DNA of 64,000 nucleotides from Alishewanella jeotgali KCTC 22429 (GTDB lineage: Bacteria; Pseudomonadota; Gammaproteobacteria; Enterobacterales; Alteromonadaceae): the NCBI RefSeq assembly GCF_000245735.1, contig NZ_AHTH01000045.1, positions 62,001 to 126,000 of the forward strand, written 5' to 3'. A program made the position numbers and the translations under genes. The notes below the pieces were generated by a model that saw only the letters and a program-made list of their open reading frames with translations, was not told where the DNA came from and did not search any database. This document shows, in pieces, positions 1 to 64,000 of this stretch; within the stretch, counting starts at the first letter, position 1; each line of letters begins with the position of its first letter.

Positions 1-895
1 AGTCGATATGAATCATCTGCAAGGGGTGGCGGGTGATATCGGGCGTGGTATTACCATGATCACGCCGGATGGCGAGCGCACCTTTGTGATTGACCCCAGT
101 GATATGGATCAGCTGGCGCCGGACTATATTCCGACCCCCATTATTGCCGGTGCGGCGGCCTTTGTGGTCAGCGCTTATCCGCTTCGGGCAACAGGTCAAC
201 CGATCCAGCAGGCGATGTTAAAGGCGCTGGCCGATGCCAAAGCCCATCAGGTGCCGGTGGTGATGAGCCTGGGTACCCGCCATCTGGTAGAAGAAAACCG
301 CGCCCAGATCCTGCAAACCATTCATGATTACGTCAATGTGCTGGCGATGAACGAGCAGGAAGCCGAAGCCCTGACCGGGTTCCGCGATCCGCTGCTGGCA
401 GCCGAGGCGGCACTGGAAATTACCGATATGGTGTTGATCACCGCCGGGGCAGAGGGCTTGTATCTGTGTGGCTATACTGACGAGCGCACTAAACGCGAGA
501 GTTCAAATCCGATTAAGTCTGCCAGCCTGGCCGATTTTAACCGCTTTGAATTTAGCCGGCCAATGCTGCGCCGGCATTGCCAGCAGCCGCTGAAAGTCTA
601 TTCGCATATTGACCCTTACCTGGGCGGGCCGGAGCGGATTAAGAATACCAATGGTGCCGGAGATGGCGCCTTGTCGGCCATCCTGCACGATATGGCAGCT
701 AACAGCTATCATAAGCAGGTACAGCCGCTGTCGAGCAAGCATGAGTTGCCTTATCTGGCCTATTCGTCGTTTGCCCAGCTGTGTAAATATGCCAACCGGG
801 TCAGTTATGAGATCCTGGTGCAAAATGCCCCCAGGTTGTCTAAAGGCTTGCCAGAGCGCGAAGACAGCCTGGAAGAAGCCTACTGGGAGCGTTAA
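1..895 (+). CDS. gsk: Inosine/guanosine kinase, 3' part only
   Basis: This is the C-terminal ~297 residues of a ribokinase-family (PfkB) nucleoside kinase; the frame is open to the left edge, so the true start lies outside the window. The family phosphorylates inosine and guanosine with ATP in purine salvage. The ribokinase signature NTNGAGDGALSAI near the C-terminus contains the GAGD anion hole and catalytic aspartate. The E. coli Gsk is about 434 residues, so roughly the first third is missing here. The assignment to Gsk rather than another PfkB kinase rests on overall resemblance, including the long insert before the GAGD motif. arfB follows 6 bp downstream. Confidence 0.85.
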   Translation, partial: VDMNHLQGVAGDIGRGITMITPDGERTFVIDPSDMDQLAPDYIPTPIIAGAAAFVVSAYPLRATGQPIQQAMLKALADAKAHQVPVVMSLGTRHLVEENRAQILQTIHDYVNVLAMNEQEAEALTGFRDPLLAAEAALEITDMVLITAGAEGLYLCGYTDERTKRESSNPIKSASLADFNRFEFSRPMLRRHCQQPLKVYSHIDPYLGGPERIKNTNGAGDGALSAILHDMAANSYHKQVQPLSSKHELPYLAYSSFAQLCKYANRVSYEILVQNAPRLSKGLPEREDSLEEAYWER

Positions 896-901
896 GCCGC
901 C

Positions 902-1318
902 GTGCTAGCGATCACGGCTGATATTTATCTTGACGAAGAACTGCTAAGTTGGCAGTTTGTCCGCGCTTCTGGCCCGGGTGGTCAGCATGTCAATAAGGTG
1001 TCGACGGCGGTGCTGTTGCAGCTGGATATTCGCCAGTCTGGTTTGCCAGATTGGCTGCAGCAGCGCTTGTTAAAGCTTGCCGATCATCGCATCAGCCAAA
1101 GCGGTAAGATTACGATTAAATGTCAGCAGAGCCGCAGTCAGGAGCAAAACCGTGAACTGGCGCTGGCACAGCTGCTGGCACTGTTGCAAAGTGCCACTAA
1201 AACGCAGAAAAAACGGCTGGCGACTAAGCCCAGCTACAGCAGCCAGCAAAAGCGGCTGCAAAGCAAAAAGCAGCAAGGGCAAACCAAGGCGTTACGCCAG
1301 CAAAAGCGTTTTGACTAA
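902..1318 (+). CDS. arfB: Alternative ribosome-rescue factor / peptidyl-tRNA hydrolase ArfB
   Basis: This 138-residue protein resembles ArfB (YaeJ), which releases stalled nascent chains from ribosomes lacking a stop codon. The catalytic GGQ is at residues 26-28 in the context GPGGQHVNKVSTAV, typical of class I release-factor-like hydrolases. The C-terminal tail, from about residue 98, is strongly basic and rich in Lys, Arg and Gln, as expected for the segment that inserts into the empty mRNA channel. The length matches E. coli ArfB (140 residues). The start is GTG at 902, 6 bp after gsk, so the two may be co-transcribed. It converges with dbpA with a 5-bp gap. Confidence 0.9.
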   Translation: MLAITADIYLDEELLSWQFVRASGPGGQHVNKVSTAVLLQLDIRQSGLPDWLQQRLLKLADHRISQSGKITIKCQQSRSQEQNRELALAQLLALLQSATKTQKKRLATKPSYSSQQKRLQSKKQQGQTKALRQQKRFD

Positions 1319-1323
1319 GCCTG

Positions 1324-2709
1324 CTACACTACAGTTAATAACCAGGCACGAAAGCTGCGGCCTTTCATCTTACTGTGATTCAGCTGTTGTAACGCGGCTT
1401 TATAGGCATTGCGGCTGACCGCGACATAGGCCCGGAAATCCTGCAGCTGAATTTTACCAATTTCGGCAAACGCCAGTTTGTTATCGCGGGTCAGGGCGCC
1501 GACAATATCCGCCGGGCGTAATTTTTGTTTTTTACCGCCATCAATTTCCAGTGTCACCATGGCCGGCTGCCGCGGCTGATTGCTATTGGCGACAGGTAAC
1601 GGCAGCGGTTCAATTTCAATGGCAAAGGCTTGCTCCAGCGCGGCCAATTTGTGGCTGTCGTCGACGGTATACAGCGAGCAGGCTAAACCTTCGCTACCGG
1701 CACGACCGGTACGGCCGATACGGTGAGTATGGGTTTCGACATCATGCGCCAGCTGATAATTGATCACCAGATCCAACTTTTCGATATCCAGACCGCGGGC
1801 GGCGACATCGGTCGCCACTAACAGCTGCAAACTGCCATTAGCAAATTGCAGCAGTTGCTGTTCGCGCTCGCGTTGCTCCAGATCGCCATGCAGGGCGGCG
1901 ACACTAAAGCCCTGTTGCTGTAATTCACTATACAGCTGCTGTACTTCTTTGCGGGTATTGGCAAAGATCACGCAGCTATCGGGCTGCAGCGCCAGTAATA
2001 AGCGTTTAACCGCTTCACTGCGGCTATGTTGCTCCAGCAGATAAAATTGTTGTGCAATGCGTGCTGCCTGCGCCGGGCTATCGATAATGATCACCTCGGG
2101 CTGATCTAGCTGCGCCTGCGCCAGTTTTTTTACCTCCGGCGCAAAGGTCGCACTGAACAGCAGCTGTTGTTTGGTTTGTGGCAGTGCCGCCAGAATTTGC
2201 TCCAGTTCAGTGGCAAAGCCCATTTCCAGCATGCGATCCGCTTCATCCAGTACCAGTTGTGAAACTTCGGCAAGGTCCAGCCGCTGTTGCTGCAAATGAT
2301 CAAGCACCCGTCCCGGCGTACCCACGATAATATGGGCACCATGTTCCAATGACAGGATCTGGCCTTTGGCTGGCACGCCGCCACACAATGTCAGCACCTT
2401 AATATTGTGAATACCGCGCGCCAGCAGACGGATTTCGCTGGCCACCTGTTCGGCCAGCTCGCGGGTTGGACACAGCACCAGACTTTGAATGCGAAACCGG
2501 CCGACATTCAGTTTACTGAGTAAACCCAGCGCAAAGGCTGCCGTTTTACCTGAGCCGGTCGCCGCTTGGGCAAACACATCTTTACCCGCCAGGATGGCCG
2601 GTAAGCTGGCGCTTTGTACCGCCGTTGCCTGGGCAAAGTTAAGCTCTTGCAGGGTTTTTAATAAGGCTGGGGATAGGGCGAAATCGGAAAAGGGGCGGCA
2701 CTCAATCAC
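1324..2709 (-). CDS. dbpA: ATP-dependent RNA helicase DbpA
   Basis: This 461-residue DEAD-box helicase is of the DbpA type, which acts in maturation of the 50S subunit by binding 23S rRNA hairpin 92. Walker A AATGSGKT (about residues 49-56), the DEAD motif in VLDEADRMLEMGF, SAT in FSATFAPEV, and the HRIGRTGRAG motif are all present. The C-terminal ~75 residues, starting around KKQKLRPADIVGAL, fit the DbpA RNA-binding domain. E. coli DbpA is 457 residues. The gene stands in its own leftward unit. Its upstream region (2710-2856) contains a short 14-bp near-repeat (CAAATTATAGAGCA followed by CAAATTACAGAGCA, 2771-2798). Confidence 0.92.
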   Translation of the reverse strand: MIECRPFSDFALSPALLKTLQELNFAQATAVQSASLPAILAGKDVFAQAATGSGKTAAFALGLLSKLNVGRFRIQSLVLCPTRELAEQVASEIRLLARGIHNIKVLTLCGGVPAKGQILSLEHGAHIIVGTPGRVLDHLQQQRLDLAEVSQLVLDEADRMLEMGFATELEQILAALPQTKQQLLFSATFAPEVKKLAQAQLDQPEVIIIDSPAQAARIAQQFYLLEQHSRSEAVKRLLLALQPDSCVIFANTRKEVQQLYSELQQQGFSVAALHGDLEQREREQQLLQFANGSLQLLVATDVAARGLDIEKLDLVINYQLAHDVETHTHRIGRTGRAGSEGLACSLYTVDDSHKLAALEQAFAIEIEPLPLPVANSNQPRQPAMVTLEIDGGKKQKLRPADIVGALTRDNKLAFAEIGKIQLQDFRAYVAVSRNAYKAALQQLNHSKMKGRSFRAWLLTVV

Positions 2710-2856
2710 AGGTATTACTCAGCTAAGGTTACGCTGACCCGGTGTCTGCGTACAGCAGCGCACTATAACACAAATTATAGAGCACAAATTACAGAGCACA
2801 AATGGCGTTGGAAATTTTGCCGCTGCAGCGCCGGGAATGACAGCGCCAGCGGCGGC

Positions 2857-3807
2857 TTATTCTGCCACCTGAGTAACAGGCTGCTCTTTAAAGGTCGCCA
2901 GTTGTAACTGGGTGCTGGCTTTGGTTTGCAGCATCGAGACCAGCGAGTCCCAGCGCACATTGCGCTCTTTTTCGAAGATCAGATCAAAGTTACCGGAATC
3001 CCAGTCAACAAAGTGCTGTGGGTTTAGTGAGCGATCCAAAAAATGGATCTCATAGTGCAGATGTGGTGCGGTAGAACTGCCGGTATTGCCCGAGGTGGCA
3101 ATTAATTGCCCCTTGTGTACGAAGGTACCACCAGTGACTTTAAAATCCTGTAGATGGGCGTAAAGCGTGGAGAAACCAAAGGCATGGCGGATTTTTAGCA
3201 GATTACCGTAACCACTATTACTTTTACGTACCAGTTCTACTACACCATCAGCCGGGGCATAAATCGGGGTACCACGCGGCGCAGTCAGGTCGATGCCATT
3301 ATGATGCTGGCGCTTGCCCAGAATCGGGTGCGTGCGGACACCAAAGCGCGACGTTCTTTTATCAAAATCCAGCGGTGAACCATTAGGTACCAGTTGCAGC
3401 ATCGCCATCCGGGCGCTGGAAGTGACGGTTGCCAGATCCAGCCGGCTCTCCAGACCCTGATCATGGTTATGCTCTAATCCCAGGCTTAGTTCAATTTCTT
3501 CCAGACGCTGACTGACTAAGGCCATCTCGTCCTGCTTTAACGTCAGCTCCTGCTCCAGTGTATCGCGGGTTTCCGTTAATTGCGCCAGTTGCTGCTGCAA
3601 TGCCGAGGTTTGCTCAGCCAGCAGTTGTTGCTCGGCTTTAGCCGAGTCGACGGTATACATCAGATAATGAATCACCGCAGCGGTAATTAACACCGAAAAC
3701 AGCAGTACCCACAAGCCAATAACGGCATTGCGTTTCACGATATTACTGATATTGAAGTGTCGGGTACCATGTACGCTTGAGACGGAAATTATTATACGAT
3801 CTTTCAT
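2857..3807 (-). CDS. M23-family (LytM-type) membrane-anchored peptidase
   Basis: This cytoplasmic-membrane protein has a periplasmic zinc metallopeptidase domain that is likely to cleave peptidoglycan crosslinks or activate amidases. With the ATG at 3807 it has about 316 residues: a short cytoplasmic head, one membrane segment (AVIGLWVLLFSVLITAAVIH), a Gln/Glu/Leu-rich coiled coil, then the peptidase domain. Both M23 zinc motifs are present: HNGIDLTAP (HxxxD) and HLHYEIHF (HxH). A TTG 45 bp further upstream would add 15 residues, but ATG gives a normal short N-terminus before the membrane helix. It is similar to the YebA/MepM and Shewanella M23 proteins; no specific symbol is justified. Confidence 0.85.
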   Translation of the reverse strand: MKDRIIISVSSVHGTRHFNISNIVKRNAVIGLWVLLFSVLITAAVIHYLMYTVDSAKAEQQLLAEQTSALQQQLAQLTETRDTLEQELTLKQDEMALVSQRLEEIELSLGLEHNHDQGLESRLDLATVTSSARMAMLQLVPNGSPLDFDKRTSRFGVRTHPILGKRQHHNGIDLTAPRGTPIYAPADGVVELVRKSNSGYGNLLKIRHAFGFSTLYAHLQDFKVTGGTFVHKGQLIATSGNTGSSTAPHLHYEIHFLDRSLNPQHFVDWDSGNFDLIFEKERNVRWDSLVSMLQTKASTQLQLATFKEQPVTQVAE

Positions 3808-3959
3808 CAGCGCGAATTGTTTACTCTGTAACCAGTTGTTGACCAACAGCAAAAATAGGGGGCTTTACCGGTACTGTCAAGCACTTTGTCAGTTGCGGAC
3901 AGCAGGCGCCAACGCAGATTGTTGCTGGCGCCTTGATTTATTTCACATATCAGAAACAC

Positions 3960-4445
3960 TTAATGTCCGGCGTGACCGTCGATGCCATGGGCATGACCAT
4001 GTGCCAGTTCTTCCTCAGTGGCATCGCGTACCGCGATCACTTCCACATCAAACTGCAGTTCAAAGCCGGCCAGCGGGTGGTTGCCATCGACAACGACTTC
4101 TTCCTCTGACACATCAATAATGATGACCGGCTGTTCGCGACCATCCGGGCCTGAGGCACGAAAGCGCATACCCACAGCAACGTCCATCCCTTCAAACATA
4201 GAACGCGGCACGGCTTGTACCAGCTGGTCGTGGCGCTCGCCATAAGCGTCTGCTGCTGCAATGGTGCTGCTAAATTTGTCGCCGGCGGCTTTACCGGCCA
4301 GGGCTTGTTCCAGACCCGGGATCAGCGCGCCCTGACCGAACATAAATACCAGAGGCTCGCCACCGGCAGAAGAATCGAGTTGGTTACCCTTGCTATCGGT
4401 AACGGTGTAATGAATGGCGACAACTTTGTCTTGCGAAATGGTCAT
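3960..4445 (-). CDS. slyD: FKBP-type peptidyl-prolyl isomerase SlyD
   Basis: This 161-residue SlyD-type isomerase/chaperone assists folding and, in enterobacteria, nickel delivery to hydrogenase. The FKBP core begins with VVAIHYTVTDSKGNQLDSS and continues with PLVFMFGQGALIPGLEQAL. The insert-in-flap chaperone domain lies around residues 70-130 (VQAVPRSMFEG). The C-terminus is short and histidine-rich (HGHAHGIDGHAGH), a shortened version of the metal-binding tail of E. coli SlyD (196 residues). The gene lies 9 bp downstream of ygfZ on the same strand, so joint transcription is likely. Confidence 0.9.
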   Translation of the reverse strand: MTISQDKVVAIHYTVTDSKGNQLDSSAGGEPLVFMFGQGALIPGLEQALAGKAAGDKFSSTIAAADAYGERHDQLVQAVPRSMFEGMDVAVGMRFRASGPDGREQPVIIIDVSEEEVVVDGNHPLAGFELQFDVEVIAVRDATEEELAHGHAHGIDGHAGH

Positions 4446-4454
4446 GCGAACCTC

Positions 4455-5426
4455 TTAATTGAGTGAATAAGGTAGAGCGTGCTGGCTGAGTAGCAATGGC
4501 TGCTCGCCGGCCAGCCGTAACGAATCTGCCGGTGTTATGTCATTAGGCAGCAACGCCAGCAGCCACAGCTGCCGGTTAACGTTAACCGCATTGATTACCT
4601 GGCCGATCCGGCGCCAGTTAGTATCCAGTTGTAGTTCAATGTCGGCACCGGCCACCGGTGTTTCATCGGTTTCGGCACTGAGAATATAGGCCGCTCTTTT
4701 ATTGCCACCACGGTATTTCAAGCGCGCAACAGTCTCCTGACCAATATAACAGCCCTTGGTAAAGCTAATGCCATCTACCGCTTGTAAGTTAAGCATTTGT
4801 GGCACCAGTTCGCCAATCAGGGGTTGCTCTAAATAGGCCAGGCCATGGCGGATATGCTGCTCCAGCCAGAGCGTCGGCGCGGCCAGTGGCAGCTGCGCCT
4901 GTTGCAGGCTGGCCAGTTCAGTTTGCGGCAATACCAGCAAATAATGATCCATAGCCAGGCAAAGCAGGCTGAGTGCACCGTTACGCACCAGCTGACCGGC
5001 GGCTTGCGGCACCGCAAACCCCAGTTGTCGGATTAAACTCTGGCTCTCAGAGCCGGCTAAGCCGAACACAGCATAGGGTTGTTCGCTTTGGTCAAAGCTG
5101 ACTTTAGAAAAGACACCAAACTTTTTCCACTGCACTAATGAGGCCTGCAATTCATCCCGAAAAGCCACGACCAGCAGATCCTCACCTTGTGCAAACAAAT
5201 GAAAAACCGACCACATCTTGCCCTTGGCGTCGCAATGGGCGCCGCGCAGGAAATTGTCTGCTGTCAGTTGATTGAGATCGCAGGTGGTTTGTCCTTGCAA
5301 ATATTTACGGTTATCAGGGCCGCTAATCTTCAGCACCTGAAAGCCAGGAAGTGGACTTAGGAAAGCCGGTTGAACTTCTGTTGATAAAGCTGCGTATTGT
5401 TCTGCGCTGAGCCAGGATGTCTGCAT
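4455..5426 (-). CDS. ygfZ: Folate-binding Fe-S / tRNA-modification factor YgfZ
   Basis: This 323-residue protein of the GcvT-like YgfZ family supports biogenesis or repair of some iron-sulfur enzymes, including MiaB, in a folate-dependent way. The family signature K-G-C-Y-x-G-Q-E is seen in FTKGCYIGQETVARLKYRGG at about residues 223-242, with the conserved cysteine. The length agrees with E. coli YgfZ (326). It sits divergent from sdhE-ygfX across about 118 bp. The same neighbourhood (ygfZ beside sdhE/ygfX) is seen in enterobacteria, which supports the call. Confidence 0.92.
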   Translation of the reverse strand: MQTSWLSAEQYAALSTEVQPAFLSPLPGFQVLKISGPDNRKYLQGQTTCDLNQLTADNFLRGAHCDAKGKMWSVFHLFAQGEDLLVVAFRDELQASLVQWKKFGVFSKVSFDQSEQPYAVFGLAGSESQSLIRQLGFAVPQAAGQLVRNGALSLLCLAMDHYLLVLPQTELASLQQAQLPLAAPTLWLEQHIRHGLAYLEQPLIGELVPQMLNLQAVDGISFTKGCYIGQETVARLKYRGGNKRAAYILSAETDETPVAGADIELQLDTNWRRIGQVINAVNVNRQLWLLALLPNDITPADSLRLAGEQPLLLSQHALPYSLN

Positions 5427-5544
5427 AATATGTAACGCTTAAGCTGATAATAAAAGGTAGATTGGGGCGAGGCACAAAAGCTCAACCCTGGATCCGGAAT
5501 TTTGTTAAGATACCGCCAAAACGCCTAAATTGCGAGGAATCCCG

Positions 5545-5796
5545 ATGTCTCAATTAATGAGTAAACCGAAATTACGCTGGGCCTGCCGCCGCGGCATGCT
5601 GGAACTGGATGTGTTACTGGCTCCCTTTGTCGAAGAGGGCTATGACGCCCTGACTGAGCAGCAGAAAGCGGATTTCGAGCGTTTACTGGCCTGTGATGAT
5701 CCAGACCTGTTCGCCTGGTTTATGGGGCACGCCCGTTCGACCGATAGCGCCATCCAGGCATTAATTGAGTTGATTGTGAATCGTGTCCGGGTATAG
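5545..5796 (+). CDS. sdhE: Succinate dehydrogenase flavinylation factor SdhE
   Basis: This small (83-residue) cytoplasmic protein promotes covalent FAD attachment to SdhA and FrdA. The RGxxE motif that contacts the flavoprotein is present as RRGMLELD near residues 12-19, followed by the usual acidic helices (DDPDLFAWFMG). The ATG at 5545 is preferred over an upstream ATG at 5530 because GAGG at 5534-5537 is correctly spaced ahead of it. It overlaps the start of ygfX by 14 bp, indicating translational coupling. In older literature this pair is called cptBA or YgfY/YgfX. Confidence 0.92.
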   Translation: MSQLMSKPKLRWACRRGMLELDVLLAPFVEEGYDALTEQQKADFERLLACDDPDLFAWFMGHARSTDSAIQALIELIVNRVRV

Positions 5797-6211
5797 CCTG
5801 GCGCTTAACACTTCGTTATTACGGCGCAGGCTGTTGCTGGCCGCCGGCGCTGCGCTGGCGCTGCTGTATTTGCTGCTGCCGTTGCAGGGCAGCAGTTATC
5901 TGCTGGCGTGGTTAAGCCTGACTGCCTGGTTTTATCTGTTATGGTCCAGCAAGGCTGCGTCCGCCTCTGCGTTATTGCTGGATGCTGAGGGTGGGCTGCG
6001 TTGGTTAGATTCAACGCTCTCTGCCGGCAGTTGGCGGCCAGGCAGTGTTATCAGTCGCTATGCTACGCTGTTATGCTGGACAGATACCCAAGGTCGGCGT
6101 CAGCAGCAATGGCTGTTCGCCGACCAGTTTTCTGCCGCCGATTACCGTAGTCTGGCGCGCTGGCTATATACCCAGCGCTGGCGACATAACCCGGATCCGG
6201 TTAAAAATTAG
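5783..6211 (+). CDS. ygfX: YgfX-family membrane protein
   Basis: This 142-residue protein has two closely spaced N-terminal membrane segments (about residues 16-32 and 38-55) followed by a soluble C-terminal domain ending in [21 protein letters not shown], the recognisable YgfX/CptA pattern. YgfX was described in E. coli as a membrane toxin that acts on FtsZ/MreB and is neutralised by its neighbour; whether it acts as a toxin generally is disputed. The start is GTG inside the end of sdhE. Its 3' end overlaps the convergent nadB by 11 bp. Confidence 0.75.
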
Positions 6212-7808
6212 CGGGTTGTAAAATGCTGGGTTGGCTGTTAGCCAGTTGCTGTGGGTAATCCAGGTTGTAATGTAAGCCACGGCTTTCTTTACGCTGCATT
6301 GCGCAGCGGATAATCAGCTCCGCCACCTGTACCAGATTTCGCAGCTCCAGCAGATTATGGCTCACGCGGAAGTGGCTGTAGTAATCCTGAATTTCTTGTT
6401 GTAACAACTCCACCCGATGCAGGGCACGTTCCAGCCGTTTGTTGGTGCGAACAATGCCAACGTAATCCCACATAAAGAGTCTGAGTTCATGCCAGTTATG
6501 GGTGATCACCACCTCTTCATCTGAGTTGCTGACCCGGCTTTCATCCCAGGCTGGAATACTCAGGTTTTGCAGGTTGTTGACCGGCTGCTGCAGGATATGC
6601 CGGGCCGCAGCCTGCGCAAACACAATACATTCAAGCAAGGAGTTCGAGGCCATCCGGTTGGCGCCATGCAGGCCGGTATAAGCCACCTCACCGATAGCAT
6701 ACAGATTATCCAGATCGGTTTGACCATGCAGATTGGTCATCACACCGCCACAGGTATAGTGCGCCGCCGGCACTACCGGAATCGGCTCTTTGGTAATATC
6801 AATACCGACGCTTAAACATTTGGCATAAATGGTAGGGAAGTGCTCGATAATAAAATCTTTTGGTTGATGGCTGATATCCAGCAATACTGACTTGGCACCC
6901 AAACGCTTCATCTCAAAATCGATGGCGCGGGCGACGATATCCCGCGGCGCTAATTCTGCTCTTTCGTCAAAATCCGGCATAAAACGGCTACCATCCGGCC
7001 GCTTCAGATAAGCGCCTTCGCCGCGCATCGCCTCGGTGATCAGAAAATTGGGCGCTGCCGGATGATACAGACTGGTGGGGTGGAATTGGTTAAATTCCAT
7101 ATTGGCCACCCGGCAGCCGGCGCGCCAGGCCATCGCAATACCGTCGCCACTGGCCACGTCCGGATTGCTGGTGTAAAGATAAACCTTACTGGCGCCGCCA
7201 GTCGCCAACGCCACCGCCTGGGCCCGGATGGTTTCTACCCGGCTGGCCGCTTTATTCCAGACATAGGCACCATAGCAACGTTTTGGATCCAGCCCGAGCT
7301 TTTTACCGGTGATCAGATCAACTGCGTTATAGTTTTCCAGCAACACGATATTCGGATGCTGTCGCACCTGATCGACCAGGGTGATCTGCACCGCACGGCC
7401 GGTTGCATCGGCCGCATGCAGAATGCGTCTATGGCTATGGCCGCCTTCACGGGTCAGATGATATTTCATGCTGCCATCGCTATCCTGATACTGATCGAAG
7501 GGCACGCCCTGAGCAATCAGCCATTGCATCGCGGCCTTGGCGTGTTCGGCAGTAAATTGTACGGCGGCGGGATCACAGAGTCCGGCGCCTGCTACCAGTG
7601 TATCGTTAACATGGGACGCAATACTGTCATTTTCGTCAAACACAGCGGCAATACCCCCCTGGGCATACAGGGTCGAGCCCTCACGCAGTGGGCCCTTGCT
7701 CAGCACCAGCACCCGCCGCTGATCGGCTAATTGCAGCGCCAGCGACAAGCCGGCGGCGCCACTGCCGATAATTAAAACGTCACAAAGATGTTCATTTGCC
7801 TGTGTCAT
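6201..7808 (-). CDS. nadB: L-aspartate oxidase NadB
   Basis: This FAD-dependent L-aspartate oxidase carries out the first step of de novo NAD synthesis (L-aspartate to iminoaspartate). The dinucleotide fold [19 protein letters not shown] is at the N-terminus, [15 protein letters not shown] follows, and the substrate-loop region includes [10 protein letters not shown]. The C-terminal helical domain is of succinate dehydrogenase flavoprotein type. With the ATG at 7808 it has 535 residues (E. coli 540). GTG at 7817 is an alternative start. It is divergent from rpoE, as in E. coli, where nadB and rpoE are also adjacent and divergent. Confidence 0.95.
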
Positions 7809-7919
7809 ACGATACACTTAACTCTATTAATGGCTCTGAAAAATGCGCAGAAACAGCCGGTTTTACCGGCAGTGCCGGATTTAAGATCAGGTTATTCTAG
7901 CCTTTTTGTGACAGTTAGC

Positions 7920-7948
7920 AGAACTATTTATTCAGCTTGCAGTCATAA
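7920..7948 (+). promoter_or_regulatory. Possible sigma-E autoregulatory promoter of rpoE
   Basis: AGAACTA (7920-7926) lies 16 bp upstream of TCATA (7943-7947), about 65 bp before the rpoE start. This resembles the sigma-E consensus (GGAACTT, 16-17 bp, TCNNA). Autoregulation of rpoE from such a promoter is established in E. coli. The -35 box deviates at the first base and at the end, so the match is suggestive only. Confidence 0.4.
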
Positions 7949-8013
7949 TCAGTACGCTTGACTGGCGCCACTCAGAAACAACACCTATTGCATTACAGGG
8001 GCAGGCTCAAAGA

Positions 8014-8589
8014 ATGAGCGAGCAAGAATTAGATTGGCAAATCGTCCAGCGGGTACAACAAGGGGATAAAGCGGCGTTTAACGTGCTGGTAAAAAAATAT
8101 CAGCACCGGATCGCGAACTTAATTTCCCGCTATGTCTCTAATCACGGAGATGTTGCAGATGTAGTACAGGAAGCCTTTATTAAAGCCTATCGGGCGATAC
8201 CGGGCTTCCGTGGTGAAAGTGCGTTTTATACCTGGCTGTATCGGATTGCGGTTAACAGCGCGAAGAACTATCTGGTCGCGAATAACCGTAAACCACCGGC
8301 CAGCGATGTGGACGCGGAAGATGCGGAATATTTTGAAGGTAGCGATGCCCTGAAAGAGCAGGACTCCCCGGAACGCTTGTTGTTGTCCGAGGAAATCCGG
8401 CAGGTGGTATTCGGCACCATTGATAAATTGCCTGATGAACTGCGCACGGCTATTACCCTGCGTGAGTTAGAAGGGCTAAGTTATGAAGAAATCGCTGAAG
8501 TAATGGAATGCCCGATCGGGACAGTACGCAGTCGGATCTTCCGGGCCCGTGAAGCGATAGATGCTCAGCTGAAACCTTTGGTAGGTTAG
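8014..8589 (+). CDS. rpoE: RNA polymerase sigma-E factor
   Basis: This 191-residue ECF sigma factor directs transcription of the envelope stress regulon. Region 2 is visible (KYQHRIANLISRYV, DVVQEAFIKAYRAI, FYTWLYRIAVNSAKN) and region 4 ends with LSYEEIAEVMECPIGTVRSR. The length is identical to E. coli RpoE (191). It is followed by rseA, rseB and rseC in the standard order, so the regulation by membrane-bound anti-sigma factor and regulated proteolysis can be assumed. Confidence 0.98.
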   Translation: MSEQELDWQIVQRVQQGDKAAFNVLVKKYQHRIANLISRYVSNHGDVADVVQEAFIKAYRAIPGFRGESAFYTWLYRIAVNSAKNYLVANNRKPPASDVDAEDAEYFEGSDALKEQDSPERLLLSEEIRQVVFGTIDKLPDELRTAITLRELEGLSYEEIAEVMECPIGTVRSRIFRAREAIDAQLKPLVG

Positions 8590-8623
8590 GCTAAACCCAG
8601 CAAGTACCTTGACAGGAAACTTT

Positions 8624-9232
8624 ATGTTGTCAGAGAAGCAGGAATGGCTGTCAGAAGCCGCAGATAATCAGCCGCTAACGGCCGCGCAACTGGATGCCTT
8701 GTTGCAGCAGCGCGAGCCACAGCAGACGCTGGAGCGCTATCAGTTGATGGGTGCTATATTGCGTAATGAAGATGCCAGTGTGCTGCCGGCGGATTTCAGT
8801 GAACGCTTTGCTGCCCGTCTGGAGCAGGAAGCAACCTATCAGTTGCAACCGCAGCATAGCCTGCTAAGCCGGTTGCGCGGTACCCTGCAACAGGCTGCGA
8901 ATGCGCAGTGGTTTAAGCCGGCAGCGCAGGGTGCTATCGCGGCCGGTGTGGCGCTGGTGGCGGTTTTTGGCGTACAGCAATATCAGCAGCCACTGGAGCA
9001 GGAACTGATGTTACCGACTCCGGTGCTGCAAACCCGGCCGGTAGCCGGTTTTGCGACGCCGGTCAGTTTAAGCCAGACTTCGGTTGAAAGCCGCTTCGCT
9101 GAGCAGGAGCAGCAGGCGATGCTGGAACAGCAACGACGGTTACAAGCTTTGTTGCAGGCCCACCGCCAGCAGGTGCGTTTAATGGAGCAACCACAAGCGC
9201 AGCAGGAACCGGAACAGCAAGAGCCGCGTTAA
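8624..9232 (+). CDS. rseA: Sigma-E anti-sigma factor RseA
   Basis: This is a single-pass inner-membrane anti-sigma factor. The N-terminal cytoplasmic part (about 95 residues) would hold RpoE; a membrane segment follows (AAQGAIAAGVALVAVFGV), then a Gln-rich periplasmic tail that binds RseB. The ATG at 8624 is chosen over 8609 because AGGAAA at 8612-8617 is well placed. The periplasmic tail is unusually glutamine-rich with EQQ/QQEP repeats at the end. The stop is 1 bp before the rseB start, consistent with an operon. Confidence 0.93.
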   Translation: MLSEKQEWLSEAADNQPLTAAQLDALLQQREPQQTLERYQLMGAILRNEDASVLPADFSERFAARLEQEATYQLQPQHSLLSRLRGTLQQAANAQWFKPAAQGAIAAGVALVAVFGVQQYQQPLEQELMLPTPVLQTRPVAGFATPVSLSQTSVESRFAEQEQQAMLEQQRRLQALLQAHRQQVRLMEQPQAQQEPEQQEPR

Positions 9233-9233
9233 C

Positions 9234-10175
9234 ATGAACAAAGTGCTGTTATGGCTAGGCGTAGTGCTGATTCTCAGCAGCACTGTCGCCAAGGCCGATG
9301 AAGAAGGGTGGGCCCTGCTGGAGCGGGTGCAGCAAAGCGTCAGGCAGCACAATTTTGATACCTCCTTCGTGATCCTCAAAGGTAATCAGGTTGAGTCCTA
9401 CCGTTGGTTACATGGTCGGCAGCAGCAAGCTGAGATTGAGCATCTGGTGCCGATGTTTGCCGAAGGTGTCGACATTCTGCGACGTGACAGCCAGGTGTAT
9501 TATCTGCTTAGTGAACGTCCGGCGTTAATTACGCACAGCCGCTTTATTAAAGAACTACCAGCCTTATTCTATCAGGAACCGTCCCGTTTAAAGTCGCTGT
9601 ACAATGCGGTGTTGGGTAGTGCGTCCATGGTCGATGGCCGCAGCGCGCAATTATTGCGCTTATCTGCCCATTCGGCCGCCCGCTACCACTATTGGTTGTG
9701 GGTTGACGTTGAAACCGCTTTCCCGCTGCGACTGGATACCTTAATTACCTCTGCCGATATGCAACAGGCAGCACTTGAGATCTGGCAGGTTACGCACTTG
9801 AGTATCAGCAGTGAAATGTCAGATAACCTGAAGCAGCTGTTGGAGATTGAATTACCGGATGCGACGGCCTTGACCCTGAGCCAACCGCCACAACGACACC
9901 TGCTACACTGGTTACCTGATGGCTATCAGGTGGTCGCTGAGCCACTGGCTATCCCGCAGCTGCAACCGGAAATTCAGAGTTACTGGTTGCTGTCGGACGG
10001 ACTGCACCAGATCTCGGTGTTTGTACAGCCCGGTCAGCGTTTACCGGCGCAAGCCTATCGCGATGGTGCCCTGACGATTTTTGTCAAATCCGATCCGCAG
10101 CAGGACGTTACGGTAATAGGTCCAGTCAGCCTGGAAATTGCCCAGCGTCTGGCGGCAGCCGTGACGCAAAAATAA
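9234..10175 (+). CDS. rseB: Periplasmic sigma-E regulatory protein RseB (MucB)
   Basis: This 313-residue exported protein protects RseA from DegS cleavage and senses lipopolysaccharide intermediates. The signal peptide MNKVLLWLGVVLILSSTVAKA is followed by an N-terminal LolA-like domain (about 25-195) and a smaller C-terminal domain. The length fits the family (E. coli 318). Its stop codon overlaps the rseC ATG by 1 bp. Confidence 0.93.
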   Translation: MNKVLLWLGVVLILSSTVAKADEEGWALLERVQQSVRQHNFDTSFVILKGNQVESYRWLHGRQQQAEIEHLVPMFAEGVDILRRDSQVYYLLSERPALITHSRFIKELPALFYQEPSRLKSLYNAVLGSASMVDGRSAQLLRLSAHSAARYHYWLWVDVETAFPLRLDTLITSADMQQAALEIWQVTHLSISSEMSDNLKQLLEIELPDATALTLSQPPQRHLLHWLPDGYQVVAEPLAIPQLQPEIQSYWLLSDGLHQISVFVQPGQRLPAQAYRDGALTIFVKSDPQQDVTVIGPVSLEIAQRLAAAVTQK

Positions 10176-10636
10176 TGCAGGTCGATGAAATTGCGACTGT
10201 GGTCGCCACCGAACAGCACGGGGTCTGGCTTACCACCACACCCGCCGGCAGTTGTAACAGCTGTCAGGTAAGTGGCGACTGTGGCACCGGCATTGTCGCC
10301 AAAACCTTTACCCCGCGTCAGCAACGGTTTTTTGTCAGCACTGAGCTTAAGCTGTTACCTGGCGAGCAGGTGCGGATTGGCATTGCGCAGCAAGGGTTGT
10401 TGCTGGCGGCGTTACTGGTCTATCTGTTGCCGTTGGCGCTGATGTTACTGAGCGTCACGGTGTTAAATGTCTTTTGGCAAGTGGCCGAAATCTGGTCGCT
10501 GCTGCTGGCCGTAATGGCTATGGCGCTTGGGTTTTATCTGGCCCGGCGTTATGATCAGCGGCCGGGGCAGTCAGAGCAGGTGCAGATCCTGGAAGTGTTA
10601 CCGCAGCTGGCCTTGCATCGCGTGCAACCAGACTAA
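10175..10636 (+). CDS. rseC: SoxR-reducing system / sigma-E regulator RseC
   Basis: This 153-residue inner-membrane protein has an N-terminal cysteine cluster (SCNSCQVSGDCG, cysteines 27, 30 and 36) and two adjacent membrane segments in the middle. RseC/RsxC-associated proteins of this family take part in reduction of SoxR and have a modest effect on sigma-E activity. The position at the end of the rpoE-rseAB cluster and the cysteine pattern make the assignment firm. Confidence 0.92.
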   Translation: MQVDEIATVVATEQHGVWLTTTPAGSCNSCQVSGDCGTGIVAKTFTPRQQRFFVSTELKLLPGEQVRIGIAQQGLLLAALLVYLLPLALMLLSVTVLNVFWQVAEIWSLLLAVMAMALGFYLARRYDQRPGQSEQVQILEVLPQLALHRVQPD

Positions 10637-10787
10637 GCCGCTAAACACTCAGCCAACAAACATAGCAAGCTTAAGCCGGATAGAGTACAATTCGCGCTAA
10701 TTTCAATACTAACCCGCATTGTCCTCCCCCTATGCCGCCGCTGTGGCTGCATTCAGGTGACAGTGCACTCAGTTTTTTGCGGATAAG

Positions 10788-12587
10788 ATGCCAAAACTCG
10801 ACCATATCAGAAACTTTTCAATTATCGCCCACATTGACCACGGTAAGTCGACCTTATCAGATCGTTTGATCCAGTTTTGTGGCGGTTTAAGTGACCGGGA
10901 AATGCAACAGCAGGTGCTGGATTCGATGGATCTGGAGCGTGAGCGTGGTATTACCATCAAAGCGCAAAGCGTGACCCTGCATTATCAGGCTGATGATGGC
11001 AACACCTATCAGCTGAACTTTATCGACACCCCGGGTCATGTCGACTTTACCTATGAGGTAAGCCGCTCACTGGCCGCCTGTGAAGGGGCACTGCTGGTAG
11101 TGGATGCCGGTCAGGGTGTCGAGGCACAAACTGTGGCTAACTGTTACACCGCACTGGAAATGAATCTCGAAGTATTGCCGGTGCTGAATAAGATCGATTT
11201 GCCGCAGGCGGAACCGGATCGGGTATCGGAAGAAATCGAAGATATTATCGGTATCGAAGCGGTCGGCGCTGTGCAGTGCTCGGCGAAAACCGGCCTGGGT
11301 ATCAAAGATGTGCTGGAAACTATCGTTAAGAAAATCCCGGCACCGGAAGGCGAGCCTGAGGGCCCAACCCAGGCATTAATTATTGATTCCTGGTTCGACT
11401 CTTATCAGGGCGTAGTGTCACTGGTGCGGGTTAAGCACGGTAGTATCAAAGCCAAAGATAAAATTAAAGTTATGTCGACCGGCCAGGTGTATGAAGTGGA
11501 TAAAGTCGGGGTCTTTAGCCCGAAAGCCACTAACACCGGCGAATTAAAAACTGGCGAAGTTGGCTTTGTCATTGCTGGTATTAAAGAAATTAAAGGTGCG
11601 CCGGTTGGTGATACGCTGACGCTGGCCAAAAATAGTGCCGATAAGCCACTGCCTGGTTTTAAACGGATCAAGCCACAGGTTTATGCCGGGGTGTTCCCGG
11701 TGTCCAGTGACGATTACGAAGATTTCCGCGACGCCCTGGCCAAACTGAGCTTGAATGACTCCTCGTTATTCTATGAACCGGAGAACTCCGGAGCCTTGGG
11801 CTTTGGCTTCCGCATTGGTTTCCTCGGTATGCTGCATATGGAAATCATTCAGGAACGCTTAGAGCGCGAATATGATCTGGACCTGATCACCACGGCACCG
11901 ACGGTAGTCTATGAGGTGCTGAAAAAGAACGGCGAAACGATTATGGTCGATAACCCCAGTGATCTGCCAGCGACCAATGATATTGATGAGATCCGCGAGC
12001 CGATCGTGGAAGCGCATATTCTGGTACCGCAGGAATATCTGGGTAACGTTATTACGCTCTGTATTGAGAAACGTGGTACTCAAGTCAATATGAGCTATCA
12101 CGGCCGTCAGGTGGCAGTGGTGTATGAACTGCCTATGGCAGAAGTGGTGATGGACTTCTTCGATCGCCTGAAGTCGACCAGCCGTGGCTATGCCTCACTG
12201 GACTACAGCTTTAAACGCTTCCAGACCTCGAATATGCAGCGGGTGGATATACTGATTAACGGTGAGCGGGTCGATGCGCTGGCCATTATCAGCCACATTG
12301 ATTTTGCGCAAAGCCGTGGCCGTGAACTGGCAGAGAAGTTAAAAGAGCTGATCCCACGCCAGATGTTTGATATCGCGATCCAGGCGGCGATCGGTAACCA
12401 TGTGATTGCCCGGACCACGGTTAAACAGCTACGGAAAAACGTTTTGGCCAAGTGTTATGGCGGTGACGTTAGCCGGAAGAAAAAGCTGCTGCAAAAGCAG
12501 AAAGAAGGTAAAAAGCGGATGAAGCAGGTCGGTAATGTGGAAGTACCACAGGAAGCCTTCCTGGCCATTCTGAAAGTCGGAAAATAA
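10788..12587 (+). CDS. lepA: Elongation factor 4 (LepA)
   Basis: This ribosomal GTPase of 599 residues affects back-translocation, ribosome biogenesis and translation under ionic stress. The P-loop [14 protein letters not shown] is at the N-terminus; [12 protein letters not shown] and NKIDLP (G3 and G4) follow. The unique LepA C-terminal domain is present ([20 protein letters not shown]). Length matches E. coli (599). It is separated from rseC by 151 bp, so a separate promoter is plausible, and is followed 12 bp later by lepB. Confidence 0.98.
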
Positions 12588-12599
12588 TAAGGACAGCTA

Positions 12600-13523
12600 A
12601 TGGCGGGCTATTTTTCAATTCTACTGGTGCTGTTAACGCTAAGTTTTGGTGTTATCTGGTTGCTGGATAAGTTTTATCTGGCACCACAGCGGCAACTGCG
12701 TCTGGCCGGTGCCCGGGCGCAGGCAAAAACTGCGCTGCCGCTGCAGGCCGAAGAGGAAATTCTGAAAGAGTCTGCTGTAGTGGAAACGGCCAAGTCGCTG
12801 TTTCCGCTGGTGGCTGCGATCACAATTTTACGCTCCTTTTTATTTGAACCCTTTCAAATCCCTTCCGGTTCGATGATGCCCACCCTATTGGTCGGTGATT
12901 TTATTCTGGTGCAAAAATTTGCCTATGATGTCAAAGATCCGGTCTGGCGCACGACGCTGTGGAGCAACAAGACGCCCCAACGCGGCGATGTTGCTGTCTT
13001 TAAATACCCGCTTAATACCAAAATTGATTACATCAAAAGGGTGGTCGGGGTGCCGGGAGATCGAATCGTCTATCGGAATAAACAGCTGTTTATCGCGAAA
13101 AACTGCGCGACTCCTGTGGTCAGTGGTTGCGGTGAGCTGCAAGCGGTACCGATGACTTTTCAGGATGAGGGCGAGTTTTATCTGGGGCCTATGCCACAAA
13201 GCCGCTTCCTGGAGCAGTTGGGCGAGGTGGAGCATCAGGTGCTGACCACGCCAATGAAACCGGAAGATTTCCGCAACTATTTCCGGCAGCGCGGTACTGA
13301 TATCGAAGAGTTTATTGTGCCGGAAGGGCATTATTTTGTGCTGGGCGATAACCGCGATAATAGCGTCGACAGTCGGTTTTGGGGCTTTGTGCCGGCCGAT
13401 AATCTGGTTGGTAAAGCCGTCTTTATCTGGATGAGTTTCGAATTTAGTGAAGATCCGAATAGCTGGTTACCACGCTGGGTGCCGGTTGGTGTCCGTTTTG
13501 AGCGGTTAGGCCGGATCCAATAG
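12600..13523 (+). CDS. lepB: Signal peptidase I
   Basis: This inner-membrane serine protease removes signal peptides from exported proteins. Two N-terminal membrane segments (residues ~3-21 and ~63-80) precede the periplasmic catalytic domain. The catalytic serine lies in [13 protein letters not shown], the lysine general base in [12 protein letters not shown], and the family motif [14 protein letters not shown] is intact. It has 307 residues (E. coli 324). It lies in the conserved lepA-lepB-rnc-era order. Confidence 0.97.
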
Positions 13524-13525
13524 CG

Positions 13526-14206
13526 ATGCCGATGCAAAAATCTTTAAGCCCCCTGATGCGTAAGCTGGGCTATCAATTTAATCAGCTGAGTTTATTGGAA
13601 CAGGCGCTGACGCACCGCAGCTGCAAAGGTCAACATAACGAGCGGCTGGAATTTCTCGGTGATGCCCTGCTGGGGCTGATTATCGCAGAAGCCTTGTTTG
13701 CCCGCTTCCCGCAAACCCGCGAGGGTGATCTGACGCGGATGCGCTCTGCACTGGTCAAAGGCGTTACCCTGGCTTCTATTGCTCAGGAGTTGGGGCTGTC
13801 GGATTTTTTACGACTGGGGCCGGGCGAATTGAAGAGCGGTGGCTTTCGCCGAGAATCCATTCTGGCTGATGCGCTGGAAGCGATCTTGGGGGCTATCTAT
13901 TTAGATAGCGGTATGGAAGCCTGTAAAGGCCGGATCCTTGAGTGGTTTGGTCCAAGATTAGAAGAAATTGCGCCGGGTCAGCAGAAAGACTCGAAAACCC
14001 AGTTGCAGGAATATCTGCAGGGGCTACGCTTACCGCTACCGACCTATGAAGTGATTGCCACTGTCGGGGAAGCGCACCAACAAACTTTTACCGTGCGCTG
14101 TACTGTGCTGGGAAGGACTCCTATTACCGCGACCGGTTCATCCCGGCGCAAGGCGGAGCAGGATGCTGCTGCGCTGGCTTTGGAACAATTAAAGCATGAC
14201 CGTTAG
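13526..14206 (+). CDS. rnc: Ribonuclease III
   Basis: This double-strand-specific endoribonuclease processes rRNA precursors and many mRNAs. The signature [17 protein letters not shown] carries the catalytic acidic residues; the second acidic pair lies in [16 protein letters not shown]. The C-terminal dsRNA-binding domain begins near [12 protein letters not shown]. It has 226 residues (E. coli 226). ATG codons at 13526 and 13532 are both possible starts. Its end overlaps era by 11 bp. Confidence 0.97.
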
Positions 14207-15098
14207 TCCCTCTACTTTTGCCGGCCTGGTGGCCATCGTTGGCCGCCCGAATGTAGGTAAATCTACGCTACTGAACAAACTGGTTGGTCAGAAAGTGAGT
14301 ATTACCTCGAAAAAACCGCAAACCACCCGGCACCGTATTGTTGGTATTGATACTGAAGGTGACTACCAGGCGGTGTTTGTCGATACCCCCGGCCTGCATA
14401 TCGATGAAAAGCGGGCGATTAACCGTTTGATGAATAAGGCGGCAGCCACCTCCATTCTGGACGTCGAATTTGTGCTCTTTGTAGTAGAAGGCACCCGTTG
14501 GCATGATGACGATCAGATGGTACTGAACAAACTGATTGCTGCGAAAAAGCCGGTGATCCTGGTCGTCAACAAGGTCGACTTGTATAAAGACAAAGCGGAA
14601 TTACTGCCACATTTACAGTGGCTGGGTAGCCAGTTAGATTTTCTGGATGTGGTGCCGTTATCGGCCGAGAGCGGTGACAATGTCGCCACTTTGCGCAAGG
14701 TGGTGCAACAGCATTTACCCCCTTGTGAATTCCTGTTTCCGGAAGATTATGTTACCGATCGCTCGCAGCGCTTTATGGCGGCGGAGATTGTGCGCGAGAA
14801 GCTGATGCGCTTCCTCGGTGATGAGTTGCCTTATGCAGTGACCGTCGAGATTGAGCGCTTTAAGTGGGAAGAAAAGCATTTTCATATCGCTGCGCTGGTG
14901 CTGGTGGAGCGCGATAGCCAAAAGAGAATGGTGATCGGCAACAAAGGCGAACGGATTAAGCAAATTGCTACCGAAGCCCGGCTGGATATGGCAGCCATGC
15001 TGGAAGCGCCGGTGTTTCTGCAAATCTGGGTTAAAGTAAAATCGGGCTGGGCCGACGATGAGCGCGCCCTGCGCAGTCTGGGCTACGGCGAAGATTAA
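14196..15098 (+). CDS. era: Ribosome-associated GTPase Era
   Basis: This 300-residue GTPase binds the 3' end of 16S rRNA and is needed for 30S maturation. The P-loop [20 protein letters not shown] and NKVD motifs are present. A C-terminal KH domain is recognisable from [17 protein letters not shown]. The length matches E. coli Era (301). It overlaps rnc and is followed 7 bp later by the preferred recO start. Confidence 0.97.
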
Positions 15099-15105
15099 CC
15101 AGGCG

Positions 15106-15801
15106 ATGGACGGAAGATTGTGGCCAGCTTACATCCTGCACAGCCGTCCCTATCAGGAAAACAAACTCTTGCTGCAACTGCTGTTGCCGGAGCAAGGCCG
15201 GATCAGCGCTGTCGTAAGACGGCGTAGCGGTAAACAACACCGGGCACTGCAACCCTTCCAACCCTATTTATTGAGTCTCGGCGGCCGTAGCGCGCTAAAA
15301 ACCGTATTGCAGCTAGAGGAGCAGGCGGCGGCCTATCCGTATCGCGGCCGGGTGTTATACAGTGCCCTGTATTTAAATGAGCTGCTGTGCCGGCTCTGGC
15401 CTGCTGATCTTGGTTCGGATAGTCTGTTTGCCGATTACCAGCAAAGTTTAGTGGCGCTGGCACAAAGCTGCAGCGATGGCATGCTGGAGCAAGCGTTGCG
15501 GCAGTTTGAATTTGCCTTGCTCGCTGAGCTCGGGCAATTACCGGCGTTGGAGCTGGATGCGGCAGCACAGCCAGTTCAGGCTGAGCAATACTATCAATTC
15601 GCTGCCGAGCAAGGGCTTGTGCTCAGTCCTCAGGGCTGGCGCGGTGCCGCCTTATTGGCGATCGCCGCTGGCGACTGGCAACAGCCGGACGCCCTGCGGG
15701 TTGCTAAACAATTAAGCCGGCAGCTGCTCGCGCCGTTGCTCGGCGATAAACCTTTAACCAGCCGTGCTCTGTTTCAGCAACTGAGCAGCGGGCCGGCCTA
15801 A
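15106..15801 (+). CDS. recO: DNA repair protein RecO
   Basis: This RecFOR-pathway mediator helps load RecA on SSB-coated gaps. The N-terminal OB fold is seen in [20 protein letters not shown]...GRISAVVRR, and the C-terminal helical domain follows. The ATG at 15106 gives 231 residues and fits the family; an in-frame extension back to 15058 would overlap era and add residues not seen in RecO. The usual zinc-binding cysteines of some RecO proteins are absent, as in E. coli. Confidence 0.92.
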
Positions 15802-15815
15802 TCACGGAGTTTGTT

Positions 15816-16544
15816 ATGTCTGCAATTTATTTAGGCGTGAATATCGATCATATTGCAACGGTGCGTAATGCCCGTGGCACAGCCTATCCGGAGCCGGTGC
15901 ATGCCGCTTTGCTGGCCGAGCAATATGGTGCGGATGGGATCACTGTGCATCTGCGGGAAGACCGCCGCCATATTATTGATCGCGATGTCTTTATTTTGCG
16001 CGAAACCATCGGCACCCGACTTAATTTTGAGATGGCGGTGACCGAAGAGATGTTGGCCATTGCCGGTAAACTGAAGCCGCATTTTAGCTGTCTGGTTCCT
16101 GAAAAGCGCGAAGAGTTAACCACTGAGGGGGGCTTAGAGGTTGCCGGCCAGCTTAGTAAAATTCGTGCAGCAGTACAGCAGCTGCAGGCTGATAATATTC
16201 TGGTGTCGTTGTTTATTGATGCCGATAAAAAGCAAATTGACGCCGCAGCCGAAGTGGGCGCTCCCTTTATCGAGATCCATACCGGCCATTATGCAGAAAC
16301 CAGTGGTGCTGTGCAGCAAGCTGAGTTAGCACGGATTGCCGAAGCGGCTGCTTATGCGGCGTCACTGGGTATTACGGTAAATGCCGGTCATGGCCTGCAC
16401 TATCATAATGTACAGCCGATTGCCGCTATTCCGCAGATGTACGAGCTGAATATTGGCCATGCCATTATCGCCCGCGCCTTGTTTAGTGGCCTGGGGCCGG
16501 CCGTGGCAGAAATGAAACGCTTAATGGTTGAGGCCAGAGGCTAA
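15816..16544 (+). CDS. pdxJ: Pyridoxine 5'-phosphate synthase
   Basis: This TIM-barrel enzyme condenses 1-deoxyxylulose 5-phosphate with 3-amino-2-oxopropyl phosphate in the final ring-closing step of pyridoxine phosphate synthesis. The N-terminus [17 protein letters not shown] is highly characteristic, as is the later [12 protein letters not shown] segment. It has 242 residues (E. coli 243). The stop codon overlaps the acpS ATG by 1 bp (TAATG), as in the conserved pdxJ-acpS pair. Confidence 0.97.
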
Positions 16545-16921
16545 TGGCGATCCGCGGCCTGGGTACCGATATTGTGGCGATCGACCGGATCGCCGCCAGC
16601 TTGCAGAAAAGTCCGCGTTTGGTCAGCCGGGTGTTGACGCCATATGAGCAAGAGTGCTTCGCTGCGCATAGCCAGCGCGAGCGCTATTTTGCCAAGCGTT
16701 TTGCGGCCAAGGAAGCCGCTGCCAAGGCGCTTGGCACCGGTATTGGCCGTGGCATTTCCTTTCAGCATTTTGAAATTCGTAATGATGCTTTGGGTAAGCC
16801 GGAGTTACAGTTAAGCGGTCATGCCGCTGAGCGGGCGAACCAGCTTGGAGTAACAGCGGTATGGCTCAGTATCAGTGATGAACAGGCTTATGCCTGTGCT
16901 ACTGTAGTGCTGGAAGGCTGA
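16544..16921 (+). CDS. acpS: Holo-acyl-carrier-protein synthase
   Basis: This enzyme transfers 4'-phosphopantetheine from CoA to acyl carrier protein. The two family motifs are intact: GLGTDIVAIDRI (magnesium-binding aspartate) and FAAKEAAAKALGTG. It has 125 residues (E. coli 126). It is the last gene of the rpoE-to-acpS run. Its last 34 bp overlap the 3' end of barA on the opposite strand, with no room for a separate terminator. Confidence 0.96.
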   Translation: MAIRGLGTDIVAIDRIAASLQKSPRLVSRVLTPYEQECFAAHSQRERYFAKRFAAKEAAAKALGTGIGRGISFQHFEIRNDALGKPELQLSGHAAERANQLGVTAVWLSISDEQAYACATVVLEG

Positions 16922-19632
16922 CTCAGTTCGGGTGGCAGCCGGGTGTCAGCCTGCAGTAACAGCGCTAACACATCCTCCAGCTCCGACAGCTCCGGCTCCA
17001 GCGATTTGATACTGGCGCCTTTTTTCAGCTGGGTTTCCAGTCCTTCCAACAGATTCTTCAGGCGTGGCACACCGCTGTAGCAACAGGCGCCATGCAGCTT
17101 GTGTAACGCATGCAGTAGCAGTTGCTGTTCGTTATCAGTGATGGCTTGCTGAATTTGCCGGCTGGCCTGCGGTAAAGATTGGATCAGCAGCTGCAGCATC
17201 TCCTGCGCCAATTCCGCTTTACCAGCGGCCCGTTGTAAGGCCTGAGTCCAGTCAATCAGCGGTACAGCCTGTAAGATAACGGGTGAGGCACTGGGTTGCG
17301 TTTTTTGCAGCGCACAGAACTCCTGCAGCGTGCAATGCAGCATTTGTTCGTCCAGCGGCTTAGTCAGAAACTCATTAAACCCCAGTGCTAATAATCTTTC
17401 GCGTTCGCCTTCCAACGCGTGAGCGGTGACGGCAATAATCGGTGTATGTTCGTTCAGCGAGCTTTGCCGGATCCGTTGGCAGGCGGTGATGCCATCCATC
17501 ACCGGCATATTAATATCCATAAAAATAATATCGTACACATGCTGGGTGGTTTTCTGCCAGGCAGCTGCGCCGTCATGGGCTGACTCCAGCTCCTGTACCC
17601 GGTCGCTAAGCAGGGTGTTGATCAGTTTCAGATTGGCTTCATTGTCATCTACGGTCAGCACCCGCAATGCTGCCCGCTGTTGTTTCTCTTCGTCCGGTGC
17701 CGGTAATGCGGGTTGCGAGTAGGGTTGTGCCAGGGCTAACGCCAGTTTACGTGAGTGAGCCGGCTTGGGTAAGCAGGCGGTAGCGCCAGAGCCCAGTAGC
17801 ACTTCACGTAAATTCGGTGACAGTGTATTGACCAGCAGATAGACAAAGTGACAACTGAGGCGCAGTTGCTGCACCAGCGCAATAATATCATTCACCTGAT
17901 TGATGGCAACGGCACGGCCTACCAGGCCAATATCATAATGTTGCCGCGAGCTGAGTGCTTGTTGTAATTGCCCTTTGGTGGCGCAGGTCGTGACCTGCAT
18001 TCCCCAGCTATTTAACAGCTGCAGGGTGGCCTCGCGCGAATATTGTTGTGGCTCGAAATACAGTACCCGCTTGTTTTCCAGCTGCGTCAGCGGCAGCGGC
18101 TCGGCAACGGTTAACTGATGCTTCTGACACTTGATAGTAAACCAGAAGGTTGAACCTTCACCGAGCTTACTATCAAAGCCGATATTGCCCTGCATCGCCA
18201 GCACCAGCCGCTTACAAATTAATAATCCCAAGCCGGAGCCCGTTTGCTGATCCTGTTGCTCTGAGATGCTGGTACCATCAAATAACCGGCTTTGCTTTTC
18301 ATCGCTGATACCGCGGCCGGTATCCTTAACCGAGATATGTAAATTCAATTGTTCTTCAGACAGCGCCGTGGCACTGACCCGGATCACCACACTGCCATGT
18401 TCGGTAAATTTAATCGCATTACCTGCAATATTCATCAGGATCTGGGTTAGGCGAGCCGGATCGGCGACCACATCATCCGGACAGCCAGTTTCAAATAGCA
18501 GCACCAGCTCCAGCTGCTTGTCAAAAGCATTGGCAGCCAGCAATTCAACCGCATCGTTCAGCAGATCGCGCAGCGATACCGGCTCTGGATTAATCGCCAT
18601 CCGTCCCTCTTCCAGCCGGGAAAAGTCCAGCACATCATTAACCAGATGCAGCAGGCTGTTGGCCGATTTTTGAATGGTATGCAGATAATCACTTTGATGA
18701 GGATTCAGTGGTGTTTTCAGCAATTGCCGGGTAAAACCAATTACCGCATTCAGGGGCGTGCGTAACTCATGGCTCATTTTCGCCAGAAAGTCAGATTTTT
18801 GCCGGTTTTCTTCCACCGCTTTGCGACGCGAGAACTCCAGCTGAATGTTCTGGATTTCCAGCTGTTCCATACTTTGCTGCAGATCGCCGGTCACCTGTTC
18901 AATATTTTGCTGCATTTCCTGCTCAAGGGTGTTGAGCTGACCGGCCAGCTGCAGTAAACCCTGTTGCAGTTGCTCCAGTTCGTTGATGCCAAGCGCGTAG
19001 GGCTTTAAGCGATACTGGCCATCTAATAGCTGTTGTAACTGCCGCTTTAGGCGGCGTTGTGCAGTTAGCTGCTTCTGTACCAATAATAGTCCGAACAGTA
19101 ATGCCAGCAGCACAACGGCACTGACCAGTAACGCAGTATTGAGCAGATGGACTTGCTGCTGCAGCGCCAGAGGTTGCTGTTGCATCGCCAGTAATAAATA
19201 GCCAGGGCGTTCATCGATCAGTGGATTGGTCTTGAGCAGAGGTTGGTAAACCAACAGCATATCATCCTGCGGTTGATAGCTAAGCCGGGCGGGCTTTTGC
19301 TGGTGGATTTCCTGGTTGCTCAGATCGCGTTGACTGTTGCTGGTAAACAGCAGCTGACCATCAGCATCAAACAACGAGATACTGATGACTAAGGGTGAGT
19401 TAAGCCGGTGCGCATGCTCCAGTAATGCCTGCACGCCTTTGCTTTGTTGTAACAGCAATTGCTGACTACTGATAGCCAGGGGCAGGGCAATATTGGCTGC
19501 CTGCTCGTGTAAATTGCGCTGCAGATCCTGTTGCTGCTGATAGTTAAAATAGCCCCCCAGCAGAATACCCACCAGCAGGGTGGGTAACACAGCAGATAAG
19601 ATTAACCAGAGGCGTAAACCTATTTTCGGCAT
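16888..19632 (-). CDS. barA: Hybrid sensor histidine kinase BarA
   Basis: This tripartite hybrid kinase resembles BarA, which phosphorylates UvrY and thereby controls CsrB/CsrC RNAs that titrate CsrA. It has about 914 residues from the ATG at 19632. In order: membrane segment, periplasmic sensor (~30-165), second membrane segment, HAMP and coiled coil, H-box FLAKMSHELRTPLNAVIG, N-box NIAGNAIKFTEHG, a degenerate receiver, a true receiver with DIIFMDINMPVMDG, and a C-terminal HPt domain with LHALHKLHGACC. Placement next to rlmD and relA is the same as in E. coli. csrA, the end of this pathway, is also in the window at 60.3 kb. Confidence 0.9.
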   Translation of the reverse strand: MPKIGLRLWLILSAVLPTLLVGILLGGYFNYQQQQDLQRNLHEQAANIALPLAISSQQLLLQQSKGVQALLEHAHRLNSPLVISISLFDADGQLLFTSNSQRDLSNQEIHQQKPARLSYQPQDDMLLVYQPLLKTNPLIDERPGYLLLAMQQQPLALQQQVHLLNTALLVSAVVLLALLFGLLLVQKQLTAQRRLKRQLQQLLDGQYRLKPYALGINELEQLQQGLLQLAGQLNTLEQEMQQNIEQVTGDLQQSMEQLEIQNIQLEFSRRKAVEENRQKSDFLAKMSHELRTPLNAVIGFTRQLLKTPLNPHQSDYLHTIQKSANSLLHLVNDVLDFSRLEEGRMAINPEPVSLRDLLNDAVELLAANAFDKQLELVLLFETGCPDDVVADPARLTQILMNIAGNAIKFTEHGSVVIRVSATALSEEQLNLHISVKDTGRGISDEKQSRLFDGTSISEQQDQQTGSGLGLLICKRLVLAMQGNIGFDSKLGEGSTFWFTIKCQKHQLTVAEPLPLTQLENKRVLYFEPQQYSREATLQLLNSWGMQVTTCATKGQLQQALSSRQHYDIGLVGRAVAINQVNDIIALVQQLRLSCHFVYLLVNTLSPNLREVLLGSGATACLPKPAHSRKLALALAQPYSQPALPAPDEEKQQRAALRVLTVDDNEANLKLINTLLSDRVQELESAHDGAAAWQKTTQHVYDIIFMDINMPVMDGITACQRIRQSSLNEHTPIIAVTAHALEGERERLLALGFNEFLTKPLDEQMLHCTLQEFCALQKTQPSASPVILQAVPLIDWTQALQRAAGKAELAQEMLQLLIQSLPQASRQIQQAITDNEQQLLLHALHKLHGACCYSGVPRLKNLLEGLETQLKKGASIKSLEPELSELEDVLALLLQADTRLPPELSQPSSTTVAQA

Positions 19633-19714
19633 CGGGGGTCCGCATTTATCACAATTTGGCTCAGCCGTGTCATAATGACATATCGAACGCGAAAAACCTA
19701 TAAGACCCCACAAG

Positions 19715-21043
19715 ATGGTAAGCCTGTATATAGCCAAAGCTAAACCAAGCCGCCTTGGCCAGCAAATTAAGTTGCAAATTGACAACCTGGACTATGAAGC
19801 TAACGGCATCAGCCGTTATCAGCAAAAAATTGCTTTTGTCAGTGGTGCTCTGCCGGGTGAGCAGGTGCTGGCCAGTGTTACTGAAGATAAAGCCGATTAT
19901 TTAAAAGCCCGTACCATTAAAGTGCTACAACAGAGCGCGGAGCGGGTTGAACCTTTTTGTCCGAGTTTCACGCGCTGTGGTGGTTGCCAGCTGCAATACC
20001 TGAGTGCGGAGCAACAGCGCTTATATAAGCAGCAAGGAGTACAGGCACTACTTTGTCATCAGTTAGGCTTGCAGACTTTACCCTGGCAGCCAATGCTAAG
20101 TGCCGCTGACCGACACTACCGGCGCAAAGCGCGCATCGGGCTGTGGTATGACAAAAAGCAACGTCAACTTACCGTGGGTTTTCGCCAGGCAGGCAGTAAG
20201 CAACTGGCTGAAGTAACACATTGTGATGTGTTGGCAGCGCCGCTACAGCCCATTTTTGCCACCTTAAAACAGGTTGTGCCAAGGTTAAGTCGGCCCGAGT
20301 CGGTGACGCACGCTGAAGTGATTCTGGCCGACGAGCAGCCAGTTGTGGTGATCCGCCATGTCGCCGCCATGACGGCAGCTGAGCAACAAGCCTTTGTCAG
20401 CGTTTGGCCAGATGCCAGCTGGTATGGTGAAGCTGAGCCTGGAAAATTTACCAGCTGGCAAAATGCCGACCAGCCACTGCGCTATACCCTGGCAGAGCAG
20501 GGAATTAGCTTAGAGTTTGCCGCCGATGATTTTATTCAGGTTAACACTGACGTCAATCAGTTACTGGTCAGTCAGGCTGTCGCCTGGCTGGCTCCGACCG
20601 CCGAAGATACGATTCTCGATCTGTATGCCGGCATGGGTAACTTTAGTCTGGCGCTGGCGAAAAGTGCTAAATTAGTGCATGGCGTGGAAGGCTTGTCCAA
20701 AATGGTGCAACAGGCTACTGAGAATGCGCAATTAAATCAGTTGCAAAATGTGCATTTCTGGCAAGCTGATTTACATCTGCCCTGGGGCAAAGCCGCCTGG
20801 AACCAACCCATTTATCAAAAAGTACTGTTGGATCCGGCCCGCGCTGGCGCTGAAGGGGCGGTAACACAACTGTTGGCATTGAAACCGGCACAGATATTGT
20901 ACGTCTCCTGTAACCCGGCTACTTTCGCCCGCGATGCGAAGGTGCTGCTGGCAGCCGGCTATCAGTTGCAAAAACTGGCTGGGGTAGATATGTTTCCGCA
21001 TACCGCGCATTTGGAACTTATGGCGTTGTTCAGTCGTCAATAG
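19715..21043 (+). CDS. rlmD: 23S rRNA (uracil-1939-C5)-methyltransferase RlmD
   Basis: This SAM-dependent RNA methyltransferase, formerly RumA, has an N-terminal TRAM domain, a 4Fe-4S cluster site with cysteines in CPSFTRCGGCQLQYL and in VTHCDVL, and a Rossmann methyltransferase domain (LDLYAGMGNFSLALAK). The catalytic cysteine is in YVSCNPATFARD. It has 442 residues (E. coli 433). It is divergent from barA with 82 bp between starts and is followed by relA, matching the E. coli barA-rlmD-relA-mazG order. Confidence 0.96.
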   Translation: MVSLYIAKAKPSRLGQQIKLQIDNLDYEANGISRYQQKIAFVSGALPGEQVLASVTEDKADYLKARTIKVLQQSAERVEPFCPSFTRCGGCQLQYLSAEQQRLYKQQGVQALLCHQLGLQTLPWQPMLSAADRHYRRKARIGLWYDKKQRQLTVGFRQAGSKQLAEVTHCDVLAAPLQPIFATLKQVVPRLSRPESVTHAEVILADEQPVVVIRHVAAMTAAEQQAFVSVWPDASWYGEAEPGKFTSWQNADQPLRYTLAEQGISLEFAADDFIQVNTDVNQLLVSQAVAWLAPTAEDTILDLYAGMGNFSLALAKSAKLVHGVEGLSKMVQQATENAQLNQLQNVHFWQADLHLPWGKAAWNQPIYQKVLLDPARAGAEGAVTQLLALKPAQILYVSCNPATFARDAKVLLAAGYQLQKLAGVDMFPHTAHLELMALFSRQ

Positions 21044-21079
21044 CCTGAGACTCGCCGGGGCACTAGCAGAGGAAAAAAC

Positions 21080-23275
21080 ATGGTCAGGGTACGTCAGTCA
21101 CATAGTCATGGTTATCACGGTGGCGAAACCTTTGAGTGGTTGTGCTCGCTGGGCTTGACGGAAAAAAAGATTGAATCGCTGCTCGACACTGCGACCTGGT
21201 TGAAACAATTACAGCTGGATGATGATAATCCGCAAGTGCGTACCGGTTGGGATATGGTTGAGATCCTGGCAGAGCTGCGGATGGATCAGGACTCTTTGGT
21301 AGCAGCACTGTTATTTCCGGTTTTTGAAGCCAATTTACTGAGCTTACCGACGATTGAAGATCAGGTTAATCCTGCCGTATCAGGTTTGTTAACGTCCGTG
21401 CAGCAGATGGCTGCGATCCGCACCATTCCGTTGAGTGTGCGTCAAAATAACGATGGTCAGCAAGCGGATACGCTACGCCGGATGTTGTTGGCGATGGTCG
21501 AAGACGTGCGGGCCGTTGTGATTAAACTGGCTGCGCAAATCTGTTATTTACGTGATGTCAAAAATGCGGATGAAGAAACCCGGGTTCTGGCGGCGAAAGA
21601 GACCAATGCCATCTTCGCGCCGCTGGCCAACCGGCTGGGAATTGGTCAGTTAAAGTGGGAGCTGGAAGATCTGGCGTTCCGTTACCTGCATCCGCAAACC
21701 TATAAGCAAATCGCCAGTTTACTGGAAGAACGGCGCCTGGATCGCGAGCAGTATATGCAGGAGTTCGTTGCCAGCGTACGGCAAAAAATGCAGGATGCCA
21801 ATTTACAAGCCGAAGTGTATGGCCGGCCAAAGCATATTTTCAGTATCTGGAAAAAGATGCAGAAGAAGCAGCTGTCTTTTGATCAGCTGTACGATATCCG
21901 GGCCGTGCGGATTGTTACCGAACGGGTGCAGGATTGTTATGCTGCACTCGGGTTAGTACATACCAGCTGGCGCCATCTGCCAAAAGAATTTGACGACTAC
22001 ATCGCCACGCCAAAACAAAATGGCTATCAGTCGATCCACACCGTGGTATTGGGACCACAGGGCCGGCCGATTGAAATTCAGATCCGCACCCGGCAGATGC
22101 ACGAAGATGCTGAGCTGGGAGTGGCAGCACACTGGCGTTACAAAGAGGGCGCTACGGCTGGTCGTACTGCTGCTAACGATGAAAAAATAGGTTGGTTACG
22201 TAAGTTGCTGCAGTGGCAGGAAGATCTGGCAGAAGGCACGGATCTGGTAGAAGAACTACGTAATCAGGTGATTGAAGATCGGGTCTATGTGTTTACCCCC
22301 AAGGGTGACATTGTTGATTTGCCAATGGGGTCAACGCCGCTGGATTTTGCTTACTATATCCATTCTAACGTCGGGCATCGCTGTATTGGCGCCAAAATCT
22401 CCGGCCGCATTGTACCCTTTACTTATCAGCTAAAAACCGGCGATCAGGTTGAAATTTTAACCGGCCGTGAACCTAACCCGAGTCGTGACTGGCTAAACCC
22501 GAATTTGGGCTATCTGAAATCCAGCCGCGCCCGCTCGAAGGTACAATACTGGTTCCGGTTACAGGATCGCGATAAAAATCTGGCCGCCGGCCGCGAGTTG
22601 TTGGATGCTGAATTATCGCGACTTAATCTGGTGCTGGAGCATCCGACGAAAGTTATTGCTCGCTTTAATGTGAATAGCATGGACGAGTTACTGGTCGGCA
22701 TTGGTGGCGGAGAGATCAAGGTCACCCAGGTGGTGCACTTTATTCAAAGCCAGCAACCCAAGCATGAATTACCAGAAATTGATCCGCGTTTAAAAACCAA
22801 GCCACTGTCACAAAATAAAGCCAAGAGTGATGTGATAGTGCAGGGCGTCGGTAACTTGCTGAGCCATATGGCTGGTTGCTGTCATCCGCTGCCGGGCGAT
22901 GCCATTATCGGCTATATCACTCAGGGCCGCGGTATCGCCATTCACCGCGATGACTGTGAACAGTTTAAACTGCTGCAGGACGCCCAGCCAGAGCGGGTGG
23001 TTGAAGCCACCTGGGGCGACAAGTATGCCTCCGGCTATGAGGTGGATATTCGTATTGTCGCGCATGACCGTAATGGCTTGTTGCGAGACATCACCAGCAT
23101 CCTGGCGAATGAAAAAGCTAACGTCACCAAGATGAGCAGCAGTTCGGATATTAAAGAGCAAACGGCGGTCATTAATATGACGATGGAGCTGTATAATCTG
23201 GACTCGTTGAACAAACTGCTGAGTAAAATCAGTCAGATTGACGATGTTATTGAAGCCAAACGCTTTCATCATTAG
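21080..23275 (+). CDS. relA: GTP pyrophosphokinase RelA
   Basis: This 731-residue protein is the ribosome-associated (p)ppGpp synthetase of the stringent response. The N-terminal hydrolase-like HD domain is degenerate as in other RelA proteins. The synthetase domain (GRPKHIFSIWKKMQKK, YDIRAVRIV, DDYIATPKQNGYQSIHT) is intact. TGS (RVYVFTPKGDIVDLP), a zinc-finger-like segment (HMAGCCHPLPGD) and a C-terminal ACT domain follow. The length fits the RelA family (E. coli 744). mazG follows 8 bp later. Confidence 0.97.
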   Translation: MVRVRQSHSHGYHGGETFEWLCSLGLTEKKIESLLDTATWLKQLQLDDDNPQVRTGWDMVEILAELRMDQDSLVAALLFPVFEANLLSLPTIEDQVNPAVSGLLTSVQQMAAIRTIPLSVRQNNDGQQADTLRRMLLAMVEDVRAVVIKLAAQICYLRDVKNADEETRVLAAKETNAIFAPLANRLGIGQLKWELEDLAFRYLHPQTYKQIASLLEERRLDREQYMQEFVASVRQKMQDANLQAEVYGRPKHIFSIWKKMQKKQLSFDQLYDIRAVRIVTERVQDCYAALGLVHTSWRHLPKEFDDYIATPKQNGYQSIHTVVLGPQGRPIEIQIRTRQMHEDAELGVAAHWRYKEGATAGRTAANDEKIGWLRKLLQWQEDLAEGTDLVEELRNQVIEDRVYVFTPKGDIVDLPMGSTPLDFAYYIHSNVGHRCIGAKISGRIVPFTYQLKTGDQVEILTGREPNPSRDWLNPNLGYLKSSRARSKVQYWFRLQDRDKNLAAGRELLDAELSRLNLVLEHPTKVIARFNVNSMDELLVGIGGGEIKVTQVVHFIQSQQPKHELPEIDPRLKTKPLSQNKAKSDVIVQGVGNLLSHMAGCCHPLPGDAIIGYITQGRGIAIHRDDCEQFKLLQDAQPERVVEATWGDKYASGYEVDIRIVAHDRNGLLRDITSILANEKANVTKMSSSSDIKEQTAVINMTMELYNLDSLNKLLSKISQIDDVIEAKRFHH

Positions 23276-23283
23276 GAATTTTT

Positions 23284-24072
23284 GTGGCAGCACCGATACA
23301 ACGCTTACTGGATATTATGGCCACCCTGCGTGACCCTGAGCGGGGCTGTCCGTGGGATCTAAAGCAAAACTACGCCAGCATTGTGCCCTACACGCTGGAA
23401 GAGGCCTACGAAGTCGCCGATGCCATTAACCGGCAAAGCTTTGCTGAGCTAAAAGATGAACTCGGTGATTTGCTGTTTCAGGTGGTGTTTTATGCCCAGC
23501 TGGCCAAAGAAGATGGCCATTTTCAGTTTAACGATGTGGTAGACAGTATCAGCACTAAGCTGGAGCGGCGGCATCCACATGTATTTGCCAATGCTGCAGG
23601 CACTGTGAATGCCAATAGCGCTGAGCAGGTATTGCAGAATTGGGAAGCACTGAAAAGTGCCGAGCGCCAGCAGCAGGGCCAACACAGTGTACTGGATAAT
23701 ATTCCGCAGAGTTTGCCGGCATTAAGCCGGGCCAATAAGCTACAAAAACGCTGCGCCAATGTCGGTTTTGACTGGCCGGACGTGCAGGGCTGCTGGGATA
23801 AAGTTAAAGAAGAGATCCTCGAAGTGGAGCAAACTGCCAGCGACAGCCCCGAACTGGCAGAAGAGTTGGGTGATCTCATGTTTGCGCTGGTCAATGTGGT
23901 GCGCAAACACAAGCTGGATCCGGAAGCGGTATTGCGTGCGGCCAATAGCAAGTTTGAACGGCGCTTTCGCGCGGTAGAGCAGGCGCTGGCAGCCGCGGGG
24001 AAAACGCCGGCCGACAGTGATCTGGCAGAGATGGAGGCGCTATGGCAACAGGTCAAACAAGATCCCCAGTAA
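23284..24072 (+). CDS. mazG: Nucleoside triphosphate pyrophosphohydrolase MazG
   Basis: This tandem-domain all-alpha NTP pyrophosphohydrolase hydrolyses (d)NTPs to monophosphates and can lower (p)ppGpp levels. The N-terminal signature GCPWDLKQNYASIVPYTLEE and the EELGDLMFAL metal-binding motif of the second domain are both visible. It has 262 residues (E. coli 263). The start is GTG at 23284, 8 bp after relA. No mazEF genes are present in this window. Confidence 0.96.
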   Translation: MAAPIQRLLDIMATLRDPERGCPWDLKQNYASIVPYTLEEAYEVADAINRQSFAELKDELGDLLFQVVFYAQLAKEDGHFQFNDVVDSISTKLERRHPHVFANAAGTVNANSAEQVLQNWEALKSAERQQQGQHSVLDNIPQSLPALSRANKLQKRCANVGFDWPDVQGCWDKVKEEILEVEQTASDSPELAEELGDLMFALVNVVRKHKLDPEAVLRAANSKFERRFRAVEQALAAAGKTPADSDLAEMEALWQQVKQDPQ

Positions 24073-24124
24073 TGCTGGTATTGGCAGCCGGCTTAGAATA
24101 AACCGCAAACTACAGCGCTTTTGA

Positions 24125-24153
24125 TTGAGCGCTGCCTTGCCCTTTGCTATACT
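24125..24153 (+). promoter_or_regulatory. Candidate sigma-70 promoter of pyrG
   Basis: TTGAGC (24125-24130) and TATACT (24148-24153) are separated by 17 bp, about 120 bp upstream of pyrG. This is a reasonable housekeeping promoter in the only sizeable gap (199 bp) of the relA-eno stretch. It leaves a moderately long leader whose T/C-rich and GGCAATACCGC-containing segments show no clear known regulatory motif. Confidence 0.45.
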
Positions 24154-24244
24154 TTCCTCCCGTCCTGATACCAAACGCTCTTTACCTTAGCTGTACTGTT
24201 GCCAGTATTGGCAATACCGCTTTTGGCATGGTGGTTTGGTCTAA

Positions 24245-25909
<1,665 letters not shown>

Positions 25910-25918
25910 CGGATCTGA

Positions 25919-27262
<1,344 letters not shown>

Positions 27263-27274
27263 TTGACTGTCATC

Positions 27275-27297
27275 GGGCCACAATAGTGGCCCTTTTT
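27275..27297 (+). terminator. Intrinsic terminator after eno
   Basis: The stem GGGCCAC / GTGGCCC (27275-27281 with 27286-27292) has a 4-base AATA loop and is followed by TTTTT. It lies 12 bp after the eno stop codon. Confidence 0.88.
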
Positions 27298-27369
27298 GAT
27301 CCAGTGCAGTAAGGCGCCCGTTCGGTGTTGTTATAATTTTAACTTCTACGGGTCATCTAAGGTCGCACT

Positions 27370-27945
27370 ATGAAACTCGTGCTTAGTTTTACGTTTAGTC
27401 TGCTGCTGATGCTACCCAATATCGGTCACTCGCGACAGCCGTTGATTGCCGAAGTTGATTTAACGCTGATTACAGTCGAAGGGGTGCAATTGGGGATGGC
27501 GCAGGAACTGGTCCGAAGTATATTGCAACAGCGCTACAATGCGGAAGGGAGTACAGAAATTCTGCGCGCTGGTGTGCAATGTGATAAACAGCAATGTATG
27601 GCAACAGCGGTAGGTGCAGAGTTGCAGGAATTGCTACACGCGCAGTTTAACGCCCAGGGTGAATTAAACTGGCTTATTATACAACGACGCTATAAAGGCG
27701 GTGGTTCACCAGAGGAATGCTTACGCCAGGCCGAACAACAAATTGAGACCTTGCTGCAGCAGTATAGCCCGGATAATCCGCAGCGCCGTTATCGACAGCA
27801 TAGTGTCAGTTTAATGCTAAACAAAGCCGGACATCCGGATCCGGCTGAGAATAATATGTATGGTTTTCGGGCGCTGATCAAATGTGATCCTTTAGCTAAG
27901 GGGACTGCTGAAGCTGAATTTGAGCTACGCGACAACAGTCGGTGA
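27370..27945 (+). CDS. Exported protein of unknown function
   Basis: I do not recognise this 191-residue protein. It starts with a signal peptide (MKLVLSFTFSLLLMLPNIGHS, cleavage probable after it). The mature part is hydrophilic with four cysteines (QCDKQQCMA, EECLRQA, IKCDPL), which could form two disulfides in the periplasm. A TATAAT hexamer lies about 33 bp upstream of the ATG. It stands alone between eno and the oppositely oriented gdx, whose stop is 1 bp beyond its own. Function cannot be inferred from context. Confidence 0.7.
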   Translation: MKLVLSFTFSLLLMLPNIGHSRQPLIAEVDLTLITVEGVQLGMAQELVRSILQQRYNAEGSTEILRAGVQCDKQQCMATAVGAELQELLHAQFNAQGELNWLIIQRRYKGGGSPEECLRQAEQQIETLLQQYSPDNPQRRYRQHSVSLMLNKAGHPDPAENNMYGFRALIKCDPLAKGTAEAEFELRDNSR

Positions 27946-27946
27946 T

Positions 27947-28261
27947 TTAACTCGTCAACTTGAGGCCGACAATTCCCAGTAAAATCAGCAGAATACTCGC
28001 AACTTTTAACACACTTAAGCTTTCGCCATACAACCAGGCGCCAAAAATTACCGTACCCACGACCCCAATACCGACCCAGACTGAGTAAGCTATGCCGAGT
28101 GGCAAGGTGCGCAGTGCTTGTCCCAGTAGCACAAAACTGGCAATCATCGCGGCAAGCGTTATAACACTGGGCCAGGGTTTGGTAAAACCAGCCGTATATT
28201 TCAGGCCAATAGCCCAGACGATTTCCAATAAGCCGGCGAGAAATAAGATAAGCCATGCCAT
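27947..28261 (-). CDS. gdx: Guanidinium exporter of the SMR family (Gdx/SugE)
   Basis: This 104-residue small multidrug-resistance protein has four membrane helices. The conserved glutamate is in GLLEIVWAIGLKYTAG (E13), and the sequence WAIGLK and the absence of QacE/EmrE-type features place it with SugE/Gdx, whose physiological substrate is guanidinium exported against protons. The assignment is strongly supported by the guanidine-II riboswitch immediately upstream. The ATG at 28261 lies inside a predicted hairpin that holds its Shine-Dalgarno sequence in the loop. Confidence 0.9.
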   Translation of the reverse strand: MAWLILFLAGLLEIVWAIGLKYTAGFTKPWPSVITLAAMIASFVLLGQALRTLPLGIAYSVWVGIGVVGTVIFGAWLYGESLSVLKVASILLILLGIVGLKLTS

Positions 28262-28323
28262 AACAGTAACCTCTTGTTATGGGGCCGTCCCCGAATGAAA
28301 GAATGCACTGGGGTCGTCCCCAG
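28258..28323 (-). promoter_or_regulatory. Guanidine-II (mini-ykkC) riboswitch with SD-sequestering hairpin
   Basis: On the minus strand two short hairpins with the diagnostic ACGR loops are present: CTGGGG-ACGA-CCCCAG (28323 to 28308) and GGGG-ACGG-CCCC (28292 to 28281), separated by 15 nt. This is the defining architecture of the guanidine-II class. Just downstream, CCAUAACA and UGUUAUGG form an 8-bp stem with the AGAGG Shine-Dalgarno in the loop and the start codon in the 3' arm. The first two bases of that stem are the last two of the second riboswitch hairpin, so the two structures compete. Expected effect (inference): guanidinium stabilises the ACGR hairpins, freeing translation of gdx. 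Confidence 0.93.
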
Positions 28324-28363
28324 CCAGCACAAAGTTTAGCAACCCCCAGATCCGGGTGCAAGC

Positions 28364-28876
28364 CTAGCTGATTTCCGCCAGATGGCTCTGTAAGTGCAGA
28401 TAATGCACACTGTAATACTGTGCCTTAGTCAGGCTACCATAGGCAAAATGCGGTGCTAGCGGGCCTTGCCAGTTGATAAATTGTTGCAGCTCAAAAGTCA
28501 GCTCACGCAGTGCCACATCATTCGGTAGTTCCGGGATTAACGCCGGCGCGCCGGGGATGGGTTGATCCAGTGGGTGATGCATACTGCCGGACGCAGCAAA
28601 TAAATTCAGTGCCAGTTTGCCGGCAGTATTTTGGAATAACGCGGAATAGGCTTGCGGGTAACCGCTGAGCGAATAGCGGATACTTTGCGCGCAGTGTTGC
28701 AAAATCTCGCTGACAGTCCAATTGCCCGAACTTTGCAAGGCGTCAGGCTTCAGCGCCCGTAATTGTGTCAGTAGCTGCTGTAACGGATAGGGCCGGATGG
28801 TCGCGGTAAGTTTGGCGCCAAGTACCACCACGATCGGGGTCCAGGCAGCCGCGGTAAGAAATTGACGTCGATTCAT
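28364..28876 (-). CDS. Tat-exported DUF1569 protein (DinB-like fold)
   Basis: This 170-residue protein begins MNRRQFLTAAAW, a twin-arginine-type leader with a single hydrophobic segment up to about residue 26. The body (WTVSEILQHCAQSIRYSLSGY, MHHPLDQP, YGSLTKAQYYSVHYLHLQSHL) matches the DUF1569 family, which has a DinB-like four-helix bundle with three metal-binding histidines; histidines are present at the corresponding positions. The biochemical role of DUF1569 proteins is not known. It is transcribed toward the riboswitch-gdx unit but is separated from it by the riboswitch. Confidence 0.7.
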   Translation of the reverse strand: MNRRQFLTAAAWTPIVVVLGAKLTATIRPYPLQQLLTQLRALKPDALQSSGNWTVSEILQHCAQSIRYSLSGYPQAYSALFQNTAGKLALNLFAASGSMHHPLDQPIPGAPALIPELPNDVALRELTFELQQFINWQGPLAPHFAYGSLTKAQYYSVHYLHLQSHLAEIS

Positions 28877-28941
28877 GCAGCTTTTGGCAAAAAGGGTTCA
28901 GGCCGTTAAACTAGCCTTTTCTGTCGGAGTCGTCCAGTATC

Positions 28942-29164
28942 GTGTCTGAGAATCTTTCATTATGGCAAAGTTATCGCCGGGCCTTGTTGCGGCCTGCGGG
29001 CGTCCGCAACAAGGCGCTGCTATTGGCACCTTAGCCGGCCATTTTATCTGCCCGGACAAGCGCAGCTGACCAGCGCGCTATTGGATAATGGTCAGCAGCC
29101 GTTTCGGTTAATGCAAGGCGCTCAGCAAAAACCCGTACTTAGCGGCGATATTTTACCGATTTAG
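28942..29164 (+). pseudogene. Possible frameshifted small reading frame
   Basis: This covers most of a 309-bp gap between the DUF1569 gene and the next gene. A GTG at 28942 opens a frame that stops at 29032-29034. The next frame (+1) then reads without stops from before 29024 to a TAG at 29162-29164 and encodes a hydrophilic, plausible stretch ending PVLSGDILPI. One base of indel would join the two into about 74 residues. I do not recognise the product; it may be a remnant or simply chance. Confidence 0.25.
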
Positions 29165-29203
29165 GCTTTTACAAAAATTGAGCGATTGGCTAACATCGCA
29201 GCT

Positions 29204-29857
29204 ATGACCATGACACCCGATGCCCAGCCGCATTTTTGGCAGGTAAGTCCGGATAACCAGACTTACACTGAACTTTGTAACGCTTTATATGAGCGTGAAT
29301 TACTTCGCCTGTCACAAATTCCGGCCGCAGAACTGCCCAGCTTACCGAAAAGGTTAGCCAGCCTGCCTTTTTACATTCGTCGCGCGGCCAGTGCCATAGT
29401 ACGCTACCAGCATGAACTGCAGCTGGATAGTCAGAATGCGTCCTGGTATGGCCGTCAGCTGAGTCAATGTCCGGCTAATAAACAACAGGCGGAGCCGATT
29501 GCCCGTTTTTATCAGAAAGCGGCCAAGCCAGGTTTAATAGTGCCAGTCTATGTTGAAGAGAAAACGCTGGAACATATTATGCTGGACAGTGTCGATGAGG
29601 TAGATGTGCAGCAGCAGCGCTTGCATTGTAATCAACACGGCTGGTTCAGTTTTAGTGGCATGCCACTGGAAGTGAGCAACAGTGACCGCTTTTTACTGAA
29701 GCCTGACAAAACGATGATGGCGGCAGCCTGCTGTGGCCATCAGTGGTTAAACCGGCGGAAAACGGAACCACGACTGCTCAGTTTGCGTGAGCTGTTACTT
29801 GCCAGCCGTTTAAACTGGCGCAACTTTGCCCGGCCACACACGGCACAGAGCAACTGA
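29204..29857 (+). CDS. Conserved-looking protein of unknown function
   Basis: I do not recognise this ~217-residue soluble protein. It has no signal peptide or membrane segment. It is rich in Gln, Leu and Arg, with a CCGHQWLNRRKTEPRLLSLR segment near the C-terminus that could hold a metal. The ATG at 29204 is used; a TTG at 29186 would add six residues, and neither has a strong Shine-Dalgarno. Codon use looks like the neighbouring core genes (rich in CTG, CAG, GCC), arguing for a real gene and against recent transfer. It lies upstream of ftsB on the same strand with a 65-bp gap. Confidence 0.6.
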   Translation: MTMTPDAQPHFWQVSPDNQTYTELCNALYERELLRLSQIPAAELPSLPKRLASLPFYIRRAASAIVRYQHELQLDSQNASWYGRQLSQCPANKQQAEPIARFYQKAAKPGLIVPVYVEEKTLEHIMLDSVDEVDVQQQRLHCNQHGWFSFSGMPLEVSNSDRFLLKPDKTMMAAACCGHQWLNRRKTEPRLLSLRELLLASRLNWRNFARPHTAQSN

Positions 29858-29922
29858 GATATCGCTTTGCACGCAAGCCGGCAGTCGGCATAATAGTGAA
29901 GGATTAAGCGAAGAACAAACGC

Positions 29923-30201
29923 ATGCGAATTTTAATAGGTTTTTTATTGCTGGTGCTTGCCGCCTTACAATACCGGCTCTGGTTCGGCCAGCTGAGTATT
30001 ACTGACTATTTACGCCAGCAAGAGGAAATCGCTACCCAACAAGCCAGTAACCAGGAGCTGATCAAACGCAACCGGATGTTGCTGGCAGATGTAAACGACT
30101 TGCGGCAGGGGCTGGAGGCGATTGAAGAGCGGGCCCGCAACGAATTGGGACTGATCGCTGCTGACGAAGTCTTCTTCCGGATAATCCCACAGGATCCTTA
30201 A
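29923..30201 (+). CDS. ftsB: Cell division protein FtsB
   Basis: This 92-residue bitopic membrane protein is part of the FtsQLB divisome complex. It has the N-terminal membrane helix ILIGFLLLVLAALQYRLWFG followed by a leucine-zipper-like coiled coil and the family C-terminus ARNELGLIAADEVFFRII. It overlaps the ispD ATG by 1 bp, and the ftsB-ispD-ispF-truD-surE-pcm order is the classic gammaproteobacterial one. Confidence 0.95.
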   Translation: MRILIGFLLLVLAALQYRLWFGQLSITDYLRQQEEIATQQASNQELIKRNRMLLADVNDLRQGLEAIEERARNELGLIAADEVFFRIIPQDP

Positions 30202-30893
30202 TGGCAGTACAGGCTTTTCCGGCGATTGCCGCAGTGATCCCGGCCGCTGGCGTCGGGCAGCGCATGCAGGCCGACAAACCGAAACAATATCTGCGTCTGC
30301 ATGGCAAAACGGTGTTAGAACATAGTGTCAGGCCTTTGCTGGCGCTGGAGGCAGTAACTGCCTGTTATCTGGCACTGAGTGAGCAAGACCCCTATTTTGC
30401 CGCCACCGGTTTAACTGATCCGCGCATCGTGCGGGTCAATGGCGGCAGTGAGCGGGTGCATTCGGTGTTCAATGCGCTGCAACAGATTGATGCTGCACGT
30501 TACCCCTGGGTGCTGGTGCATGACGCTGCCAGGCCTTTGGTCAGAGTCAGTGATATTCAACTGTTAATTGAGCGTTGTCTGGCAGCCGGACATGGCGGCA
30601 TTCTGGCGACCCCGGTGCGTGATACCATGAAGCGTGGCCGGCAGCAAGTTAACTGCACGGTAGATCGGACCGATCTCTGGCATGCCCTGACACCGCAATT
30701 TTTCCCAACCGCCGCGCTGAGACAAGCTATTGCTGGCGCGCTGGCAGCCGGGGTAGCGGTGACCGATGAAGCCTCGGCGATGGAGTGGGCACAGCAACCG
30801 GTATTACTGGTGGAAGGCCATAGTGATAATCTGAAAATTACCCGGCCGGCAGATCTGCAACTGGCGGCCTTTTATCTGGAGCAACCTCGATAA
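30201..30893 (+). CDS. ispD: 2-C-methyl-D-erythritol 4-phosphate cytidylyltransferase
   Basis: This enzyme of the MEP isoprenoid pathway transfers CMP from CTP to methylerythritol phosphate. The nucleotide-binding N-terminus [18 protein letters not shown], the central [11 protein letters not shown] and the C-terminal [10 protein letters not shown] are typical. It has 230 residues (E. coli 236). It is joined by 1-bp overlaps to ftsB before and ispF after. Confidence 0.97.
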
Positions 30894-31372
30894 TGACAAT
30901 CCGCATTGGCCACGGCTTTGATGTCCATGCTTTCGGTGGTGAAGGCCCGGTCACCCTCGGGGGCGTACAAATTGACTATCCGCAAGGCCTGATTGCACAC
31001 TCGGACGGCGATGTTGTGTTACATGCCTTGTCCGATGCGCTGCTGGGCGCACTGGCGCTTGGCGATATTGGGCACCATTTTCCGGATACCGATGCCGCTT
31101 TTAAAGGTATCGATAGCCGGATCTTATTACGGCGGGTGTTTGCCGAGGTGCAACAACGTGGCTATCAGATCGGCAATCTCGATCTGACCGTGATGGCGCA
31201 GGCCCCGAAGCTGGCACCGCATGTGCACAGCATGCGTGCTTGTATTGCCGCCGATCTGCAGTGTGATATCAGTCAGGTCAATGTAAAGGCGACGACCACC
31301 GAAAAGTTAGGCTTTGTTGGCCGCAAAGAGGGGATCGCAGCGGAAGCGGTGGTGTTGTTGTGTCGTCAATAA
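30893..31372 (+). CDS. ispF: 2-C-methyl-D-erythritol 2,4-cyclodiphosphate synthase
   Basis: This zinc-dependent trimeric enzyme of the MEP pathway converts CDP-methylerythritol 2-phosphate to the cyclodiphosphate. Metal ligands are in [10 protein letters not shown] and the [19 protein letters not shown] segment; the CMP-binding region [18 protein letters not shown] is present. It has 159 residues, as in E. coli. The stop overlaps the truD start (TAATG). Confidence 0.97.
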
Positions 31373-32418
31373 TGCTTACCAGCAACGAGCAGCCCTATCT
31401 GTATGCCAAACCAGCAGTGCAGGCGGTGATCCGCACTGAGCCGGCTGACTTTCAGGTGGTAGAAGAGCTGAATTTCGAGCCCAGTGGCAGCGGCGAGCAT
31501 CTGTTGCTGCAAATTGAGAAAACCGGCCAGAATACTCAGTTTATTGCCCGTGAGCTGGCACGGCTAACCGGTTTGCGGGTGCGGGATATCAGCTATGCCG
31601 GTTTAAAAGATCGCCATGCGGTGACCACGCAGTGGTTCTGTTTTAAGTGGCCGATCAAACAAGAGTTGGCCTGGCAAAACTGGCAGCTGGAAGGCTCGCG
31701 GATCCTGCAGGTCGTGCGCCACTACCGGAAATTGCGGCTGGGTGCGTTAAAGCGGAACCATTTTAGCCTTAGATTACGGCAGGTGAGCGATAGCGCTGGC
31801 CTGCTGGCACGATTGCCACTACTGGCAGAGGGCGTGCCGAACTATTATGGTGAGCAGCGCTTTGGTATTAACGGCGGTAACCTGGCCTTAGCCGAGCGTT
31901 TATTTGGCGGCGAGAGTATTCCGGATCGGCAACTGCGAGGTCTGGCCTTGTCAGCCAGCCGGTCTTTTTTGTTTAACCAGGTGATTGCCGGGCGGATCCG
32001 GCGCGGTCACTTTGCCCGCTTACTACCGGGTGATGTGGTCCAGCTGGCGGGTTCGGGTTCAATCTTTGTGGTGGATCAGGTTACGCCAGAGCTGGAGCAG
32101 CGGCTGAGCGCACAGGATATTCATCTGACCGCGCCTTTAGTCGGCCTGGGTAAAGCCATGGTGACGGCAGAGGCCGCACTATTAGAGCAACAGCTGTTAG
32201 CGCCCTGGCAGGCCTGGCAGCAGGCGCTGGAACTGCTCAGGGTTCAGGCTGGCCGGCGCAGTATGCGAGTTATCCCCGAGCAGTTGCAGGCTAGCGTGGA
32301 ACAGGATGCAGTGGTGCTGCAATTTGCGCTGCCCGCCGGTTGCTTTGCTACCAGTGTACTCAGAGAGTTGGTGGAGTACCGGGATGCGGCACGCGATATC
32401 GCACAAATGGAGTCTTAA
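31372..32418 (+). CDS. truD: tRNA pseudouridine(13) synthase TruD
   Basis: This pseudouridine synthase modifies U13 of tRNA-Glu. The catalytic aspartate is in ISYAGLKDRHAVTTQWF, and the TRUD-specific insertion domain lies in the middle (NYYGEQRFGINGGNL precedes it). The ATG at 31372 overlaps the ispF stop and aligns with the family start; GTG at 31360 would add four residues. It has 348 residues (E. coli 349). Confidence 0.96.
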   Translation: MLTSNEQPYLYAKPAVQAVIRTEPADFQVVEELNFEPSGSGEHLLLQIEKTGQNTQFIARELARLTGLRVRDISYAGLKDRHAVTTQWFCFKWPIKQELAWQNWQLEGSRILQVVRHYRKLRLGALKRNHFSLRLRQVSDSAGLLARLPLLAEGVPNYYGEQRFGINGGNLALAERLFGGESIPDRQLRGLALSASRSFLFNQVIAGRIRRGHFARLLPGDVVQLAGSGSIFVVDQVTPELEQRLSAQDIHLTAPLVGLGKAMVTAEAALLEQQLLAPWQAWQQALELLRVQAGRRSMRVIPEQLQASVEQDAVVLQFALPAGCFATSVLRELVEYRDAARDIAQMES

Positions 32419-33171
32419 ATGCGAATTTTACTAAGTAACGATGACGGCGTTTATGCCAAAGGGATCCAGGTGCTGCAACAGGCATTAATGCAAATCGCAG
32501 AGGTCACAACTGTTGGTCCGGATCGCAATTGTAGCGGCGCTTCCAACTCCCTGACCTTACTTAATCCACTGCGAACCCAGCTGTTGGAAAACGGTTTTAT
32601 CGCCGTCAATGGCACGCCAACGGATTGCGTGCATCTGGCTATCAGTCAGCTGCTGGATTTTACGCCGGATTTAGTGGTGGCGGGTATTAACCATGGTGCT
32701 AATCTCGGCGATGACGTGCTCTACTCCGGTACGGTGGCTGCAGCGACCGAAGGGCGGCACCTGGGCTTACCAGCGATTGCGGTGTCACTGGCCGGACGCG
32801 ATGAACAGCATTTCGCTACCGCCGCTCATGTTACTGTGCAGGTGATTCAAAAACTAAAGTCGCATCCACTACCTGCAGATCAGATCTTAAATATTAATGT
32901 GCCGGCTATTCCGTTAAGTGAACTGAAAGGTATTCAGGTGACCCGGCTGGGACGACGTCATAAAGCTGAAACCATGACCAGCACTACTGATCCCTGGGGA
33001 CGGAAGATTTACTGGTACGGGTCCCTGGGCCCGGAGCTGGATGCCGGTGAGGGTACGGATTTTTATGCCATTGCCAATGGTTATGCCTCGATTACGCCGC
33101 TGCATGTTGATATGTCGGCGTATAAGAGTATGGAAACTCTGGCCAATTGGCTTAATGGGATCAGACTGTAA
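32419..33171 (+). CDS. surE: 5'/3'-nucleotidase SurE
   Basis: This stationary-phase survival protein is a metal-dependent nucleotidase and exopolyphosphatase. The N-terminal [13 protein letters not shown] carries the paired metal-binding aspartates, and [15 protein letters not shown] and [20 protein letters not shown] are the conserved loops. It has 250 residues (E. coli 253). It starts one base after the truD stop; pcm starts 1 bp after its stop. Confidence 0.97.
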
Positions 33172-33172
33172 G

Positions 33173-33811
33173 ATGGCGGTGGTAACGATGCGTAGCGCTC
33201 AGGTACTGGCGCAAAAGCTGCAACTGGAAGGCATCAGCGATGCCAGTGTACTGGCTGCTCTGGCGCAAACGCCGCGGCATTTATTCGTTGAGCCGGTGCT
33301 GGCGCATAAAGCCTATGAGAATACCGCTTTGCCTATCGGCCAGGGGCAAACGATTTCGCAGCCTTATATTGTTGCCCGGATGACGGAGTTGTTGTTGCAA
33401 GGCGGCAGTTCTGGCAAGGTGCTGGAAATTGGTACCGGCTCTGGTTATCAAACTGCCATTCTGGCCAGATTATTCACTCATGTCTGCTCGGTAGAGCGTA
33501 TTAAAGCGCTGCAGTTTCAGGCTAAGCGGCGTTTACAACAACTTGATTTGCATAATGTGTCGATGAAACATGGCGATGGCTGGCAAGGTTGGCCAAGCAA
33601 GGGGCCGTTTGACAGTATTATCGTTACCGCGGCACCGGTGGAAGTACCGCAGGCTTTGCTACAACAGTTGACCGACGGCGGCCGTTTGGTGATTCCGGTC
33701 GGTAGTGAGCAGCAAGTGTTGCGAGTCTACCAGCGGCATGGTGATGAGTTTCAAAGCCAGGATATTGAAACAGTGCGCTTTGTACCTTTAGTACCAGGCG
33801 AATTAGCATAA
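33173..33811 (+). CDS. pcm: Protein-L-isoaspartate O-methyltransferase
   Basis: This enzyme repairs isoaspartyl residues in aged proteins with S-adenosylmethionine. The motif I region [15 protein letters not shown] and the upstream [18 protein letters not shown] are typical. The ATG at 33173, 1 bp after the surE stop, gives 212 residues; an in-frame extension into surE is not family-like. E. coli Pcm is 208 residues and is also encoded directly downstream of surE. Confidence 0.95.
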
Positions 33812-33829
33812 AACGAGGTTAGGGCTAAC

Positions 33830-34744
33830 ATGCAGTATTTACAATGGATTATTAAAGGGATGGCGATGGGGGCTGCGGATGTGGTGCCCGGCGTTTCCGG
33901 CGGCACTCTGGCATTTATCCTCGGTATCTATGAACGTTTACTGGGGGCGATCAGTTCGGTAAACCTGACAGCATTACAATTGTTACTGCGTGGTCAGTGG
34001 CGGGCATGCTGGCGACACATAGATGGCACTTTTTTACTTTGCTTATTCGGTGGGGTGCTGGTCAGTATTTTTTCATTAGCGACCGTGATTAGCTGGTTGC
34101 TCGAGCACCGTCCTGTCCCCTTATGGGCCTTTTTTAATGGCTTGATTCTTGCCGCTTTGCCCTTACTGCTGCGGGCAGTGCGCTGGTCTGCGTTACGCGC
34201 ACTGTTATTTGGCGTTGGCATTGTGCTGGCACTGCTGGTTGGGATGTTGGCACCCGTGAGTTTTACTCCGGCAACCTGGATGTTTTTTGTCGCTGGCGCG
34301 GTCGCCATTTGTGCCATGATCCTGCCGGGTATTTCGGGTAGCTTTATTCTGCTGATTTCCGGCATGTATGCCCCGGTGCTACTGGCGGTGCGGGAGTTGC
34401 AACTGGCTATACTATTGCTGTTTTTGCTGGGTTGTATCAGTGGCTTACTTGGCTTCTCCCGCTTTTTAAACTGGTTACTGAAACATTATCATGACGCCAC
34501 CCTGGCACTGTTAACCGGTGTGGTAGTCGGGGCCATGTACCGGTTGTGGCCCTGGCAAAGTGCGACTAGCATGTATACGCCTGGCGGTTATGCCGCGACC
34601 TTCGGCCAGCATGACTTGCTATTGGCAACGGCTTGTTTTCTGGTAGCTATTCTCGTTATGCTGTTACTGCTTAACCTGGAAAAATTGCTGACGGGTGCTA
34701 AAACGGTCAGCACGGGCAACGCTGTTGAGCGCAGCAAGGAGTAA
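33830..34744 (+). CDS. DUF368 family integral membrane protein
   Basis: This 304-residue protein has about eight membrane segments. The N-terminal motif GMAMGAADVVPGVSGGTLAFILGIYERL and its internal counterpart AICAMILPGISGSFILLI identify DUF368. Recent work on the family (with the DedA family) implicates DUF368 proteins in undecaprenyl phosphate recycling in some bacteria; that role is not shown for this one. It sits between pcm and nlpD on the same strand, an arrangement I associate with Alteromonadales and Vibrionales. Confidence 0.85.
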   Translation: MQYLQWIIKGMAMGAADVVPGVSGGTLAFILGIYERLLGAISSVNLTALQLLLRGQWRACWRHIDGTFLLCLFGGVLVSIFSLATVISWLLEHRPVPLWAFFNGLILAALPLLLRAVRWSALRALLFGVGIVLALLVGMLAPVSFTPATWMFFVAGAVAICAMILPGISGSFILLISGMYAPVLLAVRELQLAILLLFLLGCISGLLGFSRFLNWLLKHYHDATLALLTGVVVGAMYRLWPWQSATSMYTPGGYAATFGQHDLLLATACFLVAILVMLLLLNLEKLLTGAKTVSTGNAVERSKE

Positions 34745-34774
34745 CTTATCGTTGTCAGCAGCCTGGGAATCGTA

Positions 34775-35596
34775 ATGCCCTCTCATCTGGCAGATAGTGC
34801 TATTTGCCGGGTGTTGCTGCTTTTACTCTGCATTTTACTCACCGGCTGCGCCGGCAAGTCCGCACCGGCGCCTGTGACTACGCTGGAGATCCGTCAGCAA
34901 TCGGCGGCACAACAGCAACGTACCCAGCTTAGCGGTAACCAGTATGTGGTGCAGCGTGGTGATACGTTATTTTCCATCGCCTTTCGCGCCGGCCAGGATT
35001 ACCGGACCCTGGCCAGCCGCAATGGTATAGCTGCACCTTACACCATTTATCCCGGGCAAATACTCCGTTTACAAGGTACTGGCGGCCAAGCTGTTGCCGC
35101 TAGCGGAACAAATACCCCAGCCAGCCGCCCAGCCACTACGACCAGTGCTAAATCAGTTGCAGCTAATCAGCAAACGGGTTATGGTCAAGCAAGTACGCCT
35201 CTTCGCACGCCGCCGCCGGCGGTTGGTCGGGTTAGCTGGCAGTGGCCGATCCGCGGGCCAATTTTAGCGCGCTTCTCGACCGCGGAGAGTGGGATTAAAG
35301 GGATCCAAATCGGTGGTCGTGATGGCAGCCGGATCAATGCTGCCGCGGATGGGCAAGTGGTATACGCCGGTAATGCGTTACGTGGCTATGGTAACTTAAT
35401 TATCATCAAACATAACGACGATTACCTGAGCGCCTATGCGCACAACAAGCGGATCCTGGTGAAGGAGCGGCAGGAAGTGAAAGCGGGTCAACAAATTGCG
35501 GAGATGGGAGAAACCGACGCTGCCTCTACCCGCTTGCATTTTGAAATCCGTTTTCGTGGCCAGTCGGTCGATCCGCTGCGGTACTTGCCAAAATAG
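34775..35596 (+). CDS. nlpD: Murein hydrolase activator NlpD
   Basis: This outer-membrane lipoprotein activates the amidase AmiC at the division site. The lipobox is LLTGCAG (Cys ~25). A LysM domain (YVVQRGDTLFSIAFRAG) is followed by a linker rich in Ala, Thr and Ser and a degenerate LytM/M23 domain ending RLHFEIRFRG. The first zinc motif is not conserved (IKGIQIGGRDG), as expected for a non-catalytic activator. In E. coli the main rpoS promoter lies inside nlpD, and the same is likely here. Confidence 0.93.
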   Translation: MPSHLADSAICRVLLLLLCILLTGCAGKSAPAPVTTLEIRQQSAAQQQRTQLSGNQYVVQRGDTLFSIAFRAGQDYRTLASRNGIAAPYTIYPGQILRLQGTGGQAVAASGTNTPASRPATTTSAKSVAANQQTGYGQASTPLRTPPPAVGRVSWQWPIRGPILARFSTAESGIKGIQIGGRDGSRINAAADGQVVYAGNALRGYGNLIIIKHNDDYLSAYAHNKRILVKERQEVKAGQQIAEMGETDAASTRLHFEIRFRGQSVDPLRYLPK

Positions 35597-35675
35597 TATA
35601 CAAATTATTAAAAATAATATTAACATGTGGCATGGATGCGCCGCAGCGGTTTTGAAGCGCTTTAGTTCGGAGTAG

Positions 35676-36671
35676 ATGGATATGACAGCAAAAGACAATG
35701 ACCTGACTGAATTTAAAGAAGATGAGATAAACGAAGAGAGTTTACTCAGTGATGATGATTTGGATCCGGAATTGCTCGAGCTGTCCGCAGACGAAACGGT
35801 GCCTGAAGATCTCTTTGTGCGGGATGACAGCCAGAAAACGCTGGACGCCACGCAAATTTACCTCGGTGAAATCGGCTTCTCGCCACTGTTAAGTGCCGAA
35901 GAAGAAGTTTACTTTGCCCGACTGGCCTTAAAGGGCGACCAGGCCGCCAGAAAGCGGATGATTGAAAGTAACCTGCGGCTGGTAGTGAAAATTGCCCGTC
36001 GCTATATCAACCGTGGTTTAGCCTTGTTGGATCTGATTGAAGAGGGCAACCTTGGCTTAATCCGCGCGGTAGAAAAATTCGACCCCGAGCGCGGTTTTCG
36101 GTTTTCGACTTACGCCACCTGGTGGATCCGCCAGACCATCGAACGCGCGATAATGAACCAAACGCGAACCATCCGCTTACCTATACATGTGGTTAAAGAG
36201 CTCAATATTTATCTGCGCGCTGCCCGCGAATTATCACAAAAGCTGGATCACGAGCCGACGCCGGAAGAAATCGCTGCTGCGCTGGATAAGCCGGTAGAAG
36301 AAGTTCGTAAGATGCTGAAGTTAAATGAAAAAATTACTTCAGTCGATACGCCGGTTGCCGGTGCCTCGGAAAAGCAGCTATTAGATGTACTGGCCGATGA
36401 AAAGGAACTCGGACCCGAGCTGGAATTACAGGATCAGGATATCCGCCAGCATTTGGTGGTTTGGTTACAGGAATTAAATCCAAAACAGCGCGAAGTCTTG
36501 GCCAGGCGCTTTGGATTGCTGGGCTATGAACCCTCAACACTGGAAGATGTGGGGCATGAAATTGGTCTGACCCGAGAGCGGGTGCGGCAAATTCAGGTTG
36601 AGGCGCTGCGTCGGTTACGGGAAATCGTCACCCATCAGGGGTTAAATATCGAGACGCTGTTTCAGGAATAA
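35676..36671 (+). CDS. rpoS: RNA polymerase sigma factor RpoS
   Basis: This is the general stress and stationary-phase sigma factor, with 331 residues (E. coli 330). An acidic N-terminus is followed by region 1.2 ([19 protein letters not shown]), region 2 ([36 protein letters not shown]), region 3, and region 4 ([20 protein letters not shown]). ATG codons at 35676 and 35682 are both possible starts. It ends in a strong terminator at the left border of the accessory island. Confidence 0.97.
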
Positions 36672-36691
36672 GCGGTTTTATCATCTATCGC

Positions 36692-36715
36692 AAAACGCCC
36701 CGCCAGGGGCGTTTT
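36692..36715 (+). terminator. Intrinsic terminator after rpoS
   Basis: The 10-bp stem AAAACGCCCC / GGGGCGTTTT (36692-36701 with 36706-36715) has a GCCA loop. It carries a T-run on both strands and can therefore work in both directions. It marks the end of the core rpoS unit. Confidence 0.9.
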
Positions 36716-36718
36716 CAT

Positions 36719-36761
36719 TTATAACAGCCTGCCCAAGAACCCGGTACTATTGATGTTTTGT
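36719..36761. repeat. Left copy of island-flanking imperfect direct repeat
   Basis: This 43-bp segment beginning TTATAACA and including TACTATTGATG matches 44450-44492 at 33 of 43 positions without gaps (counted by eye). The right copy spans the last codons and the downstream region of the M19 dipeptidase. The two copies bracket the RHS island. Confidence 0.6.
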
Positions 36762-37073
36762 CCCGTCTGTCGGATTGCGCGCAGCCAGTCAGCGGGATGA
36801 GCGATTCAAAGCCCAGATTGCTGCCAGAGCTAGCCGACGAGCAGAGCCGGCTGAGTGAGATAGAAAATCTGAGGCGCTCCGGAGTCAACGACACTGATCG
36901 TACTGGTTGTGGCAAGCCGCAGCTGTGTCAAATCGACATCCGATAGAACTTAACTTGATTATAGGTTCGTTTAAAAGAACCATTTGTTGAAAATGTATAA
37001 ATTTAGTTTATTTAGTGATTTGTTTTGGTTTATTATTAATTTTTTTTAAAATGTTTGCTTTGCGGATTTCTTA
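36762..37073. other. Gene-poor left flank of the RHS island
   Basis: From 36762 to about 36947 the base composition is like the core genome, with short open frames on both strands but none with a convincing start, Shine-Dalgarno or family resemblance. From about 36948 the sequence turns sharply AT-rich up to the RHS start. GGTTC and GAACC (36966-36983) form a small hairpin. No clear -35/-10 pair can be picked out of the AT-rich tract. Confidence 0.5.
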
Positions 37074-40000
37074 ATGTATAAATATGCACTTATCTTACTA
37101 ACAATTCTATCTACAGCACATGCATCTAGCTTACCCGACTCAATGGTGGAAAACTCCCCTACCCCGCATGTACAGGCTATCTATAATGATTTAAGTGTTG
37201 TCGGTGCTACTTCAGGTGCATTTAGAGTAGATGAAAGCGGCGCGGCAACTTACAGCTTACCGTTGCAATTACCTAGGGGTATTGCCGGAAATACACCAGA
37301 GCTCTCGCTCAATTATCATTCTCAAGCCGGAAATGGGCTATTAGGGATAGGTTGGTCTATAGGTGGTTTGTCAAGAATAGATCGTTGCCGCCAAACGCCT
37401 GTACAGGACGGTGCATTCAGGGCTGTAACTTTGTCAAAAGACGATAGATTTTGTCTGGACGGACAGCGTTTGATGGTAGTGACGGGTATTTATGGAGCTC
37501 CAAATAGTGTTTATGCGACTGAAATTGACAGTCAAGTCAGAGTGACTGCTTTAGGTGGCAGTTTCGGGCATCCTGATCACTTTGAAGTTCGCCGTGCAGA
37601 TGGCTCCATCAGCTTTTATGGTAAAACCCTTGATAGCCGATTTTTAACTTCTACGGGAAATCGCATACTCAGCTGGAGCTTAAGCGAGGTAACAGATCAG
37701 ATTTCAGCTAATAGCAATCGAATACATTATCATTACAGCTCAGTGTCTGGAGAGCAATTAATAGATAAAGTTACTTACAGTGGTAACACTGTTACTTTTG
37801 AGTATGTTTACTCATTACGGCAGGACATCCCTAAAGCATTTATATTTGACAGAATGGTAATGCCCTCGGCGCTTTTAACCGGAATTAATGTTAGAAACCA
37901 CGCAAATGTAAATACGTACAGCATCCAGCTTGAACACGATAATGCACCCTCATCAGGCCACAAGCGGTTAAAGTCTATTACAGAATGTGGTCTTAGTAAT
38001 CGTTGCTTAAAACCGTTAATTTTAAATTGGTATGAATCATCAGGTGCCTCCATAGGCTTTCAATTGTCAGCCGCATTTTCAAGAAATATTTCTACCACAG
38101 AGCAGTTGATTTTTAGTCAACTAGCAGACATGAATGGAGATGGATTTACAGACTGGGTATATGCAACTAAAAGCGGTGACCAGTATAAAGTTTTTGTAAT
38201 GTATGGTAATGGCATCAGTATGTCATCGGCACAACAGGTTTTTAGTTTCAGCATTGCCCAATCTATATTTGACAATATGATGAAACCAGCCGGTATGGAA
38301 GTATTAAAGCTGGTTGATATTAATGGCGATGGTAAAACCGATTTTTTGTTTTTTGAAGTTAACACACAGCGTGCAGTTTGGAGTGCGCGACTAAACCAAT
38401 TTAATGGTACTTCAATAACAACAGATTATTACAGTGCGATATCTACAGATATAGCTATTGCACTTCATGATTTTAATGGTAATGGTTTACCTGACTTGTT
38501 AACCCACAATGGGATACGCTACAACACCAGTAAAGAGTATAGTTATAGTGGCACTTCTCTATTTGGTCAATTAAACGCTGTTTGCTACCGTAAACCCGGA
38601 GTATCTGACCCTATTAATACTCAATGCGGCTCAACAAGAATGAATTTTGGCTTTGCGCTAACTACGAGCCAGGCTTACGATTTAAACCATGATGGATTAA
38701 ATGATCTTGTTATCGAGGCGCAAGATAAAGCGGTATATTTGCCTAATACCTATTGGGCAGTATTTGATGCAAAGATTAATGATGCAAATCAACTTGAATT
38801 TATGTTACGAGATACCTTGGGCGGTGAGCAAACGATAGGGAATGATTTAAAAAAGCTTTATGTCCTAGATATGAATAATGATGGTCAATCTGACTACCTT
38901 TATCATGACTACAATCGTTGGCATATAGCGTATAACAGCCAGTCTGTGCCTAAAATTCAAACGTTGGCGTTGAGTCAGCAACTTCCTAACCCTGACGACA
39001 TGCATTTTATGCAATTCCTTGATTTAACAGGCTCCGGTGTGCCAGATATAGTTTATTATCACAATGGCTGGAAGATGTTAACTTACCCTTTCACATCTGG
39101 GCCAATTTCTGTTGCAGGGCCGACGATAAATACCACCACAGATAGTGCGCAGTTTGTTGATATGCGTGGAAACGGTAAACCTGCGCTTGTTGTTACAGAT
39201 TTTGTCAATAAAAGAATAAGATGGTTTGATTTTGGTGTTGAGACTGAAACTTACCCGCCATGTTATCCCCATTGCTTACCCTGTACTGTAGGACCTTGTG
39301 ACAATATTCAGGCGCAGCACATGCTCCTTGATGAGATGAGTCAGATACAAAGTAATCCATCCGTAAGCAATTCGCTGCAAGATAAAATTAAAGCCTTTAC
39401 TACAGGTCATCAGTTAACAACGTCAATAAGTTATGGCTTTCTTAATAACACCGCTTTACAGGATGAACCGTATCAGAATCAAAGTTTCACCTCTACGCCT
39501 GGCTCTTATGTATTTAAGTTAAATGGTGCTATACCCGTTGTTTCAAAGGTGTTATCAGATACAGGGCAGGGTATTACAGGTGTAGCTTATCAATATGGTG
39601 AAGCCTTTGTTCAATCTGGTGGTAGAGGTTTTCTTGGATTTAGTAGTCTGGTTACTGTTGATTTGCAGTCTGGTGTAAAAACCAGGACACGCTACAGACT
39701 AGGTTTCCCGTACATTGGTTTACCAATGACCACTGAGCAGTGGTCGGGAAATGTGTTGCTGAGCGAATCACGTAACGTATACAGCCAGCTACCGCTTAAT
39801 GGCAGCAAGACGGTATTCCCTTATGCTCATGCATCTTTTGAAGATAACTATCAGTTAAATACTAACAATACTAGCACGCTGATAAGTCAGATTAAAACAG
39901 AACAACAATATGTTGCAGTATCTGATAGCTACGTAGAACTGCGTGAAATGAGAGTGTATACCAAGGATGTAGTACACAATATTATGCGGCAAGTACTCAC

Positions 40001-43000
40001 CGTTAATAGTTATCAACAAGATAATCTTTCCAGGTGGCTAATAAACCGCCTTACCCGCAGTACCGTAACTCATCAGCAAGGAACAGGCAGTATCAGCCTT
40101 GGTGTGGCCAGTATCAACCCTGATCCGACTAAAACTGTCGTAAGAACTTCGACTTTTAGCTATAACGGCAATGGCCAATTGGTAGAGGAGGTTATTGAGC
40201 CAGAGGGTAATAATGAGGTTTACCTAAAAACAGTACATAGCTATGACGCGGTAGGAAATCGGACAGATAGTACCGTTTGTAGCAAACATTACATAACGAA
40301 TTGTGGTGTTAGTGCTCAACAGAATTTAGGTGAAAGAATTTATCGTAGTAGCACTGTTCTGTTTGATAATGATCGGCGGTACGTTACCTCTCTAGTTCAA
40401 AACGGTGTTGAGGTAGCAAAATATTCAAATTTCAATGCGCTGGGACAAGCGCAAAGTGTGACAGAAAACGGCATAGTTAGCATTCGCCGATTTAATGCCT
40501 TTGGACAGCCAGTATTTGAGCGCACACAAACTATTGCCGGTGCAGCAACGGGACAATATCGTATTATCCGCCGTAGTTATATCCGTAGCGCAGTCAATTT
40601 GCCTGCGAATGCACCATCGGGGGTTTGGTATGAGCAAGTCGAGCAAGGTGGTGAACCATTAAGTTGGTCGGTGTATGATGCAGCTGGCAGAGTCCTAGCC
40701 AGCATAACACAGGGTTTCAATAGTGGTGAGTTCCGCTTTCAGCTAGCGCAATACGATGAGTTAGGGCGGGTTACACACCAGTCTCAACCGGGCGACAACC
40801 CGAGTTCTCTGCATTGGAATGTTACCGAGTTCGACAATCTTAGCCGGATAAAGCAGGTTACAGCAGCAGATGGCACTCTTACCAGCTTTAACTACAGTGG
40901 AGCCAGTACTACTCAAACAGTGACTAATTTCTGGGCCAACGCTATTGGCCAAAGCAAAACGACTACTAAAAATGCATTTGGTGAGCTGCTGCGGGTGGTG
41001 GATGCTGCTGGTACGTTAAGATATGAGTACGATGCCGCAGGTAATCTGTTAAAAGCCACTGGTGTTGATAGCCATAGCATGGTACAGGCTTATAACAGTC
41101 GTGGTTTTAAAAAGAGCATGCAGGATCCTGATAGTGGCAACTGGCTTTACAGCTACAATGCTCTGGGTGAATTGATTAGCCAGACAGATCCCCGTAACCA
41201 TATCACCCTTAGCTACTACGACGCTTTTGGCCGTAAATATAACGAAGAGATACGACATGGTCAAAGTTTACTTAGAAGCGTTAGCTGGGGGTTTAGCGAT
41301 GGCATACATGCGGTTCGTGGCTTGTTAACAAGTGAAACGGTCACTGGTGCAGAGGCGGTAAACATTAGTAAGTTATTTGATTATGACTCATTTGGCCGGC
41401 TAAAAGACAGTGTAATGTTTATTGATGGTGAAACCCTAACCGAGAGCTTTACATATGACCAGTTCGGTCGTGTTTTTCAACAGTTTGACGCTAGTGGTGA
41501 TAATTTTGGTCAACAATTTGAATATCAAAATGGTTACGTCAAAGCCATATGGGAAGCCCGCTATGGTCGTAGCAGCCCTAATAGTGTGCGTTATCAACTT
41601 TTTGAGGCAATGGACGCGTACGGCAATGTTACTCAAAGTCGGGCCGGTAACGGCAGGTCACACTGGCGCAGCTATGATACAAAAACTGGTCTGATAAACA
41701 GTATTACCACCTCTGGCCAGCTGCAGCAGTGGACTTATCAGTTTGATGGTTTGGGAAACCTACGAAATCGTAAAGATGCTTTACATCGGATGCGTGCTGC
41801 CAAATATCCTTATCAAATGCAAACACTTGACGAGTATTTTGAGTACGACATGCTCAACCGTTTAACAGAGGTGCGTTTGGGGAGTATCACAAGTTTATGG
41901 TTGGAATATGCCAATAATGGCAATATACGTTACAAATCAGATGTGCGATGGGACGCAGGTTTTGGGGGCACATTACCGCCTTCAGATCCGCCAGAAGACG
42001 GCATTAGTCCTCCTCCTGAAGAGGGCACTTGGACATTGATGGGGACGACTGAGTTCTCTAGAAGCGCATCTGAGTACAAATACGGCATACGGCCCAACCA
42101 GTGCAACCGGACAGCCGGGCCAAGGGCGGTAAGCCAAATCGGCACCCAAAGTTATTGTTATGATACGATGGGAAATCAAACGCGTCAGTATAGTGATGGT
42201 ACTTTGGTGCGGCAAATTGATTATGGTGCTATAGGCAAACCCAGCCGAATTCGTAGCTATAACACCGATGTCGCTAATAACAGCTCACCGGGTGACAGTT
42301 TTTACACTTACGATGGCAGCCGTAATCTGGTTAAGCGGCATGTAACCGAGCAGGGCAGCACCAAAATCTTTTATCAGCATGGTGGGGTAGAGCTGATAAT
42401 TGAGGGCAGTGAACGGCGCTTCCGCCGCACCTTTGCCAATGCCATTGTCGAGCGTAGCGGCAATAGCATTACCACCAGCTATGTGTACACCGACCATTTG
42501 GGCAGTGTCGATGTTATAACCAATGCTGCCGGCCAGCTGCTGGAAAAACTGAGTTTTGATGCCTTTGGTAAAAGGCGGCAGGTGTATACGGCTGCCCATG
42601 TCCCGGTGGCGTTAAGCCTGGCCTCGATACTGAACAAAACCAGCAGGGGCTTTACCGGGCATTTACAGGTAGACCATGCCAGCATAGTGCATATGGGCGG
42701 GCGGATTTATGACAGCCATATTGGTCGCTTCTTGCAAGCTGACCCGTTCGTACAGTCACCATCCAACAGCCAGAACTTTAACCGCTATAGTTATGTGCTG
42801 AATAATCCGCTTAGTTATACCGACCCTAGTGGTTATTTGTTCAAGAAGCTTTGGAAAGAGATTAAGCCTTTTGTTGGTGCTATAGTTGCAGTGGTGGGGA
42901 CTATAGTTTGCCCTGCTTGTTCACCAATGCTGATAGGTGCCTTAGCCGGGGCGGCTGGTGCAGCCGCCAATGGCGGTAATATCCTCAAAGGTGCAGTGAT

Positions 43001-43829
43001 GGGGGCATTTAGTGCACACACCTTTGGTGCTGTAGGCCAGCAATGGGCGGCCGGTACTTTTGCAAATGTGATGGGTAATGCGGTGGCTGGCGGCTTAATG
43101 AATAGCCTGCAAGGTGGTAAGTTTGGCCATGGCTTCTGGGCAGCAGGCTTTAGTGCTTCGTTTAAACCCGGTATTAATAAAATAGGCGGTGGTGAGGCCG
43201 CTTTTGCCGGACACCGCATCGCCGCTGCCGCTGTTATAGGAGGCACAGCATCAAAGATAAGTGGTGGTAAATTTGCCAATGGTGCTGTTACCGGGGCGTT
43301 TTCTCAGGCGTTTAATGGGGAAGAGCAACTTAAACGCGAAAATGCCCAATATTGGAGCAGAGTCGAACGGGCAGCACGATATGAAATAAAAAGGCTTGAT
43401 GGAATGGATTTGAACACGGAAGCAGGTAGGGAGGCTTTTAAAACCTACTTGAGGCTGCATGGCTGGAGCGGGAGCCTACATGCTACGCCAATAGATCCTG
43501 AATTCAATCAATTGTCTAGGATGAAGCTTGGTTTGCGCAGTGATTTTGTAGCATTGGCTGCCGATGCTCAAAGTTATATTGTAAGAGGTACTGCAGCACC
43601 CTCTTCCTCAAGTAATATTGCAACTGGAGCAACTGTTGGTTCGTCAACTGCAAGTGATATTGGTGGAACGTTAGGCCGCACATCTTCGAAAATACTCGGC
43701 CCTGTAGGTAATCTGTTGGGGTTACATAGCTACACAAGTCAATTACACTCGGGTCCCGTAAATTATTCTTTGACGATGAGTTGTGTAGGCACCAGCTGCG
43801 GTTTAGACGATATATGGATTGGGAAGTAA
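37074..43829 (+). CDS. Giant secreted SpvB / FG-GAP / YD-repeat / RHS-core protein
   Basis: This 2251-residue protein has a signal peptide (residues 1-17, ending AHA). Next is an SpvB/TcaC-like N-terminal domain (~30-335; LPRGIAGNTPELSLNYHS, GLLGIGWSIGG). About seven FG-GAP/VCBS calcium-loop repeats follow between ~350 and ~700 (DMNGDGFTD, DINGDGKTD, DFNGNGLPD, DLNHDGLND, DMNNDGQSD), then a Cys-rich spot (CYPHCLPCTVGPC, ~731-743), a Tc-toxin middle-like region (~780-900), many YD repeats (~1100-1800) and the RHS core (YTDHLGSVD, GRIYDSHIGRFLQADP, NRYSYVLNNPLSYTDPSGY at ~1903-1921). The last ~330 residues are a Gly/Ala-rich hydrophobic stretch, GGKFANGAVTGAFSQAF, and a variable tip of ~170 residues with no motif I recognise. 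By family, YD/RHS repeats form a shell around a C-terminal effector. Toxicity is inference. The DNA is visibly AT-rich except over the RHS core. Confidence 0.9.
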   Translation: MYKYALILLTILSTAHASSLPDSMVENSPTPHVQAIYNDLSVVGATSGAFRVDESGAATYSLPLQLPRGIAGNTPELSLNYHSQAGNGLLGIGWSIGGLSRIDRCRQTPVQDGAFRAVTLSKDDRFCLDGQRLMVVTGIYGAPNSVYATEIDSQVRVTALGGSFGHPDHFEVRRADGSISFYGKTLDSRFLTSTGNRILSWSLSEVTDQISANSNRIHYHYSSVSGEQLIDKVTYSGNTVTFEYVYSLRQDIPKAFIFDRMVMPSALLTGINVRNHANVNTYSIQLEHDNAPSSGHKRLKSITECGLSNRCLKPLILNWYESSGASIGFQLSAAFSRNISTTEQLIFSQLADMNGDGFTDWVYATKSGDQYKVFVMYGNGISMSSAQQVFSFSIAQSIFDNMMKPAGMEVLKLVDINGDGKTDFLFFEVNTQRAVWSARLNQFNGTSITTDYYSAISTDIAIALHDFNGNGLPDLLTHNGIRYNTSKEYSYSGTSLFGQLNAVCYRKPGVSDPINTQCGSTRMNFGFALTTSQAYDLNHDGLNDLVIEAQDKAVYLPNTYWAVFDAKINDANQLEFMLRDTLGGEQTIGNDLKKLYVLDMNNDGQSDYLYHDYNRWHIAYNSQSVPKIQTLALSQQLPNPDDMHFMQFLDLTGSGVPDIVYYHNGWKMLTYPFTSGPISVAGPTINTTTDSAQFVDMRGNGKPALVVTDFVNKRIRWFDFGVETETYPPCYPHCLPCTVGPCDNIQAQHMLLDEMSQIQSNPSVSNSLQDKIKAFTTGHQLTTSISYGFLNNTALQDEPYQNQSFTSTPGSYVFKLNGAIPVVSKVLSDTGQGITGVAYQYGEAFVQSGGRGFLGFSSLVTVDLQSGVKTRTRYRLGFPYIGLPMTTEQWSGNVLLSESRNVYSQLPLNGSKTVFPYAHASFEDNYQLNTNNTSTLISQIKTEQQYVAVSDSYVELREMRVYTKDVVHNIMRQVLTVNSYQQDNLSRWLINRLTRSTVTHQQGTGSISLGVASINPDPTKTVVRTSTFSYNGNGQLVEEVIEPEGNNEVYLKTVHSYDAVGNRTDSTVCSKHYITNCGVSAQQNLGERIYRSSTVLFDNDRRYVTSLVQNGVEVAKYSNFNALGQAQSVTENGIVSIRRFNAFGQPVFERTQTIAGAATGQYRIIRRSYIRSAVNLPANAPSGVWYEQVEQGGEPLSWSVYDAAGRVLASITQGFNSGEFRFQLAQYDELGRVTHQSQPGDNPSSLHWNVTEFDNLSRIKQVTAADGTLTSFNYSGASTTQTVTNFWANAIGQSKTTTKNAFGELLRVVDAAGTLRYEYDAAGNLLKATGVDSHSMVQAYNSRGFKKSMQDPDSGNWLYSYNALGELISQTDPRNHITLSYYDAFGRKYNEEIRHGQSLLRSVSWGFSDGIHAVRGLLTSETVTGAEAVNISKLFDYDSFGRLKDSVMFIDGETLTESFTYDQFGRVFQQFDASGDNFGQQFEYQNGYVKAIWEARYGRSSPNSVRYQLFEAMDAYGNVTQSRAGNGRSHWRSYDTKTGLINSITTSGQLQQWTYQFDGLGNLRNRKDALHRMRAAKYPYQMQTLDEYFEYDMLNRLTEVRLGSITSLWLEYANNGNIRYKSDVRWDAGFGGTLPPSDPPEDGISPPPEEGTWTLMGTTEFSRSASEYKYGIRPNQCNRTAGPRAVSQIGTQSYCYDTMGNQTRQYSDGTLVRQIDYGAIGKPSRIRSYNTDVANNSSPGDSFYTYDGSRNLVKRHVTEQGSTKIFYQHGGVELIIEGSERRFRRTFANAIVERSGNSITTSYVYTDHLGSVDVITNAAGQLLEKLSFDAFGKRRQVYTAAHVPVALSLASILNKTSRGFTGHLQVDHASIVHMGGRIYDSHIGRFLQADPFVQSPSNSQNFNRYSYVLNNPLSYTDPSGYLFKKLWKEIKPFVGAIVAVVGTIVCPACSPMLIGALAGAAGAAANGGNILKGAVMGAFSAHTFGAVGQQWAAGTFANVMGNAVAGGLMNSLQGGKFGHGFWAAGFSASFKPGINKIGGGEAAFAGHRIAAAAVIGGTASKISGGKFANGAVTGAFSQAFNGEEQLKRENAQYWSRVERAARYEIKRLDGMDLNTEAGREAFKTYLRLHGWSGSLHATPIDPEFNQLSRMKLGLRSDFVALAADAQSYIVRGTAAPSSSSNIATGATVGSSTASDIGGTLGRTSSKILGPVGNLLGLHSYTSQLHSGPVNYSLTMSCVGTSCGLDDIWIGK

Positions 43830-43832
43830 AAA

Positions 43833-44297
43833 ATGAAAAAAATCATTTCTATTATAACGTTACTTTTTATTTCATCTTGTAGTTTTGGAGATAATAGTGC
43901 TGTTAAGAAATATGAATTTATGGGGTGCAATTGGTTGATTAACGCTGAGTATAAATTTGTATCAGGCAGCTTTCAACGTGACCCACAAAATGTTAATGAA
44001 AAATTCAGAGCAATAACTTTTTATAGTGAACCATTTACTGCTGTAGATTTTGAGCACCATTCCCGTGAAGATAGCTTCGGATATCTTGAGCTGATTAGTA
44101 GTTTCAAAGTTAACGGTTTTAATATTGGCATCTATCTTGTTAAAACTGAACGTTTGTTTATGGGGGCTGAAATAAAGAATGTACATAGATGGACTTATGT
44201 AATTAAAGAGCAGTCTATTGCGTCTTTTTATAATATTGAACTTGAGGAATTTAAAGAGATAGCTACCGAATGCATCAATTTCCCGGAGGATTTGTAG
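43833..44297 (+). CDS. Small lipoprotein, candidate immunity partner of the RHS protein
   Basis: This 154-residue protein has a lipoprotein signal (MKKIISIITLLFISSC, lipobox ISSC, Cys16). The mature part has mixed charge and an aromatic-rich pattern with no family I recognise. It starts 3 bp after the RHS stop codon and has the same AT-rich composition as the RHS tip, so the two were probably acquired together. Position directly after a variable RHS tip is where immunity genes are found. A lipoprotein would act in the periplasm, which would suit a toxin active there. The function is inference. Confidence 0.65.
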   Translation: MKKIISIITLLFISSCSFGDNSAVKKYEFMGCNWLINAEYKFVSGSFQRDPQNVNEKFRAITFYSEPFTAVDFEHHSREDSFGYLELISSFKVNGFNIGIYLVKTERLFMGAEIKNVHRWTYVIKEQSIASFYNIELEEFKEIATECINFPEDL

Positions 44298-44419
44298 ATG
44301 GGTGGTTCTGTTGTCCTTGTTGTCGGAGATTTTCGCAGGGGTTAAATAGTGGACATAGTGCTAAATAGCGGTTCCAGGTTCATTCGTGTATTAGCCCCTT
44401 ATTGGGGAGCAACGTAAAC

Positions 44420-44447
44420 CCACCTCCTGCTCTGGAGGTGGATTTTT
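44420..44447 (+). terminator. Intrinsic terminator of the RHS-lipoprotein unit
   Basis: The 8-bp stem CCACCTCC / GGAGGTGG (44420-44427 with 44434-44441) has a TGCTCT loop and is followed by ATTTTT. It lies at the right end of the island, 30 bp before the end of the convergent dipeptidase gene. A smaller hairpin (CCCC-TTATT-GGGG, 44395-44407) precedes it. Confidence 0.85.
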
Positions 44448-44449
44448 GC

Positions 44450-44492
44450 TTATAACACCCTTCTTAGGGACCCAATACTATTGATGCTTTGC
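44450..44492. repeat. Right copy of island-flanking imperfect direct repeat
   Basis: This 43-bp segment starting TTATAACA and including TACTATTGATG matches 36719-36761 at 33 of 43 positions. It contains the dipeptidase stop codon and its last codons (read on the minus strand as AAGCATCAATAG). Confidence 0.6.
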
Positions 44493-45713
44493 AGCAACCT
44501 GCTCGGCCCGGCGTAAGATCCGCAGCACATTGCCACCCCAGAGCGCTTCGATTTGTGCTTTGGTATAGCCGCGACGCATCAGCTCCCAGGTCACATTCAG
44601 TGTTTCGCTGGCATCTTCCCAGCCCTGTACACCGCCACCGCCATCAAAATCGGAAGCAATGCCGACATGTTCGATGCCGAGGCGTTGCACACTATAGTCA
44701 ATATGATCGACAAACTGCGCCACAGTGACATCCGGGAACTGCTTACGCAGGCTGGCCAATTCGGTATCGTAGCTATTGCGGTCCTGTTCGTTGGCATTAG
44801 CCCAGCCGTTTGGCAGGTATTTTTCACGCAATTTGCTAATCTCAGCACTGAGCCCCGGATCGAGCTCGGCTACATAGCTGCGAAAGGCAACCATCTGTGC
44901 GACACCGCCATTGGCTTTAATCGCATCAAGTTGTTCGTCATCCAGATTCCGCAGATTGGCATGCACCGTCATGGCGCCGGAATGCGAGGCGATAACCGGT
45001 GCCTTTGACAGCTTAATGGCTTCGAGCATCGACTTTTTACCCATATGAGACACATCAATTAGAATGCCATGGTGGTTTAGTTCGGCGACGAGTTGCCGGC
45101 CCAACGCCGATAACCCCGGATCCTGCTCAGCGTCATTTAGGTCGCTACGCGGATTTGAACTGCCCGAAAATTGGTTATGACCGATATGGGTAAAACTCAC
45201 ATAACGAATACCACGCTCAGCCCATTTCGCGACGTCTTTGACACTGTCGCCGAGCGGATAGGCGTTTTCCATCCCCAGCAGCACAATGCGTTTACCTGCT
45301 GCATGCAGGGCTTCAATTTCGGCTGCCGTTTTCGCCAGCCCAACCTGCTCCGGATAGGCACGGATCATCCGCATTATGGCCTGATAGCTATGCTCGGCGG
45401 TGGCGGCGGCTTGCTGATAAGCCTCCGGGGTCAGGGCTCCCTGACCCACATAAACGATCAGAAACACCGCATCCAGGCCACCAGCACGCATCTTGGGCAG
45501 ATCGACCTGGGCTTTGGTAAAGCCACCCGGATCGAGCAGATGCGTCGCATAGCCACGGCCGATATCGACATGGGTATCAATGGTCAGAATTTGCTGATGT
45601 AAAGCCCGGGCTTCCGCTTCGGTCACGACTTTGCTTTGTGCCAGGGCAGTACCACTGAGAGTACCACTGAGCAAGAGGGCGGAGACCAGAGAGGCCAGTT
45701 TCGCTAAGCGCAT
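44478..45713 (-). CDS. Exported membrane-dipeptidase family (M19) peptidase
   Basis: This 411-residue protein has a Sec signal peptide (hydrophobic LASLVSALLLSGTLSGTALA). The M19 zinc-binding signature is in TIDTHVDIGRGYATH; further ligands appear in YVSFTHIGHNQFSGS and APVIASHSGAMTVH, and DFDGGGGVQGW is near the C-terminus. M19 enzymes hydrolyse dipeptides, including some with D-amino acids. It is probably periplasmic. It is the first core gene to the right of the RHS island and runs toward it. The 3' end is duplicated in part at 36.7 kb. Confidence 0.88.
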   Translation of the reverse strand: MRLAKLASLVSALLLSGTLSGTALAQSKVVTEAEARALHQQILTIDTHVDIGRGYATHLLDPGGFTKAQVDLPKMRAGGLDAVFLIVYVGQGALTPEAYQQAAATAEHSYQAIMRMIRAYPEQVGLAKTAAEIEALHAAGKRIVLLGMENAYPLGDSVKDVAKWAERGIRYVSFTHIGHNQFSGSSNPRSDLNDAEQDPGLSALGRQLVAELNHHGILIDVSHMGKKSMLEAIKLSKAPVIASHSGAMTVHANLRNLDDEQLDAIKANGGVAQMVAFRSYVAELDPGLSAEISKLREKYLPNGWANANEQDRNSYDTELASLRKQFPDVTVAQFVDHIDYSVQRLGIEHVGIASDFDGGGGVQGWEDASETLNVTWELMRRGYTKAQIEALWGGNVLRILRRAEQVAAKHQ

Positions 45714-45787
45714 GCTGCATCCTTTTTGTTGTTATTAATAAAATGGAACGACAGGAGCTTAGCTTGGAAGACAGAGTACAGCAAGTC

Positions 45788-46978
45788 TTAGTCAGAGCGA
45801 TTCAGCTTGCCAATTCCTTGAATTAAAACAGTTAAGGCACCGGCTATCAGGCCCCAGAATGCAGATGCAATACCAAACAAACTGATACCAGATGCGGTAA
45901 CCAGTAAGGTAATCACGGCAGCCTCCCGATACTCGGCATCGGCAGTACAGCTTTGTAGATTTACCGCAATAGTTCCAAGTAGCGCGAGTCCGGCCAGAGC
46001 AGCCACCATTTCGGCTGGAAAGGCGGCAAAAAGAGCAACGACTGTCGCGCCTGCCAAACCGAACAACAAATAAAAGATCCCAGCAGCAATACCGGCGACA
46101 TAACGTTTGCTGCCATCAGGGTGCGCTTCATGACCACTGCAAATCGCAGCCGTGATAGCGGCTAAATTGATTGAGAAAGCGCCAAGAGGCGCGAGTAATA
46201 ACGTACTAAGTGCGGTACCGCTAATCAGCGGCGAGACGGGTGTTTGATAGCCACTGGTTCGAAGTACTGCGACTCCCGGAATATTTTGTGACGCCATGGT
46301 TACCAGCAGTAGTGGTAAGCCAACACCAATTAAAGCAGATAATGAAAAATCTGGGGTAATCCAAACCGGCTCGGCGAGTGTCAGACTTACTGCCGACAGG
46401 TCAAGCGTGCCGCCAAACCAAACCAGTAATAAACCACAAAGTAATACCGCCAAAATCGCGTAACGAGGTATGAATGCTTTGGCAAGAAGGTAGGTGAGAC
46501 ACATCGCACCAACCAGGACTAATTGCTGCTGTAGGCTGCTGAAGATCGAAAAGCCGAATTGCAGCAAAATACCAGCTAACATGGCACTGGCTAGTGGTAA
46601 TGGTATTAATTTGGTCAAACGTTCAAACATGCCGCTCAAGCCGATTAATAAACCAAGGCCTGCGGTAAAGATAAAAACGCCGGTCGCTTCCGCCAGCGTC
46701 AGACCTTGCAGGCTGGTGGCCAGCAGCGCCGCACCTGGCGTTGACCAGGCGGTAATCACCGGGGCTTTGTAATACCAGGACAAACCAATACAGGTCAGCG
46801 CCATACCGATGCCCAGTGCCAACAGCCAGGACGCCATCACGGCGTTGTCGGCACCGGCGGCGGCTGCTGCCTGAAACACAATCGCCACTGAACTGGCAAA
46901 GCCAACCAGCACCGCAACAAAACCGGCCACCACGGCCGACAGGCTCCAATCATTAAGACGCATTCTGCTGCTCATCAA
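45788..46978 (-). CDS. benE: BenE-family transporter
   Basis: This 396-residue integral membrane protein has about 12 hydrophobic segments. The N-terminal region ([39 protein letters not shown]) is characteristic of the benzoate:H+ symporter BenE/YdcO family. Whether benzoate is the substrate here is unknown; no aromatic degradation genes are nearby. Its start overlaps the mutS 3' end by 4 bp, so it is likely translated from the mutS transcript. Confidence 0.85.
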
Positions 46979-49536
46979 ATGTCCAGCTGTTGTTTCAGTT
47001 GATACAGATAATCCAACGCCTGGCGAGCAGTTAGATCATCTGGGTTAAGCTGACGCAGCTGAGCCAGCAGCGGATGCTCCGGCGCCAGTAATTCCAGTTG
47101 GGTCACAGGTTCAGGCGTCGTCGTTGGCCCGTTTTGTTCCAACTGGCGCAGTTTTTGCCGTGCCAGTTGAATCACCGGCCTTGGCACCCCGGCCAGCTGG
47201 GCGACCTGCAGGCCAAAACTCTTGCTGGCGGCGCCTTCCTGCACATGATGCATAAATACAATGCCATCACCGTGCTCAACCGCATCCAGATGGACATTGG
47301 CGACGGCAGGTAATTGCTGCGCCAGACTGGTCAGTTCAAAATAATGGGTAGCAAACAGGGTTAACGCCTGCAGTTGATTGGCCAGATAGTCGACACAGGC
47401 CCAGGCCAGACTCAGGCCATCATAGGTACTGGTGCCACGGCCAATTTCATCCATCAACACCAGACTTTGTGCGGTGGCATGATGCAGAATGGTCGCGGTT
47501 TCCGTCATCTCCACCATAAAGGTCGAGCGGCCGGACGCCAGATCATCAGAGGCGCCAATGCGGGTAAAAATACGGTCGATTGGACCTATAACCGCCTGCT
47601 CTGCCGGCACAAAGCTGCCGATGGCGGCCATTAAGGCAATCAGGGCAGTTTGCCGCATATAAGTTGATTTACCGCCCATATTGGGGCCAGTGATCATCAG
47701 CATCCGCCGTGAGGCGTCTAATTGCAACGGATTGGCAATAAAGGGCGCCTTTAGCACCCGCTCCACCACCGGATGCCGCGCCTGGGTCAGCTGAATACCG
47801 ATCTGCTCAGTTAATAGCGGCCGGCAATACTGATACAGCACCGCACACTCGGCAAAGCTGCACAGCACATCCAGTTCCGACAAGGCTTGTGCCAGCTGTT
47901 GCAGCTGCGCCAGATAAGGGCTCACGGCGTCAAACAGCGCGTCATAGAGCTGTTTTTCCAGCGCCAGCGCCTTACTCTGGCTACCCAGTACCTTATCTTC
48001 GTATTCTTTTAGCTCCGGAATAATATAGCGTTCATTATTTTTCAGTGTTTGCCGGCGCACATACTCCGGCGGCACCCTGGTATCAGCACTGCGACCGGTT
48101 TCGATATAAAAACCATGGATCTTGTTAAAGCCGACTTTTAACGAACTAATACCGGTACGCTCACGCTCGCGCAACTCCAGTTGCTGTAAGTAGTCGGTGG
48201 CACCTTCAGCCAGCGCCCGCCATTCATCAAGCTCGGCATCATAGCCCGGAGCAATGACGCCGCCATCACGGATCAGCACCGGTGGTGATTCGACGATAGC
48301 GCGTTGTAATAATTCAGCCAGCTCCGGCACCGGCAGGGTGGCCTGCTGATGCTGCTGCAGCAACTGACTTTTGGCATGCAGTAACTGTTGCTGTAGCTCT
48401 GGCAGCTCGGTTAGCGCCTGGCGTAGCCGGGCAAAGTCGCGGGGCCGGGCGCTGCGCAGGGCCAGCCGGGCCAGGATCCGTTCGATATCGCCGATTTGCT
48501 TTAGTGAGGGTTGCAGCGCCTGAAAATCTTCTGTCAGTTCCTGTACCGCATCCAGCCGCTGATTGAGCTGAGTGCGGTTACGCAGCGGCGCATGGATCCA
48601 GCGCTTCAGTAAGCGGGAGCCCATGGCAGTCTGGGTTTTATCCAGCACGGCCGCCAGCGTATGCTCAGTTTGCCCGTTTAAGGTATGGGTTAATTCCAGA
48701 TTGCGGCGGGTGGCCGCATCCAGTACGATAAAATCATCCGGCCGCTCCAGGGCGATACTGCGTAAATGCGGTAACTGAGCGCGCTGGGTATCTTTGACAT
48801 ATTGCATCAAACAGCCGGCGGCCATCAGCGCAACCGGCGCTTCCAACACGCCAAAGCTCTGTAAATCGCGGGTGCCAAATTGCTGGCACAGTAAGCGCTC
48901 GGCACTGGCCAGTTCAAACTCCCATACCGGACGGCGGCGGGCGCCTTTGCGTTCGGTCAGGTGCGGTAGACTAAAGTTTTCCGGATAGAGCAATTCGGCC
49001 GGATTTAGCCGTTGCAGCAAGGCGGCCAAATCATCGGCATGACTGACCTGATTCAGCAAAAAACGGCCACTGGTCAGATCCAGTTGCGCCAGACCAAAGT
49101 GGCTGCGACTCTCACTGATGGCACAGAGTAAATTATCCTGCCGCTCATTCAGCAACGCCTCGTCGGTCACGGTGCCCGGGGTAACAATCCGCACCACCTT
49201 GCGCTCTACCGGCCCCTTGCTGGTCGCCGGATCGCCAATCTGTTCGCAAATGGCGACGGACTCACCCAATTGCACCAGACGCGCCAGATAACCCTCAACG
49301 GCATGATAGGGCACGCCGGCCATCGGGATCGGTTCACCGGCGCTTTGACCGCGTTTGGTCAGCGAAATATCTAACAGGGCGGCAGCCTTTTTCGCATCTT
49401 CATAAAATAGTTCGTAAAAATCACCCATCCGGTAAAACAATAAGATCTGCGGATGCTGGCTTTTCAGTGCCAGATATTGCTGCATCATCGGGGTATGATT
49501 GCTTAACGCTTGCTCCGGTTTCTGGTCTGACGGCAT
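46975..49536 (-). CDS. mutS: DNA mismatch repair protein MutS
   Basis: This mismatch-recognition ATPase has 853 residues from the ATG at 49536, the same as E. coli MutS. The mismatch-contacting motif is in [17 protein letters not shown] (Phe-x-Glu form GDFYELF). The Walker A is [17 protein letters not shown], followed by [18 protein letters not shown] and [18 protein letters not shown]. An in-frame extension upstream to 49662 would run through pncC and is rejected. benE is coupled at its 3' end; pncC is divergent with only 31 bp between start codons. Confidence 0.97.
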
Positions 49537-49567
49537 AATGGTGCTAACACTTCCTGTTGGATCAAAT

Positions 49568-50068
49568 ATGACAGCGGAAACAACAAGCTTAGCGCTTGCC
49601 ACTGAACTAGGGCAGCTATTATTACGGAAAAAAGCCAGTATCACCACTGCAGAATCCTGCACCGGTGGTGGGGTTGCCTACTGGCTGACCGCGGTAGCCG
49701 GCAGCTCGGCCTATGTTGACCGTAGCTTTGTTACCTACAGCAATAAAGCCAAGCAGCAATTGTTAGGGGTACGCAGCGCAACGCTATTACAATATGGCGC
49801 CGTCAGCGAGCAAACGGTAGCCGAGATGGCCAGTGGCGCAGCCCAGGCGGCGGGTGCCAGCATAGCGCTTGCCATCTCCGGCATTGCCGGCCCTACCGGT
49901 GGCACGGCAAAGAAGCCGGTCGGTACCGTCTGTTTCGGTTTTAGTATCGACGGGACTGTCAGCACTCAGCAATTGCATTTTGCTGGCGACCGGCAGCAGA
50001 TCCGCCAGCAGGCGATTGAACATGCGCTCAGACAATGCATCTTGTTATTGACAGCCCCAACAAACTAG
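49568..50068 (+). CDS. pncC: Nicotinamide-nucleotide amidase PncC (CinA C-terminal type)
   Basis: This 166-residue enzyme deamidates NMN to nicotinate mononucleotide in pyridine nucleotide recycling. Family motifs [22 protein letters not shown], with the conserved serine/threonine nucleophile region, [14 protein letters not shown] and [20 protein letters not shown] are present. The ATG at 49568 has TTGGA at suitable spacing; an earlier start at 49499 would lie inside mutS. The pncC-recA order is the same as in E. coli. Confidence 0.94.
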
Positions 50069-50088
50069 ACTACTGTATGCTCATACAG
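50048..50088 (+). promoter_or_regulatory. recA promoter with perfect LexA (SOS) box
   Basis: TTGACA (50048-50053) is a consensus -35, followed after 17 bp by TACTGT (50071-50076). Overlapping the -10 is the SOS box CTGTATGCTCATACAG (50073-50088), a perfect CTGT-N8-ACAG palindrome. LexA bound here would block RNA polymerase, as in E. coli recA. The first part of the promoter overlaps the last codons of pncC. Confidence 0.93.
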
Positions 50089-50125
50089 TTGTTAAAGGCT
50101 TAACCTAATTTCTCCGGAGCGACCA

Positions 50126-51172
50126 ATGGACGACAACAAACAAAAGGCATTAAGTGCGGCACTAAGCCAGATCGAACGCCAGTTCGGTAAAGGTTCTATT
50201 ATGCGGCTGGGCGACAGCACTGCCCTGGATATTGAAGCGGTATCCACCGGCTCACTGGGGCTGGATATTGCACTGGGCATTGGCGGCTTACCTTATGGCC
50301 GGATTGTGGAAATTTATGGTCCTGAGTCCTCCGGTAAAACCACCTTAACGCTGCAGGTGATTGCCGAAGCACAGCGTAGCGGTAAAACCTGTGCCTTTAT
50401 CGATGCCGAACATGCGTTGGATCCGGTGTATGCGAAGAAATTAGGCGTGGATGTCGATAAGCTGTTAGTTTCTCAGCCAGATACCGGTGAGCAGGCGCTG
50501 GAAATCTGCGACATGCTGGTACGCTCTGCCGCCGTAGACGTGGTGATCGTGGACTCGGTCGCCGCCTTAACGCCGAAAGCAGAAATTGAAGGTGACATGG
50601 GTGACAGCCATATGGGTTTACAGGCCCGCTTAATGTCACAGGCACTGCGTAAACTGACTGCCAATATCAAACGCTCCAATACCCTGTGTATCTTTATCAA
50701 CCAGATCCGGATGAAGATCGGTGTAATGTTTGGTAACCCGGAAACCACCACCGGCGGTAATGCGTTGAAATTTTATGCCTCAGTACGTTTAGATATCCGT
50801 CGTATTGGCTCGGTAAAAGAAGGCGATGAAATTACCGGTAACGAAACCCGGGTTAAGGTAGTAAAAAACAAAGTGGCACCGCCATTCAAACAAGCTGAAT
50901 TTATTATTCAATATGGCGCCGGTATCAACAAACTGGGTGAGCTGATTGACCTGGGCGTACAGCAAGGCTTAGTCGATAAGTCTGGCGCCTGGTACGCTTA
51001 TCAGGGTAATAAGATTGGTCAGGGTAAAGCCAATGCGATGAAGTTCCTGCAGGAAAACACCGCCATCGCGGATGAAATCGAGAAAGAGCTGCGGGCACGG
51101 CTGTTATTAAAACCAGGTGAAGCCGTTGCTACTGACGATGTGATGGATATACCAGAGCCGGAAGAGCTTTAA
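50126..51172 (+). CDS. recA: Recombinase RecA
   Basis: This 348-residue strand-exchange protein also acts as LexA co-protease. Walker [16 protein letters not shown], Walker [15 protein letters not shown], the L2 loop region [17 protein letters not shown] and an acidic C-terminus ([12 protein letters not shown]) are all typical. It is under a LexA box and ends in a strong terminator. recX is not directly downstream but about 5.9 kb further right, after the met genes. Confidence 0.98.
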
Positions 51173-51198
51173 GCTCTGCCGCATCTGATTAAAACAAC

Positions 51199-51233
51199 AA
51201 AACTCCGGACCTGAAAAGCTCCGGAGTTTTTTT
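51199..51233 (+). terminator. Intrinsic terminator after recA
   Basis: The stem AAAACTCCGGA / TCCGGAGTTTT (51199-51209 with 51220-51230) has a 10-base loop and continues into a T-run. It lies 27 bp after the recA stop. Confidence 0.9.
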
Positions 51234-51300
51234 ATAAGTGAATCGCAAATATTAACAAAAATGATTTTACGCCCTCGCCAGGCAAGTCCGCATCTTCTAC

Positions 51301-51363
51301 TCAACACTCAACACTCAACATTCAACACTCAACACTCAACATTCAACACTCAACATTCAACAC
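51301..51363. repeat. Heptamer tandem repeat, nine copies
   Basis: Nine contiguous copies of TCAACAY (pattern C,C,T,C,C,T,C,T,C at the last base) fill 63 bp in the recA-metA gap. There is no intervening spacer, so it is not a CRISPR array. It lies about 125 bp upstream of the MetJ operator. The rest of the 404-bp gap holds the recA terminator and the metA control region. Confidence 0.95.
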
Positions 51364-51487
51364 TACTTTGATACCTAAAGTTGCAGCAGCGGAATAGTCA
51401 GTTTCTACTGGCACCGCCTGCCGTCATCACCGCTGCGACAGACGGCTGTTGCTTTTCTGACATAGTACGGCATAATACGCCTTATTT

Positions 51488-51511
51488 AGACGTCTAAACG
51501 TATAGAAGTTA
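51488..51511 (+). promoter_or_regulatory. MetJ operator (tandem met boxes) upstream of metA
   Basis: A perfect met box AGACGTCT (51488-51495) is followed directly by AAACGTAT (51496-51503, 6 of 8 matching) and a weaker AGAAGTTA. MetJ binds two or more adjacent 8-bp boxes with S-adenosylmethionine as corepressor. The site lies 66 bp before the metA ATG and would control metA and the two metH genes together. No metJ gene is in this window. Confidence 0.82.
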
Positions 51512-51576
51512 TCAGGGTGCCAGCTGACTAACCAGACTCAGGTTCAGCATGGTGCTAGCCAAAGGCGGAGCCAGCT

Positions 51577-52500
51577 ATGCCTATTAAAGTGATTGACCAG
51601 TTACCTGCAGTAGAAGCCTTATCAGCAGAGAATGTCTTTGTAATGACCGAGAGCCGGGCGGCCGCCCAGGATATCCGGCCGTTGCGGATCGCTATTCTGA
51701 ATTTAATGCCCAATAAAATTGTGACTGAAATTCAGTTATTACGTTTATTAGCGAATAGCCCGCTGCAGCTGGATATTGAGCTGATCCGCATCGATGATCA
51801 TGTCAGTAAACATACACCGGAGAGCCATTTAAACTGCTTCTATCGTTACTTTTCTGATGTGCAGGGGCAGAAATATGATGGTCTGATTATTACCGGAGCG
51901 CCATTGGGATTAGTTGATTATGAGGATGTCACCTACTGGCAGCAGTTTGGTGAAATTCTGCGCTGGGCGGATACCCATGTTACCTCGACGCTGTTTTTAT
52001 GTTGGGCCGCCCATGCTGCGCTGTATCATTACTACGGCTTACAGCGGGAAATTCGCGGCGAGAAATTATCCGGTGTTTACTGGCAAGACGTAGTACAGCC
52101 GTTTAGCCCGCTGCTGCGCGGCTTTGACCAGCAATTTCTGGTGCCGCATTCGCGTTATGCGCAGGTGCCAAAACAAAAATACCAACAGCATGACGATTTA
52201 CATATCCTGGCTGAAGCCGATGTCACCGGGGCCTATTTGCTGCAAAACAGCAGTGGTAGCCGGATCTTTGTTACCGGCCATCCGGAATATGATCTGACCA
52301 CGCTGGATGATGAGTATCAACGCGACCTGGCGGCCGGATTGGCACCGCGTTTACCGGAGAACTACTACCGGAATAATGATCCGGCCCAGGGGCCGTTAAA
52401 ATTATGGCAGGCGCACGCCTTTTTATTATTCAGTAACTGGTTAAACTATTACGTTTACCAGGCTACGCCCTTTGACCTGAATCAGATAGGCAACAGTTAA
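51577..52500 (+). CDS. metA: Homoserine O-succinyltransferase MetA
   Basis: This 307-residue enzyme activates homoserine with an acyl-CoA in methionine synthesis. The catalytic cysteine is in [17 protein letters not shown], with [10 protein letters not shown] and [17 protein letters not shown] supplying the histidine and glutamate. It is close in length to E. coli MetA (309). Whether the acyl donor is succinyl- or acetyl-CoA depends on a single active-site residue that I did not resolve. It overlaps the first metH gene by 1 bp. Confidence 0.93.
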
Positions 52501-53567
52501 TGACAGAGCTTCGTTTAACGCCACAGCAACTACGCCAGCTGCTGGCCTCACGTATTTTGGTGCTGGATGGCGCTATGGGCACCATGATCCAACAACACCG
52601 TCTGGATGAAGCCGGTTATCGCGGCGCTGAGTTTGCGGATTGGCCGTCCGATCTCAAAGGTAACAACGATTTGTTAGTCCTTACTCAGCCGGAACTCATT
52701 GCCGATATTCACCGGCAATACTTGCTGGCCGGGGCGGACATTATTGAAACCAATACCTTTAACGCCACCACCATTGCGATGCATGACTATCAGATGGCGC
52801 ACCTGTCAGAGCGCATCAATCGTGAGGCGGCGGCACTGGCGCGGCGGGTTTGTGACGAAGTCACAGCTCAGCAACCCGACAAACCCCGTTTTGTCGCCGG
52901 TGTGTTAGGACCCACTAACCGTACTGCCTCGATTTCGCCAGACGTTAACGATCCGGGGTTTCGCAATGTCAGCTTTGATGAGTTAGTGCTTGCTTACAAG
53001 GAATCGACCCGGGCGCTGATTGCAGGTGGCGCCGATATTATTATGCTGGAAACCATTTTCGATACGCTGAATGCCAAGGCCGCAGCCTTTGCCGTGTTGG
53101 AGGTGTTTGAAGAGCTGCAGCTGGAGTTACCGGTGATGATTTCGGGTACCATCACCGATGCCTCGGGCCGCACGCTGTCCGGCCAAACGACCGAAGCTTT
53201 TTATTATTCGCTGGCGCATGTCAAGCCGGTGACCTTTGGCCTGAACTGCGCGCTGGGGCCGGATTTGCTGCGTCCTTATGTCGAAACCCTGGCCACCATT
53301 TCCGAAGCTTATGTCTCGGTGCATCCCAATGCCGGCTTGCCAAATGAGTTTGGCGAATATGATTTAGGCGCTGAGGCGATGGCAGCAGAAATTGCTGATT
53401 GGGCCAAACAGGGCTTTTTAAATATCGTCGGTGGCTGCTGTGGTACCACGCCAGAGCATATTAAAGCCATTGCCGAAGCGGTAAAAGATGCGCCGCCGCG
53501 GCAACCAAAAGCGGCCGATCATAGTTTTCATCTGGCCGGCCTAGAAGCCTTTGCGGTGGAGTGGTAA
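52500..53567 (+). CDS. metH: Methionine synthase, homocysteine-binding module (split MetH, part 1)
   Basis: This 355-residue protein corresponds to the N-terminal homocysteine methyltransferase barrel of cobalamin-dependent MetH. The start ([21 protein letters not shown]) and the zinc-ligand cysteines ([10 protein letters not shown] and [18 protein letters not shown]) are intact. It ends with [12 protein letters not shown], exactly at the linker that in E. coli MetH joins to the folate barrel. The stop overlaps the ATG of the next gene (TAATG). All expected residues are present, so this looks like a functional two-gene MetH and not a decayed one. Confidence 0.92.
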
Positions 53568-56188
53568 TGCAACAGCAGGCACGATTTATCAATATCGGCG
53601 AGCGGACGAATGTCACCGGCTCGGCGAAATTTAAAAAACTGATTTTAAAAGGCGATTTCGAAGCGGCGCTGGACGTGGCGCGGCAGCAGGTTGAAAACGG
53701 CGCCCAGATCATCGACATCAATATGGATGAGGGGATGCTGGACAGCAAGGCTGCTATGGTGCGCTATTTAACGCTGCTGGCAGCAGAGCCGGATATCGCC
53801 CGGGTGCCGATTATGGTCGACTCCTCGAAGTGGGACGTGATCGAAGCGGCGCTAAAGTGTATTCAGGGTAAGGCGGTAGTGAACTCGATTTCGCTAAAAG
53901 AAGGTGAAGCGAGCTTTTTACAGCAGGCAAAGTTGTTGCGCCGCTATGGCGCGGCCGTGGTGGTGATGGCGTTTGACGAGGTGGGGCAAGCTGATACCAA
54001 GGCCCGCAAAGTTGAAATCTGTCAACGCGCTTATCAGATCCTGACTGAGCAAATTGGTTTTCCGCCTGAAGATATCATTTTTGACCCCAATATTTTCGCG
54101 GTGGCTACCGGTATTGAAGAGCACAACAACTACGCGGTGGACTTTATTGAGGCGACCCGTGAAATCAAGCGGCTTTGCCCTTATGCCAAGATTTCCGGCG
54201 GCGTATCCAATGTGTCGTTTTCGTTTCGTGGTAACGATCCGGTGCGCGAAGCCATCCACTCAGTATTTCTATACCATGCTATTGCGGCCGGTATGGATAT
54301 GGGCATCGTTAATGCGGGTCAGCTGGCGGTGTATGACGATATCCCGCCGTTGCTAAGAGAGCGGGTAGAGGATGTGATTCTAAATCGCCGTCCGGATGCC
54401 ACCGAACGCTTGTTAGAGATTGCCGCGCAATTTAAAGGTGATGGCAGTGTCGCCGAGAAAGTGGATGATGCCTGGCGCAGCCTGCCGGTAAATAAGCGGC
54501 TGGAGCATGCGCTGGTAAAAGGCATTACCGATTTTATCGAGCAGGACACTGAAGATGCCCGGCAGCAGGCAGAGCGACCACTGCATGTAATTGAAGGCCC
54601 GCTGATGGATGGCATGAACGTGGTCGGCGATCTGTTTGGTGAAGGCAAGATGTTTCTGCCGCAGGTGGTCAAGTCAGCACGGGTGATGAAAAAAGCTGTT
54701 GCTTACCTGCAACCCTACATTGAGCAAGAGAAAGCCGGTGGCCGGGCGCAGGGTAAAATCCTGCTGGCAACGGTAAAAGGCGATGTGCACGATATCGGCA
54801 AAAATATCGTCGGGGTGGTGCTGCAGTGTAATAACTTTGAAGTGATCGATCTGGGTGTGATGGTGTCCTGTGCTGAGATCCTGCGCGTCGCCAAAGAACA
54901 ACAGGTTGATGTGATTGGTTTATCTGGCCTCATTACGCCGTCGCTGGATGAAATGGTGCATGTGGCCAAAGAAATGACCCGGCTCGGTTTTACCATTCCG
55001 TTGTTAATCGGCGGCGCAACCACCTCCAAGGCGCATACCGCAGTCAAGATCGCGCCGCATTATGCGCATGGCGTGGTCTATGTGCCCAATGCGTCACGTA
55101 GCGTATCCGTGGTGCAAGCGCTGATCAGTGCCGAACAAAAGCCGGCCTATCTGGCCCGGGTGGCAGAAGAATACCGTATTGCGGTGGAGCAGCATCAGCG
55201 CAGCCGGCCCGGTGAGCGGATGCTGAGTCTGGCCGAGGCACGGCAAAATAAATTCCCGCTGGATTTGACGAAAGTGGCGCCAGCGCCGAAACAGCCTGGT
55301 GTGCATTACTGGCAGCAGGTTGATTTACAGGTACTGCGCGACTACATCGACTGGACACCGTTTTTCCTGACCTGGCAGCTGTCCGGCAAGTTTCCGGCGA
55401 TTTTGCAACATGCTGAAGTTGGGCTGGAAGCACGTAAGGTGTATCAGGATGCCAATGCGCTACTGGATCAGATGATCAAAGATAACCTGATCAGGGGTAA
55501 AGCGGCCTTTGGTTTTTTCCCGGCCAACAGTGATGGCGACGATATTATTATCTATCAGGATGATAGCCGCACCACCGAGCGCTGCCGCCTGCATAATCTG
55601 CGACAGCAACTGGCGCTACGGAATAACGCACCGAACTGCAGTCTGGCAGATTTTATTGCTCCGGTCGGCTCTGGTATTGCTGATTATGTGGGTGCCTTTG
55701 CGGTGACGACCGGCTTTGGTGCTGATGAGCTTGCTGCGCAGTATGCGGCAGCACATGATGATTACAATAGCATTATGGTCAAGGCGCTGGCCGATCGTCT
55801 GGCGGAAGCGCTGGCGGAGTATCTGCATTTAAAAGTACGGCGCGAATATTGGGGTTATGCCGCCAATGAACAGTTGGATAATGAACAACTGATCCGCGAG
55901 CTGTATCAGGGGATCCGACCCGCGCCCGGCTATCCGGCCTGCCCAGAGCACACTGAGAAAGGTACCTTATTTCAGTTATTGGACGTGCCGGCGCAAATTC
56001 AGATGCAGCTCACCGAAAGCTATGCCATGTGGCCGGGTGCCGCGGTCAGTGGCTGGTACTTTGCCCATCCCGACAGCAAATATTTTGCCGTCAGTAAAAT
56101 CGACCGTGATCAGTTAGCGGACTACGCAGAGCGCAAAGGCTGGAGCGAGCAACAGGCCGAAAGCTGGCTGGCGCCGAATCTGCGCTAG
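53567..56188 (+). CDS. metH: Methionine synthase, folate/cobalamin/activation modules (split MetH, part 2)
   Basis: This 873-residue protein carries the remaining MetH modules in order: pterin-binding barrel ([19 protein letters not shown]; ~1-300), cobalamin cap and binding domain ([16 protein letters not shown] with the lower-ligand histidine, ~405-420; [12 protein letters not shown]), and the SAM-binding activation domain ([11 protein letters not shown] to [15 protein letters not shown]). The start at 53567 overlaps the stop of part 1, a typical arrangement for coupled translation of subunits in equal amounts. A GTG 6 bp upstream is an alternative. No cobalamin riboswitch is visible; control is probably from the MetJ site before metA. 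Confidence 0.93.
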
Positions 56189-56312
56189 CCGGCAAATGGC
56201 ACCAGAATCGAACTGGCATTTTTTACGCAGAAAGGCTCTGTTTTATACTGGCTTTGCAGTATGATAAGGGCCTTTTACCGGTGTTACGCCGGCCGAATGG
56301 ACTGGAGTTCGC

Positions 56313-57059
56313 GTGGAAAAGCCGTTTCAGATAAAACTGATTATACGTCGGGTACCGGTATTGTCCGCCATCAACTGGTTAAGACAATCCTGGGATATTT
56401 TTAAACAGTACCCGTTACTATTTATTCAGATGTTGTTGTTGACCTATGTTGTCACTTATCTCGCAACACTCACCAGCCTGACACTGATCATTGGTGTTCT
56501 GGCCAGCGCCTTTTTTACCGCGGGCTTTTACAACGCTGTCGCTGGTGTGCAACAGCAGCAGAAGATCGATCTCAGCTGGTTATTCAAACCTTTCAAAGAT
56601 GCCAGCTGCCGTCGCAGCTTGATCCTGATTGCTATTTCTGAATTTTTGGTCACGACCGTAGTCGTCCTACTATTTCAATCTCAAGCTGCTGAGGCAGTGA
56701 TTCAGTTCCAAGAATCGGCCATTGTTGCTCCAAGTTTAGTTTGGCAAGTGGTCTTGCTGTTGACATCCGTTTTTATCATTAAACTCTGGGTTTGTTATGC
56801 TATCGCCATTGCATTTTTCTTAAAAGAACAGAGATTACTACTAATTCTTGGTATGGCCTGGTTAGCTTGTTGGCGGAACTTTGGCGCCATGTTGGTGTTT
56901 ATGTTGCTGTCTTTGGTGTTGGTACTATTAAGTATTCCTACGATGTTATTCGCCTTGGTACTTGTGGTGCCGTTGTTGATGATAAGCTGGTTTTTGTCAT
57001 TTAATGATATCTTTGCCTTAAAGTTGAATCCGCCACGGGAAGGCATGTTAGAGGTTTGA
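56313..57059 (+). CDS. BPSS1780-like integral membrane protein
   Basis: This 248-residue protein has about six membrane segments and a short cytoplasmic N-terminus (RRVPVLSAINWLRQSWDIFKQYP), a pattern seen in the BPSS1780 family of uncharacterised membrane proteins. The function is unknown. The start is GTG at 56313 behind GGAG. Codon use is a little more AT-rich than in the metH genes. Its stop is 2 bp before the recX start, so recX is probably translated from the same transcript. Confidence 0.65.
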   Translation: MEKPFQIKLIIRRVPVLSAINWLRQSWDIFKQYPLLFIQMLLLTYVVTYLATLTSLTLIIGVLASAFFTAGFYNAVAGVQQQQKIDLSWLFKPFKDASCRRSLILIAISEFLVTTVVVLLFQSQAAEAVIQFQESAIVAPSLVWQVVLLLTSVFIIKLWVCYAIAIAFFLKEQRLLLILGMAWLACWRNFGAMLVFMLLSLVLVLLSIPTMLFALVLVVPLLMISWFLSFNDIFALKLNPPREGMLEV

Positions 57060-57061
57060 TA

Positions 57062-57505
57062 GTGGAGCTAGCTGCATTAAAAAAAGCGGCATTGAATTGG
57101 CTAAGCCGAAGAGAGCACAGCCGCAGCGAGTTTCGCCGAAAATTGCAGCTCAAGGGCGCAAGTCCAGCGGAGCAAGCTGCGGTATTAAATTGGTGCGAGG
57201 AGCATGGCTATCTCAACGAGCAAAGATTTCTGGAAATGCTGTTACGCCACCGTTGTCAGCAAGGCTACGGCTTTCACCATGTTTTGCGTGAATGTAAGCA
57301 ACATGAGTATAGCGAGGAGCAGGTCGCTTCGATGGCTGAACAACTTGAGATCGATTGGTGGGCTCTGGCCGAAGCTGCCTATCAGAAAAAATTTGCTGAT
57401 AAAGCGATTGCTGATTATCAGGATAAAATGAAGCGTATGGCGTATCTGCAACGTCGCGGCTTTAGCAGCGAGCAGATCCGTGCAGTGTTAAGTAATAATA
57501 GCTGA
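57062..57505 (+). CDS. recX: RecA modulator RecX
   Basis: This 147-residue all-helical protein limits RecA filament extension. RecX features visible are the N-terminal NWLSRREHSRSEFRRKLQLKG, the central YLNEQRFLEMLLRHRCQQGYG, and the C-terminal MKRMAYLQRRGFSSEQIRAVL. The GTG at 57062 is the likely start. Unusually it does not follow recA directly: metA, split metH and a membrane-protein gene lie between. It keeps its usual position upstream of alaS. Confidence 0.9.
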   Translation: MELAALKKAALNWLSRREHSRSEFRRKLQLKGASPAEQAAVLNWCEEHGYLNEQRFLEMLLRHRCQQGYGFHHVLRECKQHEYSEEQVASMAEQLEIDWWALAEAAYQKKFADKAIADYQDKMKRMAYLQRRGFSSEQIRAVLSNNS

Positions 57506-57525
57506 TTAATTAAACAGGATTTTTC

Positions 57526-60147
57526 ATGAGTATGACATCCGCCGCAATCCGGCAAGCCTTTTTAGACTTCTTTGCCAGCAAAGCGCACAGCATAGTGCCA
57601 AGCAGTTCGCTGATCCCCGGCAACGATGCCACCCTGCTATTTACCAATGCCGGCATGGTGCAGTTTAAAGATGTATTTCTGGGCCAGGATCAACGTAGCT
57701 ACAGCCGTGCCGTATCGGCACAGCGTTGTGTACGCGCCGGCGGTAAACATAACGACCTGGAAAACGTCGGTTATACTGCCCGTCACCATACCTTCTTCGA
57801 AATGCTGGGTAACTTTAGTTTCGGCGATTACTTTAAACAGGATGCGATTCGTTACGCCTGGGAGTTTTTAACCGAGGTGGTAAAACTGCCGAAACAGCGG
57901 TTACTGGTCACTGTCTATGCTACTGACGATGACGCCTACAATATCTGGTTAAATGAGATTGGCGTACCCGCTGAGCGGATTATCCGTATTGGTGATAACA
58001 AGGGGGCACCCTATGCCTCGGATAACTTCTGGGCGATGGGTGATACCGGCCCTTGCGGTCCTTGTACTGAAATTTTCTATGATCATGGTGACCATATCTG
58101 GGGTGGCCCGCCGGGCTCTGCGGAAGAAGATGGCGATCGTTTTATCGAGATCTGGAATATCGTCTTTATGCAGTTTAACCGCCTAGCCAGCGGTGAAATG
58201 CAACCCTTGCCAAAACCCAGTGTCGACACCGGTATGGGGCTGGAGCGGATCGCTGCTATTTTACAGCACGTACACAGCAACTACGAGATTGATACCTTTG
58301 TTGCCCTGATTAAAGCTGCAGCTGCAGCAACCGGCGCCACCGATTTGACGGACAAATCACTGCGCGTGGTGGCTGATCATATCCGTAGCTGTACTTTCCT
58401 GATTGTTGACGGCGTTATGCCTTCGAACGAAGGCCGCGGCTATGTCTTGCGCCGGATTATCCGCCGCGCAGTGCGTCATGGTAACAAGCTGGGTGCTAAG
58501 GGCGCCTTCTTCTATAAGTTGGTGGCTGCTCTGGTGGCGCAAATGGGTGACGCTTACCCAGAACTGCGCAGCAAACAGGCCATTGTGGAAAAAGCGCTGC
58601 AACAGGAAGAGGAACAGTTTGGCAAAACACTGGAGCGGGGCTTACAGATCCTGGATGAAGAGCTGTCGGGCCTTGCCGGCACAGAAATTCCGGGCGCTCT
58701 GGTATTTAAACTGTACGATACCTACGGCTTCCCGGTAGACCTGACCAATGACGTGGCACGTGAGCGCGGCTTGAGCATTGACCAGGCGGGTTTTGATGCC
58801 GCCATGGCTGAGCAGCGCAAGCGGGCACAGCAAGCCAGTAACTTTGGTCTGGACTATAATCAGCAACTGACATCAGCGGTACAGACCGGCTTTACCGGTT
58901 ATACCGAGCACTTTGGTAATGCCAGAGTACAGGAAATTATCAAAGAAGGTCAGCAGGTTAAAAGCTTAGCCGCAGGTGAAACCGGCTTGGTGATCCTGGA
59001 TAGCACGCCGTTCTATGCCGAATCAGGTGGTCAGATTGGCGACACCGGTAGCTTTAAGCTGCAGAACGGTGCTGTGTTGGCGGTGCTGGATACGCAAAAG
59101 ATTGCCAAAGCCTTCGCCCATAAGGTTGAAGCGAGTAGCGAGCTAAAGGTCGGTGATCAGGTTGAAGCGACTATTGATCTGGCGCGGCGTAATGCCATTC
59201 GTAAAAACCACTCGGCAACCCACTTATTGCATGCTGCCTTGCGTAAAGTACTGGGCGAGCATGTGACCCAAAAAGGCTCGCTGGTTGGCCCGGAGCGGCT
59301 GCGCTTTGACTTCTCGCATTTTGAAGCGGTAAAACCCGCTGAGCTGCAGCAATTGGAGCAAATGGTTAACGAGCAAATCCAACTGAACCTGCCACTGCTG
59401 ACGCGCGTAATGCCTATTGAAGCGGCGAAAGCTGCAGGCGCCATGGCGCTGTTTGGCGAGAAGTATGACGACGAAGTGCGGGTACTGAGCATGGGCGAGT
59501 TCTCGATTGAACTCTGTGGTGGTACACACGTCGAACGCACAGGTGACATTGGTTTCTTTAAAATTGTCAGTGAAGGCGGTATCGCCTCGGGCGTGCGGCG
59601 GATTGAAGCCGTCAGTGGCCCGGCCGCCATTCAGTACTTGCAGCAGTTAGATCTGCAAATCAGTCAGGCTGCCAGCCTGTTAAAGGGTGATGCCTTTAGT
59701 CTGGCTGAGCGGGTGCAGCAAACGCTGGAACGCAGCAAGCAGTTGGAAAAAGAAATCGAGCAGTTAAAGGCCAAGTTGGCCAGTTATGCCGGGGCTTCAT
59801 TAACGGCGAATGTGCAGCAAGTGGGAGAGGTTAAGGTGCTGGTGCAACAGCTGGAACAAACCGATCCCAAAGCACTGCGTACTCTGCTGGATGAGCTGAA
59901 GAACAAACTTGGCTCTTCAGTGGTGTTACTGGCCACCGTGAATGATGACAAAGTCAGTTTAATTGCTGGCGTTAGCAGTGATTTAACTGCCAAGGTACAT
60001 GCCGGTCAATTGGTTGGCTGGGCAGCGGGTCAGCTCGGCGGTAAAGGCGGTGGCCGGCCAGATATGGCACAGGCTGGTGGCACCGATACTGCAGCACTGC
60101 CGGCCGTATTAAAGGCGGCATTCGACTATATTAGTGAGCGGCTGTAA
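57526..60147 (+). CDS. alaS: Alanyl-tRNA synthetase
   Basis: This 873-residue class II synthetase has the N-terminal aminoacylation domain ([21 protein letters not shown], motif 2 region [19 protein letters not shown]), the tRNA-recognition domain, the editing domain with zinc ligands HSATHLLH and [10 protein letters not shown], and a C-terminal oligomerisation domain ending [13 protein letters not shown]. coli AlaS is 876. The recA-recX-alaS-csrA-tRNA order is conserved in gammaproteobacteria apart from the met insertion here. Confidence 0.98.
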
Positions 60148-60272
60148 GCAGTTAACGGTATAATCGGATATAAGAAAAGTTTTAAATACACTGGCGCTGA
60201 GCTATGATTCAGCGCTAATCTAATAACAGCACAGAGACAGAGCTCTGTGGTGACAGGCAAAGGAGCAATCGC

Positions 60273-60473
60273 ATGCTAATTCTGACGCGTCGAGTGGGTG
60301 AAACCCTGATGATCGGTGACGAAGTAACCGTTACTGTTCTGGGTGTAAAAGGTAATCAGGTACGGATTGGCGTTAATGCGCCGAAAGATATTTCAGTTCA
60401 CCGTGAAGAAATTTATATGCGGATCCAAGCTGAAAAAGATACCAATGGCGGTAATTTCAGCGAAGGTGAATAA
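60273..60473 (+). CDS. csrA: Carbon storage regulator CsrA
   Basis: This 66-residue dimeric RNA-binding protein controls translation and stability of many mRNAs. The sequence [16 protein letters not shown] and the RNA-contacting [14 protein letters not shown] are essentially identical to known CsrA. The Shine-Dalgarno is AAGGAG. Upstream, GCGCTGA / TCAGCGC (60194-60215) forms a hairpin between alaS and csrA, possibly an alaS terminator without a T-run. CsrA activity is probably set by the BarA pathway, whose kinase gene is also in this window. Confidence 0.98.
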
Positions 60474-60512
60474 GCCTCGTCCTGTATTTCTTTAGTGTTA
60501 AAATCGTCATTT

Positions 60513-60559
60513 TGCCGCTTTTAAGTCAATTAAACAGCGAATTGCTTAAAAGCTCGGCA
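60513..60559. other. Long near-perfect hairpin between csrA and tRNA-Ser
   Basis: TGCCG-CTTTTAAG-t-CAATT (60513-60531) pairs with AATTG-CTTAAAAG-ct-CGGCA (60540-60559), giving 18 base pairs around an 8-base loop. It is not followed by a T-run on either strand, so it is not a standard terminator. It begins about 40 bp after the csrA stop. Confidence 0.7.
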
Positions 60560-60633
60560 AACACACTGTACGTTTCTAAAAATAGTTTGACTTATTTTCC
60601 TGAGACATTAATATACACGCCGCAACACAGCGC

Positions 60634-60723
60634 GGAGATGTGGCCGAGTGGCTGAAGGCGCACCCCTGCTAAGGGTGTATAGGGGAAACTCTATCGAGGG
60701 TTCGAATCCCTCCATCTCCGCCA
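60634..60723 (+). tRNA. serX: tRNA-Ser (GCU anticodon)
   Basis: The acceptor arm GGAGATG pairs with CATCTCC, with discriminator G and an encoded CCA end. The anticodon stem CACCC / GGGTG encloses CTGCTAA, giving anticodon GCT. A long variable arm and the T-loop GGTTCGAATCC are present, as in class II tRNAs. It lies 160 bp after csrA, a conserved neighbourhood. Confidence 0.96.
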
Positions 60724-60734
60724 TTTCTCGGAAT

Positions 60735-60811
60735 GGACGCGTAGCTCAGCTGGATAGAGTACTCGGCTACGAACCGAGCGGTCGGAGGTTCGAATCCTCC
60801 CGCGTCCGCCA
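60735..60811 (+). tRNA. tRNA-Arg (ACG anticodon), copy 1
   Basis: GGACGCG pairs with CGCGTCC. The anticodon stem CTCGG / CCGAG encloses CTACGAA, giving anticodon ACG (A34 is normally converted to inosine by TadA). The T-arm contains GGTTCGAATCC and CCA is encoded. It is 77 nt long. Confidence 0.97.
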
Positions 60812-60853
60812 TCCGAGAGAAGAAGCGCTGTTGTTGTAAGATGCAAAGTTTAT

Positions 60854-60930
60854 GGACGCGTAGCTCAGCTGGATAGAGTACTCGGCTACGAACCGAGCGG
60901 TCGGAGGTTCGAATCCTCCCGCGTCCGCCA
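60854..60930 (+). tRNA. tRNA-Arg (ACG anticodon), copy 2
   Basis: This is identical in sequence to the copy at 60735-60811, 42 bp further right. A terminator follows directly. Its 3' end plus that terminator is present a second time at 61246-61302 without the rest of the tRNA. Confidence 0.97.
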
Positions 60931-60973
60931 TATTCGTAATGACCCGCTAAGGTGAAAACCTCAGCGGGTTTTT
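60918..60973 (+). repeat. tRNA-Arg 3' end plus terminator, original copy of a duplication
   Basis: The 56 bp from CCCGCGTCCGCCA through the terminator T-run recur at 61246-61302 with one clear substitution. This copy belongs to the intact tRNA-Arg. Confidence 0.9.
60943..60973 (+). terminator. Terminator of the tRNA cluster
   Basis: CCCGCTAAGG pairs with CCTCAGCGGG (one mismatch, A/C) around TGAAAA, followed by TTTTT. It ends the csrA-side tRNA transcript. Confidence 0.88.
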
Positions 60974-61000
60974 GCGTTTAAACGACATGCTAAACCAGCG

Positions 61001-61050
61001 GGAGGTGAGAACCTCCGTTAGGTTCGACCAATTTGCCGGGAGCAAATTGG
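61001..61050. repeat. Two hairpin modules leading into the 72-bp repeats
   Basis: GGAGGT-GAGA-ACCTCC (61001-61016) and CCAATTTGC-CGGGA-GCAAATTGG (61028-61050) are perfect hairpins. The second matches, in inverted orientation, the AAATTTGC-TCCCG-GCAAATTT hairpin at 61458-61478. Confidence 0.75.
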
Positions 61051-61240
61051 GACAGCAACAGCTGGCCCGCAGGGCAGGCGGCAGGATAGCCGCCTGAAAC
61101 AAAATTGTCTGGAACAATTTTGGACAGCAATAGCTGGCCCGCAGGGCAGGCGGCAGGATAGCCGCCTGAAACAAAATTGTCTGGAACAATTTTGGACAGC
61201 AATAGCTGGCCCGCAGGGCAGGCGGCAGGATAGCCGCCTG
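61051..61240. repeat. 72-bp tandem repeat, 2.6 copies, each built of hairpins
   Basis: Units start at 61051, 61123 and 61195 (exact 72-bp period); the third stops at 61240. Units 1 and 2 differ by a single base near the start. Each unit contains GCCC-GCA-GGGC, CAGGCGGC-AGGATA-GCCGCCTG and AAAATTGT-CTGGA-ACAATTTT hairpins. The units are contiguous without unique spacers. Open frames on the minus strand here merely translate the repeat. Confidence 0.95.
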
Positions 61241-61245
61241 CAATC

Positions 61246-61302
61246 CCCGCGTCCGCCATATTCGTAAAGACCCGCTAAGGTGAAAACCTCAGCGGGTTTT
61301 TT
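61246..61302 (+). repeat. Duplicated tRNA-Arg 3' end and terminator (tRNA remnant)
   Basis: This second copy of 60918-60973 begins CCCGCGTCCGCCATATTCG and includes a full terminator (61271-61280 pairing with 61287-61296, then TTTTTT). The five bases before it (CAATC) still resemble the tRNA T-arm, but the rest of the tRNA is absent and replaced by the 72-bp repeat. Confidence 0.9.
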
Positions 61303-61350
61303 ATTTCCAACCAGATGATAAGCATTTGCAGCGTCTAGTTCAGAGCATCC

Positions 61351-61539
61351 GGCGGTAATCATTCCGTACAACTTTGACGGGACACGCTGTGAATACATCC
61401 CTGTACGGTTACAAACTTCATCCTGAAGTTTGCCCTGCGGGCCAGCTAAAGCTGTTCAAATTTGCTCCCGGCAAATTTCTGTCATTTTTCATCCCTGAAA
61501 AATACATTCCCTTACAAAGTGCACGGAATGCTTACCACC
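61351..61539. repeat. Palindromic element A with terminal inverted repeats and internal hairpins
   Basis: The ends, GGCGGTAATCATTCCGTACA on the left (61351-61376 in all) and its near-complement at 61515-61539, match at 22 of 26 positions as inverted repeats. The inside is a row of short hairpins: TACA-TCCC-TGTA (61394-61405), AAACTTCA-TCC-TGAAGTTT (61413-61431), GCCC-TGC-GGGC (61432-61442), CAGCT-AA-AGCTG (61443-61454), AAATTTGC-TCCCG-GCAAATTT (61458-61478), TTTTTCA-TCCC-TGAAAAA (61485-61502). No coding frame of note. The size and form resemble a MITE-like or REP-like element. Confidence 0.8.
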
Positions 61540-61621
61540 TCGTTCACTATCTTGCCACGAACAGTTTTTAGACGTTAGGTATGACATTCAGCGCGCATAG
61601 GTTGCGGTATTTGCCGAGCGA

Positions 61622-61740
61622 GGCGGTAAATGCATAGTACACTTTGGCCGGGGACGTCTTTCGCATGGATGCGAAAGGGGAGCCCCCAGGGATGGGTTCA
61701 CGGCGTGCCCCGGCAAAGTTGTACGGCGCATTTAGCCGCC
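61622..61740. repeat. Palindromic element B, related to element A
   Basis: The outer arms (61622-61653 and 61708-61740) are long imperfect inverted repeats. The right arm read in reverse complement (GTACAACTTTG...GGG.CACG) closely matches the left end of element A. Inside are CTTTCGCAT-GG-ATGCGAAAG (61658-61677) and CCCA-GGGA-TGGG (61685-61696). The remaining sequence up to pqiA (61741-61887) contains a possible -10 (TATAAA, 61853-61858) but no clear -35. Confidence 0.8.
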
Positions 61741-61887
61741 GTATGCTCGAATCCTTGATCTGCCAAACAGGAGCTTAATATTACTAAGGACGCTAAGATT
61801 AGCTTCAACACCACCACCTATTCCTCCCCCCTGCTGAAATATGCTATAAATGGCATACTTAGCGCGACTTTCTAGCCCGGAAACCCC

Positions 61888-63183
61888 GTGTCCTTCAGCC
61901 AGAGCCTGACCATCATCGATGATATCGACGCCGCCGCTGCTCCGGAGCAACAGGGCGAGTTGGTGCTTTGCCGGCATTGCGACCTGTTACAGTGGCTACC
62001 TCCGCTACAGGAAGGCGAACAAGCCCATTGCCAGCGCTGTGACCATCAGCTGGATGTACGGCAGGTACAACCGATATTAAGGCCAGTGCTGTATGCGGCG
62101 TCCGCGCTGTTTATGTTATTGCTGGCTAACCTGTTTCCCTTTATCAGTATGGGTGTGGCTGGTAATCGCAGTGAAATGCATTTCTTCGACACCTCAGCTG
62201 TGCTCTTTACCGAATACCATCAAAGTCTGGCCATTCTGGTGTGGTTATTTATTCAGGCCGTGCCGGCTTTCTGCATGGCGGCGGTGATCTATCTGAAGCT
62301 GGGCATGCTGTACCGGCTACCGGCACGGATCTGGGTGGCACGGGTACTCTTTATGCTTAAGCCCTGGAGTATGGTTGATATCTTTCTGATGGGGCTGCTG
62401 ATTAGCTTTGTCAAACTGGTCGCCAACGCAGATATTTCGCTTGGTTTAAGTTTTTGGGCATTCTGTATTTTTTGTTTACTGCACTTGCGGACCTTTCAGG
62501 TGATCGACCGTCATGAAATGTGGTCCCGCCTGGCCCTGGCACCTAAGGTGCCAGTGACGGCGGAGGCAGGCAAAACCGGCTTGTCACAACAGCTTAAGCT
62601 TTGCCCCTGTTGCACGGCGATAGTGCCGCTGGCACAACAGCATTGTCCGCGCTGCCATACCCGGGTTTATCCGCGGGTACCGGCCAGTTTACAGAAAACC
62701 CTGGCGCTACTGGTAACGGCCGCCGTTTTGTATATCCCTGCCAATTTGCTGCCCATTATGCGTACGGTGTCCTTTGGTAATGTCACCGACTCCACCATTA
62801 TCAGTGGCTTTTTATTAATGTGGCAGGATGGCGAGTATCCGGTGGCGCTGGTGATCCTGCTGGCCAGTGTGGTGGTGCCGATCGCCAAGATCCTGATCAT
62901 GTTCTGGCTCTGTTACCTGGTGCTGGCACCGGTGGCGGTGCGCAGTAAACTGACTACCCGCATTTATTTACTGGTGGATTGGGTCGGGCGTTGGTCAATG
63001 GTCGACGTGTTAGTGGTCGCCATACTGGCGGCTCTGGTGCGTTTTGGCTTGTTAATGAGTGTTTACCCGGGTGTCGGGGCCTTGGTTTTTGCTGCGGTGG
63101 TGATAATTACCATGCTGGCAGCGATCAGTTTTGATCCGCGTTTGCTGTGGGATCAGCCAGCGCGAACAGGAGAGCAGGTGTGA
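61888..63183 (+). CDS. pqiA: Intermembrane lipid-transport membrane protein PqiA
   Basis: This 431-residue inner-membrane protein of the PqiA/LetA family works with an MCE-domain partner in lipid transport between membranes. It has two repeated halves, each with a rubredoxin-like zinc ribbon (CRHCDLLQ...CQRCDHQL and CPCCTAIVP...CPRCHTRV) and four membrane helices. The start is GTG at 61888. The last 4 bp overlap the pqiB GTG (GTGTGA), supporting an operon and the choice of PqiA over LetA. Confidence 0.93.
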   Translation: MSFSQSLTIIDDIDAAAAPEQQGELVLCRHCDLLQWLPPLQEGEQAHCQRCDHQLDVRQVQPILRPVLYAASALFMLLLANLFPFISMGVAGNRSEMHFFDTSAVLFTEYHQSLAILVWLFIQAVPAFCMAAVIYLKLGMLYRLPARIWVARVLFMLKPWSMVDIFLMGLLISFVKLVANADISLGLSFWAFCIFCLLHLRTFQVIDRHEMWSRLALAPKVPVTAEAGKTGLSQQLKLCPCCTAIVPLAQQHCPRCHTRVYPRVPASLQKTLALLVTAAVLYIPANLLPIMRTVSFGNVTDSTIISGFLLMWQDGEYPVALVILLASVVVPIAKILIMFWLCYLVLAPVAVRSKLTTRIYLLVDWVGRWSMVDVLVVAILAALVRFGLLMSVYPGVGALVFAAVVIITMLAAISFDPRLLWDQPARTGEQV

Positions 63184-64000
63184 CAGAAACGCAAAATACG
63201 GCAAAAGTAAAACCGATCCGGCAGTGGTCGCCGATCTGGGTGGTGCCCATCGCCGCGGTGTTGATCGGACTGTGGATGCTTTATAACCATCAGCAGCAAC
63301 AGGGCGATATGTTGTTACTGATAGCTGAAGACGCTGAGGGCATCGTTGCCGGGAAAACCCAGATCAAAAACCGCAGTGTCGATGTCGGGCAGGTGGTATC
63401 GGTTGAGCTAAGTAAGGATCTGACTCAGGTCATGATCAAAGCCCGGATGAAACCTAATGTAACGCCACTATTGAATGAGGGCTCACAGTTCTGGGTGGTG
63501 AAGCCACAAATTGGCCGTGGCGGTATCACCGGCCTGAATACGCTATTGTCGGGTGCCTATATCGAGTTACAGCCCGGTGATTCTCCACGGGTGGTATTAA
63601 CCCATCCGTTATTAAATACGCCGCCGGTGGCACCGGCAGATGCGCCCGGGATCCGGGTGCAGCTGAAAACCGCCGATACCCGTGGGCTGGCGGTTGGCGA
63701 TCCGGTGTTATACCGTGGCTACGAGGTCGGTACTGTTGAGAGCAGCCTGTTTGATCTGGCAGAGCGCAGCACCCGCTATCAGCTGTATATCCGCCAGCCC
63801 TATGATGCGCTGGTCACTGAAAACGTGCGCTTTTGGTTAAGTAGCGGTATTGCGATTGATTTGTCCGCAGAAGGCCTGTCGGTCGATGTCGGCTCTGCGG
63901 CCACTATTTTAAGTGGCGGAGTCAGCTTTGACTTGATGGATGGCTGGCCAGCCGGAGCCGCTGCCGCCAATGGCAGTGAATTTCAGTTATTCCCGGATCG
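63180..64000 (+). CDS. pqiB: MCE-domain protein PqiB, 5' part
   Basis: This frame is open to the right window edge (about 273 codons). A single N-terminal membrane helix (WSPIWVVPIAAVLIGLWML) precedes two MCE domains; FWVVKPQIGRGGITGLNTLL and YIELQPGDSP are nearly the same as in E. coli PqiB (546 residues, three MCE domains). PqiB forms a hexameric periplasmic syringe bridging inner and outer membranes. The GTG start overlaps the pqiA stop. Confidence 0.95.
   Translation, partial: MTETQNTAKVKPIRQWSPIWVVPIAAVLIGLWMLYNHQQQQGDMLLLIAEDAEGIVAGKTQIKNRSVDVGQVVSVELSKDLTQVMIKARMKPNVTPLLNEGSQFWVVKPQIGRGGITGLNTLLSGAYIELQPGDSPRVVLTHPLLNTPPVAPADAPGIRVQLKTADTRGLAVGDPVLYRGYEVGTVESSLFDLAERSTRYQLYIRQPYDALVTENVRFWLSSGIAIDLSAEGLSVDVGSAATILSGGVSFDLMDGWPAGAAAANGSEFQLFPD

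Follow-up and report, generated by a model that had tools for sequence, protein, structure and literature searches.

Constant GGA loops on changing stems: a mobile YPAL-type repeat family with candidate CsrA-binding hairpins beside csrA of Alishewanella jeotgali

The DNA downstream of a tRNA cluster in Alishewanella jeotgali KCTC 22429 raises a simple question: why should a series of short hairpins keep one loop while their stems differ? We analyzed a stretch of 64,000 nucleotides (hereafter the window), in which the alanyl-tRNA synthetase gene (assigned by Pfam), csrA, one tRNA-Ser and two tRNA-Arg genes lie upstream of the hairpins and a PqiA-family gene (Pfam as well) lies downstream. Between the tRNA cluster and the PqiA-family gene, two separate features were found, at 60998-61302 and 61343-61748. 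The translation of csrA comprises Leu4 and Arg44, the CsrA residues named in the legend of Fig. 1 of PMC7652899. A comparison of the alanyl-tRNA synthetase region with six genomes places the host close to Rheinheimera: identity reaches 76% with L041 (Rheinheimera sp. EpRS3) and 75% with L067 (R. aquimaris), followed by 74% with two Arsukibacterium and, lowest, 67% with both a Shewanella and an Alteromonas. At gathering level, Rfam returned three tRNAs and a guanidine-II riboswitch (28280-28323, minus strand, 40.5 bits, above the gathering score of 32) and nothing else for the whole window, and zero matches for 18 loci. The features discussed first are:

60273..60473, plus strand: csrA, gene of the presumed partner protein, a neighbor outside the element (Pfam CsrA, 88.9 bits)
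61343..61748, no single strand: composite mobile element of two head-to-head units with imperfect terminal inverted repeats (sequence)
61343..61545, minus strand (GGA strand): left unit, outer stem over four GGA-loop hairpins (R1 covariance model)
61394-61405, minus strand: hairpin taCAGGGATGta, TA-CAGGGATG-TA, hairpin 2 of the left unit (absent from the minimum-energy fold)
61412-61432, minus strand: HC-type hairpin caaacttCAGGATGaagtttg, CAAACTT-CAGGATG-AAGTTTG (sequence, fold)
61458-61478, minus strand: HA-type hairpin of the left unit, AAATTTGC-CGGGA-GCAAATTT (sequence, fold)
61484-61503, minus strand: hairpin atttttCAGGGATGaaaaat, ATTTTT-CAGGGATG-AAAAAT (sequence, fold)
61600..61748, plus strand (GGA strand): right unit, outer stem and two ANGGAN hexaloop hairpins (R1 covariance model)
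61658-61677, plus strand: hairpin 1 of the right unit, ctttcgCATGGATGcgaaag, CTTTCG-CATGGATG-CGAAAG (sequence, fold)
61685-61696, plus strand: hairpin 2 of the right unit, ccCAGGGATGgg, CC-CAGGGATG-GG, inside the conserved GAGCC..TTCACGGCGTG junction

The five hairpins that a sequence-only reading of this region had named were all found in place. Its constant loop core also held, but had to be restated as CA(N)GGATG on the GGA strand, with the two halves of 61343-61748 lying on opposite strands. The stems, which had been taken as freely unrelated, instead belong to positional types; further copies of these types are present at other sites of the genome, and compensatory changes distinguish them. 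In 398 kb of sequence (the greater part of two contigs of this 3.83-Mb genome), CA(N)GGATG closed by a perfect stem of 4 bp or more was found 13 times vs 0.25 per dinucleotide shuffle, and 9 times vs 0.05 if the stem had 5 bp or more, while a backward-core control gave 0 hairpins in the same 398 kb. Thus the hairpins occur far above chance; nor do their stems fall into a few fixed sequences of a simple known REP family. The 9 long-stem matches occupy four sites, and since the matches cluster in elements, the counts are not independent events. Genome-wide, CANGGATG was found 332 times vs 112 for the backward pattern.

To what kind of element do these hairpins belong? A family query, built as a pattern from the right unit (CANGGATGNNTTCACGGCGTG), matches at least 118 stretches of GTDB genomes. 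Organism names were taken from 80 of them, a sample neither complete nor random, and the matches listed are mostly from Gammaproteobacteria such as Xanthomonas, Stenotrophomonas, Luteimonas, Microbulbifer, Marinobacter, Cellvibrio, Pseudomonas, Alteromonas, Shewanella, Rheinheimera and Sodalis, together with a few metagenome-assembled genomes or odd labels (Klebsiella, Bacillus; labels as given). The shared architecture reads outer arm, GAC-CGT, stem-CANGGATG-stem, GAGCC, NN-CANGGATG-NN, TTCACGGCGTGTC, outer arm. By script score, the outer stem is present in 105 of 124 sites from the matches listed, and its arms reach 30 bp (the script maximum), are almost perfectly paired and differ in sequence between copies. 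An alignment of 39 elements, which are those of equal length out of 43 (four were omitted), revealed standard pairs in 95.3% of 1209 pair cells vs 34-44% when the partner was slid, and changes on both sides of a pair in 367 cells vs 100.5 in shuffles and 58-96 when the partner was slid. Helices 1, 2 and 4 covary, of which helix 1 is favored because the 39 elements were picked for having an outer stem, while helix 3 (GCC/GGC) is nearly invariant and thus uninformative on covariation. The query itself fixed the loop of hairpin 2 and the TTCACGGCGTG stretch; helix 2 and loop 1 are free of this selection. The earlier suggestion of selection for structure around a constant loop is therefore backed by stem covariation.

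A covariance model built from these 39 elements of other genomes (R1) recovered the right unit of the window (61640-61721, 72.4 bits, E 3.4e-14) and the left unit (61369-61454, 25.7 bits, E 0.02). In the window's own genome it pointed to at least 22 further places at E <=1, with 150 of 599 candidates scored. Among 369 genomes sampled from the window's class, at least 75 match it, which is a lower bound since at most 12 candidates were scored per genome and stricter filters were applied. With the Sodalis copy as query, zero matches were found in E. coli genomes and phages, and 10 Pantoea plasmids matched at about 78% identity over 38% of the query. Two other element classes of this genome, B and C, share the CANGGATG loop and keep GGA; however, they add little support, since the CANGGATG core itself served to find them. 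At L016 (1-300) and L171 (about 1000-1330), a third kind of element was seen, whose very long palindrome carries just one CATGGATG hairpin.

The loop itself points to a possible partner. Hairpin 1, whose loop the query left unconstrained, reaches a stem length of 5 bp or more at 95 of the 124 sites from the matches listed. With one flanking base allowed, its loop comprises GGA in 91 of these 95 and TCC in 0, and in 75 of them an ANGGAN hexamer lies within 2 bases of loop 1, whereas control windows (n = 838) gave 112 hairpins with GGA in 8 and TCC in 8. In the 39 aligned elements, loop 1 always keeps its A and its GGA while both N positions and the closing pair vary. The target of RsmE is described as a hairpin with an ANGGAN hexanucleotide loop, of which A and GGA are contacted and N is variable, and the CsrB repeats as CAGGA(U/A/C)G (PMC7652899). 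Thus, where a loop-recognizing protein had been envisioned, the loop equals the published CsrA/RsmE hexaloop. A CsrA dimer bridges sites 10-63 nt apart, with an optimum >18 (PMC7652899), and within this range falls the GGA-to-GGA spacing, which is 22-24 nt in 91 of 104 elements measured among the matches listed and exactly 23 in 78. The accessory hairpins HA and HC, which were not chosen by their loop, keep GGA on the same strand although their stems differ. By sequence, the elements hence comprise what characterizes a CsrA-binding RNA, namely paired A-N-GGA-N loops closed by stems at bridging distance.

The distribution of csrA may fit as well. It is present (PF02599) in 312 of 369 genomes sampled in the same manner and, when lists were compared by eye, in 70 of the 75 element-bearing genomes. 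The element-bearing genomes found without it are G008, G069, G100, G196 and G343, four of which are <90% complete, and genomes of the family of G196 do have csrA. Elements occur in 70 of 312 csrA-positive vs 5 of 57 csrA-negative genomes (Fisher P 0.02; 0.006 at >=90% completeness), an association confounded by phylogeny and assembly gaps. Against a CsrA reading counts the length of the stems: hairpin-1 stems often comprise 7-11 bp among the matches listed, while SELEX ligands mostly have <=4 contiguous bp (PMC7652899).

Is the family mobile? The copy at C18:246631 of the window's own genome lies directly 3' of a stop codon. G369, G370 and G376 have an empty site at this spot, and in G397 another element occupies it in opposite orientation; thus the element is mobile. 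Since the arms are missing from the empty site, they travel with the element; on this evidence from one site we rejected the idea that stem arms are copied from the target. A possible duplication of AACCA(T), with about 12 bp lost alongside, was seen in this one case. At a second site, G369 carries a version with two hairpins, the own-genome copy adds a module with two more GGA hairpins, and the version of G397 displays compensatory stem changes. L172/L173 and L207 were considered as clean empty sites as well and rejected, because rearrangement or deletion seems to have altered them. Gains and losses affect both copies and hairpin modules.

At the csrA locus, the composite (inverted repeats 61364-61403 and 61687-61726, 88%) is present in the window species and in G370, and only its left half in G369. 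L146 and L152 carry a related unit that matches R1, whereas 25 of the 30 loci, short ones included, are without an R1 match. A single CsrB-like transcript over 61.0-61.75 kb was also envisioned and was dropped, because the halves of the composite lie on opposite strands. Elsewhere (L170-L173, the own-genome site C17:99540 and that of G370), pieces of the composite appear to be inverted relative to the flank in G370, which suggests flipping between inverted repeats.

Contrary to the earlier statement that no named family fits, relatives do exist. YPAL/RU-2 of Yersinia and Erwinia carotovora, an element of 168 bp whose sequence is printed in PMC2759123, shares the core stem-CAAGGATG-stem, GAGCC, TA-CATGGATG-TA, TTTACGGCG and outer stem. 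In the window, 61658-61705 comprises two CANGGATG hairpins with [G]AGCC between them and TT[TC]ACGGCG after the second, as in YPAL. Similarity does not extend to full length, since only a 27-nt piece aligns to the window unit (78%, E 0.26), while YPAL and the Sodalis copy L047 align over 118 nt at 86%. The window element differs from YPAL by its head-to-head composite, its extra GGA modules and its stems, and its family reaches much of the class whereas YPAL is known from a few enterobacteria. YPAL inserts just after stop codons. Empty and filled sites, duplications that span 3-26 bp of the target, and a location of targets at or beside dyad symmetry are reported for it, and it 'might influence' the stability of upstream transcripts (PMC2229807). 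In the top-ranked part of the broader literature, no published link between YPAL-type elements and CsrA was found.

The second relative is TwoAYGGAY RNA (RF01731; named in PMC2864571), in which an outer stem likewise carries a pair of neighboring hairpins whose loops are of the AYGGAY type. It belongs to Rfam clan CL00106 together with CsrB and rsmX, and CsrA binding has been proposed for it (PMC4333381). One class B element of the window's genome matches it below threshold (34.3 bits, gathering 43), while class A elements from 8 loci gave no TwoAYGGAY match at E up to 5. The sponge RNAs CsrB, RsmX, RsmY and RsmZ consist of repeated GGA-loop hairpins, as does the window array; class A differs from them as a dispersed mobile element whose outer stems lack a T-run. 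A separate CsrB candidate (L001, G000:C28:43590-43904, minus strand) with six CAGGATG sites scored 31.3 bits, below the cut-off of 71. Part of the Ysr224 consensus (RF02770) reads as the reverse complement of this element family. Ysr224 is modeled as a small RNA gene on the CAUCC strand, opposite to the GGA strand, which counts against a CsrA reading. Its best match (L040, 30.3 bits, E 0.0065) stays below the gathering score of 70, and sub-threshold matches opposite the GGA strand were seen at L040 3270-3371 (-), L059 4479-4586 (-), L023 1487-1597 (+) and L030 5210-5306 (+). Ysr224 is listed among the most widespread small RNAs (PMC9029176), and this wide spread may partly reflect the repeat described here. 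REP or GTAG-CGTC palindromes are dispersed as well (PMC3733652); however, they measure 20-40 bp, while the elements here are larger and multi-hairpin, with variable stems and a constant loop.

Which strand is under selection? In 93 distinct elements, the non-Watson-Crick cells of the GGA strand, scored without favoring wobble, are G-T in 111 and A-C in 16 cases (P 1e-18; outer stems 102 and 15, hairpin 1 9 and 1), with G-T pairs making up a low, uncalibrated share (3.6%). This excess argues that folding of the GGA strand is the conserved one, although mutational strand bias could be an alternative source. The excess and the armless empty site together also speak against the idea, advanced earlier for these hairpins, that the main cause is copying in which one arm serves as template for the other; hence the sequence-only reading is partly supported.

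Neighboring genes do not account for the signature. In outer stems, G-T and A-C cells stand at 46:8 if the upstream gene reads the GGA strand and at 30:6 if otherwise, and since wobble is alike whatever the neighbors, action on host mRNA does not explain the selection. A sense-strand bias, as expected for action in mRNA tails, was not found with either a rough or a better gene caller: between tandem gene pairs the GGA strand is sense in 19 elements and antisense in 31 (P 0.12), and the downstream gene is antisense to it in 58 of 83 cases (P 0.0004). That transcription does not favor the GGA strand counts against the CsrA reading. These gene-context counts come from 118 loci, of which 21 are edge-cut and 14 lie inside predicted ORFs, and rest on our own gene-calling script. 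Selection may thus act on RNA made from the element itself or on a single-stranded DNA intermediate.

If the latter, the GGA strand would be single-stranded DNA read by a mobilizing enzyme, with loops and junction as its signals, and CsrA would be irrelevant. The hairpins of attC and REP are recognized as single-stranded DNA by a mobilizing enzyme. Such a role would agree with the mobility seen at the site that is empty in three genomes and oppositely occupied in a fourth, with a strand signature independent of neighboring genes, with the duplications and dyad-symmetric targets of YPAL (PMC2229807), and with the junction GAC-CGT..GAGCC..TTCACGGCGTGTC, which CsrA alone would not need and which is strongly conserved, its TTCACGGCGTG part being fixed by the query. 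However, HA and HC lie outside this junction and yet their loops keep GGA, and the loop equals a known protein-RNA signal. Furthermore, we know of no partner enzyme for these elements, which also weighs against this explanation, and we consider it possible but on balance doubtful.

The genomic position might suggest another scenario. Elements lie near gene 3' ends: 27 of 83 are in convergent intergenic regions vs 22 of 177, and only 6 of 83 in divergent ones vs 56 of 177. They could thus be ordinary 3'-end repeats of the REP or terminator type that only stabilize or end mRNAs, with a loop that has no partner, and the influence on upstream transcripts considered for YPAL (PMC2229807) would fit. 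However, among elements from the matches listed, TTTTT follows the outer stem within 15 nt in 0 of 103, so the units do not look like terminators, and the loop appears to be conserved beyond the needs of stability, which makes this scenario improbable. Neutral upkeep, with template switching during replication keeping the arms perfect and the loop inherited from a founder copy, would account for long, almost perfectly paired arms of differing sequence, but is very unlikely, as it predicts equal numbers of G-T and A-C cells and leaves unexplained why A and GGA are fixed in 39 of 39 elements while the N positions and closing pair change.

The second feature of the locus lies next to the composite and comprises:

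60998..61258, plus strand: putative tRNA-Arg-like RNA with three tandem GGA-hairpin modules at the T-loop position (framing sequences, same-genus alignment)
61028..61050, plus strand: HA1 hairpin, CCAATTTGC-CGGGA-GCAAATTGG
61100-61122, plus strand: HA2 hairpin, CTGGA loop
61172-61194, plus strand: HA3 hairpin, CTGGA loop
61075..61096, plus strand: HC1 hairpin, CAGGCGGC-AGGATA-GCCGCCTG
61147-61168, plus strand: HC2 hairpin
61219-61240, plus strand: HC3 hairpin
61269..61302, plus strand: intrinsic-terminator-like hairpin and T-run that close the tRNA-like RNA (sequence, consensus fold)

The 72-bp unit reported earlier is indeed present here in three tandem copies (61027-61242) with its HC hairpin, and also carries another hairpin, the loop of which is CGGGA or CTGGA. 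The array is framed by GCGGGAGG..GGTTCGA on the 5' side and AATCC..CGCGTCCGCCA on the 3' side, and ARAGORN did not call the tRNA-Arg-like RNA as a tRNA. Each module runs from HA (C-N-GGA loop) through two further hairpins, CAGC..GCTG (short) and GCCCGNAGGGC, to HC (AGGAT loop). A query with the locus matched 31 of 31 same-genus genomes, 30 of which yielded a locus. The module is tripled in the window species, while 17 aligned single-module copies come from 15 of the 29 same-genus loci besides the window's own. Across the aligned copies of the genus, all four bases occur at the second loop position of HA beside a constant GGA, and compensatory stem changes were found for HA in L154 and L156 and for HC in L168. 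The gene is truncated in G370 and was not seen in L157-L164, L166 and L167. Of the Rfam models, rsmX matches the window array best, though at 25.4 bits (E 0.017) it falls short of its cut-off of 56, and the CsrB model reached 12.3 bits in the window region vs a gathering score of 71. The putative tRNA-Arg-like RNA is best read as a domesticated, module-bearing RNA gene beside csrA in the genus.

Predicted folds of the window copies give a mixed picture. Minimum-energy RNA folds of the three parts contain 18 hairpin loops, 9 with unpaired GGA, at z of -9.8, -4.7 and -6.3 (right unit -4.7, left unit -6.25). However, HA1 forms whereas HA2 and HA3 pair together instead of forming separate hairpins, the left unit lacks its hairpin 2, and 61685-61696 adopts a shifted register (stem GAGCCC/GGGTTC, loop CCAGGGAT) in which GGA is still unpaired. 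While the drawn register of this right-unit hairpin 2 has covariation support from other genomes (helix 4), these predicted departures count against a CsrA reading of the window copies.

Taken together, we favor, at somewhat better than even odds (about 0.55), a mobile YPAL-type family whose core consists of paired CsrA-type hexaloop hairpins and would bind CsrA in the manner of CsrB. Structure, loop constancy, strand and mobility are established by the data above, whereas CsrA binding, suggested by the loop and the 23-nt spacing, and a sponge role are what we infer. The GGA strand folds into an outer stem capped by at least two ANGGAN-loop hairpins, with accessory modules offering C-N-GGA or A-GGA loops. 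CsrA or RsmA of the host would read only the loop (A and GGA) and need merely some stem below, and it is for this reason, we propose, that the stem sequence could drift with compensation. Two loops, separated by about 23 nt, would be bridged by one CsrA dimer, and each transcribed copy might serve as a small CsrB-like decoy or hold CsrA at the tail of the mRNA in which it resides. In the genus, one module would have been built into a conserved putative RNA gene with a tRNA-Arg-like frame and its own terminator, and the tripled module of the window species would make this putative RNA a CsrA sponge.

One might speculate further, and only tentatively, that these class-wide mobile elements evolved to carry paired docking hairpins for CsrA for their own life cycle, via a GGA-strand RNA intermediate (possibly retro-mobile) and regardless of their neighbors, and were sometimes domesticated as CsrA sponges. 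Under this CsrA-docking reading, the tRNA-Arg-like gene beside csrA would be one domesticated case.

If CsrA is indeed the partner, many intergenic repeats of Gammaproteobacteria, such as those of Xanthomonas, Stenotrophomonas, Microbulbifer, Marinobacter and Rheinheimera, would be potential ligands of CsrA/RsmA. A function would then be suggested for YPAL and TwoAYGGAY-like elements, and the strand of Ysr224 would be worth rechecking. Models of CsrA titration would change, and mobile repeats would be tied to a global regulator.
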